Assembly: GCA_028875055.1 (NCBI GenBank)
Contig: JAPPGG010000072.1
Location: forward strand, 115,032 to 179,031
Length of the DNA stretch: 64,000 bases
Direction of reading: 5' to 3'
From: Chloroflexota bacterium
GTDB taxonomy: Bacteria > Chloroflexota > Dehalococcoidia > Lucifugimonadales > UBA3495
The notes under the pieces were generated by a model. It was not told the DNA's origin. It ran no database searches and saw only the letters and a list, made by a program, of their open reading frames with translations. Position numbers and translations under genes: made by a program. This document shows positions 1 through 64,000 of the stretch, in pieces; position 1 is the stretch's first letter; every line of letters starts with the position of its first letter.

Positions 1-663
1 GCCACCGCCTGGTTTGTGGCTTCCAGGCTCTACGATTTCTTTGTATCTGACACTCCCGACGAAGGGTCCATCCAGTTCCTCGCGGACAGGTTCGCCGAGA
101 CCGGCGGTGATATTCGGGAGGTAATGCGCTCCCTCTTCCTCTCCGGCTTCTTCAAGGGCGAGTCCGCCAGGCTGGCCAGGGTCAAGAGCCCGACCGAGCT
201 GGTGGCCGGGACAGCCAGGCTGGCAGGCAGTTACCAGTTTCCCGAGTGGGGCATCGTTAACCTGGCCATGGATGTCAGCTTCATGGGACAGGAAATCCTC
301 AATCCCCCCACCGTTGAAGGCTGGCATACGGGCAGGGAATGGATCGACACCGGAAACCTGGTGGAACGCGTCAATTCGGCAGCCCTGGAAATGGGAGACC
401 TGGCTCGGCCCGGAGTTCAGGCTGTCCTGCAGAGGGTCAGGGCCCGGGGAGGGTCCCTCGCTCCCGCCGAATTCGTTGACGCCTGCCTCGACGCCATCGG
501 ACAGTTCGACGTCACCGACGCCACCCGTGCCAGCCTGGTGGGCCACGCCTCCGCGGACGGAAACCTGGAGTTTGGCGAGAGAGGGTCGGCGGATTGCTCC
601 GAGCAGCGGGTAGCCGAACTCTTGCAGTTGATTGTGGCCACGCGGGAATACCAGTTGGCCTGA
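1..663 (+). CDS. DUF1800 family protein, C-terminal part (cut by window edge)
   Basis: The reading frame is open from base 1, so the gene begins before the window; 220 C-terminal residues are visible. The segment NPPTVEGWHTGREWID resembles the C-terminal signature of DUF1800 proteins (a GW-x-tGR-x-W motif after a proline-rich turn). DUF1800 proteins are uncharacterised, often exported, and often paired with DUF1501 genes; no such partner is visible downstream, where an NHL-repeat gene follows after 12 bases. Function is unknown. A GTG at base 16 lies in frame but is very unlikely to be the true start, because the frame and the similarity continue upstream of it. Confidence 0.75.
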   Translation, partial: ATAWFVASRLYDFFVSDTPDEGSIQFLADRFAETGGDIREVMRSLFLSGFFKGESARLARVKSPTELVAGTARLAGSYQFPEWGIVNLAMDVSFMGQEILNPPTVEGWHTGREWIDTGNLVERVNSAALEMGDLARPGVQAVLQRVRARGGSLAPAEFVDACLDAIGQFDVTDATRASLVGHASADGNLEFGERGSADCSEQRVAELLQLIVATREYQLA

Positions 664-675
664 GGATTAAGCTCG

Positions 676-1713
676 ATGACTACCGCAACCGCCCTCCGGT
701 ACAGCCACACCCTGGGTTTCATGGCCAACCAGGGAAGAGGCTTCAACAATCCCGTGGATCTGGCATTCGATTCCCATGGGATCATCTATGTTCTCAATCG
801 GGCCGGCCCGGAAGTCGGCGTCAGGATTGCCTACAAGCGGATCACCCGCTGCACCGCGGACGAGCAGTACCTGGGTGAATTTGGCGGCGGCGGCACCGGG
901 GATGGCGGCCTCTGGTGGCCCAGTTCATTGGCGTTTGACCGCGAGGATCGCCTCTACATTGCCGATGAAGCGTTGAACCGCATCAGTATCTTCGACCGGG
1001 AAGGCGATTACCTGGGCAAATGGGGCGCGGCCGGTTCCGCAGCAGGCCAGTTCAACCGCCCCTCCTTCATCGTCTTCGACCAGGACAACCACCTGCTGGT
1101 CGCCGACAGCCTCAACCATCGGGTCCAGAAATACTCCCCTGATGGGGCCTTTCTCGGCCAGTGGGGCGGTTACGGCTCTGACCCCGGCCTTTTCAATATG
1201 CCCTGGGGTCTGGCTGTTGACGGGCAAGGCAACGTGTTTGTCTCCGACTGGCGCAATGACCGGGTCCAGAAGTTCGCCGCTGACGGCTCCTTCATCGCGG
1301 CATTTGGCGAGTCCGGCAACGGCGAGTGTCAGTTCAACCGCCCTTCCGGCCTGGCAATTGACGGCGGCGGCAATATAATCGTCGCCGACTGGGGCAACGA
1401 GAGGGTCCAGGCACTAGATGGTGAAGGCAGGTTCCTGGCCTCGTACCGGGGCGAGTCCCGGGACTCCCAGTGGGCCCAGGACTACTTTGCCGCCAACCCG
1501 GATGAGGCCGCGGGCCGCCGGTCAGCCAACCTCGAACCGGAAATACCAGCCCGGCCCGAATTCGACCAGCACCGGGGCTATGAATGGGAGCGGTCCGCCA
1601 ATGTGGAAAAGCTTTTCTGGGGGCCAACCTCGGTAAAGATTGGCCCCGACGGCCAGGTATTCATCGTCGATAGCCTCCGCCACCGCATTCAGATTTACCG
1701 CCCGGACAGTTAA
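676..1713 (+). CDS. NHL-repeat beta-propeller protein
   Basis: This 345-residue protein contains about six NHL-type repeats. Each has a pattern like P-x-G/S-L-A-x-D-x-x-G-x-I/V-x-V-A/S-D followed by N-x-R-V/I-Q. The clearest units begin near residues 20, 75, 120, 170, 215 and 315, which fits a six-bladed propeller. No signal peptide or membrane segment is apparent. NHL propellers usually bind proteins or act as lyase/hydrolase-like scaffolds, so the specific role cannot be given. It follows the DUF1800 gene by 12 bases and is probably co-transcribed with it; a strong hairpin terminator lies 48 bases downstream. Confidence 0.85.
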   Translation: MTTATALRYSHTLGFMANQGRGFNNPVDLAFDSHGIIYVLNRAGPEVGVRIAYKRITRCTADEQYLGEFGGGGTGDGGLWWPSSLAFDREDRLYIADEALNRISIFDREGDYLGKWGAAGSAAGQFNRPSFIVFDQDNHLLVADSLNHRVQKYSPDGAFLGQWGGYGSDPGLFNMPWGLAVDGQGNVFVSDWRNDRVQKFAADGSFIAAFGESGNGECQFNRPSGLAIDGGGNIIVADWGNERVQALDGEGRFLASYRGESRDSQWAQDYFAANPDEAAGRRSANLEPEIPARPEFDQHRGYEWERSANVEKLFWGPTSVKIGPDGQVFIVDSLRHRIQIYRPDS

Positions 1714-1758
1714 GCCATTCCCCGGGAAGGCAATACTCGAGCTACCGGAGAAACAGGA

Positions 1759-1800
1759 AAGGGGGCAGTCGTCACGGCTGCCCCCTTGAGTCCTTCCTGT
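1759..1800. terminator. Bidirectional intrinsic terminator
   Basis: GGGGGCAG (1761-1768) pairs with CTGCCCCC (1778-1785), and outer flanks ACAGGAA and TTCCTGT extend the stem. It sits between the convergent NHL and carboxymuconolactone decarboxylase genes and can serve both. Confidence 0.75.
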
Positions 1801-1820
1801 AGTATGCCGAGACTGCGGCC

Positions 1821-2375
1821 TTAGATGGGCAGCAGCTTCTCGTCCCGGTCCGGCGGCAGCTCCGTATCAAATGAATTGATGCAGAAGGCCAGTAAGGCGT
1901 AATTGCCCATCACAATCGTCAGCTCAATGATGCCCTGCTTGCCGAACTGCTCGTACGCGGCCTGCCAGGCCCCCCGGCTGACGTGGTGCGTCCGGTAAAA
2001 CTCCTGCCCGTAATTGACCACCGCCTCTTCATCCGGGGCCAGGTCAATCAGCTCTTCCCCTTCCCTCAGGGCGTCCACCAGCTCATCGGGCACGCCGGCG
2101 GCCCGGGCTGACGCGGCGTGGGCATTCCAGATGTGCTGGCAGTCAAACTCTCTGGCGGTGACCAGCATGGCCAGTTCCAGGATCTTGTCGGGAAGGCTCG
2201 AGTCCCGGCGCAGATAGTTGTTCAGCGAGGTCAGCCGCTGTGCCGCCTCTGGTACATGGATGTAAACCGAACCGGGGCCCCGGCTGGGAACTTCCCCGTC
2301 GCCTACCAGGGTATCGAATAGGTCGCGCTGGTTCTCGGGAACATTGTCGCGGGAAGCCAATGGCAATCTGGGCAT
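1821..2375 (-). CDS. Carboxymuconolactone decarboxylase (CMD)-like protein
   Basis: This 184-residue protein resembles the CMD/AhpD-like fold family, with the helical stretch LELAMLVTAREFDCQHIWN in the position of the family core. AhpD-type peroxidase partners carry CxxC there; here only the first Cys is present (C-Q-H-I), so a thiol-disulfide role like AhpD is doubtful. A decarboxylase-like or unknown role in aromatic or ring-cleavage catabolism is possible. The start is supported by GAGGAG eight bases upstream of ATG. The RraA-like gene lies just upstream on the same strand (59-base gap), suggesting a shared catabolic operon. Confidence 0.8.
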   Translation of the reverse strand: MPRLPLASRDNVPENQRDLFDTLVGDGEVPSRGPGSVYIHVPEAAQRLTSLNNYLRRDSSLPDKILELAMLVTAREFDCQHIWNAHAASARAAGVPDELVDALREGEELIDLAPDEEAVVNYGQEFYRTHHVSRGAWQAAYEQFGKQGIIELTIVMGNYALLAFCINSFDTELPPDRDEKLLPI

Positions 2376-2434
2376 TATTTCTCCTCACGTAATTCAGATG
2401 TGGGTCACGCTATGTGCGACAACCGGCAAACTCG

Positions 2435-3172
2435 CTATCGGACCTGCTGCTGTCGAGACTTGCCGGTCTTCTCCTCAAACAGCTTCCAGGTCAGGTCGTT
2501 GAAGGGATAGTACTTCCCCGGTGAACACCGCTCAACTTCCAGCTGAGCCTTGATCACCGCTTCAACCTCCTCCCTTTCGTGGGCGATGGCTATGACCTGG
2601 TCAACTGCGGCCTGGGGGACCACCACCGCGCCGTCGTCATCCCCTACGATGGCGTCTCCCGGGCGGACCAGGACTCCCCCGCACTGGATGGCGTCGTTCA
2701 CCTGCCAGGGCCAGAATTCCGCAGGTCCCTGCTTGGCGGTAGTCGCGGCCGAATATACCGGGAAGCCGTACTCAATCAGCGAGTTGCTGTCCCGTACCGC
2801 CCCGTCGGTGACCAAACCGCCCACATCGCGCTGGTGAAGCCGCATGAACTTGATATCGCCCCCAATGGAACTGTAGGTCCAGCCCATGGCATCAATGACC
2901 AGCACTTCGCCGGGGCCGCACAGCTCATAAGCCACATACTCCGCCGACTGGTCTCCCTTGGGCTTGTCCTGGGCCAGGTCCGGCCGGTGCGGGACAAACC
3001 GCAGGGTTACCGCCCTTCCAGCCATGCTCTGACCCCGCTGCAGGGGCTTGGCGCCCTCAATATAGCTCATCGGCCAGCCCATCACCCACAGCCCGTCAAT
3101 CAGCGTCTGGGTTGGAATGCTTCGCAGAATCTCCAGGGTTTCGTCGGAAATGGGTTCGCGGGTCGTCATCAA
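2435..3172 (-). CDS. RraA-like / 4-hydroxy-4-methyl-2-oxoglutarate aldolase family protein
   Basis: The 245-residue protein has the RraA-fold signatures GGDIK (104-108), GGLVTDGAVRD (118-128, with the conserved R127 and D128) and a later VRPGDAIVGDDDGAVVVP segment. Family members are divalent-metal-dependent aldolases/decarboxylases acting on HMG or oxaloacetate, or regulators of RNase E; here a metabolic aldolase is more likely because a CMD-like gene follows. The ATG is preceded by GAGGTGATTG. An extended -10 promoter (TGCTATAAT, 3222-3230) lies upstream. The exact substrate cannot be deduced. Confidence 0.85.
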   Translation of the reverse strand: MMTTREPISDETLEILRSIPTQTLIDGLWVMGWPMSYIEGAKPLQRGQSMAGRAVTLRFVPHRPDLAQDKPKGDQSAEYVAYELCGPGEVLVIDAMGWTYSSIGGDIKFMRLHQRDVGGLVTDGAVRDSNSLIEYGFPVYSAATTAKQGPAEFWPWQVNDAIQCGGVLVRPGDAIVGDDDGAVVVPQAAVDQVIAIAHEREEVEAVIKAQLEVERCSPGKYYPFNDLTWKLFEEKTGKSRQQQVR

Positions 3173-3221
3173 TCACCTCGGCAAAATGTGGGGATGCCGG
3201 ATCTCCGGCCAGCCTCCGGCA

Positions 3222-3230
3222 ATTATAGCA
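3222..3230 (-). promoter_or_regulatory. Extended -10 promoter for the RraA-like gene
   Basis: On the minus strand the sequence reads TGC-TATAAT, a full -10 hexamer with the extended TGn element, about 45 bases upstream of the ATG. No good -35 is visible because that region holds the preceding gene's terminator. The same TGCTATAATT string occurs before nuoA. Confidence 0.6.
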
Positions 3231-3233
3231 GGC

Positions 3234-3265
3234 AAAAAGTTGGGGGCGACCATTTGGTCGCCCCC
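3234..3265 (-). terminator. Intrinsic terminator after the substrate-binding protein gene
   Basis: A perfect 10-bp stem, GGGGGCGACC (3242-3251) and GGTCGCCCCC (3256-3265), has a 4-base loop. Read on the minus strand it is followed by AACTTTTTG. It ends the ABC transporter operon 26 bases past the substrate-binding protein stop codon. Confidence 0.85.
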
Positions 3266-3291
3266 GATATGAATCCTTGGTGAGATGGTTC

Positions 3292-4548
3292 CTATTCCTC
3301 GGGCCAGCCATCGGCGTGTTCACCTGCTGCCAGGGCTGCCTGTATTCCAGCCATGGCATCGTCGGTTACCCACGCGCCCCAAATGTCGGGGAAGCTGTTC
3401 AACCACCAGATGGCGGTGGACTGAACGCTGGCATCGGGATTGTCAAGCTGCCACCGGGCTACCTGCTTGTAAATCTCGATGTTGAAATCCCATTTCCGCA
3501 GCATCTCAATCACGTCGGGAGCATTGGCAGGCAGGTCGGGATTGACCGCGATAAGGACGGTGGCGTCTTCGTACGCGCATGCCTTGGTGGTAAACCAGCA
3601 CTGGTCGCTGTAGGCCGGCTCTTCAAGACGGACCAGGTCCAGCACCAGGGAGGGATCATTGGTGCCCCACTGGTATCCCAGCCACGGTTCTCCCCGTTCG
3701 TAAGAGCCGTACAGGTCGGCGTTCAGGGCGGCGCCGTCACCGGGGTTGATGATCTGCACGTGATCGTCCAGACCGTAGCCGGTAACCTGCTGGGCGTTTA
3801 CTTCTTCGCATGCCCAGCCGATGATGCAGGAGACCAGCCTGGCCTTGTCGCCGGTCTCAGCGGTCTTGAACAGGTCTTTGTACTGCTGTTCCTTCAGGTC
3901 TTCCACACTGTCCAGGTCCGGATACTCTTCCTGCAGATAAGCCGGAATCACAAAGGCGGACTGCCAGTCGCTGCCCAGGCTCTTGCCAACGGAAAGAACG
4001 GCGCCCTCGGAGCGGGCTTCTTCCCATGCCTCATCCTGGTTAGGCAGCCAGATCTCCATGGTTACGTGCGTATCTCCCCGCTTCAAGCCCTGGAAGAGGG
4101 GCAGGGTCGCTCCGAACTCCACGTCAGTCGGATACCCGTACCCGTGCTCCACAATGTACTGGGCAACCCGGTTCTGGAGCAAGGCGCTGGACCAGTTGAG
4201 GTCACCAAAGATAATAGTCTGCTTCGGGCCCTCGGGCGCCATCACTTCGACCTCGACGATCTTTTCGACCTCGACTACCCTTTCGACCTCGACGGGAACT
4301 TCTCTCTCGACGACCCTCTCTACCTCTACCTCGACGGGAACTTCCCTCTCAACGACCCTTTCTACTTCGACGGGAACTTCCCTCTCGACTTCGACGACCT
4401 TTTCTACTTCGACCTCAACGGGAACTTCCCTCTCAACTTCGACGACCCTTTCCACCTCAACGATTTGGGGCTCGGCCTGGCAAGCAACCAAAGCGAATAT
4501 GGTGAACAGCGCCGCCATCAGAATGAATAACCTGTACTTGGTAAACAA
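3292..4548 (-). CDS. Glycine betaine/proline-type ABC transporter substrate-binding lipoprotein with VEVER repeat
   Basis: This 418-residue protein starts at a TTG seven bases after GGAGGT. A lipoprotein signal peptide ends in the lipobox L-V-A-C (Cys23). Residues about 29-102 are a low-complexity repeat built from VEVER, VVEVE and EREVPVEVE units. The rest matches the OpuAC-type betaine-binding fold (FGDLNWSSA near 114, WLP near 165, GWACEE, a C-terminal WxLDNP region). It captures a quaternary amine or similar osmolyte outside the membrane and delivers it to the permease encoded just upstream. The repeat probably spaces the binding domain away from the lipid anchor. It has its own promoter in addition to the upstream operon. 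The exact ligand is not determinable. Confidence 0.85.
   Translation of the reverse strand: MFTKYRLFILMAALFTIFALVACQAEPQIVEVERVVEVEREVPVEVEVEKVVEVEREVPVEVERVVEREVPVEVEVERVVEREVPVEVERVVEVEKIVEVEVMAPEGPKQTIIFGDLNWSSALLQNRVAQYIVEHGYGYPTDVEFGATLPLFQGLKRGDTHVTMEIWLPNQDEAWEEARSEGAVLSVGKSLGSDWQSAFVIPAYLQEEYPDLDSVEDLKEQQYKDLFKTAETGDKARLVSCIIGWACEEVNAQQVTGYGLDDHVQIINPGDGAALNADLYGSYERGEPWLGYQWGTNDPSLVLDLVRLEEPAYSDQCWFTTKACAYEDATVLIAVNPDLPANAPDVIEMLRKWDFNIEIYKQVARWQLDNPDASVQSTAIWWLNSFPDIWGAWVTDDAMAGIQAALAAGEHADGWPEE
4250..4470 (-). repeat. Degenerate coding repeat encoding VEVER/EVPVEVE units
   Basis: About 220 bases of near-tandem repeats of short motifs, GACCTCGAC- and TCGACGGGAACTTC-like on the plus strand, encode alternating Val-Glu/Arg residues. 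Similar Val-Glu-rich spacers after the lipobox are known from Chloroflexota lipoproteins. The low complexity also keeps a long antisense frame open on the plus strand. Confidence 0.85.
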
Positions 4549-4615
4549 GGCAACTACCTCCCTATTTTATGGTGCGAATACTGCGCGCATTTCTCGCTTC
4601 CGGAAATGCCCGCAA

Positions 4616-4644
4616 ATGGTAACAACCGCTCCAGCAACTGTCAA
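4616..4644 (-). promoter_or_regulatory. Sigma-70-type promoter for the substrate-binding protein gene
   Basis: Minus strand: TTGACA (4639-4644), 17-base spacer, TACCAT (4616-4621), about 65 bases before the start codon. This would let the binding protein be made in excess over the permease and ATPase. Confidence 0.6.
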
Positions 4645-4685
4645 ACATCAGTGAAGATAACGTGAAGGGGATTCCTTCCATTTAC

Positions 4686-5801
4686 CTAGCCTGCCCCCAT
4701 CGATTCCTGCCTGCTTCTGGCAACCGATTGCGTAAGCCGGTCGATTATGATTGCCAGGCAGACAATGGCTAATCCGGCGATGGCGCCAAATCCGGCATCG
4801 TTCTTCTGAAGGGCTCGCAGAACGGGCTCTCCCAGTCCTCCCGCTGCCACCAGGCTGGCTATCGTAACCATGGCCAGGGCCATCATGGTTGTCTGATTGA
4901 TCCCCGCCATTATGGTAGGCAATGCCATGGGAATCTGCACCTTGGCCAACACCTGCGTTGGGGAGGCCCCGAAGGACCTGGCCGCTTCTACCGTCTCCCC
5001 GGACACCTGCCGGATACCGAGGTTGGTCAACCTTATGACTGGGGGCGCCGCGTAGATCAAGGTCGCAAAAATGCCAGCAGGCTTTCCGAGGCCAAAGAAC
5101 AATATACCGGGGAGCAGGTAAACGAAGCTGGGCATGGTCTGCATGCCGTCGAGAATTGGCCGCATCAAGTTGTCGGCCATCCGGCTCCTGGCTCCCAGTA
5201 CCCCTAGAGGGAGTCCGATCGCCATGCAAACTGCCACGGCCACCACAATCAGGGCGATGGTTTCAACGGCAGGCGACCACAGATCCATAAAACCAATATA
5301 GAGCAGGGCCGCGCCGGTAAAACCGGCGAGACTCCACCGACCCAGGGCGAAAGCCAGGAGAGTCAGCCCAACCACCATGGCTGGCCACGGTATCCAGAAC
5401 AGCGCCTTCTCAATGTAAATGAGGGCATAGTCCACGATGGTCGTGATTCCCCCAAACAACCAGGCGGCTTCCCGGGTCAGCCACTTCACCCCTACGTTTA
5501 TGGAGTCGGTGGTTGCTTGTCGTAGCGTCCGCTCGTTGACAATTGACCCGCCTCCCACTGTTTCCAGCGTTGAGCGTGAAACGGTGGTGGGAAATTCCAT
5601 GCCCGGTCCCCAGGCAGCCAGGCTGACAATCATCACCAGAGCGACCGCCGCGAGGCCAACTGCCCACTTCGCCCAGGCTGGCAATCCGGTCAGCGCCCCC
5701 AGTCCCGCAGGTAAGGCGCGTCCATTCGTTCCACCAGTTTCGGCCATTGCCTGGTTGGACAAATCTCCTGCGCCGGAGTCGTCCCTAGTTAGTGAAGCCA
5801 T
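4686..5801 (-). CDS. Glycine betaine/proline-type ABC transporter permease
   Basis: This 371-residue integral membrane protein has hydrophobic segments throughout (for example near 48-68, 150-190, 205-235 and 330-355). Its cytoplasmic coupling loop reads EAARSFGASPTQVLAKVQIP, the EAA motif of ProW/OpuAB-type permeases. It forms the channel for the substrate delivered by the neighbouring lipoprotein and is energised by the adjacent CBS-domain ATPase. A polar N-terminal 40 residues precede the first membrane segment. The gene lies between ATPase and binding-protein genes on the same strand. Confidence 0.88.
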   Translation of the reverse strand: MASLTRDDSGAGDLSNQAMAETGGTNGRALPAGLGALTGLPAWAKWAVGLAAVALVMIVSLAAWGPGMEFPTTVSRSTLETVGGGSIVNERTLRQATTDSINVGVKWLTREAAWLFGGITTIVDYALIYIEKALFWIPWPAMVVGLTLLAFALGRWSLAGFTGAALLYIGFMDLWSPAVETIALIVVAVAVCMAIGLPLGVLGARSRMADNLMRPILDGMQTMPSFVYLLPGILFFGLGKPAGIFATLIYAAPPVIRLTNLGIRQVSGETVEAARSFGASPTQVLAKVQIPMALPTIMAGINQTTMMALAMVTIASLVAAGGLGEPVLRALQKNDAGFGAIAGLAIVCLAIIIDRLTQSVARSRQESMGAG

Positions 5802-5900
5802 GTTCGCCTCCAGAACAGTCCATGTTGCTCCGCCTTGGTTTTGCAGTTCATCGGCCGATAGGTCCCAAATAAAATGGGGCTGCCCATTAGCGGACTGCCC

Positions 5901-7250
5901 TCACTCTTGGTCTTCGTCCTCTTCCAGCGCCGCGTTGGCGGCATTTAACGCTGCGTTGGCTGCGTAGTCCTGGTCCACTGAGGAAGTTTCAGCAATTGCC
6001 TCTGCCAGCGCGCCTCGGTGCACTTCACCTACGAGGACTCTCTCGTCATTTACCACCGGAATGGGGTAGTCGCTCGCCATAGCGATGGGAATCAGGGAGT
6101 CAAAGGTGGTAACGGGAGACACCGGCAGATAATTGCAGTCCACGTAGTCCCAGGCCTCGTCAAACCTCTTGACCCCGGCGCGCAGCGCCCTTTCCGCGCT
6201 GGAAATTGTGAGCAGGCCCACGTATTTCCCGTGGCTGTCCACCACCCAGCCTACGTCTCCGTCGCTTTCCCCGATAGTGTGTAGGGCTGCCCTGGGACCC
6301 TGTCGCCCCATGACCGTAGCCTTGGGAGCTACCATAACCTTGGTTGCGGTCAATACGCTCTCCAGCCTCACGTCCTGGGTGAAATCACCCACGTATTCAT
6401 CCTCGGGACGGAGCACGATATCCTCCGGAGATCCAATCTGGGCAACGGCCCCGTCGTGCATGATGGCGATGTGGTCGCCCAGTTTCAGCGCTTCGTTCAG
6501 GTCGTGGGTAATGAATACGATCGTCTTCTGGAGGTCGGTTTGCAAATTCAGAAGTTCGTCCTGCATCTGGCGACGGATCAGCGGGTCCAGTCCGCTGAAG
6601 GGCTCATCCATCAGCAGAATATCCGTGTTCACCACCAGGGCCCGCGCCAGCCCGACCCGCTGCTGCATGCCACCCGACAATTGCCGGGGGTAAGAGTCTT
6701 CCCATCCATCCAGTCCCACTATCGCCAAGGTCTTCCGGGTTCGCTCGTAACGCTCTTCCTTGGTAATGCCCTGAACCTCGAGTCCCCAGGCAGCGTTGTC
6801 CAGAACGTTTCGGTGGGGCATCAGGCCATAGTGTTGGAACACCATGGCGATCTTGGCGCGCCGGAAATCGACAAGCTCCTTGTCGGTCATCCCGGTAATG
6901 TCTTCCCCGGCGATATTGATCTCACCCGAAGTGGGATCAATAAGTCGGAGCAGGCAGCGTACCAGGGTTGACTTTCCGCTGCCGGAAAGCCCCATTATTA
7001 CGAAGGTCTCACCCTTCTTGACCTCAAAGTTGACGTCCCGAAGGCCTACCACATTGCCGAACTCGCTCTGAAAGAAAGCCTTGTCCTTGTCGGCGAACTC
7101 CGGTTGCAGCACCCGTTCCGGATTCCTGCCAAACACCTTCCACAGGCTTTTGACGGAAATGTATGGATCGGGGCTATTGCCGCCATTCGCGCCTGCCATC
7201 GCCGTGTCCGGGGCGGAATTAGCCAGGGGACTGTCTTCTTGTTGCCGCAT
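5901..7250 (-). CDS. Glycine betaine/proline-type ABC transporter ATP-binding protein with CBS domains
   Basis: The 449-residue protein has Walker A GLSGSGKST, signature LSGGMQQRVGLARAL and Walker B DILLMDEPFSGLD, in the ProV/OpuAA arrangement, followed by a C-terminal CBS pair (about residues 290-420) and an acidic tail. In OpuA the CBS pair senses ionic strength and gates transport, so osmotic regulation at protein level is likely. The start was placed at the ATG at 7250, preceded by AAAGGTG; an in-frame upstream extension lacks family similarity and a Shine-Dalgarno site. It is the first gene of the transporter operon. Confidence 0.9.
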   Translation of the reverse strand: MRQQEDSPLANSAPDTAMAGANGGNSPDPYISVKSLWKVFGRNPERVLQPEFADKDKAFFQSEFGNVVGLRDVNFEVKKGETFVIMGLSGSGKSTLVRCLLRLIDPTSGEINIAGEDITGMTDKELVDFRRAKIAMVFQHYGLMPHRNVLDNAAWGLEVQGITKEERYERTRKTLAIVGLDGWEDSYPRQLSGGMQQRVGLARALVVNTDILLMDEPFSGLDPLIRRQMQDELLNLQTDLQKTIVFITHDLNEALKLGDHIAIMHDGAVAQIGSPEDIVLRPEDEYVGDFTQDVRLESVLTATKVMVAPKATVMGRQGPRAALHTIGESDGDVGWVVDSHGKYVGLLTISSAERALRAGVKRFDEAWDYVDCNYLPVSPVTTFDSLIPIAMASDYPIPVVNDERVLVGEVHRGALAEAIAETSSVDQDYAANAALNAANAALEEDEDQE

Positions 7251-7540
7251 AATCAACACCTTTCGGAGTGTGTTGAAGCCAAGGATGGTGGGGCGCCGGA
7301 TACCTTCAAGAACAGCGGGGGAAATGAGCTTCGTTGCGGGACAGGAAACTGGCGGGGCGCACTGCAACAACCGACATCTGCGACCCATTCCGGGTTCCGT
7401 GGAAATTTACATAAAGTGGAGGAAAGAGAAACTTGGTAGCTGCGTACCTCTCGGCGAGGCGCGATGTGACGGGGTATTTTGGTTTGCGAATGGGAAATAT
7501 CGGCTGACATAGTCGGGGTCCCTTCGCGATCAGTGAGGAT

Positions 7541-7569
7541 ACCCTACGTTTCATCCCCTGTTTTGTCAA
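7541..7569 (-). promoter_or_regulatory. Promoter of the ABC transporter operon with a ~280-base leader
   Basis: Minus strand: TTGACA (7564-7569), 17-base spacer, TAGGGT (7541-7546). Transcription from here would give a leader of roughly 280 bases before the ATPase start codon. No known riboswitch or T-box signature was recognised in that leader. Confidence 0.5.
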
Positions 7570-7625
7570 CCCTGAGGCCAGTGGCGGTGGCGTCGCGATT
7601 CAGGAAATTTTCGGCCGGAATGGGA

Positions 7626-7700
7626 GGGTTTGAAACTCGCCCTGGCTACATTTCGACCGTTCCGGCTGGGCCATGCCATCTGACATGGAACGCTACGTCC
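7626..7700 (+). repeat. Dispersed intergenic repeat R2, copy A
   Basis: About 75 bases share an ordered set of blocks with copies at 15308-15379 and 33347-33418: GTTTGAAACTCGCCCTGG, then CATTTCGACCGTTCCG, then GGAACGCTAC. It lies in the divergent gap between the ABC ATPase gene and tyrA. The 699-base gap also holds the two divergent promoters; no gene was found in it. Confidence 0.55.
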
Positions 7701-7856
7701 TGTGGCCATCCACCCTCAGCTCTTATACCAATGGTGATGCACCGCGCAGGTGGCCCGGCCTGACAGGCCTGCTTGTCCCCGAATGCCGCCCGATGGAATG
7801 TCTGGCGTGCGACCCCTGCCCCCCTTCTCCGGGTTGTCCACTGGGTTCAAGATGGT

Positions 7857-7884
7857 TTGCCTGCAAATTTCCATGGTGTAAGAT
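7857..7884 (+). promoter_or_regulatory. Probable tyrA promoter
   Basis: TTGCCT (7857-7862), 16-base spacer, TAAGAT (7879-7884), about 65 bases before the tyrA ATG. Confidence 0.45.
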
Positions 7885-7949
7885 AGAACCCCAAAGGCTT
7901 GGTCAGACGAAGTGGCCCAGGCCTTATCAGGCAAAGAATGGGAGGAAAT

Positions 7950-8963
7950 ATGCCGAAGATAGCCATGGTCGGCACGGGTCTGATTGGCACGTCGCTGGCC
8001 CTTGCCTTGCGAAATTCCTCCCTGCTGGACCTGCAACTGGTCGGGACCGACTCCAGCGGCGGCGCCCGATCCGGCGCCCAGAAATCCGGGGCCTTTGACC
8101 GGATGGAAAATCGCCTGTTGAACGCAGTGGAGGGCGCGGATATTGTAATCCTGGCCACACCCATTGTTGCCATGAAGGAGTTGCTGGAGGTGTTGGCCTC
8201 CCATCTTTCTCCAGGTTGCGTGGTGACGGACGTGGGCAGTTCCAAGCAAACAGTCCTGGAGTGGGCCGACCAGTACCTGCCGGAAAACGTCCATTTTGTC
8301 GGCGGCCATCCCATGGCTGGCAGGGAAACGGCAGGCCCGGAGAACGCGGACCCCAACCTGTTCAAGGGTTGTACCTATTGCGTAATTCCCAGCGCCAAGG
8401 CCTCTGAAAGAGCGGCGGCCGAAATTACCACCATGGTTGAGGCCATCGAGGCTACGCCCTACTACATCAGCGCCGGGGAGCACGACAGTTTTGTGGCGGC
8501 AGTAAGCCATTTGCCCTTCCTGCTCTCGGTAGCCCTGGTAGGCTGCACCGCGGAGAGTCCCAACTGGGACGACATCGCTCGGGTAGCATCCAGCGGCTAC
8601 CACGACCTGACGCGCCTGGCTTCCGGCGACACGATAATGCACCGGGACATTTGCGTTACTAATCCTGAACCAATTGTGGCATGGATTGATTCTTTCATCA
8701 GGGAACTGTACAAGGTCCGTCAGCTGCTTTCGGACTCAGAGAACCTTGACCAGGCCGCTATTCTGGACCTGTTCGTTAAGGCCAGGGACGAGCGGGGAAG
8801 ATGGCTGGCCGGAGACTTCGGTCCCCAGGCTCGACAGTACAGCCCCCATACCGAGCTTCCGACCTTTGCCCAGAGCATGGGCGACATGTTTGTAGGACGC
8901 AGATTGCAAGACGTTCAGCGGCGGCTGTTTCGCGGCGGCAGGGAAGAGGACCGCCGGCGCTGA
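7950..8963 (+). CDS. tyrA: Prephenate dehydrogenase
   Basis: This 337-residue enzyme begins with the Rossmann dinucleotide-binding motif VGTGLIGTSLALAL (about residues 7-20). It carries DVGSSKQ and GGHPMAGRE motifs typical of NAD(P)-dependent prephenate/arogenate dehydrogenases. It oxidatively decarboxylates prephenate to 4-hydroxyphenylpyruvate in tyrosine synthesis. The ATG at 7950 is preceded by GGAGG four bases away; earlier in-frame codons are not part of the family. No ACT domain is obvious at the C terminus. gmk follows 21 bases later. Confidence 0.92.
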   Translation: MPKIAMVGTGLIGTSLALALRNSSLLDLQLVGTDSSGGARSGAQKSGAFDRMENRLLNAVEGADIVILATPIVAMKELLEVLASHLSPGCVVTDVGSSKQTVLEWADQYLPENVHFVGGHPMAGRETAGPENADPNLFKGCTYCVIPSAKASERAAAEITTMVEAIEATPYYISAGEHDSFVAAVSHLPFLLSVALVGCTAESPNWDDIARVASSGYHDLTRLASGDTIMHRDICVTNPEPIVAWIDSFIRELYKVRQLLSDSENLDQAAILDLFVKARDERGRWLAGDFGPQARQYSPHTELPTFAQSMGDMFVGRRLQDVQRRLFRGGREEDRRR

Positions 8964-8984
8964 CGGCAAGGAAAGAACCAGGAT

Positions 8985-9620
8985 TTGGAGTCTCTCAATT
9001 ACGAAGATGCCAGGCATCCTTCTCCCAAACCCCCTCTGCTGATTGTTCTTAGCGGTCCTTCAGGGGCAGGCAAGGACTCTGTTATAGAGGAATTGAGGAA
9101 AGGGGACGGGAACCGCCATTTCGTTGTAACGGCCACCACCAGGCCCCCCCGTCCAGGGGAGACGGACGGGGTTGACTACATTTTCCTGGACGAAGCCACC
9201 TTTCTGGAAATGCGGCGGAACCAGGAACTGCTGGAGTCTGCCCAGTACTCAGGCCGGTGGTACGGCGTACCGCGGAGCCAGGTAAGTGGCGCCCTCAATG
9301 CGGGAAGAGATGTCTTCCTGAAAATCGAGGTGCAGGGGGCCGAAACCATCAGGAGCATTGCGCCAGAAGCGGTCCTTGTCTTTCTGGCGCCGCCCTCCGT
9401 TGCGGAATTGGCCCGGCGGCTGGCCCAGCGTCGCACCGAAGACCCCGCTGAGCTGCAGCGCCGGCTGGATATTGCCCGCCAGGAATTGGAGGAGGTTGGC
9501 CGCTACGATTACTGCGTAGTCAACCGGGACGGGTGTCTCGACCAGGCAGTTTCCGAGATAGAGGCGATAATCGCGGCGGAAAAGTGCCGGGTTGAACCGC
9601 GAAGGGTAGTCCTGGACTAG
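8985..9620 (+). CDS. gmk: Guanylate kinase
   Basis: The 211-residue protein phosphorylates GMP to GDP. The P-loop reads GPSGAGKDS, so the usual Ser/Thr after the lysine is Asp. The GMP-binding segment (TTRPPRPGETDGVDYIFL) and the R-S-Q-V motif after YGVP are intact. The start is a TTG at 8985; the 18 residues before the P-loop are longer than in E. coli Gmk, so a later start is possible. It sits between tyrA and lipA on the same strand. Confidence 0.92.
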   Translation: MESLNYEDARHPSPKPPLLIVLSGPSGAGKDSVIEELRKGDGNRHFVVTATTRPPRPGETDGVDYIFLDEATFLEMRRNQELLESAQYSGRWYGVPRSQVSGALNAGRDVFLKIEVQGAETIRSIAPEAVLVFLAPPSVAELARRLAQRRTEDPAELQRRLDIARQELEEVGRYDYCVVNRDGCLDQAVSEIEAIIAAEKCRVEPRRVVLD

Positions 9621-9674
9621 GCCGGTCCGCAGGCTCCCTGGGAAACCAGTATCCCAACAAAGGAACTACCGATA

Positions 9675-10583
9675 GTGAACACCGAAAAACCCATCGCGAC
9701 TCCTGTTAGACCCAAGCTGCCCCCCTGGCTGAAAGTGACTATGCCGGGCAGTCCGCGGTACCTGGAACTCAAGCAGTTGATGCGCGGGCACCAGTTGAAC
9801 ACGGTTTGCGAGGAAGCCCACTGTCCCAACATTGGCGAATGCTGGGGAAGGGGCACCGCCACCTTCATGATCCTGGGTGAAATCTGCACCCGCCGCTGCC
9901 ATTACTGCGCTGTCACCACCGGACGCCCCCAGGGCCTGGATTTGCAGGAACCCGGCCGCCTCGCGGAGACGGTCAAGAAGATGGGGCTGCGCTATTGCGT
10001 GATCACTTCGGTCAATCGTGACGACCTCTCCGATGGCGGGGCTTTCATATTCGCTGCCTGCATTAACCGCGTTCGCCAGGAGTCGCCCGACTGCAAGATT
10101 GAAGTCTTGATACCCGATTTTGGAGGCTCCCGCGACGCCCTGGCGCGGGTTATGAATGCCAAGCCCGACGTATTGAATCACAACATTGAGTCCACCAAGC
10201 GCGTATTTCCCAGGGTCAGGCCCCGGGGAGATTACCGCCGTTCGCTGGACCTTCTGGCCGAAGCCAAGGAACTGGACCCGTCGGCGGTAACCAAGTCCGG
10301 CATTATCGTAGGTATGGGAGAAACAGTGGCGGAAGTGGTCGAAACAATGCGGGACCTCAGGGAAGTTGACTGCGATCTGTTGACAATCGGCCAATACCTT
10401 CGTCCGTCCGCCAGGCACATTGCGATAGACCGCTTCTATCACCCCTCTGAATTTGCTGACCTGGCCAGAATCGGAGAGGAAATGGGCTTCATGCATGTGG
10501 CCTCGGGTCCACTGGTGCGCAGTTCCTACCACGCCGATATCCAGCACGATGCGGCGACGCTCAACGTGCAAAGTCCTGCCTGA
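9675..10583 (+). CDS. lipA: Lipoyl synthase
   Basis: This 302-residue radical SAM enzyme inserts sulfur at C6 and C8 of protein-bound octanoyl chains. Both cluster motifs are present: the auxiliary cluster motif CEEAHCPNIGEC near residue 41 and the radical-SAM CTRRCHYC near residue 74. The start is GTG at 9675. Lipoylated proteins would include 2-oxo acid dehydrogenases or glycine cleavage H protein; no lipB or lplA is in the window. The gene follows gmk by 54 bases. Confidence 0.95.
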   Translation: MNTEKPIATPVRPKLPPWLKVTMPGSPRYLELKQLMRGHQLNTVCEEAHCPNIGECWGRGTATFMILGEICTRRCHYCAVTTGRPQGLDLQEPGRLAETVKKMGLRYCVITSVNRDDLSDGGAFIFAACINRVRQESPDCKIEVLIPDFGGSRDALARVMNAKPDVLNHNIESTKRVFPRVRPRGDYRRSLDLLAEAKELDPSAVTKSGIIVGMGETVAEVVETMRDLREVDCDLLTIGQYLRPSARHIAIDRFYHPSEFADLARIGEEMGFMHVASGPLVRSSYHADIQHDAATLNVQSPA

Positions 10584-10705
10584 AGGTCCGGTCGCGTGGA
10601 AGCTCCCGGCCCCCGCCCTGAAATTGCCGGGGTTCCGGGTAACTTTCCATCCGGTTCCGGGCCCCGGGTAAACTGATTCGTTTCACTGCTTCCCGGAAAT
10701 TGGCC

Positions 10706-12328
10706 ATGCCCTCAAGCGCCAACTTGTTGCTGGTAAACGCCAGGGTTCTAACAATGGACCGCCGTATGCCCCATGCGGCGGCCGTCGCGGTAAGCGGCCA
10801 TCACATAGTTGCCGTCGGCAGCGACAGCGAGATTCTCTCCCACCAAGCGCCCTGGTCGGAAGTCATCGATTGCCTTGGTCTGCCCCTGCTGCCCGGCATC
10901 AACGATGCCCACTGCCACGTCCTGGCGACTGCCTCCAGCCTCTCCAGCGTGGACTGCGGCCCAGCCTGTATCACTTCCCTGGACCAGCTCTTGTCCGCCA
11001 TTGCTTCCCGGGCTGAGGTCACGCCGTCGGGCCAGTGGGTAAGGGGCTCTGGGCTGGACCCGGGTTCATTGGCGGAGAGGCGGTTACCCACCCGTTGGGA
11101 GCTTGACTCGGTAGCTTCCGGTAATCCCGTCCGCATCAACCACTCCAGCGGCCACGCCCTGGCGCTCAACAGCCTGGGTCTGGCCCTGGCCGGCATTGAA
11201 AAGGCGACCCCCGATCCGGTGGACGGCGTCATTGACCGGGACCCTGAGACGGGAGAACCGACGGGAGTCTTGTTTGAGGCCGCAACCTTCTTGAGAGAGA
11301 GATTGGGCCCAACTCGAAGCCAGGAGGAGTTCATCAGCGGCGTTTCCCGGTTGAGCAAAAGGCTGTTGGCCTGCGGCATCACGTCGGTTCAGGATGCCGG
11401 GCCGGAAAACGGAATTCAGCAGTGGCAGATCTTCAAGTCCCTGGTGGAGGACGAAGTATTCAGGCCCAGGGTTGTCATGATGGCCGGCGTCCGCAACCTG
11501 GACCAGTTTGCTGGGTCAAACCTGGGATGGGGCTCGGGCAACCGAAGCCTGAGCCTCGGTCACGCCAAGATTATGCTCACCCTCACCACAGGCAGCCTGC
11601 AGCCAGCGCCCGAAGACCTGGCCCAACTGGGTTCCAGCGCAAGGAAGCTAGGATTTCCCGTAGCTATACATGCCATAGAGCAAGAGGCCATTGAGGCCAT
11701 CGTGTCCCTGCCTGAACTCTTGAAGCCGCTTCCGGCGTATCCTGCCAGGGACGGCACGGTTGCCCCTCGTTCTGTTCCCCGCAGCCGGATTGAACACTGC
11801 GCAGAATGCCCTCCACCTGTTATGGACATGGTCGCCCGGTCGGGCGCCACGGTAGTCACGCAGCCGGGGTTCATATATTGGCGGGGGGACAGCTACCGGC
11901 AGAGGGTGGCTCCTCACCTGATTCCCCACCTCTTCGACTGCGGCGCCCTGGTGGCTCGTGGTGTTCCCCTGGCTTTTGGCTCAGACTCGCCGGTTATTGA
12001 TCCCTCTCCATGGCCCGGAATCTACAGCGCGATTACCTCGCGCACCCTCACGGGCGGCCATTATCCTCGGCCCGGTTTCCCCTGCGCGCCAAACGGGCAA
12101 AAGGGACCGGGCATCAGCCTTCAGAACGCCGTTGAAGCTCATACCCTGGGGGCGGCCCGGGCTGAGGGCTCGGCATCAACCAAGGGGGTAATCCGACCCG
12201 ATATGCTGGCAGACCTTATATTGCTGGATACCGGCCTGGAGGAAGAATCCCTTCACCGCCTCCCCCGGGCGCAGTCGCTGGTCACGATTGTTGGTGGGAA
12301 AATCCTGTGGCGTCAGGGGAGTGTATAG
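10706..12328 (+). CDS. Amidohydrolase family 3 (YtcJ-like) protein
   Basis: The 540-residue protein has an N-terminal beta domain, then the metal-binding NDAHCHV (near residue 68) that opens the amidohydrolase barrel, and later IEHC and FGSDSP motifs for further metal ligands and the catalytic Asp. Members hydrolyse amide bonds in varied, mostly unknown substrates. The ATG at 10706 has GGAA seven bases upstream; an in-frame TTG six bases earlier has poor spacing. It follows lipA by 122 bases with no strong functional link. The substrate is unknown. Confidence 0.85.
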   Translation: MPSSANLLLVNARVLTMDRRMPHAAAVAVSGHHIVAVGSDSEILSHQAPWSEVIDCLGLPLLPGINDAHCHVLATASSLSSVDCGPACITSLDQLLSAIASRAEVTPSGQWVRGSGLDPGSLAERRLPTRWELDSVASGNPVRINHSSGHALALNSLGLALAGIEKATPDPVDGVIDRDPETGEPTGVLFEAATFLRERLGPTRSQEEFISGVSRLSKRLLACGITSVQDAGPENGIQQWQIFKSLVEDEVFRPRVVMMAGVRNLDQFAGSNLGWGSGNRSLSLGHAKIMLTLTTGSLQPAPEDLAQLGSSARKLGFPVAIHAIEQEAIEAIVSLPELLKPLPAYPARDGTVAPRSVPRSRIEHCAECPPPVMDMVARSGATVVTQPGFIYWRGDSYRQRVAPHLIPHLFDCGALVARGVPLAFGSDSPVIDPSPWPGIYSAITSRTLTGGHYPRPGFPCAPNGQKGPGISLQNAVEAHTLGAARAEGSASTKGVIRPDMLADLILLDTGLEEESLHRLPRAQSLVTIVGGKILWRQGSV

Positions 12329-12434
12329 GGCTACTCGTAACTCGGCCGCTGAGGATGTTCAAATCCGGCGAACCGGAGCCGGTGAGAAAGCAAGGCTCCC
12401 CGGGCGGGCTGAGGCAGCCTTCGCGCATGCCACG

Positions 12435-13418
12435 TCACCGGCTGCGTTCTCTTACGTAGGTGGCCATGGATTCCAGGGAGTCGCGGCTCTCTGCCCTGGG
12501 AAGACTTTCCAGGTCACTTATGGCCTTGTCGCAGTACTCCCGGATAACCGCAAAGCAGTCAGGGATGATGGAGGAATTCCTGGTCATCTCAAGGGCCCGT
12601 TCCAGGTAGCAGGTGTTTCCGGGTTCCTTGAACAGTAGCGGTATCGGGTTATTCTCAGGGTAGCGCTGCAGCAGCAGTATGGTTGGGAGGGTCAGGATGC
12701 CCTGTTTCAGGTCGTTGCCCACAGGCTTTCCCAGTTCGGATTCGTCCCCCAGGATGTCCAGAAGGTCGTCCACCACCTGGAATGCCATGCCGATGTTGTA
12801 GCCATACCTGCTCAGGGCCTGGATCTGGTCCTCGTCCGCGCCGCTCAATACTGCCCCGGTTTCGGACGCGGTGCGGAAAAGGGAAGCCGTCTTCCGATAG
12901 ATCCGGTCGTAGTAGCGTTCCATTTCCTGCTGGGGATTGAAAGTATTGAAGTACTCGATCAGTTCGCCGCTGGCCAGTTCCATGATGGTCTCGGCGAATC
13001 GCCGCACCACCCGCAAGTTGCCCGTATCGCACACCAGGGTCGCCGAAGTCGCGAACAGGTAGTCCCCCAGCAGAACGGCCACTTCCTTGCCCCACCGCCC
13101 GCTGACCGAGGCCCGGCCCCGGCGGGTATCGGCGTCGTCCACTGTGTCGTCGTGAATCAGGGTAGCCAGGTGTAGAAGTTCCACGCCAGTGGCCATTTTG
13201 ACCGGATTGTCCATTTCCGTCGGGATGATGCTGGCGGCCAGGAGGGTCAGGGCGGGTCGGACTCGCTTCCCGCCATGCGACAGGGCGTGGTCCAGCAGGG
13301 GTTCAAGTTCTGGAATTGAGGTATTGGCCAGGTCTTGGAGCCTGTCTTCTACCAGTGAGAGCTCTTCCAGGATGGGGGAATAGATACTGATGGCCCGGGT
13401 GTCCAGTCCCTGTACCAA
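12435..13418 (-). CDS. Polyprenyl diphosphate synthase
   Basis: This 327-residue trans-prenyltransferase has the first aspartate-rich motif DDTVD (90-94) and the second DDLLD (217-221), plus GGKRVRP (49-55) for isopentenyl diphosphate binding. It elongates allylic diphosphates with IPP to make the long chain used for menaquinone or ubiquinone. The residues just before the first motif are small or medium (LLHLATLIH), consistent with a long-chain product, but length cannot be set by reading. The start is a TTG eight bases after the metG stop with GAGG upstream, so it is translated from the same transcript as metG. Confidence 0.9.
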   Translation of the reverse strand: MVQGLDTRAISIYSPILEELSLVEDRLQDLANTSIPELEPLLDHALSHGGKRVRPALTLLAASIIPTEMDNPVKMATGVELLHLATLIHDDTVDDADTRRGRASVSGRWGKEVAVLLGDYLFATSATLVCDTGNLRVVRRFAETIMELASGELIEYFNTFNPQQEMERYYDRIYRKTASLFRTASETGAVLSGADEDQIQALSRYGYNIGMAFQVVDDLLDILGDESELGKPVGNDLKQGILTLPTILLLQRYPENNPIPLLFKEPGNTCYLERALEMTRNSSIIPDCFAVIREYCDKAISDLESLPRAESRDSLESMATYVRERSR

Positions 13419-13426
13419 AATAGCCT

Positions 13427-15115
13427 CTAGCCCTCGCTCACGCCAAGCCGCCCGGTTTCCTGCTCAACAACTTCCGGGTCCAGTTTTACGTAAAGGGGAG
13501 ATGGCTGCCGCAGGGTCCCGCCGCCATTGATCGCTCCCACCAGGCTTTCGTAGTCCCATGGTTCCTTTTCCACCGGCCCGTCAAAGCCCAGGTATTCGTG
13601 GACCTTCTGCGAGCTGAAGGGCAGGAAGGGCGCCAGCGCCACCTTGAGGCAGTTCAATACTCTCAGCGACACGTTCAGGGTGTGGCCCGCCTCCGCCCGG
13701 TCCTCCCGGATGGCGCGCCAGGGAGCCTTGGCGTCGAGGTACCGGTTTGCCTCCTGCGCCAGGCCGAAAGCCTGCCCTATGGCCAGCTTGAAGCGCGTAT
13801 TCCCCAGGCTTCCGCCCACCTCATCCAGGGTGGCGCGCGCCGCTTCGAGGACCTGCTGGTCAATTTCATCCGTCTCGCCAGCCTGAGGTACCAGCCCTTC
13901 GAAGTTCCGGTAAGTGAATGAGAGTACGCGATTCACCAGGTTTCCGTAGGTCGCCACCAGTTCCTCGTTGTTGCGCCGCACAAATTCCGACCAGGAAAAA
14001 TCGGCGTCCCCGGTTTCCGGCATGTTGATGGAAAGCAGGTAGCGCAGCGGGTCCGGATCATAGCGGTCCAGGTAGTCCGGAACCCACACAGCCCAGTTCT
14101 GGCTCGTGGAAAACTTCCGGTTCTCCAGGCTGAGAAACTCGTTGGCCGGAACGTCATAGGGCAGGTTGAGCCCGTTGCCGTATCCCATCAGCATGGCCGG
14201 CCAGATGATGCTGTGGAAGGGAATGTTATCCTTGCCGATAAAGTAATAGCTTCGGGTGGCGGGGTCCTTCCAGAACTCCTCCCACTTGTCGGCTTCGTCC
14301 GAGTTTGACGCCCACTCCACGGCGGCAGACAGGTAGCCAATAACCGCCTCAAACCAAACGTAGATCCGCTTCCCCTCGTAACCTTCAAGAGGAATCGGCA
14401 CGCCCCAGGTAAGGTCACGGGTAATGGCCCGGTCCTTCAGTCCTCCCTCCAGGAAACTGGTGGTCTGGTTGGACACATTGGGCCGCCAATGGGGCTGCTC
14501 CCGAATCCAGTCAAGAAGCTGGTCCTGGAACGCCGAGAGTTTCAGGAAGAAGTGCTCCGATTCCCGGAACCCGGGCGCCCCGCCGCAAAGGATGCATACG
14601 GCCTGCAGCAGGTCCTGGGGATCCAGGGTGTGCCCGCACTGGTCGCACTGGTCACCCCTGGCTCTCTCGTAGCCGCAATGAGGGCACACGCCCTCCACGT
14701 ACCTGTCCGGCAGGAAACGCTGGCATCCTGGACAGTGGGCCAACAGCATGTTGTCTGTGTAAATGTAGCCCTGGTCCCGCAGTTGGAGGAAGATATCGTG
14801 GACCACCCGCTGGTGGTTCTCGGTGTTGGTATGAGTGAACAGGTCAAAGGATATTCCCAGTCGCTCCCAGGACTCCAGGAACTCGGCGTGGTAGCGTTCA
14901 ACCACTTCAGCCGGAGTAATGCCCTCCTGGTCTGCGCGAATGGTAATGGGGGTGCCGTGGGTGTCGCTGCCCGACACCATCAACACCTCGTTGCCGCGCA
15001 TACGGTGGTAACGGGCAAATATGTCCGCCCCCAGGTAGCATCCTGCCAGGTGCCCCAGGTGCAATGGCCCGTTGGCGTAGGGCCATGCAACCCCTATGAA
15101 AATACGTTCACTCAA
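13427..15115 (-). CDS. metG: Methionyl-tRNA synthetase
   Basis: This 562-residue class I synthetase charges tRNA-Met. It has the HIGH signature as HLGH (near residue 21), a KMSKS-type loop as KFSTS, and a double zinc-knuckle insertion with four C-x2-C pairs between about residues 125 and 180, as in the MetG1 type. The C-terminal EMAPII-like tRNA-binding domain found in many MetRS proteins is absent, and the protein ends after the anticodon-binding helical domain. It is the first gene of a two-gene transcript with the prenyl synthase. A tRNA-Met gene is in the same window at 62.3 kb. Confidence 0.95.
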   Translation of the reverse strand: MSERIFIGVAWPYANGPLHLGHLAGCYLGADIFARYHRMRGNEVLMVSGSDTHGTPITIRADQEGITPAEVVERYHAEFLESWERLGISFDLFTHTNTENHQRVVHDIFLQLRDQGYIYTDNMLLAHCPGCQRFLPDRYVEGVCPHCGYERARGDQCDQCGHTLDPQDLLQAVCILCGGAPGFRESEHFFLKLSAFQDQLLDWIREQPHWRPNVSNQTTSFLEGGLKDRAITRDLTWGVPIPLEGYEGKRIYVWFEAVIGYLSAAVEWASNSDEADKWEEFWKDPATRSYYFIGKDNIPFHSIIWPAMLMGYGNGLNLPYDVPANEFLSLENRKFSTSQNWAVWVPDYLDRYDPDPLRYLLSINMPETGDADFSWSEFVRRNNEELVATYGNLVNRVLSFTYRNFEGLVPQAGETDEIDQQVLEAARATLDEVGGSLGNTRFKLAIGQAFGLAQEANRYLDAKAPWRAIREDRAEAGHTLNVSLRVLNCLKVALAPFLPFSSQKVHEYLGFDGPVEKEPWDYESLVGAINGGGTLRQPSPLYVKLDPEVVEQETGRLGVSEG

Positions 15116-15193
15116 TTGAAGTCCGGCGGTCTTGCGCCATTCAGGTCAGCTACGGTTCGCAACCGAAATCCGGTCCCGTCTGAATTCTTAAAC

Positions 15194-15222
15194 AGAATAG
15201 CACAATTCGTTCAGCGCAGTAA
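15194..15222 (-). promoter_or_regulatory. Probable metG promoter
   Basis: Minus strand: TTACTG (15217-15222), 17-base spacer, TATTCT (15194-15199), about 75 bases before the metG ATG. Confidence 0.45.
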
Positions 15223-15307
15223 CAGGCAGAGGGGCTGGAATCGGGGCAATCGCCCTGCATTATGCCCCAGCCAGCATTGCGGTTCAGTTGGTTTGCATCA
15301 GGTGGAG

Positions 15308-15379
15308 AGGTGTTGAAACCCGTCCTGACCGAATTTCCACCGTTCCGCCCGTGCGATACTACCTGAATTAGAGCGCTCC
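15308..15379 (+). repeat. Dispersed intergenic repeat R2, copy B
   Basis: Related to copies A and C by the blocks GTTGAAACCCG, GAATTTCCACCGTTCCG and AGAGCGCT in the same order. It lies in the divergent metG/ilvB gap, about 145 bases before the ilvB promoter. Confidence 0.5.
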
Positions 15380-15522
15380 GGGTCCAGGCCACCCCTTGAC
15401 AGGAAGGCCCGCCAATTTGCAATGAATTCGTAAACAATGTTCCGACTTCCACCAAAGGATGACATAATATGTACAGGATCGCATGTTCCAACGAATTCAC
15501 GAAAAGTTTTCAGGTTGGCTTA

Positions 15523-15551
15523 TTGACAGGGATTCGTCTTACTGCTAACAT
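15523..15551 (+). promoter_or_regulatory. Promoter of the ilv-leu operon
   Basis: TTGACA (15523-15528), 17-base spacer, TAACAT (15546-15551). Transcription would start near 15558, just before Stem I of the T-box leader. Confidence 0.75.
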
Positions 15552-15569
15552 CTCATTCGGCGATTTGTA

Positions 15570-15828
15570 CCGCTAGGAAAGGGAGTACTAAGAGCGCCCT
15601 GTCCCCAGAGAGCCGGCGATTGGTGAAAGTCCGGCGGCAGAAGGGCTCCCAACTCGCCCTGGAGCGGCCCGCCTGAATTATAGTAGGGCGCGGCGGTTAA
15701 CCCCGTTAAAGGTTTGAAAGAGCTGTTCCGGTTTCCTGTTCGACTGAAAAAGACAGGCAATCGGAAAAGAAGGGTGGTACCGCGGGTATTTGCGATTGCA
15801 GCCCGTCCCTTCGGGGACGGGCTTTTTT
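15570..15828 (+). promoter_or_regulatory. T-box riboswitch leader, probable leucine specifier (CUC)
   Basis: The invariant T-box AGGGTGGTACCGCG lies at 15771-15784. It is followed by a perfect terminator, GCCCGTCCC (15801-15809) and GGGACGGGC (15814-15822) with TTTTTT. GAAGGG (15769-15774) can pair with CCCTTC (15807-15812) as the competing antiterminator. Stem I can be drawn with CGCT/AGCG and AGGG/CCCT at its base, AGTA on the 5' side of the specifier loop (15584-15587), and a GGTGAAAG apical loop (15622-15629). The 3' side of the specifier loop reads CCAACTCG, giving CTC (Leu, 15653-15655) followed by a purine. Uncharged tRNA-Leu would stabilise the antiterminator and let ilvB-ilvN-ilvC-leuA be transcribed. 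The T-box call is firm; the codon is my reading of the fold. Confidence 0.93.
15801..15828 (+). terminator. Regulated terminator of the T-box leader
   Basis: A 9-bp perfect GC-rich stem with a TTCG tetraloop and six Ts; 22 bases before the ilvB ATG. Confidence 0.93.
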
Positions 15829-15850
15829 ATTTGTGGCGCTTGAGGCAAGA

Positions 15851-17545
<1,695 letters not shown>

Positions 17546-18124
17546 ATGAACGGCAACGGCCAACACCACACCATAATTGCCCTGGTACACGACAGGCCGG
17601 GTGTCCTCACCCGTGTGGCGGGACTGTTCCGCAGGCGCGGCTTTAACATTTCCAGCCTGGCGGTTGGCAACAGCGAACAGGAAGGCCTTTCCCGCATGAC
17701 CTTTGTGGTGGACGGCGACCAGTACACCGTTGACCAGGCCACCAGGCAGCTGGACAAGCTGATCGAAGTGGTCAAGGTGGCCAACATCTCTGACGAGGAG
17801 ATCGTGTCCCGCGAACTGGCGCTCATCAAGGTAAAGGTGACCCCCGAGACGCGCGGCGAAATCCTGGAGATGGTCCATCCCTTCCGGGCTGAAATTGTGG
17901 ACGTTGGCGCCAAGTCCATGGTTATCGAGGTTACCGGCAGCGGTGACAAGATTCAGGCCCTCTACAGCCTGCTGGAACCCTTTGGCGTTCTGGAGCTGAT
18001 GCGCACCGGGCGGGTGGCGATGGTTCGCGGCTTGTCCGATGGCCGGGTCAGCGACGAACTGGTGCTGGATTACCACGGCGACCAGCTCAAGGTGAAGGAC
18101 GCTTACGAAGTGGGTTCCTATTAG
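17546..18124 (+). CDS. ilvN: Acetolactate synthase, small (regulatory) subunit
   Basis: The 192-residue protein has an N-terminal ACT domain (VHDRPGVLTRVAGLFRRRG, about residues 13-31) and a C-terminal domain typical of long IlvH/IlvN subunits. It stimulates the catalytic subunit and confers valine feedback inhibition. The ATG immediately follows the ilvB stop codon with GGAG about 14 bases upstream, so translation is coupled. Confidence 0.96.
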   Translation: MNGNGQHHTIIALVHDRPGVLTRVAGLFRRRGFNISSLAVGNSEQEGLSRMTFVVDGDQYTVDQATRQLDKLIEVVKVANISDEEIVSRELALIKVKVTPETRGEILEMVHPFRAEIVDVGAKSMVIEVTGSGDKIQALYSLLEPFGVLELMRTGRVAMVRGLSDGRVSDELVLDYHGDQLKVKDAYEVGSY

Positions 18125-18202
18125 ACCAGCAAACCAATTGCCTCCGGTCAGCGCCGGCGGCAGGTAATCACCAGGCAATAACAAGAAAGGAACAAACAGC
18201 AG

Positions 18203-19198
18203 ATGGTAAACGTTTACTACGATCAGGACGCGGACCTGGGGGTACTGGAAGGAAAGACGGTAGGCATCATTGGCTACGGAAGCCAGGGCCACGCCCACGC
18301 CCTCAATCTCAGGGACAATGGCCAGAAGGTAATGGTGGGCCTCTACGCAGGCAGTCGCAGCCGTGAGACGGCGGCGGCCGAAGGCCTGGCAGTAGCCGAT
18401 GTGGCTGAGGTGGCGGCGGCCTCGGATGTCGTCATGGTCCTCATACCCGACCACGTCCAGGGCGAGACCTACAGGAACGAAATTGCGCCCCATATGTCGC
18501 CAGGCAAGGCGCTGATGGTCGCCCATGGCTTCAGCATCCACTACCGGGAGATTGTTCCCCCGGATAACGTGGACGTAATGATGGTCGCACCCAAGGCGCC
18601 CGGCCACCGCATGCGGGAACTCTTCACCGAGGGAGTCGGGGTTCCCGGCCTGCTGGCCGTCCACCAGGACGCCACCGGCAATGCCAGGCAGGTTGGCCTG
18701 GCCTACGCCAAGGGCGTCGGCTGCACCGGCGCCGGCGTTCTCGAAACTACCATCAAGGATGAGACCGAGAGCGACCTTTTTGGTGAGCAGAGCATTCTCT
18801 GCGGCGGCGTAACGGCCCTGGTCAATGCCGCCTTCGAGACCCTGGTGGAAGCGGGCTATCCCCAGGAAATTGCCTACTTCGAGTGCCTGCACGAGCTGAA
18901 GATGATTGTGGACCTGATGTACCAGGGCGGCCACAATTACATGCATTTCTCCGTCAGCGACACCGCCGAGTACGGCTCCCTCAGCCGCCGGGACCGCATT
19001 ATCGACGAGCACGTCCGCGAAAACATGCGGACCGTCCTGCGGGAAATCCAGGACGGCACTTTCGCCCGCGAATGGATTACCGAGAACCATGAGGGGCGGC
19101 CCCGGTTCGGTCCCATGCGGGAAGCCGCGCAGACCGCGCCCATCGAGAACATTGGCAAGGAACTCAGGGCAATGATGCCCTGGATGGACCCCAAGTAG
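18203..19198 (+). CDS. ilvC: Ketol-acid reductoisomerase (class I)
   Basis: The 331-residue enzyme isomerises and reduces acetolactate or acetohydroxybutyrate with NAD(P)H and Mg. It has the Rossmann motif [13 protein letters not shown] near residue 25, the cofactor loop around AGSRSRE, and the C-terminal metal-binding helices with DLFGEQ and CLHELK-type residues. The length fits class I. The loop serines and arginines point to NADPH use. The gene is 78 bases after ilvN with GAAAGGA upstream of the ATG. Confidence 0.97.
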
Positions 19199-19303
19199 GG
19201 CAGGCGCGGGCAGCGCCGATTGACCCGGTTCCCAAGTGGCAGGGGATGTCCAGCAAAGCAGGCCGTGCGGCGTTCCGAGGACACCCCGGCAGGAGGTACA
19301 AAT

Positions 19304-19411
19304 ATGAATGCGGAGGTAACTTGCACAGCAGTTCACCATCGCACGCTGGTCTTGGCTGGGCTGGCTGCGGTGGACTGCGGGGCCCTGGCCTCCCTTTCCG
19401 TTTCAGGATGA
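19304..19411 (+). CDS. Possible 35-residue small protein or leader peptide between ilvC and leuA
   Basis: An ATG follows AGGAGGT with six bases of spacing, a near-ideal ribosome binding site. The frame runs 35 codons to TGA, 44 bases before leuA. The product has five leucines and three cysteines but no codon run of the kind seen in classical attenuators. It may be a translated small protein, a leader influencing leuA, or a chance frame. The rest of the 257-base ilvC-leuA gap shows nothing recognisable. Confidence 0.3.
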   Translation: MNAEVTCTAVHHRTLVLAGLAAVDCGALASLSVSG

Positions 19412-19455
19412 GTTTCCCTTTGGCGAATTTACTGTTAATAAGGAAGGGTTAGGTT

Positions 19456-21015
<1,560 letters not shown>

Positions 21016-21040
21016 GCCGGGAGAACAATAGGGGAACAAG

Positions 21041-21075
21041 CAGGGGGCGGGTGTTTGAAACCCGCCCCCTGGTTT
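21041..21075 (+). terminator. Intrinsic terminator after leuA
   Basis: CAGGGGGCGGGT (21041-21052) pairs with ACCCGCCCCCTG (21060-21071), then GTTTG. It lies between leuA and the convergent MBL-fold gene. Confidence 0.75.
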
Positions 21076-21110
21076 GTCCGGATTGTGGGTCCCACCCTGG
21101 ACACCCGACT

Positions 21111-22109
21111 TCATACCAGCTTCATCTGAAACCCGCTGTTGTCCCGCTGACCCTTCTTGCCATCAAGATGTACCGCCGGGTAGCCGAGCGTCCTGAGGTG
21201 CGCGGCCAGGTCCGGAAACCCGTTCACCGTATATACCTGCTTCGGGTTGACTGTCTGCACGTATTCGACCAGGTCCCTGAAGTCCGCGTGGTCGCTGTAG
21301 GCCAGGCTGGCATCTCCCCTTCTTCTCCAGCGACGGCCCCCTCGACCCGATGCCCACCCGGTCAGTTCCATGTACCGCTTTCCAAAAGCCAGGTTCATTT
21401 CCCGCGACTTCCGAAATCCTGGGGGGCACACCAGCACCTGTCCCTCCGACCAATGGCCGTTCAGGCAGGAAAACTGCCCGGGAAAGTTTACTCCCGCCTC
21501 CTGGTAGGCCTCTGCCACCTGGAAGATGCCCTCTTCAACCACCAGCTCAAAGCCCTGGGACAAGAGGTGGTGCATTATCTCCTGGGCCTTTCCCAGCCGC
21601 CATCCCTGGACCACCGGTCTTTCTCCCTTCGACAGCCACATGCGCAGGGTCTGGTAGGCGGTTTCCAGCACCGTCTCCTCCGGCGGAAAGACATACTCCG
21701 GCTTGCCGTACGTAGCCTCTATTACCAGCGTGTCGCACTCCACCGCCTGCAGTGGTTCATTGATGGGGCTTGGTCTTGCCTTGAAGTCCCCGGTGTATAG
21801 AAGTCGTTCCCCCGTGCCCTTGCTGGTTATCAACGCCTGCGCTGAGCCCAGGCAATGGCCGGCCGGGTGAAGGGTGAGGATGTAGTCCCCCCGATCCAGG
21901 GGCTCTCCATACTCCAGGGTGATGGGATTGGAACGCTTGAGGTAGTCGGACAGCAGCAGCCCTGTATTCGGCGTCAGCACCGGCTCGGCGTGTCGTGCGG
22001 TATGGTCCGAGTGAGCGTGGGAGATAAGCCCGAATTCCCGCTTGCGCAGGGAGTCAAGCCACAGGTCCAGTTCGGGAAGATATACGCCCCGGTCAAAGGT
22101 CACTTCCAT
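21111..22109 (-). CDS. MBL-fold/beta-CASP-like exonuclease (ligase-associated type)
   Basis: The 332-residue protein has the metallo-beta-lactamase motif HAHSDH (near residue 32), a second histidine in HPAGHCLGSAQ, DFKAR for the bridging Asp, and a late YSDHADF with another ligand. This pattern and length match the mRNA 3'-processing-like exonucleases that in many bacteria pair with an ATP-dependent DNA ligase. No ligase gene is adjacent here, so the DNA-repair role is inferred from family only. An RNA-processing role is the alternative. Confidence 0.8.
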   Translation of the reverse strand: MEVTFDRGVYLPELDLWLDSLRKREFGLISHAHSDHTARHAEPVLTPNTGLLLSDYLKRSNPITLEYGEPLDRGDYILTLHPAGHCLGSAQALITSKGTGERLLYTGDFKARPSPINEPLQAVECDTLVIEATYGKPEYVFPPEETVLETAYQTLRMWLSKGERPVVQGWRLGKAQEIMHHLLSQGFELVVEEGIFQVAEAYQEAGVNFPGQFSCLNGHWSEGQVLVCPPGFRKSREMNLAFGKRYMELTGWASGRGGRRWRRRGDASLAYSDHADFRDLVEYVQTVNPKQVYTVNGFPDLAAHLRTLGYPAVHLDGKKGQRDNSGFQMKLV

Positions 22110-22220
22110 TGCAGTAATTTACCACAGGGTAGGGTGCGGGGTACAAACCGGCCCCTGGCAGGCGGGGGTAATCGTGCCATAGATTCAGGCTAAAGGGGCA
22201 CCAATTCGGCAGGTAAAAGT

Positions 22221-22335
22221 CATGTCGCCCTGAGCTAGCCGAAGGGCCTTAAGTCCTCCTTTACTGCCCGGCTGCAGGTAGTGAAGGTGGTTCCAGGGAC
22301 AGACCTTGGATGCTTCGGCTCCGCTCAGCATGACA
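22221..22335. repeat. Imperfect inverted repeat, dispersed-element type
   Basis: Left end CATGTCGCCCTGAGC...CGAAGGG and right end TGCTTCGGCTCCGCTCAGCATGACA are imperfect inverted copies about 80 bases apart. The ends resemble a short element common in GC-rich environmental genomes (CCTGAGC...GCTCAGCATGAC). No coding sequence is inside. It lies in the 548-base gap before the molybdenum hydroxylase gene. Confidence 0.55.
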
Positions 22336-22429
22336 TTCAACTAAAGCGCGACTGCTCTGGCGCTGCCCGTAACAGTTCAGAGTTTAGAGAATTGCCTGCC
22401 CAAACACCCGTTATACCTCCGACTTCACA

Positions 22430-22451
22430 GGGGCGCATGGCCATGCGCCCC
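22430..22451. repeat. Perfect 22-base palindrome
   Basis: Arms GGGGCGCATGG (22430-22440) and CCATGCGCCCC (22441-22451) meet with no spacer. Palindromes of this GGGGCGCATG type are frequent intergenic repeats in some genomes; a protein-binding site is an alternative. Confidence 0.7.
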
Positions 22452-22493
22452 TACCCAACTCACGACCTGCACAGGTTCCAGGTTCCCGGGCAG

Positions 22494-22545
22494 GCGGGAA
22501 CGACGGGTTTTCCAGCCTCGTAACACGCCAACTCTGAAGTCTTGC
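22494..22545 (+). repeat. Dispersed intergenic repeat R1, copy next to molybdenum hydroxylase promoter
   Basis: GCGGGAACGACGGG is followed by CGCCAACTCTGAAGTCTTGC, ending 15 bases before a TTGACA. The same end (CTCTGAACTCTTGC) lies 15-16 bases before the -35 of two other promoters at 56.7 and 62.3 kb. Confidence 0.5.
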
Positions 22546-22560
22546 GCCGCCCTTTCCCGT

Positions 22561-22589
22561 TTGACACCCATTGGCCCATTGCCTAGACT
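22561..22589 (+). promoter_or_regulatory. Promoter of the molybdenum hydroxylase gene
   Basis: TTGACA (22561-22566), 17-base spacer, TAGACT (22584-22589), about 70 bases before the ATG at 22658. Confidence 0.75.
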
Positions 22590-22657
22590 AGGGCCAATTC
22601 ACTCCCCCGAATCAGGCCACTCTTGACGTCACTCACAGCCGTTGAAGGAGGCTTCCA

Positions 22658-24946
22658 ATGACGACCACTGCATCTAACAGCTACAACGTTGTAGGGACCC
22701 GCCCCGCGCGACACGACGGATACGACAAGGTAACGGGCGCCGCCCGCTTTGGCGCCGACCTGAACCTGCCCAACATGCTCCACGGCAAAGTCCTGCGCAG
22801 CCCCCACGCCCACGCCCGCATCCGCAGCATAGACACCAGCAAGGCCGAAGCATTGGCCGGCGTAATTGCCGTTGCCACTGCCAAGGACTTCGACATCGTC
22901 CAGCAGCGACCTACTATTGACTACGAAAACGCCAACCAGAATCCCCGGATCATAGCCGAGAATATCCTGGCGGACCGAAAGGTCCTCTACCGGGGGCACG
23001 CGGTTGCGGCGGTGGCCGCCACCAGCCCCCACGTGGCCGAGGAAGCCCTGGCATTGATCGAGGTTGACTATGAAGTCCTGCCGGTGGTGCTCGACCTGCA
23101 CGATGCCCTCAAGGGAGACGCTCCTCTGTTGCACGACGATATGACCACCCGTTTCCGGGTTGAACGCTTCGGCCCCGGGGATGACACCGGCGAACGCAGC
23201 AACATCGCCGGACACCTGCAGCACAAGCTGGGCGACGTGGAAAAGGGGTTCGCCGAAGCCGACGTCATCATCGAGCGCGAATATGAAACCCAGACGGTCC
23301 ACCAGGGATACATCGAGCCCCACGTTGCTACTTCTCACTGGTCAACCGACGGGCGTTTGACGGTCTGGACCAGCACCCAGGGCGCCTTTGCCGTTCGGGC
23401 CACCACTGCGGCCATCCTGGGAATGCCCGAGTCCATGGTCAAGGTCATCCCCATGGAAATCGGCGGCGGGTTTGGCGCCAAGGGCGTCACCTACCTGGCT
23501 CCGGTGACGGCCGTCCTGGCCAGGAAGTCCGGCCGTCCCGTCAAGATCGCCATGAGCCGCAAGGAGGTCTTCGAGGGCAGTGGCCCCGCCTCCGCCACCT
23601 TTATGCGCGTAAAGATTGGGGCCAAGCGCGATGGAAAGATCACCGCCGGCCAGGTCTATATGGTTTATGAGGCCGGGGCATTTCCCGGCGCTCCCGTGGG
23701 CGGCGGCGCCATTACCGGATTCGGCTCCTACAACATTGAAAACGTCCTGGTGGACGGTTACGACGTGGTCTGCAACAAGCAGAAGGCCCAGTCCTACCGG
23801 GCCCCGGGTCAGCCCCAGGCCAACTTCACCGTGGAATGCGCCATGGACGAACTGGCCGAAGAGTTGGGTATTGACCCGGTGGACCTGCGCCTGAGAAACG
23901 CCGTCAGCGAGGGAGACCGGATGCCCAATGGCGTCCCCCATTCCGTGTTTGGCTGCGTGGAACTGGAAGAGGCCATGAAGAACCACCCCCACTACTCCGC
24001 TCCCCTGGGCGGACCCAATCGCGGTCGGGGCGTGGCCGTAGCCTTCCGGGCCCAGGGCGGCCAGACCTCATCGGCAACCATTAATGTGAACAGCAACGGG
24101 ACCATTAACCTCATAACCGGCTCCGTGGATATTGGCGGCACCCGTACCGCCATTGCCATGCAGGCTGCCGAGGTTCTGGGCATCGCCTCCGAGGACGTCT
24201 TTCCCTCGGTGGGGGATACGGACAGCGTGGGCTACACCGCCAACACGGGAGGCAGCCGCACCGCCTTCGACACCGGCCTGGCAGCCATTGCCGCCGCTGA
24301 GGAAGTCAAGGAGAAGATGAAGCACCGGGCGGCACTGCTCTGGGAGGTAGAGGATGAGGACGTGGACTTTCAGGACGGTTCCTTTGTCTGTACCGAGACT
24401 GAAGACCGCTTTACCTTCAAGGAACTGGCCGGCCGCTTGATGCGTACCGGCGGACCGGTAACGGCTTCTACATCCGCCGCATCCACCGGGGTCGGTCCCA
24501 TCTTCGCCGGCAACATCGTGGACGTGGAGGTGGACCCGGACACGGGGAAAGTGGACATTGTCCGGTTTACCGCTTTCCTGGACGCCGGACAGGCGGTGCA
24601 TCCCAGCTTCGTGGAGGGCCAGATCCAGGGCGCCACGGTGCAGGGCATAGGTTGGGCGTTGAACGAGGAGTATTTCTACACTCCCGACGGAACAATGGCC
24701 AATTCCAGCTTCCTGGACTACCGTATGCCCACCACGCTGGACCTGCCCATGATCGAGGCGGTAATCATCGAGGTGCCCAACCCTCGCCATCCATTTGGCC
24801 TGCGCGGGGTGGGGGAAGGTCCCATCATTCCTCCCCTGGCGGCGGTAGCCAACGCTGTGTACCACGCCACGGGCGCCCGGGTCCGGAAGCTCCCCATTAC
24901 CCCCGGGGCGGTTCTGGAAGCAATGCAGGAAAAGGAGCAGGGCTAG
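22658..24946 (+). CDS. Xanthine dehydrogenase-family molybdopterin-binding subunit
   Basis: The 762-residue protein is the large (molybdopterin) subunit type of the xanthine oxidase family: a CoxL/XdhB N-terminal domain (residues about 15-120) and a molybdopterin-binding domain. GGGFGAKG near residue 270 and SYRAPGQPQA near residue 382 contact the cofactor, and the late GVGEGP carries the catalytic glutamate. It would hydroxylate a carbon adjacent to a heteroatom, or act as an aldehyde or CO dehydrogenase-like enzyme; the CO dehydrogenase active-site loop motif was not recognised. The FAD and 2Fe-2S subunit genes that normally accompany it are absent from both sides. GGAGG precedes the ATG. 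Confidence 0.9.
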   Translation: MTTTASNSYNVVGTRPARHDGYDKVTGAARFGADLNLPNMLHGKVLRSPHAHARIRSIDTSKAEALAGVIAVATAKDFDIVQQRPTIDYENANQNPRIIAENILADRKVLYRGHAVAAVAATSPHVAEEALALIEVDYEVLPVVLDLHDALKGDAPLLHDDMTTRFRVERFGPGDDTGERSNIAGHLQHKLGDVEKGFAEADVIIEREYETQTVHQGYIEPHVATSHWSTDGRLTVWTSTQGAFAVRATTAAILGMPESMVKVIPMEIGGGFGAKGVTYLAPVTAVLARKSGRPVKIAMSRKEVFEGSGPASATFMRVKIGAKRDGKITAGQVYMVYEAGAFPGAPVGGGAITGFGSYNIENVLVDGYDVVCNKQKAQSYRAPGQPQANFTVECAMDELAEELGIDPVDLRLRNAVSEGDRMPNGVPHSVFGCVELEEAMKNHPHYSAPLGGPNRGRGVAVAFRAQGGQTSSATINVNSNGTINLITGSVDIGGTRTAIAMQAAEVLGIASEDVFPSVGDTDSVGYTANTGGSRTAFDTGLAAIAAAEEVKEKMKHRAALLWEVEDEDVDFQDGSFVCTETEDRFTFKELAGRLMRTGGPVTASTSAASTGVGPIFAGNIVDVEVDPDTGKVDIVRFTAFLDAGQAVHPSFVEGQIQGATVQGIGWALNEEYFYTPDGTMANSSFLDYRMPTTLDLPMIEAVIIEVPNPRHPFGLRGVGEGPIIPPLAAVANAVYHATGARVRKLPITPGAVLEAMQEKEQG

Positions 24947-24974
24947 GCGGCGGCTAAAGCCACTCCGGGTAAAA

Positions 24975-25007
24975 CGAAAGGGGCGGGATTGCATCCCGCC
25001 CCAGTTC
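24975..25007. terminator. Bidirectional intrinsic terminator
   Basis: GGGGCGGGAT (24980-24989) pairs with ATCCCGCCCC (24993-25002), and outer ACGAA/TTCGT flanks extend the stem. It lies between two convergent genes. Confidence 0.75.
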
Positions 25008-25040
25008 GTGTTGCCTGAATATCCCTGCCGGGAAGCAATT

Positions 25041-25934
25041 TTATGCCACGGCCGCCGGTTCCATTGCCTCTACCCTGGCGATGAACTCCAGCAGCTGGGC
25101 GGCATAGAACGTAGCCTTCATGTGATAGCGATTGGTGGCGGCTATGCCGGGGAAGGTATGGTCGTGCTGCCCCACAATGTCCCACTCCTCATGCGTCCAT
25201 GCCGACGGCCTGAGTTCCGAGTTGGGTATCAACCGGTGCGCCGCCTCGGCAGCGGAAACGTGGTGTACCTCGTCCGGCGTGTTGCCTTCAAACATCAGCA
25301 CCGGGCACCGGATGGACTTCAACTGATCTTCCGTCAGGTCACTGACCGGGTTGGGGAGCGAGTAGGAATCCTGCCAGCGGCTCATAACCGAAATAAACTC
25401 CGCCGGGTCCATGGCCAGCAGTTTCGCTTCATTGGCGGGGTTGTCCACTATGCGCTGGGCAAAATATTCGGTTTCCGCCACGGCCTTCATCCCTCCCGAC
25501 CGGGCGGCATCAATAAACTGGCCGTAGTAGTTTGGCGAGGTGGCCGCGGCGCTGTTGGGCCCTCCGCTCACTTCCCAGATAAATACTCCCTTGACCACTT
25601 CCGGACGCCGCACCGTCATAGTGAGGCTGGTGCGAGATCCGGCCGAGCCACCCACGGCATAGGCCGGGGCCGCGTCCAGTTGCAGCAGCAAATCAGCCAT
25701 CTCTTCGCCCCAGTGGTGTTGTTCGGAAAGCTCGCCGCCGATGACTATGTCCGACTTGCCGCAGTTGCGGCGGTCGTGCAGGATTACCCGGCACTGTGCG
25801 GAAAGCAGGGCCGCAATGGGTCGGAGACCATGGGTGTCATTCCTCCCGCCGGGCGTGAGGATAACCGTTGGCCCTGTCTTCGGTCCGTGGTCTTCATAAT
25901 ACAGGTTCACTCCGTTCACGTTGGCGTATGGCAT
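25041..25934 (-). CDS. Alpha/beta hydrolase
   Basis: The 297-residue protein has the oxyanion segment TPGGRNDTHG (near residue 27), the nucleophile elbow GGSAGS (near residue 95) and a C-terminal HDHTFPG with the likely catalytic His. The fold and length match alpha/beta hydrolases such as esterases, C-C bond hydrolases or haloperoxidase-like enzymes; the substrate is unknown. GGAGGAG precedes the ATG. The nitroreductase gene lies 34 bases upstream on the same strand, so the two are probably one operon. Confidence 0.85.
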   Translation of the reverse strand: MPYANVNGVNLYYEDHGPKTGPTVILTPGGRNDTHGLRPIAALLSAQCRVILHDRRNCGKSDIVIGGELSEQHHWGEEMADLLLQLDAAPAYAVGGSAGSRTSLTMTVRRPEVVKGVFIWEVSGGPNSAAATSPNYYGQFIDAARSGGMKAVAETEYFAQRIVDNPANEAKLLAMDPAEFISVMSRWQDSYSLPNPVSDLTEDQLKSIRCPVLMFEGNTPDEVHHVSAAEAAHRLIPNSELRPSAWTHEEWDIVGQHDHTFPGIAATNRYHMKATFYAAQLLEFIARVEAMEPAAVA

Positions 25935-25968
25935 CTCACTCCTCCAGTCAAAACCTTGGGAACAACCC

Positions 25969-26496
25969 TCAGGCCGCCTCGTAAGGCGTGCCGAAACGGT
26001 TGCGGTGGGCGATTTCGGACATAGGCTTGCGGGGCACGCTGGGGCGTCCTGAGGGGAGGCCCGTCCGGTATCCGTAGGGCATCAACGTAATCAGGTGGTG
26101 GTCCTCTGGTATGCCCAGAATCTCCTTTACACCCACCTGCTGTTCTTCAATGCGGACACCGACAAAGCAGGTGCCCAGTCCCTCCTCCCACGCCACCAGT
26201 TCCATTTGCTGCAAGGCTCGGCCGGCGTCCAGCTGCGGCCTGGGCGCATCCGGGATCATCACGATGGCTATGACCAGGGGCGCGTCGGCAATGAACGGCC
26301 CCTGGGTGGCCACTTCCGCCAGCCTGGCGATGGTATCCGGATCGGTGACCACCACGAAGTGCCAGGGCTGCGAATTGCTGGAACTGGGCGACCACCGCCC
26401 GGCGCGCAGAATCTTCATTATTACCGATTCGGGGACCGGGTCAGGCTTATACTGGCGCACTGTGCGACGGGTCCGAATGGCCTCATAAACTTCCAT
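25969..26496 (-). CDS. Nitroreductase family protein
   Basis: This 175-residue flavin enzyme begins MEVYEAIRTRRTVRQYKPD, the usual FMN-binding N terminus (R-R-S/T-x-R), and has SSNSQPWHFVVV and the late LITLMPYGY segment typical of the family. It reduces nitro, enone or other substrates with NAD(P)H. The start at 26496 is fixed by AGGAGGGAAGC just upstream; the longer in-frame extension has no family similarity and overlaps repeat-like intergenic DNA. It faces away from the candidate selenoprotein gene. Confidence 0.88.
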   Translation of the reverse strand: MEVYEAIRTRRTVRQYKPDPVPESVIMKILRAGRWSPSSSNSQPWHFVVVTDPDTIARLAEVATQGPFIADAPLVIAIVMIPDAPRPQLDAGRALQQMELVAWEEGLGTCFVGVRIEEQQVGVKEILGIPEDHHLITLMPYGYRTGLPSGRPSVPRKPMSEIAHRNRFGTPYEAA

Positions 26497-26589
26497 GCTT
26501 CCCTCCTGGGCTGACGGTCTCGCTTGGGTTTGGACTGCATTATGGCACGTAGTGGCCCCAATGGGTAGCGACCGGAGTGAATGACCGGA

Positions 26590-26767
26590 GTACGATGTCG
26601 GCGGTATTTCCCTCCAGGTCTCCCCTGTCATTTCGGCGAAAGCCCGTTTCCGGGAGCCCTTGCTCCCCTTGACTCGTTTGCGCCGCAATCCCTGGCGGAT
26701 TCCGGCCGACGCCGGAGTTACTCCCGCCGGTCCACCGTGGCACATCAACCCTGAACAGCTGCTTGCC
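26590..26767 (+). repeat. Diverged R1-like dispersed repeat upstream of the peroxiredoxin gene
   Basis: Degenerate arms TCATTTCGGCGAAAGCCCG and GGATTCCGGCCGACGCCGGAG form an imperfect inverted pair, followed by CCCTGAACAGCTGCTTGC. It resembles the R1 copies at 56.6 and 62.2 kb in order of blocks but is more diverged. It fills most of the 362-base gap between the divergent nitroreductase and peroxiredoxin genes. Confidence 0.35.
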
Positions 26768-26800
26768 TGGTGGACATTCCACTGCAAGGTTTGCATAGAG

Positions 26801-26806
26801 TATAAT
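26801..26806 (+). promoter_or_regulatory. -10 element of the peroxiredoxin gene
   Basis: A perfect TATAAT lies 52 bases before the ATG. I see no convincing -35 at normal spacing. Confidence 0.4.
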
Positions 26807-26858
26807 CGGGTTGGTTTCCACTTTGAGACCACGCCATACCACAAGACAGAGGTGAAAA

Positions 26859-27323
26859 ATGCCAGCAGAAATTGGCGAAGTTGCGCCGGACTTCAAGCTG
26901 CCTTCCGTCAGCGAGGGCGACTTTACGTTGAGCCAGTTCAAAGGGGAAAAGAGCGTCATTCTCTCTTTCCACGTCTTTGACTTCACATCTGGTTGAACTA
27001 CGCAGGCCACCTCCTTCCGGTCATTTTACGACCGTTTCCAGGAGGCGAATGCCCAGGTTCTGGGTATCAGCTGCGATCACATAGCTGCCCACCGTGCGTG
27101 GAGCACGGCCATGGGTGGGCTGCCCTACCCCGAGCTCTCCGACTGGCATCCCAAGGGGGAAGTTACCACGGCTTACGGCCTGTGGAACGAGGAAAGGGGT
27201 GCGGGAACCCGCGCGGTTATCATCGTTGACAAGGACGGCGTCGTCCGATTCCGGCAGACCTACGCGCCGGGAACCCTGCCCGAGCCCGAAAAAATCCTAG
27301 AAGAACTTTCCGGGCTTGGTTAG
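26859..27323 (+). CDS. AhpC/TSA-type peroxiredoxin with in-frame UGA (candidate selenocysteine)
   Basis: Read through one internal TGA (26994-26996, codon 46), the frame gives a continuous 154-residue thioredoxin-fold peroxiredoxin. The N-terminal part (GEVAPDFKLPSVSEGDFTLS) and the part after the TGA (TTQATSFRSFYDRFQEAN, then GISCDH, then VIIVDKDGVVRFRQTY) are both well conserved. The TGA falls exactly at the peroxidatic position: FDFTSG-[UGA]-TTQ matches the family T-x-x-C-T motif. Selenocysteine is therefore the best reading, and a two-part hairpin follows at SECIS distance. The only other Cys is residue 72. The enzyme would reduce peroxides using thiol donors. AGAGGTGA precedes the ATG. 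selA, selB, selC and selD are not in the window, so Sec machinery must be checked elsewhere. A Cys-to-stop mutation is the alternative. Confidence 0.85.
27010..27045 (+). promoter_or_regulatory. SECIS-like hairpin after the UGA codon
   Basis: Lower stem CCTCC (27010-27014) pairs with GGAGG (27041-27045). Upper stem CGGTC (27018-27022) pairs with GACCG (27030-27034), with a 7-base loop ATTTTAC and an internal loop between stems. It begins 13 bases after the UGA, with the upper stem 21 bases after it, close to the bacterial SECIS position. The apical loop lacks the early G of the E. coli fdhF element, so it is a plausible but not canonical SECIS. Confidence 0.55.
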
Positions 27324-27391
27324 CTCTACAGGGGTCTGAATCGGGTCCTCCCTTTCCGACGGACGAAAAAGGGCTGACGGACGAAAAAGAA

Positions 27392-27419
27392 CGAGGGGTG
27401 AGTTCCGACTCACCCCTCG
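27392..27419. terminator. Bidirectional intrinsic terminator
   Basis: CGAGGGGTGAGT (27392-27403) and ACTCACCCCTCG (27408-27419) form a 12-bp perfect stem with a TCCG loop between the convergent peroxiredoxin and greA-like genes. On the minus strand it is followed by TTCTTTTTCG. A 14-base direct repeat, GACGGACGAAAAAG, occurs at 27358 and 27376 beside it. Confidence 0.85.
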
Positions 27420-27477
27420 ATTGGTTTCCTCTGATTTTTGGCCTTGCCTGGTGTTTGCCCTGTGCCGGGCGAATCTG

Positions 27478-28362
27478 CTAGGCCCCGATTTTCTCAATCA
27501 GGTAGCTGAGGGTTCCCTTGGGGACGGTAATCTCAACGGTGTCACCCACGGCCTTGTCCAGGAGGGCCTGGCCTACCGGCGAGACCGTAGAAATCTTTCC
27601 CGATGCTACGTCGGCTTCCCGCTTGTCCACCAGGGTGTAGTTGATTACCCTTCCGGACGCCACGTCCTTGATGGTTATGCTGCTGCCAACCACTGCCCGC
27701 TTGCCCGAATTGGCTTCGGCTTCACCCGAAAGAATCTGGGCGCTCGCCACCTCGGATTCCAGCTCCCGAATCTTGGCCACCACGAATCCCTGGCGTTCCT
27801 TGGCAGCATCCAGGGGCGCGTTCTCCCGGAAGTCCTTGCCTGCCATGGCTTCCTTTACTTCCTGGTCCGCCCTGACCTTTTCCACCTTGTATTTTTCCAA
27901 CTCCTCTACCAGCCGCTGGTAGCCTTCCTCGCTCAGCCGGGGGCCGCTTGCCTGGCCGTTGGCGGCGATGCCCTGCTTACCGGTACCTGTTCGCCGGGCC
28001 CGGCTGGCCCGCAGGTGGACTGAGAGGTTTACTTCGGTCCAATCCTGTTTCTTGAGAAAAACCAGGAATTCTTTGACCGGGGTCAGGCGTTTCTGGGCCT
28101 CGGCTCCCCGCTGGGAAAACTCCCGCGCGTATTCTTCAACCAGGCTGGGAGACAGGTCGTTAACCTTGCGGTCCCGGCCGTACCAGTCTATGAAGCGGAT
28201 AATTTCCTGGTGCCCATCCATCGACTTCTTGGAGTTCTTTACGTTTTTCTTTTCAATAACGAACAGTCCAAGAGCGTCGTGCAAGTTGTCGGGTATCACC
28301 CGTTCGGGGGTGGAAACCGAAGCAGTGGCTGTTTCGGTGGAACTGTTATTGGGCGTTACCAA
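27478..28362 (-). CDS. GreA/GreB-type elongation factor fused to an N-terminal SAM-like (recombinase core-binding) domain
   Basis: The 294-residue protein has two parts. Residues about 140-294 are GreA-like: the coiled coil begins RLSEEGYQRLVEELEKYK, with the acidic tip D-F-R-E-N-A-P, and the C-terminal FKBP-like domain includes VGSSITIKD and ISTVSPVGQALL. Residues about 45-130 look like the N-terminal SAM-like core-binding domain of tyrosine recombinases (IIRFIDWYGRDRKVNDLSP then LTPVKEFLVFLKK), but no catalytic recombinase domain follows. Gre factors restart backtracked RNA polymerase by stimulating transcript cleavage; the extra domain may bind DNA or another protein. The TTG start follows AGGAGGT. 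Normal GreA is about 158 residues, so the extension is real. Confidence 0.85.
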   Translation of the reverse strand: MVTPNNSSTETATASVSTPERVIPDNLHDALGLFVIEKKNVKNSKKSMDGHQEIIRFIDWYGRDRKVNDLSPSLVEEYAREFSQRGAEAQKRLTPVKEFLVFLKKQDWTEVNLSVHLRASRARRTGTGKQGIAANGQASGPRLSEEGYQRLVEELEKYKVEKVRADQEVKEAMAGKDFRENAPLDAAKERQGFVVAKIRELESEVASAQILSGEAEANSGKRAVVGSSITIKDVASGRVINYTLVDKREADVASGKISTVSPVGQALLDKAVGDTVEITVPKGTLSYLIEKIGA

Positions 28363-28894
28363 GATAATTACCTCCTGAAAACTAGTGCGGACACAGCCAC
28401 GCCATCCAAATTGTCCTATCGAAAGGGAAGCCTCGCGCCGTGAACGAGTGTTCCCTGCGCCAGGAAAAATGGTGACCGAGGCACACTGTTATCCGCAACA
28501 GTTTCCGAATGAATTGCTTTCGAGGGGAAGGTGGAAAGAGTGGCCCGCTGAAGAGTGGTTTCTGAAGCGATACCCGAGGACCGCCGGGTCGGGCTGTAGC
28601 AAGTGGCGCGGTAGTCGGTCTGCTGCATATCCATTGATTTGCGCCAACCGGGTCGCCCAGGATGCAGAACTCTTCTCAAGGCTCTAAATTCCTTTCGGCG
28701 CAAATAGCGCAACGCCTGGAAATGCTTTCACAGTTCTGGCACCCAATATGGTATCAGCTAATGGAAATGCTGGCAATTAAATTTCTTATGGCGGGGCCCC
28801 GGTCTCCCAAAACGGGGATGCATTTGCCCCGCCGTTGTATACTACGGTTGCCTCGCCCGGATGGGCCGGGAATCGCAACTTGTGAGGACATGAA
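28363..28894. other. 532-base divergent intergenic region, mostly unassigned
   Basis: Between the greA-like and quinone oxidoreductase genes no gene or known RNA was recognised. Near its right end GGCGGGG and CCCCGCC (about 28791-28834) form the arms of an imperfect hairpin with an inner CCCCGG/CGGGG. TATACT (28838-28843) may be the -10 of the plus-strand gene, without a clear -35. Confidence 0.5.
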
Positions 28895-29863
28895 ATGAAG
28901 GCAGTACAGATAGACGAATTTGGCGGGCCGGAGGTGATGCAGTACCGGGAAGTACCGGACCTGTCGCCCGGCGACGCCGATGCCCTGGTGGAAATTCAGG
29001 CGGTGGGCGTCAACTTTACGGACATTTACAGCAGGGCCGGAATCAACCCGGGTCCGCCGCTGCCCCGGACCATTGGCGTGGAGGGTGCCGGAGTGGTCAG
29101 GGCGGTCGGGTCTGCCGTTTCCGACCTGAAAGAAGGAGACGTTGTAGCCTACAGCAGCAGCCAGGGCTCCTATGCCGAGCAGGCCGTGGTGGCGGCTTCC
29201 CGGCTGGTGAAAATGCCCGAGGGACTGGGGGCCAGGGAAGGCGCCGCGGCCATGCTGCAGGGCATGACCGCCCACTACCTCTGCCACTCCACTTTCCCCG
29301 TTCAGGCGGGGGACAAGGTCCTGGTGCACGCCGGCGCCGGCGGCGTTGGCCTGCTCCTGATTCAAATGATCAAGAAACTGGGCGGGTATGTCTTTTCCAC
29401 CGTTTCCACCGAAGAGAAGGCCGAACTGGCCCGGGGCGCCGGCGCCGACCACGTCATCCTCTACACACGGGAAGACTTTGCCGAGGTAATCAAGGACGCT
29501 ACCGGTGGCGAAGGCCTGCGGGCCGTCTATGACGCGGTAGGCCAGACCACCTTCGACAATAGCATCAGCTGCCTGGGCCGCCGTGGTTACATGGTGCTGT
29601 ACGGCCAGGCCAGCGGCGTCGTCCCGCCCATGGACCCCAGGGTTCTTGGCAACGGCTCACTGTTCCTGACCAGGCCCGGGCTGGGCGATTACACGGCCAC
29701 CGCCGATGAGTTGCGCCAGCGGGCCGGCGACGTGCTGGGCTGGGTGCAGACAGGGGAGCTCAAGCTGCGGGTTGAGCATGTATTCCCCTTGTCCGAGGCG
29801 TCGGAAGCCCATCGCCAGCTGGCCGGGCGTGCCACCACCGGAAAGCTGTTGTTGATTCCATAA
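28895..29863 (+). CDS. Zinc-independent quinone oxidoreductase (MDR family)
   Basis: The 322-residue protein is a medium-chain dehydrogenase/reductase of the QOR type: GroES-like N-terminal domain (residues 1-125) with NFTDIYSRAG, then a Rossmann domain with HAGAGGVGLLLIQ near residue 149. No structural zinc Cys set is visible, consistent with NADPH:quinone reductase activity. It reduces quinones or other electrophilic carbonyls with NADPH. The ATG is preceded by GTGAGGACATGAA. Confidence 0.92.
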   Translation: MKAVQIDEFGGPEVMQYREVPDLSPGDADALVEIQAVGVNFTDIYSRAGINPGPPLPRTIGVEGAGVVRAVGSAVSDLKEGDVVAYSSSQGSYAEQAVVAASRLVKMPEGLGAREGAAAMLQGMTAHYLCHSTFPVQAGDKVLVHAGAGGVGLLLIQMIKKLGGYVFSTVSTEEKAELARGAGADHVILYTREDFAEVIKDATGGEGLRAVYDAVGQTTFDNSISCLGRRGYMVLYGQASGVVPPMDPRVLGNGSLFLTRPGLGDYTATADELRQRAGDVLGWVQTGELKLRVEHVFPLSEASEAHRQLAGRATTGKLLLIP

Positions 29864-30006
29864 GGAATCCGGAGAACGGCCGTCGGCGAGCAGGCGCTTA
29901 AACACCGATGTTTCTTTCGCCGGCATGGGTTTAGGCTCAGTGGCAGGTTCTGCCAAGAATAACGCCCGACCCCAGAAGTTTTCCTGCCGGCCCGGTACGA
30001 ATATCG

Positions 30007-30035
30007 TTGACCGGGCGGGGCAGGTTCCATATACT
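30007..30035 (+). promoter_or_regulatory. Promoter of the DUF59-mrp pair
   Basis: TTGACC (30007-30012), 17-base spacer, TATACT (30030-30035), about 30 bases before the ATG at 30066. Confidence 0.7.
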
Positions 30036-30065
30036 GAATTCAGCCCTGAGGAATAAGGAGGCGCT

Positions 30066-30374
30066 ATGCCCGCCGACGTAAGCAGCGAAGAGGTTTACCA
30101 GGCTCTCAAGACCGTTTATGACCCGGAAATTCCGGTTAACGTAGTGGACCTGGGCCTGATTTACGATGTCCAGGTGAATGACCAGAACAACGTCTTTGTC
30201 CAGATGACTCTCACCTTTCCTGGCTGCGGGATGGGCCCCCACATAGCCCAGCAGGCCGAATGGGCCATCCAGGACCTGGACGGGGTCGAAGAGGTTGAGA
30301 TCGAACTTACCTTTGATCCACCCTGGTCGCCGGAAATGATCAGCGAAGAAGCCCGCATGATGCTGGGCATCTAG
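30066..30374 (+). CDS. MIP18/DUF59-family Fe-S assembly factor
   Basis: This 102-residue protein covers a single MIP18 (DUF59) domain: VYDPEIPVNVVDLGLIYDV near residue 17, the conserved Cys in TFPGCGMGPHI, and the end segment FDPPWSPEMISEEA. Homologues such as SufT or Cia2 help mature Fe-S proteins. AAGGAGG precedes the ATG. It is followed after 67 bases by an Mrp-type ATPase, a pairing that supports an Fe-S cluster role. Confidence 0.92.
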   Translation: MPADVSSEEVYQALKTVYDPEIPVNVVDLGLIYDVQVNDQNNVFVQMTLTFPGCGMGPHIAQQAEWAIQDLDGVEEVEIELTFDPPWSPEMISEEARMMLGI

Positions 30375-30441
30375 TCCAGCTTCGGCACCAGCGTTCCCGA
30401 CTTAACTCCCAAGTCTATGGCGGACGACACTGAGAGGAAAT

Positions 30442-31251
30442 ATGTCCACGCCCCAGGAAAATGCCCGGCTAGAGCAGATAAAGCGTAGCTGGCAGCAGAG
30501 ACGGCAAATAACCGAGAACCTTTCTACTATCCAGACCAAGATTGGCGTTTACAGCGGCAAGGGTGGCGTGGGCAAGACCACCGTTGCCGTTAATCTTGCC
30601 GCCACCCTGGCCCAGGACGGCAACAAGGTAGGTCTCCTGGACGTGGATATTGACTGCCCCAATGTTACCAAGGTCCTGGGGCTCACCGACAAGGCCGACT
30701 ACGTCAACGGCCAGATAATTCCCGCTGAAAAATGGGGGGTTAAGGTGATTTCCATGTCCTTCTTCCAGGAAAAGGAAGACGAGGCCATCATCTGGCGCGG
30801 GCCCATGATTCACAATGCCATCAACCAGTTCCTCCAGTCCACCGAGTGGGGCGAACTGGACTACCTGGTGGTGGACATGCCGCCGGGTACCTCCGACTCT
30901 CCCTTGACGGTAATGCAGACCCTTCCCATGGATGGCTTCGTGGTGGTCAGCACTCCCCAGGAATTGGCCAACATCGACGCCAAGCGTTGCATCAACATGA
31001 TCCGCAAGCTGAACCTTAACGTCATCGGAATAGTGGAAAACTACACCGGCGAGATTTTCGGCCGCGGCGCCGGGGAGGACCTCGCCAGGGAAATCGATGC
31101 TCCTTACCTGGGCTCCCTTGAACTCCGCTCCGCTTATCGCGACAGTCGTGGTCCCACCGCGCTGCTGGACTCAGAGGTAAGCGAGGAGTATGCCAACCTG
31201 GTGGGGAGTATGAAGGACAGCCTCAAGGCGCTGGGACGGGACCCCGCCTGA
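30442..31251 (+). CDS. Mrp/NBP35-type P-loop ATPase
   Basis: The 269-residue protein has the deviant Walker A SGKGGVGKTT near residue 38, the switch segment VVDMPPGTSDSPL near residue 146, and other Mrp signatures. These ATPases carry or deliver Fe-S clusters. The usual C-terminal CxxC between ENM and IFG, used to bridge a cluster across the dimer, is missing: the sequence goes directly from VENYTG to EIFGRGAG. Cluster binding may be lost or provided by a partner such as the adjacent DUF59 protein. Cytosolic; probably one operon with that gene. Confidence 0.9.
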   Translation: MSTPQENARLEQIKRSWQQRRQITENLSTIQTKIGVYSGKGGVGKTTVAVNLAATLAQDGNKVGLLDVDIDCPNVTKVLGLTDKADYVNGQIIPAEKWGVKVISMSFFQEKEDEAIIWRGPMIHNAINQFLQSTEWGELDYLVVDMPPGTSDSPLTVMQTLPMDGFVVVSTPQELANIDAKRCINMIRKLNLNVIGIVENYTGEIFGRGAGEDLAREIDAPYLGSLELRSAYRDSRGPTALLDSEVSEEYANLVGSMKDSLKALGRDPA

Positions 31252-31292
31252 GCCTGCATTAAGGAGCTTGAATACTGGAAAGCGGACTGCCG

Positions 31293-33215
31293 TCAGTCCA
31301 CTTCCATCGGCAGAACCGGGGCTTCGGGGGCTTTCTCCGGAGCCTTCCTTTTTCTGGGCGGCTGGGCGGTGGCCGGCCGCCGCGTACCGGAGGTTATCCG
31401 CAGCAGAAGCTCCACCTCCCGGTCCATGGCTTCCTGGGAATAGGCGCTGGTCTCACCCATTTGCCGGAATCTCTTGTACCGCTCCGCCAGCAGCTTGTTC
31501 CGAGAAACCTTGGCCGCATCCCGCAGTTGCCGGTAAATCTCCGCCTTCAATATCGCCGATCCTTCCCTGGGGTTGCTCTGTGAACCTTCAAGGGGTTCCG
31601 GAACAATGGCATCGATAATGCCGAGTTCCAGGCAGTCTCGCGCCGTAAGCATCAACGCTTCGGCGGCTTCCCGGTCAATTTCAGGGTCGCGATACGGCCC
31701 CCCGGGAGCCCGATTGAGCGTTATCGGCGAGAATACCGCATACTGCTGCATCACGGTTCGGTCCGAAATGCCCAGGGCCAGTGCGCCCTCGTTGCCCCCC
31801 TCCCCAACTATGGCGGCAACCACAGGGACCCTGGCATCCATCAGCATTGACAGCGTGGTGGCGATGGCATTGCCCATCCCGTGCTCTTCGGCCTCCAGGC
31901 CCGGGTCCGCGCCCTGGGTATCAATCAGGGTGATTACCGGCAGGCCAAAGCGGTCGGCCAGCCCAATCAGGCGCTGGGCCTTCCTGAGTCCACTGGGGTT
32001 CACGTGGTACTTGGCCCCGTCAACCGAATAGGGTCGCTGTTGCCCTACTACGGCTACCGGCCGGTCGTACAGGTAGCCAACTCCGGTTATCACCGACCGG
32101 TCGTCTCCGCTAAGCCTGTCTCCATGAACCTCGAAGAACTGGTCCAGAAAATTCCGTATGTAAAACGCCGCCGAGGGGCGCTCGCCATGGCGGGTGGCGG
32201 CGACGGCGTCCCAGATTTCCGGGTCCGGGGCCAGCGGTACTCGACTGCGGGGAGGATTCTTGAATTCACCCTTGCCCAGCCTTTGACCGTTCAACAACCT
32301 CAGCAAAGTGGCGAGCCGCGATTTAAGAGATTCCCGGTCCACCACGCTGTCCAGCAGTCCGTGTTCCAGGTGAGACTCGGCAGTATGGGCGTCCTGGGGC
32401 AGCGGGGCCGTGGACAACTCGCGCAGCGCCCGCAGGGGGGAAAGGCCAATCAGGGAACCCGGTTCCGCCAGGATCACGTCAGCCAGATTGGCGAAGCTGG
32501 CGTAGGCTTGCCCGGTGGACGGGTTGGCGAGCGCCACGATGAATGGAAGTCCCTTCTCCTTGAAGCGGTTGGCGGCCGTCACCGTCTTTGCCATCTGCAT
32601 CAGGGACAGCACGCCTTCCTGGATGCGGGCCCCGCCTCCCGTCACCACCGCCACCAGCGGAAGCTCCTGGCGGGCCGCCTCTTCCAGGCCCAGGGCGATC
32701 TTCTCCCCCACGACGCTGCCCATGCTGCCGCCCATAAACCCGAAGTCCAGGACCACCAGCATGGCCCGAACGCCATCAATGCGGCAGACGCCGGTTACCG
32801 TGGCCTCGGTAAGCCCGGTGCGGTTCTGGTCTTTGCTGACCAGGTTACGATATGAACCCCGCTGCGAAAACGTTATGGGAGCAACCGAATTCAGGTACTT
32901 GTGGGTCTCCTTGAAGCTCTTCCTGTCGGCCAGCAGCTGTATCCGCTGGCGCGCCGACAGAGAATAGTGGAACCGGCAAAAGGGGCACACCCGGTACCCC
33001 TGGTAAGAGGAAGAGTCCCGAATTTCCTCCTCGCAAAACAGGCAGCGGTCATGGACCGACGAGGGAAAGATTCGTTCCATCTTCCCCTGGCGGCTGAACA
33101 GGTGGACCAGGAGATTGCCCAGATTTCTCAATTCCGCTTCTCTCGCAGCCTTTGACGCCAGGTGTTTCGGCCGCCGTTCCCGGCCCCGCCACGGGCGGTC
33201 TTTCGCTGCGCTCAA
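31293..33215 (-). CDS. accDA: Fused acetyl-CoA carboxylase carboxyltransferase, beta (AccD) plus alpha (AccA)
   Basis: This single 640-residue protein joins both carboxyltransferase subunits. Residues about 50-300 are AccD-like with a zinc ribbon (C58, C61, C77, C80) and the FGFMGGSMGSVVGEK acyl-CoA pocket. Residues about 340-600 are AccA-like (EVHGDRLSGDDR, GQQRPYSVDGAKYHVNPSG, LIDTQGADPG, VGEGGNEGALALG). It transfers carboxyl from biotin to acetyl-CoA to give malonyl-CoA. E. coli has separate accD and accA genes. accB and accC are not in the window. The TTG start has a weak ribosome site, and a Met at residue 46 is a possible alternative. Confidence 0.92.
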   Translation of the reverse strand: MSAAKDRPWRGRERRPKHLASKAAREAELRNLGNLLVHLFSRQGKMERIFPSSVHDRCLFCEEEIRDSSSYQGYRVCPFCRFHYSLSARQRIQLLADRKSFKETHKYLNSVAPITFSQRGSYRNLVSKDQNRTGLTEATVTGVCRIDGVRAMLVVLDFGFMGGSMGSVVGEKIALGLEEAARQELPLVAVVTGGGARIQEGVLSLMQMAKTVTAANRFKEKGLPFIVALANPSTGQAYASFANLADVILAEPGSLIGLSPLRALRELSTAPLPQDAHTAESHLEHGLLDSVVDRESLKSRLATLLRLLNGQRLGKGEFKNPPRSRVPLAPDPEIWDAVAATRHGERPSAAFYIRNFLDQFFEVHGDRLSGDDRSVITGVGYLYDRPVAVVGQQRPYSVDGAKYHVNPSGLRKAQRLIGLADRFGLPVITLIDTQGADPGLEAEEHGMGNAIATTLSMLMDARVPVVAAIVGEGGNEGALALGISDRTVMQQYAVFSPITLNRAPGGPYRDPEIDREAAEALMLTARDCLELGIIDAIVPEPLEGSQSNPREGSAILKAEIYRQLRDAAKVSRNKLLAERYKRFRQMGETSAYSQEAMDREVELLLRITSGTRRPATAQPPRKRKAPEKAPEAPVLPMEVD

Positions 33216-33824
33216 CTAACTGCTTTTATCATACAACCTGTAGGGGTTTGCGGGAAAGTGATTCTCCTCTTCGAGGGTTGATTCAGCTTTGCCCCCACAC
33301 TTTCATCCGACAACGCTGCGAATCAGGGGGTTATAGCGGGCAGGGGCAGGTTTCAAGCTCGCCCTGGTTGTATTCTGACCGTCCTGCCTGTTTGCTTTTG
33401 CCTGGAAGGAAACGCTACCCTCCCAGCCCGGGAGTTGACTGCTCGGATTTCCCCTTCAAGTCCACAGGCAATGTCCCCTTGGCCAGGCATTTGTGAGCCA
33501 AAGCCAGCGCCGCCTCCTGTGCAGGGATTCAGGGCTACCGGGTAGGTGGCATTCATTGTATAATGGGCCAGCCTTCTCCAATGGGAGACGGGTAGCCTTT
33601 TGCCTTGCGGATTTGGGATGACCGGTAACCCGCGGTATTCGATGGCCCAACTTCTTGGCCTGGTTGACGCAGGAAAGAACACAGGCATCCGCAAAGCAAG
33701 AGTCGAATTACCCTGAGTGTCAGTTATAAGTAAACCAGAGGACAGCCCTGGGCCGGGTCGAATATCCTGACTAGCGCAGGCAACAGGCGCCGGCCGGTGA
33801 AACTCAATCAGGCAGGAGATCAGC
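33216..33824. other. 609-base divergent intergenic region with R2 repeat copy C
   Basis: Between accDA and icd. It contains the repeat copy at 33347-33418 and a TATAAT (33559-33564) that could be the icd -10, leaving a leader of about 250 bases; no clear -35 is visible. No gene or known RNA was recognised in the remainder. Confidence 0.5.
33347..33418 (+). repeat. Dispersed intergenic repeat R2, copy C
   Basis: Shares GGTTTCAAGCTCGCCCTGG, TATTCTGACCGTCCTGCC and GGAAACGCTACC, in order, with copies A and B. Ends about 141 bases before TATAAT, a spacing similar to the other two copies. Confidence 0.5.
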
Positions 33825-36053
33825 ATGCCAGAAACCGCCAAAATAATTTACACGGAAACAGACGAAGCCCCCTACCTTGCAACCCACTCGTTGCTCCCCA
33901 TCCTCCAGGCCTTCACCAAGGGATCAGGCATCGAACTGGAAACGTGGGATATATCCCTGTCGGGGCGCATTATTGCCAACTTTCCGGAGAAACTGACCGA
34001 AGAACAGCGGATTCCCGACTACCTGCGTATGTGCGGCGAGTTGTGCCTGGAGCCCTCTGCCAACCTGGTCAAGCTTCCCAACATCAGCGCGTCCATTCCC
34101 CAGTTGAAGGCGGCCATAGCCGAGTTGCAGGGCAAGGGCTACGACGTTCCCGACTACCCCGACCAGCCAGCCAACGACGAGGAACGTGAAGTCCAGGTGC
34201 GCTACTCCCGTGTCCTGGGCAGCGCGGTCAATCCGGTCATCCGTGAAGGGAATTCCGACCGTCGCTCCTCCACTGCGGTAAAGGAGCATGGCAAGCGCAA
34301 TCCCCACCGCATGATGCAGGATTGGCCCGGGGACTCGAAGACCCGCGTGGGGCACATGGACAGCGGCGATTTCTTCGCCAGCGAGCAGGCTGTTACCACC
34401 ACAAGCGCCGGGTCAGCCACCATTGAATTCGTGGGCGAAGATGGCGCCGCCACCGCCCTCAAGTCCGGAATCCCCCTCCAGGCCGGAGAAATCGTTGACT
34501 GCGCCGTGATGAACGTGCGGGCTCTTCGCCAGTTCTATGACCAGGAGCTGGCCAAGGCCAAGGCCGAAGACATCCTGATCTCCCTTCACGTCAAGACCAC
34601 CATGATGCGGGTATCCGACCCCATCATCTTTGGACATTTCGTGTCGGTGTTCTTCCAGGACGTATTTGACAAGCACGCCGATGCGCTGGCCCAGGTTGCG
34701 GTTGACCCGGACAACGGCGTCGCCGAACTTCTCACCAAGATCCAGGACCTGCCCGAGGCCAAGCGGTCCGAAATCGAGGCCGATATCCAGGCGGTTTACG
34801 ACAGCAGGCCGGGCCTCTCCATGGTCAACTCCTCCCGGGGCATCACCAACCTGCACGTTTCCAGCGACACCATCATTGACGCCTCCATGCCCGTCATCAT
34901 CCGGGACGGCGGGCGCAGTTGGGGCCCGGACAATGAGCTGCACGACACCATCGCTCTCATCCCGGACCGGTCCTACGCCACCATTTACCAGGCGACCGTT
35001 GAGGATTGCCAGCAGAACGGCGCCCTGGACCCGGCAACCATCGGCAGCGTGGCCAATGTGGGACTGATGGCCCAGGCCGCCGAGGAATACGGCTCTCACG
35101 ACAAGACCTTCGAGGCCCCGGGCAACGGAAGGATTCGGGTAGTTGACGACTCCGGCAATGTCCTGCTGGACCAGAGCGTAGAGGAAGGGGACATCTTCCG
35201 GATGTGCCAGACCAAGGACGCTCCCATCCAGGACTGGGTCAGGTTGGGAGTAACCAGGTCCCGGCTTACGGGGCAGGCGGCCATCTTCTGGCTGGACCCC
35301 AACCGCGGCCACGACGCAGAACTGATCAAGAAAGTGAACCAGTATCTGCCCAACCACGACACGACCGGCCTGGACATCAGCACGTTGCCCCCGGTGGAGG
35401 CCATCAAGGCTACCCTGGCCCGGGGCCGCGCCGGACAGGACACAATTGCCGTTACCGGCAACGTCCTGCGGGACTACCTGACCGACCTTTTCCCCATCCT
35501 GGAACTGGGTACCAGCGCCAAGATGCTCTCGGTCGTCCCTCTCCTGAACGGCGGTGGACTCTTCGAGACCGGCGCCGGCGGCTCCGCTCCCAGGCACGTC
35601 CAGCAGTTCCTGGAAGAAGGCCACCTCCGTTGGGACTCCCTCGGAGAATTCTGCGCCATGGTCGCATCCTTCGAGCATTGCGGCGAAGTTTATGGCAACG
35701 ACCGTGCCAGGCTGCTGGCGGAAACCCTTGACCAGGGAATTGGCCAGCACCTCGATAACAACCGCTCCCCCTCTCGCCGGGTCAACGAGCTGGACACCCG
35801 GGGCAGCCACTTCTACCTGGCCCTTTACTGGGCCCAGGCGTTGGCCAGCCAGGACAAGGACCCTGAGCTGAAGACCCGTTTCACCGAAGTGGCCAGGCAG
35901 CTGGCCGAGAACGAGGAGCAAATCGTCCAGGAGTTGGTGGACGCCCAGGGCCAGGCCACTGATATCGGCGGCTATTACCGCCCAGACAGCGGGAAGGCAG
36001 CTGAAGCCATGCGCCCCAGCGCAACCCTGAACGCCATCCTGGATGCCATCTAG
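33825..36053 (+). CDS. icd: Isocitrate dehydrogenase, monomeric NADP type
   Basis: The 742-residue length, and segments such as [28 protein letters not shown]-like (near residue 155) and the late [21 protein letters not shown], mark the monomeric (IDH-II) isocitrate dehydrogenase, which oxidatively decarboxylates isocitrate to 2-oxoglutarate with NADP. It is unrelated in length to the usual 420-residue dimeric Icd. AGGAGAT precedes the ATG. mdh follows 76 bases later, so two TCA-cycle steps lie side by side. Confidence 0.95.
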
Positions 36054-36129
36054 CCTGCTGGCATCCTCACTTTGAGGGAATTGCAGGCAATTCTGATACC
36101 GATGAATCAAGCATAGGAGTACTAGCCAG

Positions 36130-37074
36130 ATGAGAAGCAAAGTGACTGTAGTCGGAGCCGGGAACGTTGGCGCCACTACCGTTCAGAGGATTCACCAGTT
36201 GGGTTATGCCGACACCGTGTTGGTTGACGTTGTTGAGGACTTGCCCCAGGGCAAGGCCCTCGACATGCTGGAATCGGGGCCCGTCATCGGTTCCGATGCC
36301 ATGGTTACGGGCAGCAATGACTACGAGGCCACGGCAAACTCCGACGTAGTGGTCATCACCGCGGGTATCGCCCGCCGCCCGGGAATGAGCAGGGACGACC
36401 TCCTCCTCACCAACATGAACATCACCACGGCAGTAACCGAGCAGGTGGTCAAATACTCACCCAACTGCATCATTCTGGCGGTCACCAACCCCCTGGACGC
36501 CATGTGCCAGAACATCCTGGAATCCAGCGGCTTTCCCCGCAATCGCGTCTTCGGCATGGCCGGCGTTCTGGACACCGCCCGTTTCCGTACCTTTATCGCC
36601 CAGGAACTCGACGTTTCCGTTGAGGACGTCCAGGCCTACGTGCTCGGGGGCCACGGCGATGACATGGTGCCCCTGGTCCGCTACACAACCGTGGGCGGAA
36701 TTCCCATCAGCGAGTTGATGTCTGCCGACCGAGTGGACGCCCTGGTGGACCGGACACGCCAGGGAGGCGGTGAAATCGTGGCCCTGCTCAAGGCTGGCAG
36801 CGCCTACTACGCTCCCTCCGCCTCCATCACCCAGATGGTCGAAGCCATCCTGCTGGACAAGAAGCGGATTCTCCCCGGGTGCGCTTACCTGGAGGGCGAA
36901 TTTGGCATCAATGGACTCTGCGTGGGGGTCCCCGTCAAGGTCGGCGCCGGCGGCATGGAGCAGGTAATCGAAATCAAGCTGACGGACGATGAACAGAAGG
37001 CCCTGGAGTCATCGGCGGCCAGCGTTCAGGAGTTGATTGATGTCATGCGCAACTCCAAGTCAGAGAGCGCCTAA
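36130..37074 (+). CDS. mdh: Malate dehydrogenase (LDH-like type)
   Basis: The 314-residue enzyme has [13 protein letters not shown] at the NAD site (near residue 7), the substrate-loop arginines in [12 protein letters not shown] (near residue 79), NPLDAMCQ, and the catalytic histidine in [11 protein letters not shown] (near residue 174). The substrate-loop arginines separate it from lactate dehydrogenase. It interconverts malate and oxaloacetate. AGGAGTACTAGCCAG precedes the ATG. The end is followed by a clear terminator. Confidence 0.95.
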
Positions 37075-37177
37075 GTCCATTCCCATGCAATGGATGCCAG
37101 TCCGGCCCGGTTTGAAGCTTCCCCGCCCATCGTAGCAGGGAAGAAGCAGAGGGCAGACCGGCGCTTGCTTGATTTGA

Positions 37178-37219
37178 AACGGCTTCGGACAATTTCTGCC
37201 CGAAGCCGTTTCGCTTTTA
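37178..37219 (+). terminator. Intrinsic terminator after mdh
   Basis: AAACGGCTTCGG (37178-37189) pairs perfectly with CCGAAGCCGTTT (37200-37211), followed by CGCTTTTATT. Confidence 0.88.
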
Positions 37220-37293
37220 TTGGATACGAATGACTTCAGTTATTGTAAAATGGATATACGAGGCTAAATAAATTTACTGGAGATAGTGCAATA

Positions 37294-38586
37294 GTGGCGG
37301 ATCGAAGTTCACGGGAAAGGGAACTCCTGGAAAAAGCGGCCCGTTATTTGCCCGGAGGCGGTTCGGGCAACACCAATTTTCCCGATTCGGTAAACTTCCT
37401 GGCCCGGGAGGGTAGGGGAAGCCACATCTGGGATGTGAGCGGCAACCAATACGTGGACTGGCTCATGGGATCCGGGCCCATGGTTCTGGGCCACGCCCAT
37501 CCCGCGGTTGTGGAGGCAGTGACGGAGGCGGTGGGTCAGGGCAGCACTTTCTTCACCACCAACGAGAAGGCCGTTCTTCTGGCGGAAGAGCTGGTCAACT
37601 CCGTGCCCTGCGCCGACAAGGTCAGGTTCACAACCAGCGGCACCGACGCCTGTTTCCAGTGCATGAGAGCCGCCAGGGCCTACCGCAGGCGCGACAAAAT
37701 CCTCAAGTTCGAAGGCGGCTTCCACGGCACCAGCGACTACGCTTTGATGAGCGTCACGCCCTCATCGGCTGAAGAGTTTCCCGTGGCGGTTCCCAACAGC
37801 GGCGGCATTCCCAAAGCCATTCAAGACCTGATGCTGGTCGCGCCCTTCAACGACCTTGAAACCACCTCTTCCATTATTGATGCTCATCACGATGAGCTGG
37901 CGGCGGTAATCGTGGAACCGGTGCAGCGAATAATCGCCCCCAGGCCTGGTTTCCTGCAGGGTCTGAGAGACCTGACAGCGCGGTACGACATTCCCCTGAT
38001 TTTCGATGAGGTAGTCACGGGCTACCGGCTGGCCTATGGGGGCGCCCAGGTCCTTTACGGGGTCACCCCCGACCTCACTTCCATGGGAAAGATCATGGGG
38101 GGCGGCTACCCACTGGCTGCGGTCCTGGGCCGGGAAGACATAATGTCGGTATATGACCAGGCTCTGGTGGACTCTGACGACTACGTCAACCAGATTGGCA
38201 CCCTGAACGGCAACCCCATTGCCTGCGCCGCCGGGCTCGCCACCCTGGCGGAACTCCGCAAGGAAGGGGCCTACGAACGTCTTTGGGGCACCGGCAGGAA
38301 ACTGAGGGACGGATTGCTGGAGATTTGTGCGGAAAACGGGTTGTCCGCGCACAGCGCCGGTGAGCCTCCGATTTTCGACATATATTTCACGGACTCGCCG
38401 GTAAACAACTACCGGGATGGCCTGGCGGCCGACGGCAGCCTGATGTCCCGGCTCAACCAGGGGCTGTTGGAGCGGGGCATTCTCAAGGGCTGGCCCCAGA
38501 AGTACTATCCATCCCTCGTCCACACCGACGAAGACGTGGAGCGTACCCTGGACGCCGTGAGGGAAATAGCTCCCACCCTGGCCTGA
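37294..38586 (+). CDS. Class III aminotransferase, glutamate-1-semialdehyde aminomutase-like
   Basis: The 430-residue PLP enzyme has GSGPMVLGHAHPAV near residue 57, TSGTDAC near residue 110, FDEVVTGYR for the cofactor Asp near residue 235, and the Schiff-base lysine in SMGKIMGGGYPLA near residue 267. It resembles HemL (glutamate-1-semialdehyde 2,1-aminomutase) but also other class III aminotransferases. No other heme genes flank it, so a role in porphyrin synthesis is not assured. GTG start with TGGAG 10 bases upstream. It is followed by a hairpin terminator. Confidence 0.82.
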   Translation: MADRSSRERELLEKAARYLPGGGSGNTNFPDSVNFLAREGRGSHIWDVSGNQYVDWLMGSGPMVLGHAHPAVVEAVTEAVGQGSTFFTTNEKAVLLAEELVNSVPCADKVRFTTSGTDACFQCMRAARAYRRRDKILKFEGGFHGTSDYALMSVTPSSAEEFPVAVPNSGGIPKAIQDLMLVAPFNDLETTSSIIDAHHDELAAVIVEPVQRIIAPRPGFLQGLRDLTARYDIPLIFDEVVTGYRLAYGGAQVLYGVTPDLTSMGKIMGGGYPLAAVLGREDIMSVYDQALVDSDDYVNQIGTLNGNPIACAAGLATLAELRKEGAYERLWGTGRKLRDGLLEICAENGLSAHSAGEPPIFDIYFTDSPVNNYRDGLAADGSLMSRLNQGLLERGILKGWPQKYYPSLVHTDEDVERTLDAVREIAPTLA

Positions 38587-38631
38587 TTGCCGGACCCGCT
38601 GACAGACAGCCTGCCTGCCGGAGAGTTCCGA

Positions 38632-38662
38632 CGGGGCAGCCACAACGATGAGGGCTGCCCCG
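38632..38662. terminator. Bidirectional terminator between convergent genes
   Basis: CGGGGCAGC (38632-38640) pairs with GCTGCCCCG (38654-38662) between the aminotransferase and the PIG-L gene. Confidence 0.65.
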
Positions 38663-38734
38663 ATTCCTTCCGAGCCATCCCGGGTCTCCTGGTATCACCC
38701 CGGAGTGCTGAAGGGCATGCCCGGCCAATCCCCG

Positions 38735-39490
38735 CTACCCCCACGGTTCGTTAATCAAGACCAGCTCTGCCATTAGCGCATGCTCACACGCCATCTTCTT
38801 CCCCGACTGGCGGGCGTGGGCAGTCAGGAAATCAAAGGTCCTGGCGCCGGCCGGGCCCAGGTTTTCCAGGTATGCCCGGTGCTGACGGAGGGAGTCCATG
38901 CCCCTCTCCCAGTAGCCCGTAACGTCTATTCCATGCCCTGCCGTGGTCTCATCCACCCCTAGCACTACCACAAAGCGGACATCATTCCAGGGTGCCCATC
39001 CTTCCGCCACCAATTCAGGAAAAATCCAGCGGTTGCCCGCGTCCCGGGCGGCATCCAGTACCGCCAGCCCCACGCTGCGGTGGTCGGCCATGTTCAGGTG
39101 CCCCGAGGAGAACTGCAAGTGGTAGCTCAGGGTTACCAGGATATCCGGTCGGTATTGCCGAATGGCCCGGCTCAGGTCTTTCCGCAAGGGCAGGCCATAC
39201 TCGATGGTCCCGTCCCTGTAGTTCAGGAATGAAACCTCGCTTACCGCCACAACCGCGGCGGCGTTTACTTCCTCCGTGGCGCGCAGGGGGCCCACCTCCG
39301 AGGGCTCCATGCTGTCAATTCCTGCCTCGCCGCTGGAAACCATCACATAAGCCACCTCCTTGCCCTGCGATGTCCACTTGGCTACGGCGCTGGCGCCGCC
39401 GTACTCGAGATCGTCCGGGTGGGCAACTATGGCCAGCGCCCGCGTCCAGTCTTCCGGAACATGGGGTAAGGCATCTTCCCTGGCATTCAC
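38735..39490 (-). CDS. PIG-L/LmbE family deacetylase
   Basis: The 251-residue protein has the zinc motif AHPDDLEYGG (near residue 22) of PIG-L/LmbE enzymes and the later histidine segment around SSGHLNMADHRSVG. Members deacetylate N-acetylglucosamine-containing lipids, mycothiol or bacillithiol precursors, or antibiotics. The substrate here is unknown; bacillithiol or mycothiol partner genes are absent. It lies 120 bases past the sdh cluster on the same strand, separated by a hairpin. Confidence 0.85.
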   Translation of the reverse strand: MNAREDALPHVPEDWTRALAIVAHPDDLEYGGASAVAKWTSQGKEVAYVMVSSGEAGIDSMEPSEVGPLRATEEVNAAAVVAVSEVSFLNYRDGTIEYGLPLRKDLSRAIRQYRPDILVTLSYHLQFSSGHLNMADHRSVGLAVLDAARDAGNRWIFPELVAEGWAPWNDVRFVVVLGVDETTAGHGIDVTGYWERGMDSLRQHRAYLENLGPAGARTFDFLTAHARQSGKKMACEHALMAELVLINEPWG

Positions 39491-39538
39491 AATTCACTCT
39501 CCCCGGTTGCTCATAAACTGTTGTCAGGTGTCACAACA

Positions 39539-39569
39539 AAAGGACGACGCCAACCGGGCGCCGTCCTTG
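39539..39569 (-). terminator. Terminator of the sdh cluster
   Basis: Minus strand AAGGACGGCGC...GCGTCGTCCTTTTG forms a hairpin (39541-39567) with a T run just after, about 45 bases past the HdrB-like gene stop. Confidence 0.7.
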
Positions 39570-39610
39570 CTTGTCTCAAAGTCCTTTCCTGGACCGTTTT
39601 CCTTCAGCGA

Positions 39611-40495
39611 TTAGATGCGGGCTCCCAGCTTTACGGTAAGGGGCTGGGTGTTCATGATGTGCTTCTGCAACCCCAGGTCCTTGGGGTCAATCCCCATGGC
39701 CAGTCCAATGGCTTGCGGCATGTGAAGTATGGGAAGGTCCACCTTGCGCTTCAACTGGGCCGCCGCCTTGGGCTGGTAACCGTCCAGGTTGAGGTGACAC
39801 AGGGGACAGGGGGTAATCATGGCGTCGGCGCCCAGGTCCTTGGCCTCTGAAGTGTGCTTGCCCACCATGGCCATCGAGTTCTTCTCGTTAATGGTAAGGA
39901 TGGGAAAACCACAGCAGCGGGTCTTTCCCTCAAAGTCAACCACCGTCGCGCCCAGGGTCTCGATGAGCGTTTCCAGGGATGTCTGCCGCTCCGGGTGTTC
40001 CTCTATATCCAGGGCCTCGGTGGGGCGGACAATGTAGCAACCATAGAATGGCGCCATTCGAATGCCGGCCAGCGGGCGGGTAACCAGTTCGGTTACCTTG
40101 TCCAGGCCTATGTCTTCAATCAGAATCCACAGCAGGTGCTTGGGCTCGGCCGTGCCCTTGTATTCAAGCCCTTCATCCGCCAGGTGGTGGTTGATTTCAG
40201 CCAGGTACTCCGGGTCCCTGGTCATCCGCTTGTTGGCCTGGCTCATTACGCCCTGACACGTGCTGCATATGGTCAGAATGGGCAGTCCCATCTGCTCTGC
40301 CTTGGCAAAATTCCGGGCGTTAAGCGTATCTGCGAAAAGCAGGTTCTTTTCCTGCATAACTCCGGCGCCGGTGCAGGTCCACCCTGGTATCTCTTCAAGC
40401 TCGATACCGATGCGTTCGCAAATCAGCTTTGCTGCTGGATAAAGTTCCGGCGCAGCTCCCTGGGAGACGCAGCCGGGAAAGAAGGCGTACTTCAC
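39611..40495 (-). CDS. sdhE: HdrB-like CCG-domain subunit of E-type succinate dehydrogenase
   Basis: The 294-residue protein has two CCG-type domains. The second is intact (FYGCYIVRP, TRCCGFP, PCPLC near residue 230), a set that in HdrB binds a non-cubane 4Fe-4S cluster. In the first, the expected CCG reads C-T-G (GWTCTGAG near residue 43), so one ligand is a Thr. Its position directly after sdhA-sdhB marks an E-type succinate:quinone reductase, where such a protein replaces the heme-b membrane anchors. No sdhC/sdhD-like membrane genes are present. The symbol sdhE refers to this anchor subunit, not the flavinylation factor. Confidence 0.85.
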   Translation of the reverse strand: MKYAFFPGCVSQGAAPELYPAAKLICERIGIELEEIPGWTCTGAGVMQEKNLLFADTLNARNFAKAEQMGLPILTICSTCQGVMSQANKRMTRDPEYLAEINHHLADEGLEYKGTAEPKHLLWILIEDIGLDKVTELVTRPLAGIRMAPFYGCYIVRPTEALDIEEHPERQTSLETLIETLGATVVDFEGKTRCCGFPILTINEKNSMAMVGKHTSEAKDLGADAMITPCPLCHLNLDGYQPKAAAQLKRKVDLPILHMPQAIGLAMGIDPKDLGLQKHIMNTQPLTVKLGARI

Positions 40496-40514
40496 GGTGT
40501 GGTTCCTCCTGGTA

Positions 40515-40540
40515 TGGCGCGCCTGGCATACGGCGCGCCA
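40515..40540. other. Intercistronic hairpin between sdhB and sdhE
   Basis: TGGCGCGCC (40515-40523) and GGCGCGCCA (40532-40540) make a perfect 9-bp stem with an 8-base loop. On the transcribed (minus) strand no T run follows; GAGGAACC, the next gene's ribosome site, does. It may stabilise or process the transcript rather than end it. Confidence 0.5.
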
Positions 40541-40567
40541 GCAAAAAAGTCGTTCCTTAAGGATTTT

Positions 40568-41572
40568 CTAGCCGAAGGGTGAGTTCCTGCCGATCTGGGG
40601 GCCGGCCAGTTCAGGGTCCAGCTTGCGGAACAGGCGGCGCACGTTTTCCACGTTTTCCACGTTCTTGTGGCGGATTGGCGGCATCTTTCCGTGAGTGAGC
40701 GCGCGCCAGCCCACCGGGGCGTAGCTGAGCATGGCTCCTATGTTCGTTACGCCGCCCACCGACTTGATGGGGAGCCGGAGCTCGTCCAGCCGTCCGCTGT
40801 GGCCCACCGACTCGGTAAAGGCATTGGTGTGGCGAGCCCCGTTGTTGTTGGTGAACCCCGCTTCAACCGCCTGCTCTCGCAACGCCATAATGCGGTCCAT
40901 GGGAGCCACGCCCTTGGGGCAGGCCTGTACGCACTCGTTGCAGCGTGTGCAGTCCCACATGCCCGTGGCTTCGCTGAGGTTGCGCAGCCGTTCGCGGGAA
41001 ACTCCCTCCCGATTGCCATCCCTCGGGTCGGCCGTAAAGCGGTAGGCCTTGGCCAGAGCGGCCGGACCCAAAAAGGTGGGGTCAACCTCCAGCACCGTGC
41101 AGTCCGAAACGCACGCGCCGCACATAATGCAGGCAGTAACGCCCGACAGGTGCAGCATGGACTCGTTGGAGGCTATGTATTCGCCTTCGGGCTCTGCCCC
41201 CGCCGGCTGCAGGTAAGGTTCGACGGCGCGGATCTTGTCCCAGAACAGCTCGAAGTCCACCGCCAGGTCCTTGATAACCCGCATCACCCCGGCAGGTTCC
41301 ACGGTGATGGCGTTGTTTTCGTCAACTACCAGCGCCAGCGCCGTCTTGCAGGCCAGGCCTGCGTGGCCGTTGATCCGCATGGCGCAGGAACCACATATGG
41401 CGCTCCGGCACGAGCAGCGAAGCGTGAGTGTCCCGTCCATTTCCTCCCGGATTTTGATCAGCGCGTCCAGCACCGTCGCGTTGTCCGGCACGGAAACGGC
41501 AAACTCCTCCCAATAACTGCCGGGCTGCTCCGCTTCCGGGTCGTAACGTCGTATTTTGATAGTAACGTCCAT
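40568..41572 (-). CDS. sdhB: Succinate dehydrogenase/fumarate reductase iron-sulfur subunit
   Basis: The 334-residue protein carries the plant-type 2Fe-2S motif (CRSAICGSC near residue 54, plus a later Cys) and two further cluster motifs (CIMCGACVSDC near residue 148 and CTRCNECVQACPKG near residue 205). It passes electrons from the flavin subunit to the anchor. The C-terminal region after residue 230 is longer than in E. coli SdhB (about 238 residues) and ends in a proline-glycine tail; its role is unknown. The gene is 3 bases after sdhA. Confidence 0.93.
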   Translation of the reverse strand: MDVTIKIRRYDPEAEQPGSYWEEFAVSVPDNATVLDALIKIREEMDGTLTLRCSCRSAICGSCAMRINGHAGLACKTALALVVDENNAITVEPAGVMRVIKDLAVDFELFWDKIRAVEPYLQPAGAEPEGEYIASNESMLHLSGVTACIMCGACVSDCTVLEVDPTFLGPAALAKAYRFTADPRDGNREGVSRERLRNLSEATGMWDCTRCNECVQACPKGVAPMDRIMALREQAVEAGFTNNNGARHTNAFTESVGHSGRLDELRLPIKSVGGVTNIGAMLSYAPVGWRALTHGKMPPIRHKNVENVENVRRLFRKLDPELAGPQIGRNSPFG

Positions 41573-41575
41573 TGG

Positions 41576-43255
41576 CTAATACTTCCTCTCCTCGGGCTGC
41601 CACTTGGTAATGGTGACGGGCAGATAAGACAGCTCAGGTCCCACCTCGCCCTTCCTGGCAACAATGTGCTTCAGCCAGTTTTCGTCGTCCCGCTCCGGAA
41701 AGTCGGTTCGGGCATTGGCTCCACGGCTCTCCCTGCGCTCCAGGGCGCTGTAGGCGATGGTATCGGCCACGTCCAGCATGTACCCCAGTTCCAGGGCGAA
41801 AATCAGGTCGGTGTTGAAAATCCGGTTCTTGTTCTCCACCGGAACGGTGGCGTAGCGGTCCCGCAAAGCCGAGAAGTCGCGGACAGCCTCGCTGATGCTT
41901 TGCTCGTCCCGGAACACCGCCACGTTGCGCACCATGGACTCGCCCATGGCCTGCCGGATGGCGCCCCACCGGTCGCCGTTATCCGGCCGTTCCAGCATTT
42001 CGCTGATGCGGCGTTCTTCCCTGGCGACCACCTCATCTTCGTTGAAGTCAACAAAGGGCAGGCTTCGGCAGGCTTCGGCGGCGTGGTTTCCGGACCGCTC
42101 ACCGAAAACGATGGTGTCCAGCAGGGAATTGGCCCCCAGGCGGTTGCCGCCGTGCACGCTGACGTTGGCGCATTCTCCGGCCGCGTAAACCCCGGGTATG
42201 CTGGTCTGGCCGTCGATATCGGTCTTGATTCCGCCCATGATGTAGTGCATGCCGGGCCGGATGGGCACCGGCTCCTTGATCATATCCACCCCGGCCAGGT
42301 CAATGCCAATCTCCCGGATCTGGCTAAGCTTCTCCATAATCAACGCTTCGCCCAGGTGGGTGCAGTCCAGGAAGACGCACCCGTTTACCCCGTTGCCGGC
42401 ATTTATTTCCGTCTGCTCGGCGCGGGACACCACGTCGCGGGAAGCCAGCTCCATCATATTGGGAGCGTACTTCTCCATAAAGCGATTGCCGTTCTTGTCC
42501 CTCAGGTACGCGCCCTCGCCCCGGGCCGCCTCCGACAGCAGCACGCCACTCCCGGCCAGCGTGGTGGGATGGTATTGGACCATCTCCATGTCCATCAGGC
42601 CCGCCCCCGCGTTATAGGCCAGGGCCATGCCGTCGCCGGTAACGATCAAAGCGTTGGTCGAAGGTTCAAAAATGCGGCCGCAACCGCCGGTGCAGAAGAT
42701 GATAGTCTTGGCGCGAATGGCATGAAGTTGGCCCGTCCGGATCTCCAGAGCCATTACTCCGCCCACCTGTCCGTCCTCGATAATCAGGGAGGTGACGAAC
42801 CATTCTTCGTAGCTGCGTACCTGGGACTTGATCAACTGCTCGAACATAACGTGGAGTAGCGCCTGTCCCGTAAAGTCGCCAACGAAGAAAGTGCGGGCCC
42901 GCCGCTGGCCTCCGAAGGCCCTGGTGCCCAGCTTTCCCTCGTCGTCCCGGTTGAAGGTGACCCCCATGTGTTCCATATCTATCAGGGCGCTGCCTGCAGA
43001 CCGGCACATTATCTCGATGGCGTCCTGGTCACCCAGGAAATCGCTGCCCTTGATGGTGTCGTAGGCGTGATCCTCCCAGTCGTCGCCCCGGTCCAGCAAC
43101 GCCGCGTTGATTCCGCCCTGGGCCGCGTTGGAATGGCTGCGTACCGGATGAACCTTGCTGATTATGGCAGTGTTGGCGCCGTTTGCGCTGGCGGCGATGG
43201 CAGCTCTCATTCCCGCCAGTCCGGCCCCAATTACCAGGACATCATGCTCAAGCAT
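41576..43255 (-). CDS. sdhA: Succinate dehydrogenase/fumarate reductase flavoprotein subunit
   Basis: The 559-residue protein has the FAD-binding GAGLAGMRAAIAA near residue 11, the segment RSHSNAAQGG (near residue 43) at the usual covalent-flavin histidine, and HPTTLAGSGVLLSEAARGEGA with active-site residues. It oxidises succinate to fumarate. The residue after the flavin His is Ser rather than the common Thr. The ATG at 43255 is preceded by GGTAGGAAT. It is the first of three sdh genes (A-B-E), 59 bases after the NUDIX gene on the same strand. Confidence 0.95.
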   Translation of the reverse strand: MLEHDVLVIGAGLAGMRAAIAASANGANTAIISKVHPVRSHSNAAQGGINAALLDRGDDWEDHAYDTIKGSDFLGDQDAIEIMCRSAGSALIDMEHMGVTFNRDDEGKLGTRAFGGQRRARTFFVGDFTGQALLHVMFEQLIKSQVRSYEEWFVTSLIIEDGQVGGVMALEIRTGQLHAIRAKTIIFCTGGCGRIFEPSTNALIVTGDGMALAYNAGAGLMDMEMVQYHPTTLAGSGVLLSEAARGEGAYLRDKNGNRFMEKYAPNMMELASRDVVSRAEQTEINAGNGVNGCVFLDCTHLGEALIMEKLSQIREIGIDLAGVDMIKEPVPIRPGMHYIMGGIKTDIDGQTSIPGVYAAGECANVSVHGGNRLGANSLLDTIVFGERSGNHAAEACRSLPFVDFNEDEVVAREERRISEMLERPDNGDRWGAIRQAMGESMVRNVAVFRDEQSISEAVRDFSALRDRYATVPVENKNRIFNTDLIFALELGYMLDVADTIAYSALERRESRGANARTDFPERDDENWLKHIVARKGEVGPELSYLPVTITKWQPEERKY

Positions 43256-43314
43256 ATTCCTACCGTTTACTCCTAATTGGCGGTGGTCTGCTTGGCCCCC
43301 GCCGGGTGTCTCGC

Positions 43315-43875
43315 CTAATTATCCACAGAACCGGTTGAGCCAACAACCCGCATCGCCTGCAATAACGAGGCAATGCTCTTGGCGTCCTGTATTTCCCCTT
43401 TTTCGATCAGCTCCAGGGTGTCATACAGGGGTACCCGCCGGGTTTCCACCATTTCGTCGTAGTCCTGCTCCAACTCTGACGGTCTCAGCCCCGTGGCCAG
43501 AAAAACGTACATGTACTCGTCGCACCACCCGGGCGCCAGCCAGAAGCCAGCCAGGGGCCGCAGGGATTCGGCGATGTGGGAGACCTCTTCCTGTAGCTCC
43601 CTCATGGCCGCTTCCTCCGGAGATTCACCCTCCTCGATTCCGCCGGCAGGCACCTCCAGCAGGGCCGATTCCGTCGGCTTGCGATACTGGCGGACCAGCA
43701 GGACGTTTCCCTCGCTGTCAATGGGCACCATGCACACGGAATCTGAATGCTCCACAACCTCCCGCACGGTTAAGCGACCGTTGGGCATTCGTACCTGGTC
43801 CTTGCGCAGCCGCAGGATCGTGCCCTCATAGTGGGTGGCGCTTTCGATAGTGGTTTCAGTCAGGTCCCGTTCCAT
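43315..43875 (-). CDS. NUDIX hydrolase, ADP-ribose pyrophosphatase-like
   Basis: The 186-residue protein has the NUDIX box GGIEEGESPEEAAMRELQEEVS near residue 77, with the final conserved Gly replaced by Ser. The upstream VVEHSDSVCMVP and the late acidic region fit ADP-ribose/sugar-nucleotide pyrophosphatases. It would hydrolyse ADP-ribose or related dinucleotides. It lies between nadK and sdhA; the pairing with nadK fits a role in NAD turnover, but this is inference. Confidence 0.87.
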   Translation of the reverse strand: MERDLTETTIESATHYEGTILRLRKDQVRMPNGRLTVREVVEHSDSVCMVPIDSEGNVLLVRQYRKPTESALLEVPAGGIEEGESPEEAAMRELQEEVSHIAESLRPLAGFWLAPGWCDEYMYVFLATGLRPSELEQDYDEMVETRRVPLYDTLELIEKGEIQDAKSIASLLQAMRVVGSTGSVDN

Positions 43876-44044
43876 GGGGTACTTCCGTTTCGCTTAAGTT
43901 GTTTCTCTTGAAAACTGTCTCTAAACCCGTGGGTCTCGCATCGGCGGGTTTCCCTGGCACCGCTTCTGGCCCCGTAAGGGCGCAGGGAATTTTTGAGACT
44001 TCCTATTTGACACGGCCCGCGGGCCCGCCCCGGTCTTTGGCCGC

Positions 44045-44908
44045 CTATTGTCCTCGTATGCTGAATCCCAGTCGCCTGGTCAAAGTAGCGTAGAAGTGGT
44101 TGCTGGGCTGCGCTCTCAGGAACCGCGCCTTCAAGGGGCTCTGCTCCACCTCGACCCGGTCTCCCGGTTGCAGCTGTCGCTCCATGTACCCATCTACGCT
44201 GAGAACGGCTTCCTGTGCGCCCTCCAGGTGCAGGCCCACCTTGGCCTTTGACCGCAGCACCAGCGAAGCCGACATGCCCACGTGGGCCGCCACCGGCTTC
44301 AGGATAAGGTCTTCCGACAGCGGGTCAAGTATGGGACCTCCGACTGCCAGGCTGTATCCCGTGCTGCCCGTGGCCGTTGCCAGAATGATTCCATCGGCCC
44401 TGAGCGAGGCGACTTCCGCCCCGTCCACGGTGGTCCGGATAGTCACCACCCGGGACACCGAACCCCGGGTAACCACCACGTCGTTCAACGCGTGGAACGG
44501 GCCCTCCACCTTGGGCTGCGCCGAGTTGCCGGACCGCACGATTCTCGCGCTGATCATATTGTGCTCGTCCACCCGGGCGTGGCCATTGTAATAGGACGGG
44601 AGTTTCTCCAGGGCATCGTGGACCTGGAGCTCGGTCATGAAACCCAGCCGCCCCATGTTGATGCCAACCATGGGAACATTAAGAGGAGCGGTAACCTGGA
44701 CCGCTCGCAGCATGGTTCCGTCGCCTCCCGCAGTTACTACCAGGTCAGTCGAAGTTACCTGTTCTCGCAGTTCCTCCGGGTTCTCCGCCGGTGAAATCCA
44801 GCTGCTCTGCTCCAGGGAAAGTTCGTTGACTATAGCTGTGCTCAAGTCCAGCGCCTCTGGAATCCGGGCGTTGTAAATGATGCCGACGGTTCTTATCTCG
44901 TTGGGCAA
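44045..44908 (-). CDS. nadK: NAD kinase
   Basis: The 287-residue protein has the nucleotide-binding GGDGTMLRAV (about residue 61 from the chosen start), NDVVVTRG and TGSTGYSLAVGGPI, all characteristic of NAD kinases, which make NADP from NAD. The start is placed at a TTG (44908) with AAGGG nine bases upstream. A 60-base longer in-frame extension to an ATG at 44968 is unlikely because a near-consensus promoter's -10 (44959-44964) lies inside it, so that codon would not be transcribed. Confidence 0.93.
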   Translation of the reverse strand: MPNEIRTVGIIYNARIPEALDLSTAIVNELSLEQSSWISPAENPEELREQVTSTDLVVTAGGDGTMLRAVQVTAPLNVPMVGINMGRLGFMTELQVHDALEKLPSYYNGHARVDEHNMISARIVRSGNSAQPKVEGPFHALNDVVVTRGSVSRVVTIRTTVDGAEVASLRADGIILATATGSTGYSLAVGGPILDPLSEDLILKPVAAHVGMSASLVLRSKAKVGLHLEGAQEAVLSVDGYMERQLQPGDRVEVEQSPLKARFLRAQPSNHFYATLTRRLGFSIRGQ

Positions 44909-44958
44909 GTTAATCGACCCTTGAGGGATGCAAACGTATTGCTGGGCCAGGATATGGC

Positions 44959-44987
44959 AGTCTAGCATTGCACAAATTTAGTGTCAA
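44959..44987 (-). promoter_or_regulatory. Promoter of the nadK gene
   Basis: Minus strand: TTGACA (44982-44987), 17-base spacer, TAGACT (44959-44964). It supports the downstream TTG start and separates nadK transcription from the nuo operon. Confidence 0.8.
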
Positions 44988-45128
44988 TTGACGCCGAAAA
45001 TCGTCAAAAATGTTACGACTTCCTTGTCCGTCATCGGGCCGTCCCCGCCACTGCATTCAGTCCTCCGCGCCCTTCCTCAACATTGGCGCTCTTTCCTTAC
45101 TGCCTCGTTCTCCTGGCGCCCCTGGCAG

Positions 45129-46709
45129 CTACTGGGGGATAATTCCCGGCAGGGCCGTTACCGCGGCTTCGGCAACTTGCACAACGGGGCCGAAGACCAC
45201 TCCCAGCAGCACCGTGCAGATCGCCGTCAAGGCCAGCGCCACCATTGTCGGCCAGGAAGCCATGGAGCGGTTCGACTCCGCGTCCACCGCCGCTGTTCCC
45301 AGCGCTGAAGCCGCCACGGACTCAGACTCGGGAGCCATGAACATCACCCTGATAATCCTGACGTAATAGTAGGCGGATATGACGCTGTTTACCGCCCCAA
45401 TCAGCGCCAGCCACGCCAGTTCGCTCTTTACGGCGGCCAGGAAGAGGTAAATCTTTCCCACGAAAATTCCCGTCGGCGGCACGCCGATCAGGGCTACCAG
45501 CGCCAGCGCCAGGGTTGCCGCCAGGAAGGGAAAGCGCCGGAATACTCCCCCGTATTCCTCGATCAGATCGCTCCCGATGCGCGAATGGATCGCCAGGATA
45601 GCAAAGAAGGCGGTCAGATTGGCCGCCACGTAGGCCACCAGGTAGAACAGCACGCTGCTGGGACCGAAGGTTGCGAAGTTGCCGCCGTCAGCGGAGCCCG
45701 TCCCCTGGGTGACCGCGGCGACTCCCACCAGAATGTAGCCGGCGTGGGCAATGGTGCTGTATCCCAGCAGGCGCCTGATGTTGGACTGGGCAATGGCCAC
45801 CAGGTTCCCCACGGTCATTGAAATTGCGGCCAGGATCGCCAATAGCATTCCCCAGTCGGTATCAAACAGCAGGAAGCCGCTGTACAGGAACCGGAGCAGC
45901 AGTGCGAATGCCACCGCCTTGCTGGCCACCGAAAGGAAGGCAACCATCGGAATGGGGGCGCCCTCATAAACGTCGGGGACCCACATCTGGGAAGGAATGG
46001 CCGACAGCTTGAATGCAATGCCCACCGTGAGCACGGCGATTGCCGCCAGTACCGCGTAGCTGCCAAAGGACACGTCGTCGCGCAGCGGCCCGCCCAGGGC
46101 CAGCGCGATGCCGTCCAGGGTAGTGCTGCCGCTGAAACCGTAAAGCAGCGCCATTCCGTAGAGCGTCAGCGCCGAGCTGATGGCTCCGATTATGAGGAAC
46201 TTCATTCCCGCTTCGCTGGACCTGGAGTTGGGCATAAATGCGGCGATTGCCACCAGGGGCAGGGTCGTCAGTTCCAGGGCCACGTAAATCGCCACCAGCT
46301 CCGTGGCGGAGGCCAACAGCATCATTCCGCTGGCCGACAGCAGCATCAGGCCAAAGAACTCTCCCCTCAAACGGGGCAGGCTCTTCACATAATCGGCGGA
46401 CGCCAGGAAGACCAGGGCAAGCGAGACCACCACCAGGAGGTTAAAGAACAGCCCAAACCGGTCCACCGACAGGCTACCGTGGAGTATCCCCGCTTCAGCG
46501 ACCAGGTTCTGGTCGCCGCTGCCCATCAGTCCGCCAGAAATTTGGGCCAGCTGGGCCAACGTGAAGGCCAGGGGCAGAGCCAGCCCGACCAGGGCCAGCC
46601 AGGTGAGCAATCCTTTTCTGGAAAACACGAGGTCTGCCAGTATGATCAGGAGCCCCAGGGCGGCCATACTCAGCTGTGGCGAAATCAGAAAGATATCGTG
46701 CGGTGACAT
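45129..46709 (-). CDS. nuoN: NADH-quinone oxidoreductase subunit N
   Basis: The 526-residue, highly hydrophobic protein is one of three antiporter-like proton pump subunits of complex I. It has about 14 transmembrane segments, with conserved lysine-rich spots at membrane helices (for example the K in GIAFKLSAIPSQMW). The last gene of the nuo operon; no clear terminator lies in the 160 bases before nadK. Confidence 0.92.
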   Translation of the reverse strand: MSPHDIFLISPQLSMAALGLLIILADLVFSRKGLLTWLALVGLALPLAFTLAQLAQISGGLMGSGDQNLVAEAGILHGSLSVDRFGLFFNLLVVVSLALVFLASADYVKSLPRLRGEFFGLMLLSASGMMLLASATELVAIYVALELTTLPLVAIAAFMPNSRSSEAGMKFLIIGAISSALTLYGMALLYGFSGSTTLDGIALALGGPLRDDVSFGSYAVLAAIAVLTVGIAFKLSAIPSQMWVPDVYEGAPIPMVAFLSVASKAVAFALLLRFLYSGFLLFDTDWGMLLAILAAISMTVGNLVAIAQSNIRRLLGYSTIAHAGYILVGVAAVTQGTGSADGGNFATFGPSSVLFYLVAYVAANLTAFFAILAIHSRIGSDLIEEYGGVFRRFPFLAATLALALVALIGVPPTGIFVGKIYLFLAAVKSELAWLALIGAVNSVISAYYYVRIIRVMFMAPESESVAASALGTAAVDAESNRSMASWPTMVALALTAICTVLLGVVFGPVVQVAEAAVTALPGIIPQ

Positions 46710-46724
46710 ATCGGTCCCTGCCCG

Positions 46725-48269
46725 TTACCTGGTCCCAGCCACCGCGACGGGCGCCGAGTTTATTGCGTCCACCATGGGGGTTATGGCCGTGTCGAAGACT
46801 TCTATCAGAATGGCGGGGTAAACCCCTACCAGCACAATGCTGGCAGCCAGCAGCACCAATGGAATGGCCTCCAGGGGTGAAGCGTCCGTGAGGGCCCCGA
46901 ACCGCTCCCGCGCCGGCCCGAAGAGTGACCGCTCCAGCATCCACAGAATGTATCCCGCGGCCAGGATAATCCCCAGCACTGCCAGAATTGTCATGGCCGG
47001 GAAAGCCTTGAAAGCGCCGAAAAAGACCAGAATCTCGGAAACAAATCCACTGAGTCCCGGCAGCCCCAGCGACGCGAAACCGGCAATGGCCAGCGCCGCC
47101 GCCGCGACCGGCATGCGGCCCGCCAGCCCTCCCAGGTCGGGAATGTAGCGGGTATGGGCCTTGTCGTAGATTAGTCCCACCCCTACGAACAGCAGGCCGG
47201 TGATGGTGCCGTGGGTGAACAATTGCATCGCCGCTCCGTTCAGTCCGGCGCCGGTCACCTGTCCCGCCGCCGCCCCCACCGATCCAATGCCCACCAGGAC
47301 CAGGCCCATGTGACTGACGCTGGAGTAGGCGATCAACCTCTTGAGGTCAGTCTGCCGAATGGTCACCACCGCCCCATAAAGCACGCTGATGACGCCCAGC
47401 AGTATCAGCAGCCAGGCGAAGGCCGTCACTTCTCCCGGGAACATTCCCACGTTAACCCGCAGGAGGCCGTAACCCCCCATCTTGAGCATTACCCCGGCGA
47501 GCATAACGCTGGCAGCCGTTGGCGCGTCGGTATGCGCATCGGGAAGCCAGGTATGGACCGGCCAGGTGGGCAGCTTCACGGCGAAGGCGGCAAAGAAGAG
47601 CCAGAACATCAGCGAAATGGGGATCGCGGTGTTTGACGCATTCAGCATTGTGCCGGGCTCCAGCAGAACGGTCATGTCGAAGGAGCCGGAGGACAGGCCG
47701 GCAAGTATCGCAACAATCGCCACCAGCATAAACGCGCTGCCCAAAATGGTGAAAATCAGGAACTTCATGGCGGAGTAGGTCTTACGGCCCGTTCCCCAGT
47801 TGGCGATGAGCATGTACATGGGCAGCAGTTCCAGTTCCCAGAAAAGGAAGAAGAGCAGAAAGTCCAGCGAACTGAAGACTCCCATCACCGCCGTCTGGAG
47901 CAGCAACAACCAGATGAAATATTCCCTGACCCGCTCCTTCACCGACCAGGAAGCGATGATGGCGCAGAATCCCAGCAGCCCGGTCAGCAGCACCATCGGA
48001 GCGCTGAGCCCGTCCACGCCGAGGAAGAAGCTGGCGTTGAAGGTCTCCGCCGAAATCCAGGTAATCCTGTCAATAAGCTGGAACCGGTCTGCCGCGTCTC
48101 CCCTGTCGAAAGAAAGAAAGACCACGACCGAAAGCAGCAGGTCGGCCAGTCCAACCGCGAAAGCGAATCCGCGTACCAGGCTGTCCCCGCGGACAATCAA
48201 CAGGATGGCCACCGCCCCCAGCGCGGGCAGGAATACCGTAAGGGTCAGCAGGCCTGGAACGTCCAACAC
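46725..48269 (-). CDS. nuoM: NADH-quinone oxidoreductase subunit M
   Basis: The 514-residue antiporter-like membrane subunit of complex I has about 14 predicted helices. LFWELELLPMY (near residue 140) carries the conserved pump glutamate, and KLPTWPVHTWLPDAHTDAPTAASVMLAG (its first part near residue 225) is the typical NuoM core. It lies 15 bases before nuoN and 4 bases after nuoL. Confidence 0.95.
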   Translation of the reverse strand: MLDVPGLLTLTVFLPALGAVAILLIVRGDSLVRGFAFAVGLADLLLSVVVFLSFDRGDAADRFQLIDRITWISAETFNASFFLGVDGLSAPMVLLTGLLGFCAIIASWSVKERVREYFIWLLLLQTAVMGVFSSLDFLLFFLFWELELLPMYMLIANWGTGRKTYSAMKFLIFTILGSAFMLVAIVAILAGLSSGSFDMTVLLEPGTMLNASNTAIPISLMFWLFFAAFAVKLPTWPVHTWLPDAHTDAPTAASVMLAGVMLKMGGYGLLRVNVGMFPGEVTAFAWLLILLGVISVLYGAVVTIRQTDLKRLIAYSSVSHMGLVLVGIGSVGAAAGQVTGAGLNGAAMQLFTHGTITGLLFVGVGLIYDKAHTRYIPDLGGLAGRMPVAAAALAIAGFASLGLPGLSGFVSEILVFFGAFKAFPAMTILAVLGIILAAGYILWMLERSLFGPARERFGALTDASPLEAIPLVLLAASIVLVGVYPAILIEVFDTAITPMVDAINSAPVAVAGTR

Positions 48270-48273
48270 CGGT

Positions 48274-50409
48274 TTACCCTCCCAACCTGGTACCGAAGGC
48301 GATGTAGCCCACCAGGATGAGCACCGCCCCCAGCACTATAACCGCGCCATAGAACTGCACTTGACCGGTCTGCAATTGAACTGCCAGTCGCCCAAACTGG
48401 CGGGTTGTCCACCCGGTAAAGTCAACTATGCCGTCCACCAGGCTCCGGTCCAGCCAGTCAGTAATCCCGGCAAAATAGCGGTAGAAGACCCGCTTTACCA
48501 GCAAACCCTCGTAGAGCTCGTCCACGAAATACTTGCGCGACAACAGGGTATAGACCACCCCGCCTCGCTCCAGCGGGTCGGCCTGCTGCGGCGCTGGCGG
48601 GGCATGAGCATGACCGTGACCAGAGGCCTCCGAGTCTTCTCCCCCGGCCTCAGCAGAGGCTGCAGGCACCGGCCCCGCATTCCTTACCCGCGCATACAGC
48701 AGGTAGGCCAACAAGATGCCGGCCAGGGCCACTGCGGTGGATATTCCGGCGACTGCCCAGTTGAAGGGCGGTGTTTCCCGATGGCCGTAAAGTACCGCCG
48801 ACTCAACAAAGTATGAGAACCAGTGCGCCGGTATGCCCAGCAAGCTCTTGACCCACTGGGGATTGGCCACATATCCGGCCAGCATCGCGCCGACGGCCAG
48901 CGCCAGCATGGGGGCCACCATCACCCCGGGCGATTCGGCCAGGTGGGCTTCCGAAGACACGGCGGTGGGTTGCGGCCTCCCGGACGCTTCCGCATCTGCC
49001 AGTTCCTGGGCGCCTCCGCCGCGAAACTCGCCATGAAAGGTGAGGAACACCATCCGGAAGGTATAGAAGGCGGTAAGCAGGGCGGCCCCCACCAACAGCG
49101 CCAGGGCCGTCCGGGCCACCCAGGGGTCCACCGGTCCTTCGCCCAGCCACGCGGCGGTGATAATCTCGTCCTTGCTCCAGAATCCCGACAGGGGAGCGAT
49201 TCCCACGAGGCTCAGTCCTCCGACCAACAGCAGGACGTAGGTCCACGGCATGTGAGTCCGGAGACCCCCCATGTATCTCATATTGAAGGTGCCGGACGCG
49301 TGGTTGACGCTTCCCGCCCCCAGGAAGAGCAAAGCCTTGAAGAAGGCATGGGTGAACAAGTGGAAGAGCGCCGGCCCAAAGGCGCCAAGGCCCAGCGCCG
49401 CCATCATGTAACCCAACTGGCTGATGGTCGAGTAGGCCATTACCCGCTTGATATCGTCCATCACCAGGCCCAGGGTAGCGGCGGCAAAGGCGGTAAAGCC
49501 CCCCACCAGCGCCACAACCATCATGGCCTCCCGCGCTTCCTGGAACAGGGGGAAGAACCGGGCCACCAGGAACACTCCCGCCGCCACCATCGTTGCCGCG
49601 TGAATCAGCGCGCTTACCGGCGTGGGGCCCTCCATTGCGTCGGGAAGCCAGGAATGCAGGGGAAATTGCCCCGACTTGCCCGCCGCCCCGGCGAAAATCC
49701 CCAGGCAGACCAGGGTCAGCGCCGTGCCTTTCAGGACCGCGCCTCCTGAAGCCAGCGGCTGGGCTGCCTGCCAGATGTCAGGAATGTGCAGGGGATTCAG
49801 TCCCGCCGCCGCGAATTCCCCGGCGTGGAAGAACAGGTAGATTATGGCCAGCAGAAATCCCACATCGCCAATGCGGGTAACAATAAAGGCCTTCTTGGCC
49901 GCGGCTGCCGCCGACGGCCGATCGTGCCAAAATCCGATCAGCAGATAGGACGATAGCCCAACCAGCTCCCAGAATGCGTAGAGCTGAACAATATTGGCGG
50001 ACAGCACCAGCCCCAGCATGGATGCCGTAAACAGGGACATGTAGGCGAAGTACCGGGCGATGCTTGGGTCGCCCCTCATATAGCCGAGCGAGTAGATCTG
50101 GACCAGCAGGCTCACGCCGCTGACCACCAGCAGCATGATGGCCGTAACCGGGTCCAGGAGAATTCCAAGCTCTATGGCGGCATCACCCAGGTCAATCCAG
50201 GTATGCGGGGCATACGAGGAATCGGCGCCCTGGGCCAAACGTAACAGGACTATGACGGACAACAGCAGGGATACTGCCAGGGAGGCAATCAGCAGGTAGC
50301 CGCTGACCGCCGCAAAGCGATTCAACAGCGGCCGAATTACCAGCGAAATCAGCAGGAAGGACAGGAGGGGCAGCAGGAATATTGCCCAGACCAGTGGCTC
50401 GGCGACCAT
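48274..50409 (-). CDS. nuoL: NADH-quinone oxidoreductase subunit L
   Basis: The 711-residue antiporter-like subunit of complex I has FWELVGLSSYLLIGFW near residue 145 (pump glutamate) and KSGQFPLHSWLPDAMEGPTP near residue 245. An Ala/His/Gly-rich cytosolic or periplasmic insertion (about residues 580-610) precedes the last helices. The C-terminal region would include the long lateral helix spanning the membrane arm. It starts directly after the DUF2007 gene stop codon. Confidence 0.95.
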   Translation of the reverse strand: MVAEPLVWAIFLLPLLSFLLISLVIRPLLNRFAAVSGYLLIASLAVSLLLSVIVLLRLAQGADSSYAPHTWIDLGDAAIELGILLDPVTAIMLLVVSGVSLLVQIYSLGYMRGDPSIARYFAYMSLFTASMLGLVLSANIVQLYAFWELVGLSSYLLIGFWHDRPSAAAAAKKAFIVTRIGDVGFLLAIIYLFFHAGEFAAAGLNPLHIPDIWQAAQPLASGGAVLKGTALTLVCLGIFAGAAGKSGQFPLHSWLPDAMEGPTPVSALIHAATMVAAGVFLVARFFPLFQEAREAMMVVALVGGFTAFAAATLGLVMDDIKRVMAYSTISQLGYMMAALGLGAFGPALFHLFTHAFFKALLFLGAGSVNHASGTFNMRYMGGLRTHMPWTYVLLLVGGLSLVGIAPLSGFWSKDEIITAAWLGEGPVDPWVARTALALLVGAALLTAFYTFRMVFLTFHGEFRGGGAQELADAEASGRPQPTAVSSEAHLAESPGVMVAPMLALAVGAMLAGYVANPQWVKSLLGIPAHWFSYFVESAVLYGHRETPPFNWAVAGISTAVALAGILLAYLLYARVRNAGPVPAASAEAGGEDSEASGHGHAHAPPAPQQADPLERGGVVYTLLSRKYFVDELYEGLLVKRVFYRYFAGITDWLDRSLVDGIVDFTGWTTRQFGRLAVQLQTGQVQFYGAVIVLGAVLILVGYIAFGTRLGG

Positions 50410-50604
50410 TTACAGTTTCCTCAGTATCTCTTCGGCCACGTGCTCACGGCCCTTGGGAACATACACTTTGAAGGGCGCCCGCTCGCTCCAGTCGCGAATA
50501 TCGCCCTCCGGAAGAATGCGGGCCGGCAGTCCTTCTCCTTCCAGGACTTCCTTCCACATTTCCGCCATCATCAGGTTTGGCGTTTTCTTGAATTCAACCC
50601 ACAT
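50410..50604 (-). CDS. DUF2007-type small protein inside the nuo operon
   Basis: This 64-residue protein (MWVEFKKTPNLMMAEMWKE, then ILPEGDIRDWSE, then VYVPKGREHVAEEIL) matches the small DUF2007 'signal-transducing' fold: a short alpha/beta unit with no catalytic residues I can point to. It sits between nuoK and nuoL with a 39-base gap before and none after, so it is translated with them. Function is unknown; a regulatory or assembly role for complex I is conceivable. Confidence 0.75.
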   Translation of the reverse strand: MWVEFKKTPNLMMAEMWKEVLEGEGLPARILPEGDIRDWSERAPFKVYVPKGREHVAEEILRKL

Positions 50605-50643
50605 CTGATTGCTTGGACAGTTCTCCCGACTGGCAACGGTCGC

Positions 50644-50973
50644 CTAATGACGCAGCTGGTTGGCTTCCGTCAGGGAGACCGATTCGGTGTGGCGATACAT
50701 GGCGAATACAATGCCCAGCCCCAGGGCGATTTCAGCCGCCGCCACCGTTATGATGAAAATGGCAAAGACCTGCCCGGTCAGCACACTCCCTATTTCCTGT
50801 CGCAGCGCCAGGGGAGCTACGTACCGAGAAAAGGCCACCACCGTCAGGTTGACGGCATTGAACATAATCTCGATCGACATCAGCACTGCGATGACGTTGC
50901 TGCGCGCCAGCGCGCCATACAGTCCGATGGCGAAAAGCACGGCCGCTACCACCAGCATTGACTCCAGGGACAT
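50644..50973 (-). CDS. nuoK: NADH-quinone oxidoreductase subunit K
   Basis: The 109-residue, three-helix membrane subunit has the conserved MSIEIMFNAVNL with an essential membrane glutamate near residue 34. The start at 50973 gives the usual length; an in-frame ATG 33 bases further upstream overlaps the end of nuoJ and adds residues not seen in the family. Confidence 0.95.
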   Translation of the reverse strand: MSLESMLVVAAVLFAIGLYGALARSNVIAVLMSIEIMFNAVNLTVVAFSRYVAPLALRQEIGSVLTGQVFAIFIITVAAAEIALGLGIVFAMYRHTESVSLTEANQLRH

Positions 50974-50977
50974 GGGG

Positions 50978-51541
50978 CTAGCTCCCCCGCGAACGGGCCA
51001 GGGCAAGCCCGCCGATCAGCGCCGCCAGCAGCAGCAGTGACACCGCCTCGAAGGGCAGCACAAAGTCGCCGATGAGCAGTTCCGCCAGCCCCGTGTCCTG
51101 CTCGCCGTATCCAGCGCCAGGGCCGCCGACCGTCGCTCCGGCCACCGACTGGGTCTGGGCGGCGTCCACCATCTGTGCGGCGGCTTCCGGAATGGGACGC
51201 CAATCGGTGTTAATGGCGGCCGCTATCATTCCCACCAGCAACAGCGAAGCGCACATCACCGCCGGAATCTGGAGACGGTTAGGCACATTGCCCTCTCGCA
51301 CGTTGCGGGTGAGCATAATTCCGAAGATGAACAGCACTGAAATCGCGCCTACGTAAATCAGCACCTGGACCACTGCCAGGAACTCGGCGCTCATCAGAAC
51401 AAAAAATCCTGCTACCGATATGAAAACCACCGCCAGCAGGAGAGCGGAGCGAAACAGGTCCTTCACCAGGACTACGCCCAGGGCAGCCGCAATGGCCACC
51501 ACGGACAAGATCCAGAAGGCCAGGTCCTGAACCACAGGCAT
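50978..51541 (-). CDS. nuoJ: NADH-quinone oxidoreductase subunit J
   Basis: The 187-residue membrane subunit of complex I has VQVLIYVGAISVLFIFGIML near residue 58, the typical core helix, and a soluble Gln/Thr/Gly-rich loop before the final helix. It lies 4 bases before nuoK. Confidence 0.93.
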   Translation of the reverse strand: MPVVQDLAFWILSVVAIAAALGVVLVKDLFRSALLLAVVFISVAGFFVLMSAEFLAVVQVLIYVGAISVLFIFGIMLTRNVREGNVPNRLQIPAVMCASLLLVGMIAAAINTDWRPIPEAAAQMVDAAQTQSVAGATVGGPGAGYGEQDTGLAELLIGDFVLPFEAVSLLLLAALIGGLALARSRGS

Positions 51542-51595
51542 CAGGCCCCCACCCGGCCTGCGGCGCGGGAATTCCAGGCTGCTGCTGAGGGTTGC

Positions 51596-52279
51596 TTAAT
51601 CTGCTGCTGCATCGCTGCCCCGCCCAGACTGGGGCGGTTCATCACTGCCGGTGTCCGGAACTGCCTCGTCCTGTTCCAGTCGCATCCCTGCCTTCTCGCT
51701 CTGGTGCCAGCGCCACGACTCTCGACCCACTTCCCGCCAGCCCAGAGGAGGGCCGCCCCTGGGGTCGTAGGAAAACCGGGACTCACCCTGGGCGATGGTC
51801 GGCGTCCGCCTGAAGGAATCCGTCCCTCCTTCGTAACCCTCCAACTGGGGCCGGAACCAGGTGCTCGGGTGTTTCTCGGCGTTCCGCAACTGGTCGATGG
51901 TAATGACCATGTTCTTTCTGCTGTACTGTCCCTGTTCGAATCCACTGCCCATGAACAGGGCGTCGTAGGGGCAGGCTTCCACGCAAAGGCCGCAGAACAT
52001 GCACCGCTGAAGTTCAATGTCGAAAACTTCCAGCCGGTACTTTTCTCCCTGGGGAATCATGGAGCCGCTGGGTGAAGTCTCAATCTTGATTATGCCCAGG
52101 GGACAGTACTTGGCGCACGAAGCGCAGCCGGTGCATCGCTCTTCGTACCACACGAATTCCTCTCCCCTGAACCTGGGATGCTGCTTCGCCCGCTCTTCAG
52201 GATACTGAATGGTGAACGGCTTCCTGGTCAGATTCTTCAACGTGACCATGAGTCCCTTCACCATTGCCAGCCCATACAT
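51596..52279 (-). CDS. nuoI: NADH-quinone oxidoreductase subunit I (ferredoxin-type)
   Basis: The 227-residue subunit has two 4Fe-4S motifs, CTGCASCAKYCPLGI (near residue 51) and CMFCGLCVEACPYDA (near residue 93), which carry electrons through the peripheral arm to NuoB. The C-terminal 90 residues are longer than in E. coli NuoI and rich in Glu, Gly and Arg. It ends 55 bases before nuoJ. Confidence 0.95.
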   Translation of the reverse strand: MYGLAMVKGLMVTLKNLTRKPFTIQYPEERAKQHPRFRGEEFVWYEERCTGCASCAKYCPLGIIKIETSPSGSMIPQGEKYRLEVFDIELQRCMFCGLCVEACPYDALFMGSGFEQGQYSRKNMVITIDQLRNAEKHPSTWFRPQLEGYEGGTDSFRRTPTIAQGESRFSYDPRGGPPLGWREVGRESWRWHQSEKAGMRLEQDEAVPDTGSDEPPQSGRGSDAAAD

Positions 52280-52280
52280 C

Positions 52281-53504
52281 TCAGCTCACCTCTATGGTGG
52301 AAACCCCGGGAACTACCACCTGCTGGGGTTGCCGGGTCCGGAAAGTGACTCGGTCCTTGATCAAGTTCCCAAATACCGCGATTGCGATCACCGTTACCGC
52401 CAGGTTAATCGCGGCCATAATCGCCAGGTCGGTGTGGGTCAAGACGCCGTCATCGCCCCGGAGCAGGAATACTTCCAGGGTCACGACAACCAGGTTAACC
52501 ATGGCCAGCGGCAGCAGAAATTTCCACGAAAACGCCATAATCTGGTCAATTCTCAGCCGGGGGTAAGTCGCCCGGAACCAGATGAAGAGAAACACGATTA
52601 TTCCGGTCTTGATCAGGAACCAGAGCCAGCCCAGGTATTCGGACCACGGGCCGGACCAGCCCCCCAGGAAAAGGGTAGCGGCAATGGCGGCCACCACTCC
52701 CACGCCTCCGAACTCGGCTGCCTGGATCAGCGCGAACCTCACTCCGCTGTATTCCGTGTGATAACCCGCGATAATCTCTGATTCCGCCTCTGCCACGTCA
52801 AAGGGAGAGCGGTTCAACTCTGCTGACATCCCCGCCATGAACACCAAGAAGGCCAGGGGCTGAACCAGGAAAAAGGGAAGGGCCTGGGCCTCCACTATTG
52901 TTCCCAGCGACATGGAAGCCGCGACCATCACCACCCCCAGCAGCGACAGCACCACGGGTATTTCGTAACTTATCAGCACCGCCACCGCCCGGGCCGCCCC
53001 GAACATCGCGTAACGGTTGTTGGAAGACCAGCCCGCCATGAAGATGGCAACCGACGTTATAGAGCTTACGGCCAATATAAAAAGCACTCCGACATTGAGG
53101 CTGGCCAGCGCGGTATTCCTGGCAAAGGGAACTACGGCAGTCATCAGTATCAGCGGAGCCACCATCAGCACTGGCACCAGCGAAAAAACCACCCGGTCCG
53201 AACCCTCCGGTCGCAGGTCCTCCTTGGTCAAGAGCTTCACCAGGTCCGCGACCGGCTGGAAAAGGCCAAAGGGGCCCCACCGGTTGGGGCCTACCCGGTT
53301 CTGAAATCGCCCCAGTACCCGCCGTTCTCCCCAGGTTATCACCGCTGCCCCCAGGAGGACCGCGTTAACCAGGATGAAGGCAAACACCAAGCCGGCAATC
53401 GCGTAAGCCACCCAGCAGGGCAGGACAACGCCAACTATTTCGTAAACCAGCCGGTAAATCCCGTTGGCGTAAAGAATACTGTCCGAGGCTAACTGGCAGC
53501 TCAC
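52281..53504 (-). CDS. nuoH: NADH-quinone oxidoreductase subunit H
   Basis: The 407-residue membrane subunit forms the quinone entry site with NuoB and NuoD. It has ERRVLGRFQNRVGPNRWGPFG near residue 60 and AELNRSPFDVAEAESEIIAGYHTEYSG (first part near residue 230), the classic NuoH motifs. The start overlaps the nuoD stop by four bases, so translation is coupled. Confidence 0.96.
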   Translation of the reverse strand: MSCQLASDSILYANGIYRLVYEIVGVVLPCWVAYAIAGLVFAFILVNAVLLGAAVITWGERRVLGRFQNRVGPNRWGPFGLFQPVADLVKLLTKEDLRPEGSDRVVFSLVPVLMVAPLILMTAVVPFARNTALASLNVGVLFILAVSSITSVAIFMAGWSSNNRYAMFGAARAVAVLISYEIPVVLSLLGVVMVAASMSLGTIVEAQALPFFLVQPLAFLVFMAGMSAELNRSPFDVAEAESEIIAGYHTEYSGVRFALIQAAEFGGVGVVAAIAATLFLGGWSGPWSEYLGWLWFLIKTGIIVFLFIWFRATYPRLRIDQIMAFSWKFLLPLAMVNLVVVTLEVFLLRGDDGVLTHTDLAIMAAINLAVTVIAIAVFGNLIKDRVTFRTRQPQQVVVPGVSTIEVS

Positions 53505-54607
53505 CGGTCCACCTCGCCCATGTTAATGTCAATGCTTCCCAGCGACACAATCATGTCCGCCAGCTTCCAGCCCACCAGCAGGTGCTCAATTACGGTCAAA
53601 TTTATCAGGGACGGCGACCTTATCTTACAACGGTATGGCGAAATTCCGCCATCGCTGACCAGGTAAAATCCCAGTTCTCCCTTGGAAGCCTCCACCCTTC
53701 CGTAGGCTTCCCTGCCGGCTTCCGGGCGCAGTACCAGGGGCAGGTCCAGCCGGACCGGACCGGGCTCAATCTGCGCGATGCACTGTTTTATTATGCGGAT
53801 GCTCTGGTGAACTTCCTGGATACGGACCCAGAACCGGTCGTAGTTGTCCCAGTTGGAACCTATGGGGACGTCAAACTCAACCTGGTCATAGGCATCGTAG
53901 GGTTCCTGTTTTCTCCAGTCCCAGTTGACTCCGCTTGCCCGCAGCACCGGCCCTGAAACCGAATTGTTGATGGCGACTTCCGGCGGGATGGGACTGACCC
54001 CTCGGGTACGGATCATCAGGATTTCGTTCTCAAGGAGCAGTTGCTCCATCTCGGCAAACTCGTCCTCGAAGTCCTCCAGGAACCGGTTGAGGGCCGGCCA
54101 GAAATCCCGGGGCGCATCGGCAAATACCCCGCCGGGCCTCATATAGCTCACCGTTATCCGGGCCCCGCAAAGCATCTCGAACAGCTCCAGTATCCGCTCC
54201 CTGCTCCTGAATCCATACATCAGCGGCGTGCCGAAAGCCCCCAGTTCCTGGACAAAGAACCCGACGGCAATCAGGTGGCTGGCGATGCGCTGGAGCTCGG
54301 CGGTCAGGGTGCGCAGGTACCTGGCGCGGGGCGGCGGCTCAACTCCCAGCAGTTTTTCCACCGCCAGGCAATAGGCCTGGTTATTGATCATGGAGGAGGT
54401 ATAGTCCAGGCGGTCCGTCAACGTAACCACCTGAACGTAGTTTCGTTCCTCGGCCAGTTTCTCGGTCCCCCGGTGCAGGTAACCGAAAACCGGTTCCACC
54501 TCTACGATGTCCTCGCCGTCAAAGGTAATCCGGACGCGGAATACGCCGTGGGTGCTGGGGTGCTGCGGCCCCACGTTCACGGTCATTGGTTCAGTGCGGA
54601 TGGTCAT
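53501..54607 (-). CDS. nuoD: NADH-quinone oxidoreductase subunit D
   Basis: The 368-residue subunit is homologous to the [NiFe]-hydrogenase large subunit without metal ligands. It has NVGPQHPSTHGVFR near residue 11 (the His-loop at the quinone site) and YSSMINNQAYCLAVEKL-like (near residue 70). It is shorter than E. coli NuoCD, since C and D are separate here. Two near ATG codons precede the conserved region; the start is supported by TCTCCTATG context only weakly. Confidence 0.95.
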   Translation of the reverse strand: MTIRTEPMTVNVGPQHPSTHGVFRVRITFDGEDIVEVEPVFGYLHRGTEKLAEERNYVQVVTLTDRLDYTSSMINNQAYCLAVEKLLGVEPPPRARYLRTLTAELQRIASHLIAVGFFVQELGAFGTPLMYGFRSRERILELFEMLCGARITVSYMRPGGVFADAPRDFWPALNRFLEDFEDEFAEMEQLLLENEILMIRTRGVSPIPPEVAINNSVSGPVLRASGVNWDWRKQEPYDAYDQVEFDVPIGSNWDNYDRFWVRIQEVHQSIRIIKQCIAQIEPGPVRLDLPLVLRPEAGREAYGRVEASKGELGFYLVSDGGISPYRCKIRSPSLINLTVIEHLLVGWKLADMIVSLGSIDINMGEVDR

Positions 54608-54699
54608 AGGAGAGGCGCCTGCTTAGACTTTGCCGGATGAGAGACCGGGCTCAGTCATTCCACCCGGAATGCAGCAAAATTCAGTGAGTGAAAACACGC

Positions 54700-55143
54700 T
54701 TAAAGGAAGTCCTTCCTGAGAGGGTGCCCCTCGAACCCTTCCCAAAGCATTATTCGTTTCATATTGGGGTGGCCTTCAAAGTGGATGCCCATCAAATCCC
54801 AGATTTCTCTTTCCTGGAAGTCGGCGCCCCGCCACACGGAATAAACCGAGGGCGCCTTCAGGTCTTCCCGGCCGTATATGCGGGCCTTGAAAACGGCCGA
54901 ACTCTGCTGCTTCAGCGACGTCAGGTGGTAAACCAGGTCGAAATACTCGACGTAGTCCACCGCGCTGACGGAGTTGAGGAACTGGAAATCATGGGCCGGG
55001 GAGTCCTTCAGGAACGCTGCCACCGCGTGAATCCGGTTGGGCCTGATCCAGGCGGAAACTTCATCATAATCGACAGCCACGCCAGGAAATTCCTGGTTCA
55101 CTGCCTTTGCCAGTTCCTCGCCGGACAGCGGCCGCATTGCCAT
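54700..55143 (-). CDS. nuoC: NADH-quinone oxidoreductase subunit C
   Basis: The 147-residue subunit covers the NuoC 30-kDa domain (VSAVDYVEYFDLVYHL near residue 60, then DFQEREIWDLMGIHFEGHPN near residue 105). The start is placed at 55143, two bases past the nuoB stop; an in-frame extension inside nuoB is not family-like. Confidence 0.94.
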   Translation of the reverse strand: MAMRPLSGEELAKAVNQEFPGVAVDYDEVSAWIRPNRIHAVAAFLKDSPAHDFQFLNSVSAVDYVEYFDLVYHLTSLKQQSSAVFKARIYGREDLKAPSVYSVWRGADFQEREIWDLMGIHFEGHPNMKRIMLWEGFEGHPLRKDFL

Positions 55144-55145
55144 GA

Positions 55146-55799
55146 TCAGTCTGTAGTCTCCTGGATGGGAGCCGGCGCTTCCCGCCCGTTCTCGCCGCTG
55201 CTCCTCAGGTGGTGGTACTTCTTGATCTTTTCGTGAAGTTCCATTATGCCGTAGAGCAGGGCATCGGGCCTTGGCGGGCACCCCGGCACGTAAACGTCCA
55301 CCGGGATAATGTGGTCAACACCGGGCACGACGCTGTAAGACCCGTAGTAGGGGCCCCCGCTGGTGGCGCAAACCCCCATGGAAATTACCCACTTGGGCTC
55401 GGCCATCTGGTCGTAGATCCGCCGAATCGGGGGCGCCATTTTCCAGGTCACCGTGCCCGCCACAATCATCAGATCCGCCTGCCGGGGAGAGGCGCGGAAG
55501 GCTTCCATTCCGAACCTGGCAATGTCGAATCTGCCCATGGCCGTGGCCATCATTTCGAAAGCGCAGCAGGCCAACCCGAACGACACCGGCCAGAGGGCCG
55601 ACTTCCGCCCCCAGTTCACCAGCGCGTCCACCGACGTTACAAGGAGGTTATTCTTGAGGTCTTCAGGGACTTCAATAGAGGGGACTTCTATCGGTTCGGA
55701 GGAAACGGCGATCAGGTCCTTGACTATCTGACCTTCCTCCCGGTCAATACCCCAGGTACGGTCGTGCAATGGGCCTTGCGACGCCGACAATTCCATCAC
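55146..55799 (-). CDS. nuoB: NADH-quinone oxidoreductase subunit B
   Basis: The 217-residue subunit carries the N2 4Fe-4S ligands: the tandem CC in [11 protein letters not shown] (near residue 77), C in [11 protein letters not shown], and C in [12 protein letters not shown]. It has an N-terminal extension of about 45 residues before the usual start region. The gene directly follows nuoA. Confidence 0.96.
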
Positions 55800-56186
55800 C
55801 TAATTCCCCCACTCCAGGTCCCGCTTGCGCCACGCATACGCCCACCCGATCAGCAGAATACCGACGAAGACCGCCATCTCGATTAGAGCGAACAATTCAA
55901 AGCTGATGAATCTGGTTGCCCAGGGATACAGGAACACCACCTCGACGTCAAATATGACGAAGAGAATGGCATACAGATAATATCGAAAGTTGAACTGGTT
56001 CCACGGCCCGCCTATGGTCTGAACTCCGCATTCGTAGGGCTCAAGCTTCACGGGTGTGGGATTTTGGGGACGAATCTTCAGGCGGGAAAGCAGCCAGGAA
56101 GCAGCTAGCAGGCTGGTGGGGACTGCGAAAGCCACCACTGCGAAAATGGCAATCAATCCGTATTGCCGAAAGTAGTCTTCAAGCAT
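55800..56186 (-). CDS. nuoA: NADH-quinone oxidoreductase subunit A
   Basis: The 128-residue, three-helix membrane subunit has the conserved KLEPYECGV (near residue 45) and RYYLYAILFVIFDVEVVFLYPWA (its first part near residue 65), hallmarks of NuoA. The start at 56186 gives normal length; the longer frame runs into the promoter. It begins an 11-subunit nuo operon; nuoE, nuoF and nuoG are absent. Confidence 0.95.
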   Translation of the reverse strand: MLEDYFRQYGLIAIFAVVAFAVPTSLLAASWLLSRLKIRPQNPTPVKLEPYECGVQTIGGPWNQFNFRYYLYAILFVIFDVEVVFLYPWATRFISFELFALIEMAVFVGILLIGWAYAWRKRDLEWGN

Positions 56187-56222
56187 GCAGCCCGGCCAGA
56201 CCTCAACTCTAGCTGTCGAAAA

Positions 56223-56231
56223 ATTATAGCA
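56223..56231 (-). promoter_or_regulatory. Extended -10 promoter of the nuo operon
   Basis: Minus strand TGC-TATAAT, about 37 bases before the nuoA ATG. The -35 region is not well conserved, as expected with an extended -10. Confidence 0.65.
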
Positions 56232-56633
56232 TAAGCCCTTCAAGGCCGATAGTGAAAAACTGCACAATCGGAGTAATCCCTTTCATTGTCCCTTCAGACT
56301 GCGCCAGGAGTGGCGGCAGGAAATCATCCCACCCTGGGCCTGCCGAAGGGTCTGGACCACTGGCCGCAACCTGCGGATCAGGGCACAGGAGTCGGTTCCC
56401 GATGCCCCGCGGTGCTGCCTCTTCAAATCCCTCTCTTACTTTCCTGGTTACACTCGTTGTAACCCGGCTTCCTGGCGCGGCTTCCGGCTGACCGGCCTAT
56501 AGACGGAGACCCCTGCATTAACAGTTCGGGGTTGAAATTGACGAAGGCCCGGAACTCGTCACACCGGCGCAGGCCCGAATCCGGCAAGGCTGACGATGGA
56601 CCGAGGTCAAGCGTAGCAAGGATTGATGGATAT

Positions 56634-56695
56634 CGGATTTCGCCGGTATGCCGGGGCTGGCTGGCCGGGAGTTCCCACCACTTCTGAACTCTTGC
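56634..56695 (+). repeat. Dispersed intergenic repeat R1, copy next to hydrolase promoter
   Basis: TTTCGCCGGTATGCCGGGGCTGGC then CCACCACTTCTGAACTCTTGC match the copy at 62185-62248 with a few changes. A degenerate inverted partner (CACACCGGCGCAGGCCCGAAT) lies near 56560. The end is 15 bases before the -35 at 56711. Confidence 0.6.
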
Positions 56696-56710
56696 ACCCC
56701 ACACCGCCAT

Positions 56711-56740
56711 TTGGCTAACCTCGGGCTCTGCCGTTAGAAT
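56711..56740 (+). promoter_or_regulatory. Promoter of the hydrolase/CoA-transferase pair
   Basis: TTGGCT (56711-56716), 18-base spacer, TAGAAT (56735-56740), about 63 bases before the ATG. Confidence 0.5.
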
Positions 56741-56802
56741 GGGCCCGTCGATAAACCTGTTGTCCAAACTGAACGGTCGCACCCATAGCGCCCCCTTCCC
56801 GC

Positions 56803-57666
56803 TTGAAGCACATGGAATACGCCAACAAGTATATTACCGCCAACGGCCTCACTCACCATTTTCTGGAGTGGGGAGACGCCGGCAAGCCTCCTGTCATCAT
56901 GATGCACGCCACCGGGCTGGCCTCCCATTCCTGGCTTCCCATCGCCGAGGGATTAGCCGCAAATTACCGTGTCATGGCCCTCGACCAGCGTGGCCACGGC
57001 GATACGGGTCCCTCCGACTGCGGTTACAGCTTTGAACTGGTAGGGCAGGACCTGGCCGCGGTAATCCAGGCCCTCGAGCTTCCCCGGGTAAGGGTGGTCG
57101 GCCATTCATCTGGCGGTCTGGCAACGCTGATTGCCGCCCACCTGGTACCTGGAAGGATTACCCAGGCCTGCCTGGTGGAGACCAGGGTGGGGGAAAGACC
57201 GGCCAACGCTCCCCCCGGCGAACTCCATGACCGGGCGCGACGCACCCGCCGGAAGCGAGCGGTCTGGGAGAGTCATGAGGCTATGCAGGGCGCCTACCGG
57301 CAACGCGCCGCATTCAGAGACTGGGACCTGCGATCATTCCAGGCCTTTATGAATGGCGGCGTCCGGCTGCTTTCCGACGGGCGAGCGGAGTTGAAATGTC
57401 ATCCCGATGTGGAGGCCCAGTTTTACGAGATGCGGGAATCCCTCCAGGTTGCCCCCTTCTTCCAGGGGCTGTCCGGCCGGTTTCTGCTGCTCCTGGGCGA
57501 TTACCCCGAGGCCCAGGCCCTGTCCGACACGGGTGTTCAGCGTTTCCTCAATGAAATTGATGGCGCGGCGGTAAAACCCATGGGCATGGGCTCCCACTTC
57601 CTGCCCATGGAGCGTCCAAAGGAAGTACTGCGCGAGATTAAAGCATTCTTCGATAGTGAGGCCTGA
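56803..57666 (+). CDS. Alpha/beta hydrolase
   Basis: The 287-residue protein has HATGLASHSWLP (oxyanion region, near residue 35), the nucleophile elbow GHSSGGLATLIAA (near residue 105), and a late MGSHFLPME with the likely catalytic histidine. The type resembles hydrolases acting on C-C bonds or esters. The downstream CoA-transferase gene overlaps its end by 11 bases, so they are co-translated and may belong to one catabolic route. The substrate is unknown. Start: in-frame ATGs at 56803 and 56812 are both possible. Confidence 0.87.
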   Translation: MKHMEYANKYITANGLTHHFLEWGDAGKPPVIMMHATGLASHSWLPIAEGLAANYRVMALDQRGHGDTGPSDCGYSFELVGQDLAAVIQALELPRVRVVGHSSGGLATLIAAHLVPGRITQACLVETRVGERPANAPPGELHDRARRTRRKRAVWESHEAMQGAYRQRAAFRDWDLRSFQAFMNGGVRLLSDGRAELKCHPDVEAQFYEMRESLQVAPFFQGLSGRFLLLLGDYPEAQALSDTGVQRFLNEIDGAAVKPMGMGSHFLPMERPKEVLREIKAFFDSEA

Positions 57667-58942
57667 TTTGCCGTCAGAATACCTGGCTCAACGAGACACT
57701 TCGCCATCCGACGAGGCAGCAGCATTTGGCCCCCTGCAGGGCCTCAAGGTATTGGACCTTTCGATTATTGTGGCCGGGGGCACTGCCAGCAGTCTCCTCG
57801 CCGACTTTGGCGCCGATGTCGTTAAGGTCGAACGCCCCGGTGGCGGCGATCCTCTGCGCAACTGGGGTCCCTTCGTTAATGGCGTCTCGCTGTGGTGGAA
57901 GGTTCACTCTCGCAACAAGCGGTCCCTCACCCTCGACCTGGGCCAGCCCGGTGGCCAGTCCCTCCTGCTCGAACTGGCTGCCCAGGCAGACATGCTCATC
58001 GAGGGATTCCGCCCGGGCACCCTGGAGCGGTGGAACATCGGCCCGGAACAGTTGCACCAGGTCAACCCCGGACTGGTAATCCTCCGTTACTCGGGATTCG
58101 GGCAGACCGGCCCCTACAAGGACCGTCCGGGTTTCGGGACCATCGCCGAGTGCATGAGCGGTTACATTGCCATGACGGGCTTCCCCGAAACTCCTCCGGT
58201 CCTGCCGCCCATTCCCCTGGCCGACGAGGTCGCAGGTGTTTTCGGCGCCATGGCCGGCATGATGGCCCTGTACCGACGCCAGGCCCTGGCCAGCTCCCCC
58301 GACGCCTCAGGGACAGGCAGGGCCGGGCAGGTAGTGGACCTGAGCCTCTTTGAACCCCTGTTCCGCCTGTGCATTCCCCACATCCCTATGTACGATCTCC
58401 TGGGCATCGTTCGCGAGCGGGTAGGGAACGACTTCCCCGACGCCGCGCCCAGGAGCTTGTACCAGACTGAGGACCGCCGCTGGCTCGGTCTGTCGGCCAC
58501 ATCCCAGAGCACCTGGGAGGCCCTGGCCCGCGCGATGGGACTGTCCGACACGCTTGATGATCCCAGGTTTGCGAATAACGGGTCTCGCCTGGAGAACAAG
58601 GACGCTCTCAACGAAATTTTGCAGCAATGGCTGGGCAGCAGGCCGCTGGAACAGATCCTCGAATCTCTGGTACCCGCCGGCGGAGTTGTTGGCCCGGTGT
58701 ATGACAGCGCCCAGATCGTAAACGACCCCCATTACCTGGACCGGGAGGACATTGTCCAGGTGGATGACCCGGAGATTGGCCGAACGGTGATGCCAGGCGT
58801 AATCCCCAAGTTCAGCCACACTCCCGGCGCCGTCGAGCATGCCGGTCCGACCCTGGGTGAACATAACGAGCAGGTATTGGGGTCCTGGCTGGGCTATGAC
58901 TCGGGGCAGGTGGCCGAACTCGCCAGCAAAGGGACCATCTGA
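57656..58942 (+). CDS. CaiB/BaiF (class III) CoA-transferase
   Basis: The 428-residue protein has GLKVLDLSIIVAGGTASSLLADFGADVVKVE (starting near residue 28), GDPLRNWGPF and RNKRSLTLDL, the N-terminal signature of formyl-CoA/carnitine CoA transferases, and GFGQTGPYKDRPGF near residue 145. These enzymes move CoA between organic acids via a covalent aspartyl intermediate. The GTG start overlaps the upstream hydrolase gene; a TTG 12 bases later is an alternative. The acyl donor and acceptor are unknown. Confidence 0.9.
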   Translation: MRPDLPSEYLAQRDTSPSDEAAAFGPLQGLKVLDLSIIVAGGTASSLLADFGADVVKVERPGGGDPLRNWGPFVNGVSLWWKVHSRNKRSLTLDLGQPGGQSLLLELAAQADMLIEGFRPGTLERWNIGPEQLHQVNPGLVILRYSGFGQTGPYKDRPGFGTIAECMSGYIAMTGFPETPPVLPPIPLADEVAGVFGAMAGMMALYRRQALASSPDASGTGRAGQVVDLSLFEPLFRLCIPHIPMYDLLGIVRERVGNDFPDAAPRSLYQTEDRRWLGLSATSQSTWEALARAMGLSDTLDDPRFANNGSRLENKDALNEILQQWLGSRPLEQILESLVPAGGVVGPVYDSAQIVNDPHYLDREDIVQVDDPEIGRTVMPGVIPKFSHTPGAVEHAGPTLGEHNEQVLGSWLGYDSGQVAELASKGTI

Positions 58943-59039
58943 TTTGACCTTCCTACGGGACGTTTTCCCCGGTACGTTGCATGCCGGTCTTCGCCAATGC
59001 CATAACACTACAGTCAGTCCATCCGCGAGAGGTTGACCG

Positions 59040-59654
59040 TTGAACCGCCGAAAGAGACTCTTGGTCGCTACCCATAACCAGGGAAAGGTCAGGGAGTACG
59101 CCGAGCTGCTCAGCGGGTTGCCCGTGGAGCTCCTGTCCCTCGATGACCTCGGCATAACTTTCGACGTAGCGGAGACAGGCGCGACTTTTCGCGAAAACGC
59201 CTGGCTGAAGGCTCGCGCCTATTCCCGTGCCGGCGAAATGCTCACCCTTTCCGACGATTCCGGCCTTGAGGTAGATGCCCTGGGCGGACAGCCGGGCGTT
59301 CACTCCGCCCGCTATGGGGGCGACACCTGCCGCAATGACGAAGAGCGAGTGGAACTGCTGCTTTCCAATCTGCGGGGCGTTCCCTGGGAGCAGCGTACCT
59401 CCCGCTTCCTGTGCTTTATTGCCATCTGCGAACCCGGCGGCGCGGAAGTATCTGTGGTAGGCTCCGTAGCCGGGATGATACAATACGAACCGGAAGGAGA
59501 TTTGGGATTCGGCTACGATCCGGTCTTTTATTTGCCAACATTCGGCCGCACCATTGCCCAGATTCCCATGGCTGAAAAGAACCGGATAAGCCACCGTGGC
59601 GACGCTGCGCATCGGGCCGCCGGGGCCTTGCGCCGCCTGGTGAGCGACGGATAG
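59040..59654 (+). CDS. rdgB: XTP/dITP diphosphatase (HAM1/RdgB family)
   Basis: This 204-residue enzyme hydrolyses non-canonical purine triphosphates (ITP, dITP, XTP) to monophosphates to protect DNA and RNA. It has LLVATHNQGKVREYAELL near residue 6, LSDDSGLEVDALGGQPGVHSARYGG (start near residue 70), and the late GFGYDPVFYLP near residue 155. TTG start with GAGAGG upstream. It lies 97 bases after the CoA-transferase and 43 bases before moaA. Confidence 0.94.
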   Translation: MNRRKRLLVATHNQGKVREYAELLSGLPVELLSLDDLGITFDVAETGATFRENAWLKARAYSRAGEMLTLSDDSGLEVDALGGQPGVHSARYGGDTCRNDEERVELLLSNLRGVPWEQRTSRFLCFIAICEPGGAEVSVVGSVAGMIQYEPEGDLGFGYDPVFYLPTFGRTIAQIPMAEKNRISHRGDAAHRAAGALRRLVSDG

Positions 59655-59697
59655 CCCCCCTTCTCCTCTATCCCAATCCTAAATTGGCTCTTGCGTT

Positions 59698-60714
59698 TTG
59701 ACCATCCAGGATTCATTCGGACGTCCCCTCAGGGACTTGAGGATTTCCGTCACTGACCGGTGCAATTTCCGTTGCACCTACTGCATGCCGGCCGAAATTT
59801 TCGGTGAGGCCTACCAGTTCCTCCCCAAGGAAGAGGTCCTCACTTTCGAGGAAATAACCCGCCTGACTCGCGCCTTCGTGGGCCATGGCGTCAATAAGCT
59901 TCGCATTACCGGCGGTGAACCTCTATTGCGCACCGACCTGCCTGTTCTCGTTGCTATGCTGGCCGACCTTGACCCCGCGCTCGACGTGACCCTCACCACC
60001 AACGCATACCTGTTGCCCCAGCAGGCCCAGGCCCTGAAGGAAGCGGGCCTCAAGCGCGTAACCGTGAGCCTGGATACCATTGACGACGGGATATTTCGGG
60101 AAATGAACGGCCGCGGTTTCCCGGTCCAGCGCGTCCTCGACGGGATAGAAAGCGCCGTCCAGGTTGGCCTCTCTCCCATCAAAATCAACGCGGTAGTCCA
60201 GAAGGGAGTTAACGACCACACCGTCGTTGACCTGGCCAGGCATTTCAAGGGCACCGGCCACATCGTCCGCTTCATCGAGTACATGGATGTCGGCAACCGA
60301 AACGGCTGGAAATGGGACCACGTAGTTCCGGCGGCGGATATCGTAAAGCTGATTGACGCCGAGCTTCCCCTCGAGCCCATTGCCAGCAACTACCGGGGAG
60401 AGGTGGCGAACCGCTACCGCTACCGGGATGGCGACGGGGAAATCGGCGTAATAGCCTCCGTGTCCATGCCCTTCTGCGGCGACTGCACCAGGGCCCGCCT
60501 TTCCACCGACGGCAAGATCTACACCTGCCTCTTCGCCTCCGGCGGCGTGGACTTGCGGGACTTCCTGCGCGCAGGGGCATCCGACTCCCAGCTCTCCGAT
60601 CGGATCAAGGCGATATGGGGTCGTCGCGCCGACCGATACTCGGAGGAACGCGCCGAGCTGGCTCCATTGCAGAACGGCCGCCAGAAAGTAGAGATGTACC
60701 ACATAGGGGGCTGA
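59698..60714 (+). CDS. moaA: GTP 3',8-cyclase (MoaA)
   Basis: The 338-residue radical SAM enzyme makes the 3',8-cyclo-GTP precursor of molybdenum cofactor. It has the radical-SAM motif CNFRCTYC near residue 22, GGEPLLR for SAM, the second cluster motif with CGDCTRARLSTDGKIYTC (near residue 260) and the C-terminal Gly-Gly needed for catalysis (ends MYHIGG). The start is a TTG. moaC is close downstream (461 bases), with one small gene between. Confidence 0.95.
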   Translation: MTIQDSFGRPLRDLRISVTDRCNFRCTYCMPAEIFGEAYQFLPKEEVLTFEEITRLTRAFVGHGVNKLRITGGEPLLRTDLPVLVAMLADLDPALDVTLTTNAYLLPQQAQALKEAGLKRVTVSLDTIDDGIFREMNGRGFPVQRVLDGIESAVQVGLSPIKINAVVQKGVNDHTVVDLARHFKGTGHIVRFIEYMDVGNRNGWKWDHVVPAADIVKLIDAELPLEPIASNYRGEVANRYRYRDGDGEIGVIASVSMPFCGDCTRARLSTDGKIYTCLFASGGVDLRDFLRAGASDSQLSDRIKAIWGRRADRYSEERAELAPLQNGRQKVEMYHIGG

Positions 60715-60819
60715 CGGCAGTTTGGTCGGCTGTTTGCCTGCGCTTCAGCGCCAACTCTGGCGTCGGCAGGAAAGGTAAGTCAGGACTCTCAATTCATCCA
60801 GCTATTCCGGAGGAACAGG

Positions 60820-61098
60820 ATGATTCAGGACCGCGATGTGCAATACCTGTGGGATGCGGTTGAGGAGATCCGGAAAAAGGTCGAAGCCATGGAAGGTACT
60901 GGGGACGAGCCCCAGACCGAGACGGAGGTCGAATACGCCTTCGTTGCCAGCGCTACCTCCAACAGGAAGACCTTTCACCTGCGAGGCTGCAAATTCACCA
61001 CCGGCTTTACGAAGGCCGCCAATGGCTTCCGCCAGTACCGCACCCACGAGGAGGCGGTCAAGGACGGACGGGTGCCATGCAAGAGTTGCGGCGCCTGA
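60820..61098 (+). CDS. Small protein with Ada-like metal-binding motif
   Basis: The 92-residue protein has an N-terminal acidic helix and a C-terminal domain. FHLRGCKF (Cys near residue 57) followed by [15 protein letters not shown] (Cys 87 and 90) resembles the Ada/Me-Ada metal-binding fold used in small zinc-binding proteins, with a possible four-ligand site. It lies between moaA and moaC, so a role linked to molybdopterin is conceivable, but the motif is generic. GGAGGAACAGG precedes the ATG. Confidence 0.6.
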
Positions 61099-61175
61099 TC
61101 CCGCCGCCGGCCAAGAGAAGTCCTGCACGTTTTCGGCTCCCCAGAATCAGCCAGCCGGCTCCAGGAGCATTTCCT

Positions 61176-61694
61176 ATGCCCGATAACAGTCGTCAGCCCG
61201 CAACTCCCGTATCCGACACCCTCACTCACCTGGATGAGCAGGGGCGGGCCAAAATGGTTGACGTCGGGTGGAAACCCGTCACCGACCGGGAAGCAATAGC
61301 CCGAGGCTCCGTACGCATGCTGCCCGAAACCCTGCGTCTCATTATCGAAGGCCAGGTGAAAAAGGGTGACGTTTTCACCATCGCCCAACTGGCCGGAATA
61401 ATGAGCGCCAAGCGCACTTCAGAGCTCATTCCCCTGTGCCACCCCTTGCCTCTCAACAAAATTGACGTAGAACTGGAAGCCGACGAGGCCAACAACAGCG
61501 TCAACATCACCGCAACCGCCACAACCTCCGGCAAGACCGGCGTGGAAATGGAGGCCCTGACCGCCGTATCCGTCGCCGCCCTGTCCATTTACGACATGTG
61601 CAAGGCAGTGGACCGGGGAATGCAGATCGGCTCCATACGCCTGGTCAGCAAGCGGGGCGGCCAGAGCGGCGACATCGCATTGGAGCCGGTCTAG
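61176..61694 (+). CDS. moaC: Cyclic pyranopterin monophosphate synthase (MoaC)
   Basis: The 172-residue enzyme converts 3',8-cH2GTP to cyclic pyranopterin monophosphate, the step after MoaA. It has [18 protein letters not shown] near residue 28, the histidine-rich [13 protein letters not shown] (near residue 87) and [23 protein letters not shown] (start near residue 127). The ATG at 61176 follows AGGAGCATTTCCT; the longer in-frame start upstream overlaps the small zinc-motif gene and adds a non-family tail. The end overlaps the convergent hypothetical gene by four bases. Confidence 0.95.
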
Positions 61695-62080
61695 GTACCT
61701 CTGCCGCCTCTCCTCCGCAGTTCATCGCTCAACAGGGCAATTGCCGCGCTGGCGTAAACTATGTACTCCTCAGAACTCAGGTCCAGGGGCTGAAACTGTT
61801 CCACCTGGTCTGCCTCGGCCATCCCCGCGATTCCGGAAATTGCCGTAATCTCCAGGCTGCACAACCGCCCGTCGGGGTCCACAACCACGCAGCCCAGGTC
61901 CCTGGCCGAGGAGAACCCCGGTTCCACCTCGACGGCTTGCACCGTTGTCATCCCCTGGAAAGAGGGGAAGGGCCTGAGGCGCCGCGCCACCAGTTCCAGG
62001 ATGTCCTGCAGCTGCTGTGCCGTCTTTGCCAGCAGCGCCGAAGCCCGGTTTTCCGCTTCGCCCGCGTCAAAATTGGTCAT
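61691..62080 (-). CDS. Hypothetical protein
   Basis: The 129-residue protein has no motif I recognise. It contains one acidic and one hydrophobic half ([22 protein letters not shown] near residue 100) and a Arg/Gly-rich tail. It is convergent with moaC, overlapping it by four bases. Possibly a roadblock-like or other small fold; not assigned. Confidence 0.55.
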
Positions 62081-62184
62081 GAGAATTGCCCTTTGTCTCC
62101 TCGTTCCGCCCCAGGCTCAGGACCATCGCGGCGAGACTTCCGCCAATGCTTTGAACAAGTCAAGGGTAGCCGGGACTGCTGGCT

Positions 62185-62248
62185 GCCGGCTTTCGCCGGT
62201 ATGACGGGGCTGGCGGACAGGTTGATTCCACCAACTCTGAACTCTTGC
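62185..62248 (+). repeat. Dispersed intergenic repeat R1, copy next to tRNA promoter
   Basis: GGCTTTCGCCGGTATGACGGGGCTGGC then CCACCAACTCTGAACTCTTGC, ending 16 bases before TTGACA. It matches the copies at 56634 and 22494 in order. Confidence 0.6.
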
Positions 62249-62264
62249 CGGCGCGGACTGCGAA

Positions 62265-62294
62265 TTGACACACTTCCCGTTGCCCATTTAATAT
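62265..62294 (+). promoter_or_regulatory. Promoter of tRNA-Met
   Basis: TTGACA (62265-62270), 18-base spacer, TAATAT (62289-62294); the tRNA begins about 48 bases downstream. Confidence 0.6.
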
Positions 62295-62341
62295 TATTGG
62301 CCCAGGCAACACTTGGCGGCTGGTCGGTGTGCCTGCTCGGT

Positions 62342-62413
62342 GGCGACGTAGCTCAGTGGCAGAGCGGGCGCTTCATAAGCGCTAGGTCGTTGGTTCGAAT
62401 CCATCCGTCGCCA
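62342..62413 (+). tRNA. tRNA-Met (CAT), elongator type
   Basis: The acceptor stem GGCGACG/CGTCGCC is perfect; the anticodon arm GGCGC-TTCATAA-GCGCT gives anticodon CAT, and the T loop reads TTCGAAT. The discriminator is A (62413) and CCA is encoded (62414-62416). A G1-C72 pair argues against initiator tRNA. Ile2 (lysidine) tRNA cannot be excluded by sequence reading, but elongator Met is more likely. Confidence 0.9.
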
Positions 62414-62504
62414 CCAACCTCCCAGTCGATTATAGCTTCCTTCCGTATTCCATCCCCCTCAATTTTCAGGAAGAGGTCCCACCCCGCATTGTGGAGGGCC
62501 GCCC

Positions 62505-62843
62505 ATGCCTCCCTTCCTGGTCCCTGGCCTGAGCGAACAGGAAGCCAGCGACATCTGCATGAACCGCTGCCGCGCCATGTGCTGCCGGGGACCGTTGCTG
62601 CTCGAGCTGGGGCCGGATGAGGTGGAAGACTTTCTTGCCAATGGCGAGAGGCTTCAGGTCAAGGTAAAGGCAAACCGGGGAGTCAACAATGGGGCGTGAT
62701 TGAAGTTTGCCGATCATGAGGGGGAACGCTGCCCGATGCTCGACCCCGAATCCTTTGCCTGCCGCATCTACGAACAAAGGCCGGCGCGGTGCCGGGACTT
62801 TCCCGACCGCAAAGTGCCGGGGTGTGCCATCTCGGGGGGTTAA
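62505..62843 (+). pseudogene. YkgJ-like cysteine-cluster gene with in-frame UGA
   Basis: The frame gives 112 codons with TGA at codon 65 (62697-62699). Before it are NRCRAMCCRGP-type cysteines (C-x3-C-x3-C-C near residue 18). After it come ERCPML, FACRIYEQRPARCRDFP and VPGC, which match the zinc/iron cysteine-cluster (YkgJ) pattern. Unlike the peroxiredoxin UGA, the site is not a conserved Cys: family members often carry Trp in NGxWLKF, so a TGG-to-TGA change is the simplest reading. It is thus either a pseudogene, a read-through gene or a sequencing error. It lies 89 bases after the tRNA-Met gene. Confidence 0.65.
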
Positions 62844-62894
62844 AGCGGTGGGAGCGAAACGCGGGCCGGGCTAATGCGCTCGGCATCCTGCATA

Positions 62895-63797
62895 TTACTC
62901 CTCGTTTTCCATCTGCTGGCCCAGCTCGTCGAGGAACCGTTCAATCTCAGGCGACAGGCTGACTTCCGTAGGAGCTTCGCTGGTGGCCGCTTCCTCTTCA
63001 TCCTGCTGGGCGTCGTAGTAGGCTTCCATCTGCTGGATCAGGGCCTTCAACTCCGAATTGCGCTCAACCGCCGAGCTCAACTCCCGATACTGCCGCTGGC
63101 CCCTTCTCACCGGCGCCAGGTCCGAGGGAATGTTGGGATACACGGAACTGAGGCACTCGATCATGCGGGAAGTACCGGTAAAGTCCTCTTCCAGCTGCAG
63201 GTACTGGGGCAGGTGCACCATAAAGTTAATGGTCTCTATTCCCAGGCGGTCGATGCCCTCGGATACCAGGTTCATAATAGTCGTCGGACCCTGGTAATTG
63301 CTGCTCCGCAACTTCAGATTGGGAACGGCCTTGTTCTGGGGAACCTCGCCCAGCGAGCCGGTGACCAGCAATGGCCGGGTATGGGGGACGGCATCATACA
63401 TGGCCCCCAGGCGGCAGTACCGCTTGACGCCGAAATGTTCAACAACTTCCAGGATGGAGTCGGTGTAGTCCTCGCTGCCTGCGTGAGGCTCCATCATGTG
63501 GAGGAAAATGTAGTCCGGCCCGTCGTCCGACGTGGCGTATCGCAGGTTGCTGTTGGGGATGGTGACTCTCCGCTCCCCTTGCACCAGGCGTATGTTTGGC
63601 CGGTACCTGGTAAAGTCAAAGAAGTTGCCCGGGCGCGCCAGCTTGCCCAGTTCCTTTGAACCAAGGTATCTCTCCAGCCGGCTCAAGGTCAGCGTGCCTA
63701 CGCTGCCCACGTCCACCCAGGGACGAATCATTGCGAAAGCATGGGGCTCCCTAAGCTCGGGAACTGGTTCTACTATTTCAAATGCTCCGATCCTCAT
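62895..63797 (-). CDS. PAC2 family protein
   Basis: The 300-residue protein has the fold pattern of PAC2 (proteasome-assembly chaperone) proteins: FAMIRPWVDVGSVGTLTLS near residue 20, VTGSLGEVPQ near residue 140 and a long C-terminal acidic helix (about residues 240-300). Archaeal and actinobacterial members are often adjacent to unrelated genes and have unknown function. The start was chosen at 63797 because the sequence from MRIGAFEIVEPVPEL looks like the family N terminus; a longer frame from 63884 has no ribosome site. Confidence 0.8.
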   Translation of the reverse strand: MRIGAFEIVEPVPELREPHAFAMIRPWVDVGSVGTLTLSRLERYLGSKELGKLARPGNFFDFTRYRPNIRLVQGERRVTIPNSNLRYATSDDGPDYIFLHMMEPHAGSEDYTDSILEVVEHFGVKRYCRLGAMYDAVPHTRPLLVTGSLGEVPQNKAVPNLKLRSSNYQGPTTIMNLVSEGIDRLGIETINFMVHLPQYLQLEEDFTGTSRMIECLSSVYPNIPSDLAPVRRGQRQYRELSSAVERNSELKALIQQMEAYYDAQQDEEEAATSEAPTEVSLSPEIERFLDELGQQMENEE

Positions 63798-64000
63798 GTG
63801 GTTATCTTGCCAGAAATGACCTCCCAATTCAACCCGCCCTTCCTTTGCGAAGGGCAATCCCGTCTTGAATAGAGGCTGATGCATTAATCAGAGGTCATGT
63901 CGGCCTAAGCCCGCCGGAGGGATTAGGGTGACAGTCAGTTAAGGAGCGATTGCCTTTCCGCTACGTAAGAGTTCGAAATTAACGGCATTTCCGTGCCAGC

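Follow-up and report, generated by a model that had tools for sequence, protein, structure and literature searches.

Selenocysteine (Sec) peroxiredoxins of the pfam00578 type, which carry the motif TxxU, constitute an established selenoprotein family that is common in marine metagenomes and is represented, for example, in Eubacterium acidaminophilum, and 253 such sequences were present in the Global Ocean Sampling set of the 2008 ocean survey (PMC2398784, PMC1794560, PMC9312934, PMC13188914). The gene described here is located at nt 26859–27323 on the plus strand of a 64,000-nt stretch of a Chloroflexota genome (the window, meaning the whole stretch analysed). Its predicted protein shares with this family the peroxiredoxin fold, a peroxidatic Sec coded by UGA, the TxxU motif and marine bacterial occurrence. 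Since such enzymes were already established in bacteria and marine metagenomes, as a preliminary description of the locus had correctly stated, the gene adds to a known family and does not represent a new kind of enzyme.

The family was assigned to COG1225 (Bcp/PrxQ) in one review, whereas the window protein was nearer to AhpE, and its score of 74 bits against NCBIfam PrxU was far below the cut-off of 270. The best match in both sequence and structure was AhpE of Mycobacterium tuberculosis (Rv2238c; E = 1e-24, TM 0.93), a 1-Cys enzyme for which mycothiol or mycoredoxin serves as the reductant (PMC8945050). The two proteins share the positions of the catalytic Thr, Cys, and Arg, but the window protein has Sec in place of Cys, valine in place of proline at position 39, His where AhpE has F37, and an additional invariant residue, Cys72. 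Rankings by sequence and by modelled fold both placed AhpE as the closest peroxiredoxin class. The gene thus very probably encodes an AhpE-type Sec peroxiredoxin, judging from its sequence and structure model, and the protein most likely reduces peroxides via a selenolate. In a literature search of limited scope, which does not prove absence, no description of an AhpE-like selenoprotein was found.

Reading frame, gene neighbourhood and conservation of the TGA codon

When read through, the frame encoded a protein of 154 aa with Sec at residue 46, starting at ATG and ending at TAG; sequence inspection revealed a Shine-Dalgarno-like sequence, AGAGGTGA, directly 5' of the ATG (nt 26847–26858, plus strand). 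Exactly one internal stop was present, the TGA at codon 46 (nt 26994–26996, plus strand), in agreement with the preliminary description, and the similarity to peroxiredoxins claimed there for both flanks was borne out by the Pfam domain AhpC-TSA (PF00578), which matched residues 5–131 of the readthrough protein and spanned the TGA (E = 2.2e-35). The score of 121.8 bits against a cut-off of 26 places the protein among the AhpC/TSA peroxiredoxins. The internal stop would be expected to lead standard gene callers to split this gene into fragments.

The convergent neighbour, on the minus strand at nt 27478–28362, was a gene of the GreA/GreB family whose product has a long N-terminal extension, and between the two genes lay a strong terminator-like hairpin of 12 pairs (nt 27392–27419, strand unassigned). 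A GreA-like convergent neighbour was found in 26 of 28 full-length homologous loci, and in many of the loci a quinone-oxidoreductase-like gene was situated beyond it. The extension of the GreA/GreB-family protein comprised about 140 residues ahead of the GreA domains and was partly kept in related loci.

The homologue set consisted of 31 loci from a genome collection. TGA occupied codon 46 in all 28 full-length homologues (64% to 95% identity) as well as in one fragment, all from independent assemblies, and Cys in none of them; the sole Cys form among the 31 loci was an archaeal protein with 33% identity. In a tree, the 29-member clade that includes the window gene was entirely Sec, so that neither TGC nor TGT was met at this codon when close relatives were compared as the preliminary description had proposed. 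A class-wide search yielded 29 further, more distant relatives as loci, 26 with TGA and 3 with TGC or TGT at the aligned position. Downstream of the TGA, the frame was intact in all homologues, extending for about 108–110 codons to a common end point, and dN/dS of the full-length homologues relative to the window sequence was about 0.015–0.15, indicating strong purifying selection; the accumulating frameshifts named in the preliminary description were not seen. A lone stop within an otherwise intact gene is how a pseudogene or an assembly error would be expected to look, with the TGA being a nonsense mutation or a miscalled TGC or TGT in a Cys peroxiredoxin. However, the identical TGA recurs in the 28 full-length homologues, which are independent and as little as 64% identical, and in the fragment, and hence is due neither to chance nor to sequencing error; moreover, dN/dS after the TGA is far below 1 and the clade lacks a Cys form. 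This explanation, refuted by codon conservation and purifying selection, is therefore extremely improbable.

The homologues came mostly from SAR202/Dehalococcoidia genomes, and the gene represents a clean selenoprotein case common to a whole clade of these genomes in which the Sec machinery is present (see below). Two were otherwise labelled, namely, a "Proteobacteria" MAG and a Candidatus Entotheonella assembly; both the GreA-like and the quinone-oxidoreductase-like neighbours were absent from these two loci, which could be explained by horizontal transfer between sponge symbionts or by bins that were mislabelled. SelA and SelB were reported to be enriched in sponge symbionts in the study from which the bin of the nearest homologue, SAR202 bin22, originated (PMC5649159), and the window gene adds to that report.

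Selenocysteine machinery and use of TGA as a stop codon

The preliminary description had named selA, selB, selC, and selD as genes to be sought in the same genome, and all four were there. The genome containing the window (3.75 Mb, 98.4% complete) encoded SelA (E = 5e-135), SelB (E = 5e-103), and SelD (E = 2e-115), together with a tRNA-Sec (67.5 bits) possessing a UCA anticodon and a long extra arm (ARAGORN on locus L002). Weaker matches to RF01852 (L003–L009 and others), near or below the cut-off, were discarded as probably ordinary long-arm tRNAs. Among the matches listed, a strong SelA occurred in 67 of the 68 genomes of the class with a TGA-containing peroxiredoxin versus 131 of 226 others, in a comparison of 294 genomes that were coded by hand and are related to one another, so that the p-value of this association is indicative only. 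The proposal that the gene encodes a Sec-containing peroxide reductase is thereby supported, at the level of sequence, by TGA conservation, the intact frame, and the Sec machinery.

The frame would be open under any residue assigned to TGA, as would be the case if UGA were reassigned genome-wide, for instance to Trp or Gly, and the residue were not Sec. Against this, TGA was the terminator of four of the nine neighbouring genes examined and was internal to none of them, several homologues of the peroxiredoxin gene themselves terminate with TGA, and the Sec system of the genome is complete. Since TGA serves as an ordinary stop for the neighbouring genes, the code is not reassigned locally; the stop usage of these nine genes refutes reassignment for the neighbourhood, and its probability is vanishingly small, below even that of a pseudogene.

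The active-site position of this genome's SelD (L051:1396–2661, minus strand, contig C49) was likewise coded by an in-frame TGA (HCAGUAAK), making SelD a further selenoprotein candidate; SelD proteins with Sec form a known selenoprotein family (PMC1794560). A second TGA further upstream in the listed SelD frame is probably ahead of the true start. Besides the true SelA, a weak SelA-like match of 45 bits was observed in the same genome (L042, C24:1189–1935), probably representing another PLP enzyme. SelA/SelB-like genes have also been described in a RiPP operon of Entotheonella (PMC12858407).

Candidate SECIS hairpin downstream of the TGA

The usual bacterial SECIS has a G among the first two positions of its apical loop. 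In the window, a SECIS-like stem-loop was observed at nt 27010–27042 (plus strand), in which alignment columns 17–28 pair with columns 38–49, with a UU/UU internal loop and an apical loop at approximately nt 27022–27030. The helix, 16–48 nt downstream of the TGA start, was in two parts, columns 17–21/45–49 and 24–28/38–42 (alignment A1). Its covariation score over 25 sequences was 0.272 versus a shuffled mean of 0.131, none of 500 shuffles scored as high, and the signal dropped when the pairing register was slid. Two-sided changes were located predominantly (20 of 23) at the wobble-wobble pairs 18–48, 21–45, and 27–39; as these pairs join third codon positions to third codon positions, selection on the protein is not a ready explanation for the changes, and covariation at such wobble positions is what a bacterial SECIS would be predicted to show. 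Pairs of the helix were broken in several homologues, with 82% of the cells paired. The fold of the window sequence itself had a slightly shifted outer helix (CCUCCU/AGGAGG), and the apical loop of its strongest fold, AUUUUAC, had no G at the first two positions and hence departs from the classical apical-loop rule. An Rfam search gave no match to a SECIS family. The covarying hairpin can be regarded, from the alignment, as a good, though unproven, SECIS candidate.

Another hairpin, at columns 56–74, was picked by RNAalifold from the whole 80 columns but was not taken as the SECIS, since it varies little and lies within a conserved coding stretch. In the window it corresponds to nt 27049–27067 (plus strand), where the nearly invariant arms ATGCCCAG/CTGGGCAT are formed by the codons ahead of GISCD; the DNA here is possibly conserved beyond the need of the protein.

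Active site and predicted catalytic cycle

In the AF2 model (pLDDT 90), U46 was at the start of a helix formed by residues 44–55, and the top PDB match in Foldseek was AhpE (TM 0.92–0.94, rmsd about 1.5, 32% identity). T43, U46, and R118, equivalent to Thr42, Cys45, and Arg116 of AhpE, the residues by which the thiolate is held there, were invariant in the clade. The TGA had been placed at the peroxidatic residue in the preliminary description, and this assignment held in that the codon aligned with the Cys of M. tuberculosis AhpE and the TxxU motif (T43-x-x-U46) was present; the motif required refinement, however, as the proline of PxxxTxxC was replaced by valine in the active-site sequence FHVFDFTSGU. 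Valine occupied this position, 39, in 29 of 29 clade members, residues in the wider Sec set varied (P, V, I, L, R, A), and proline was retained by each of the five Cys relatives included in the tree, although this is a small sample. The clade is a natural experiment on whether peroxiredoxins, in which the proline is supposedly universal, can dispense with it when they carry Sec.

Replacement of this proline by V39 in all 29 members would also fit a protein in which UGA is read as Sec but which is a regulatory, chaperone-like, or inactive peroxiredoxin homologue and not a peroxidase, and some BCPs that lost the whole PxxxTxxC motif have been interpreted as inactive (PMC8945050). Nevertheless, catalysis is favoured by the invariance of the residues equivalent to the AhpE catalytic triplet and by the retention of so costly a residue as Sec in the active site, and a non-peroxidase function appears unlikely.

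For the peroxidase, UGA codon 46 would be read by the tRNA-Sec (UCA) brought by SelB, with decoding guided by the putative SECIS hairpin that lies within the coding sequence immediately 3' of the UGA. With T43 and R118 holding it in place, the U46 selenolate would then attack H2O2 or organic hydroperoxides to form a selenenic acid, which may be reduced by an external thiol, as in AhpE. Alternatively, the selenenic acid may be reduced first by C72, via an intramolecular or intersubunit selenenylsulfide.

Besides U46, the window protein has one Cys, C72 (TGC, nt 27072–27074, plus strand). It was invariant in the clade and, in the AF2 model, situated just after the strand 65–71, which makes it possibly the resolving residue. 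A purely 1-Sec peroxidase that uses an external thiol, with C72 not resolving, is nonetheless somewhat favoured, since the closest structure, that of M. tuberculosis AhpE, belongs to a 1-Cys enzyme and position 72 is occupied by V, T, A, I, or M in Sec relatives that are more distant; the clade-wide invariance of C72 and its place directly after the strand speak against it. It is a tentative suggestion, with perhaps one chance in a few, that the clade is a distinct AhpE-type Sec lineage of marine and sponge-associated Chloroflexota in which the proline was lost and C72 was acquired as an internal resolving residue that forms a selenenylsulfide with U46. If true, this would be a Sec-Cys catalytic cycle undescribed for AhpE, and the clade likewise provides a natural test of whether a second Cys was recruited as a resolving residue.

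The genome containing the window also possessed a Cys peroxiredoxin and a second Sec peroxiredoxin (L057:1426–1875, minus strand, contig C68), which was about 37% identical to the window protein. The latter shares with the window protein a peroxidatic UGA and the AhpC/TSA fold but differs in being of the PrxQ/BCP type, with the proline kept (FYPRAFTHGU) and a serine at position 72.
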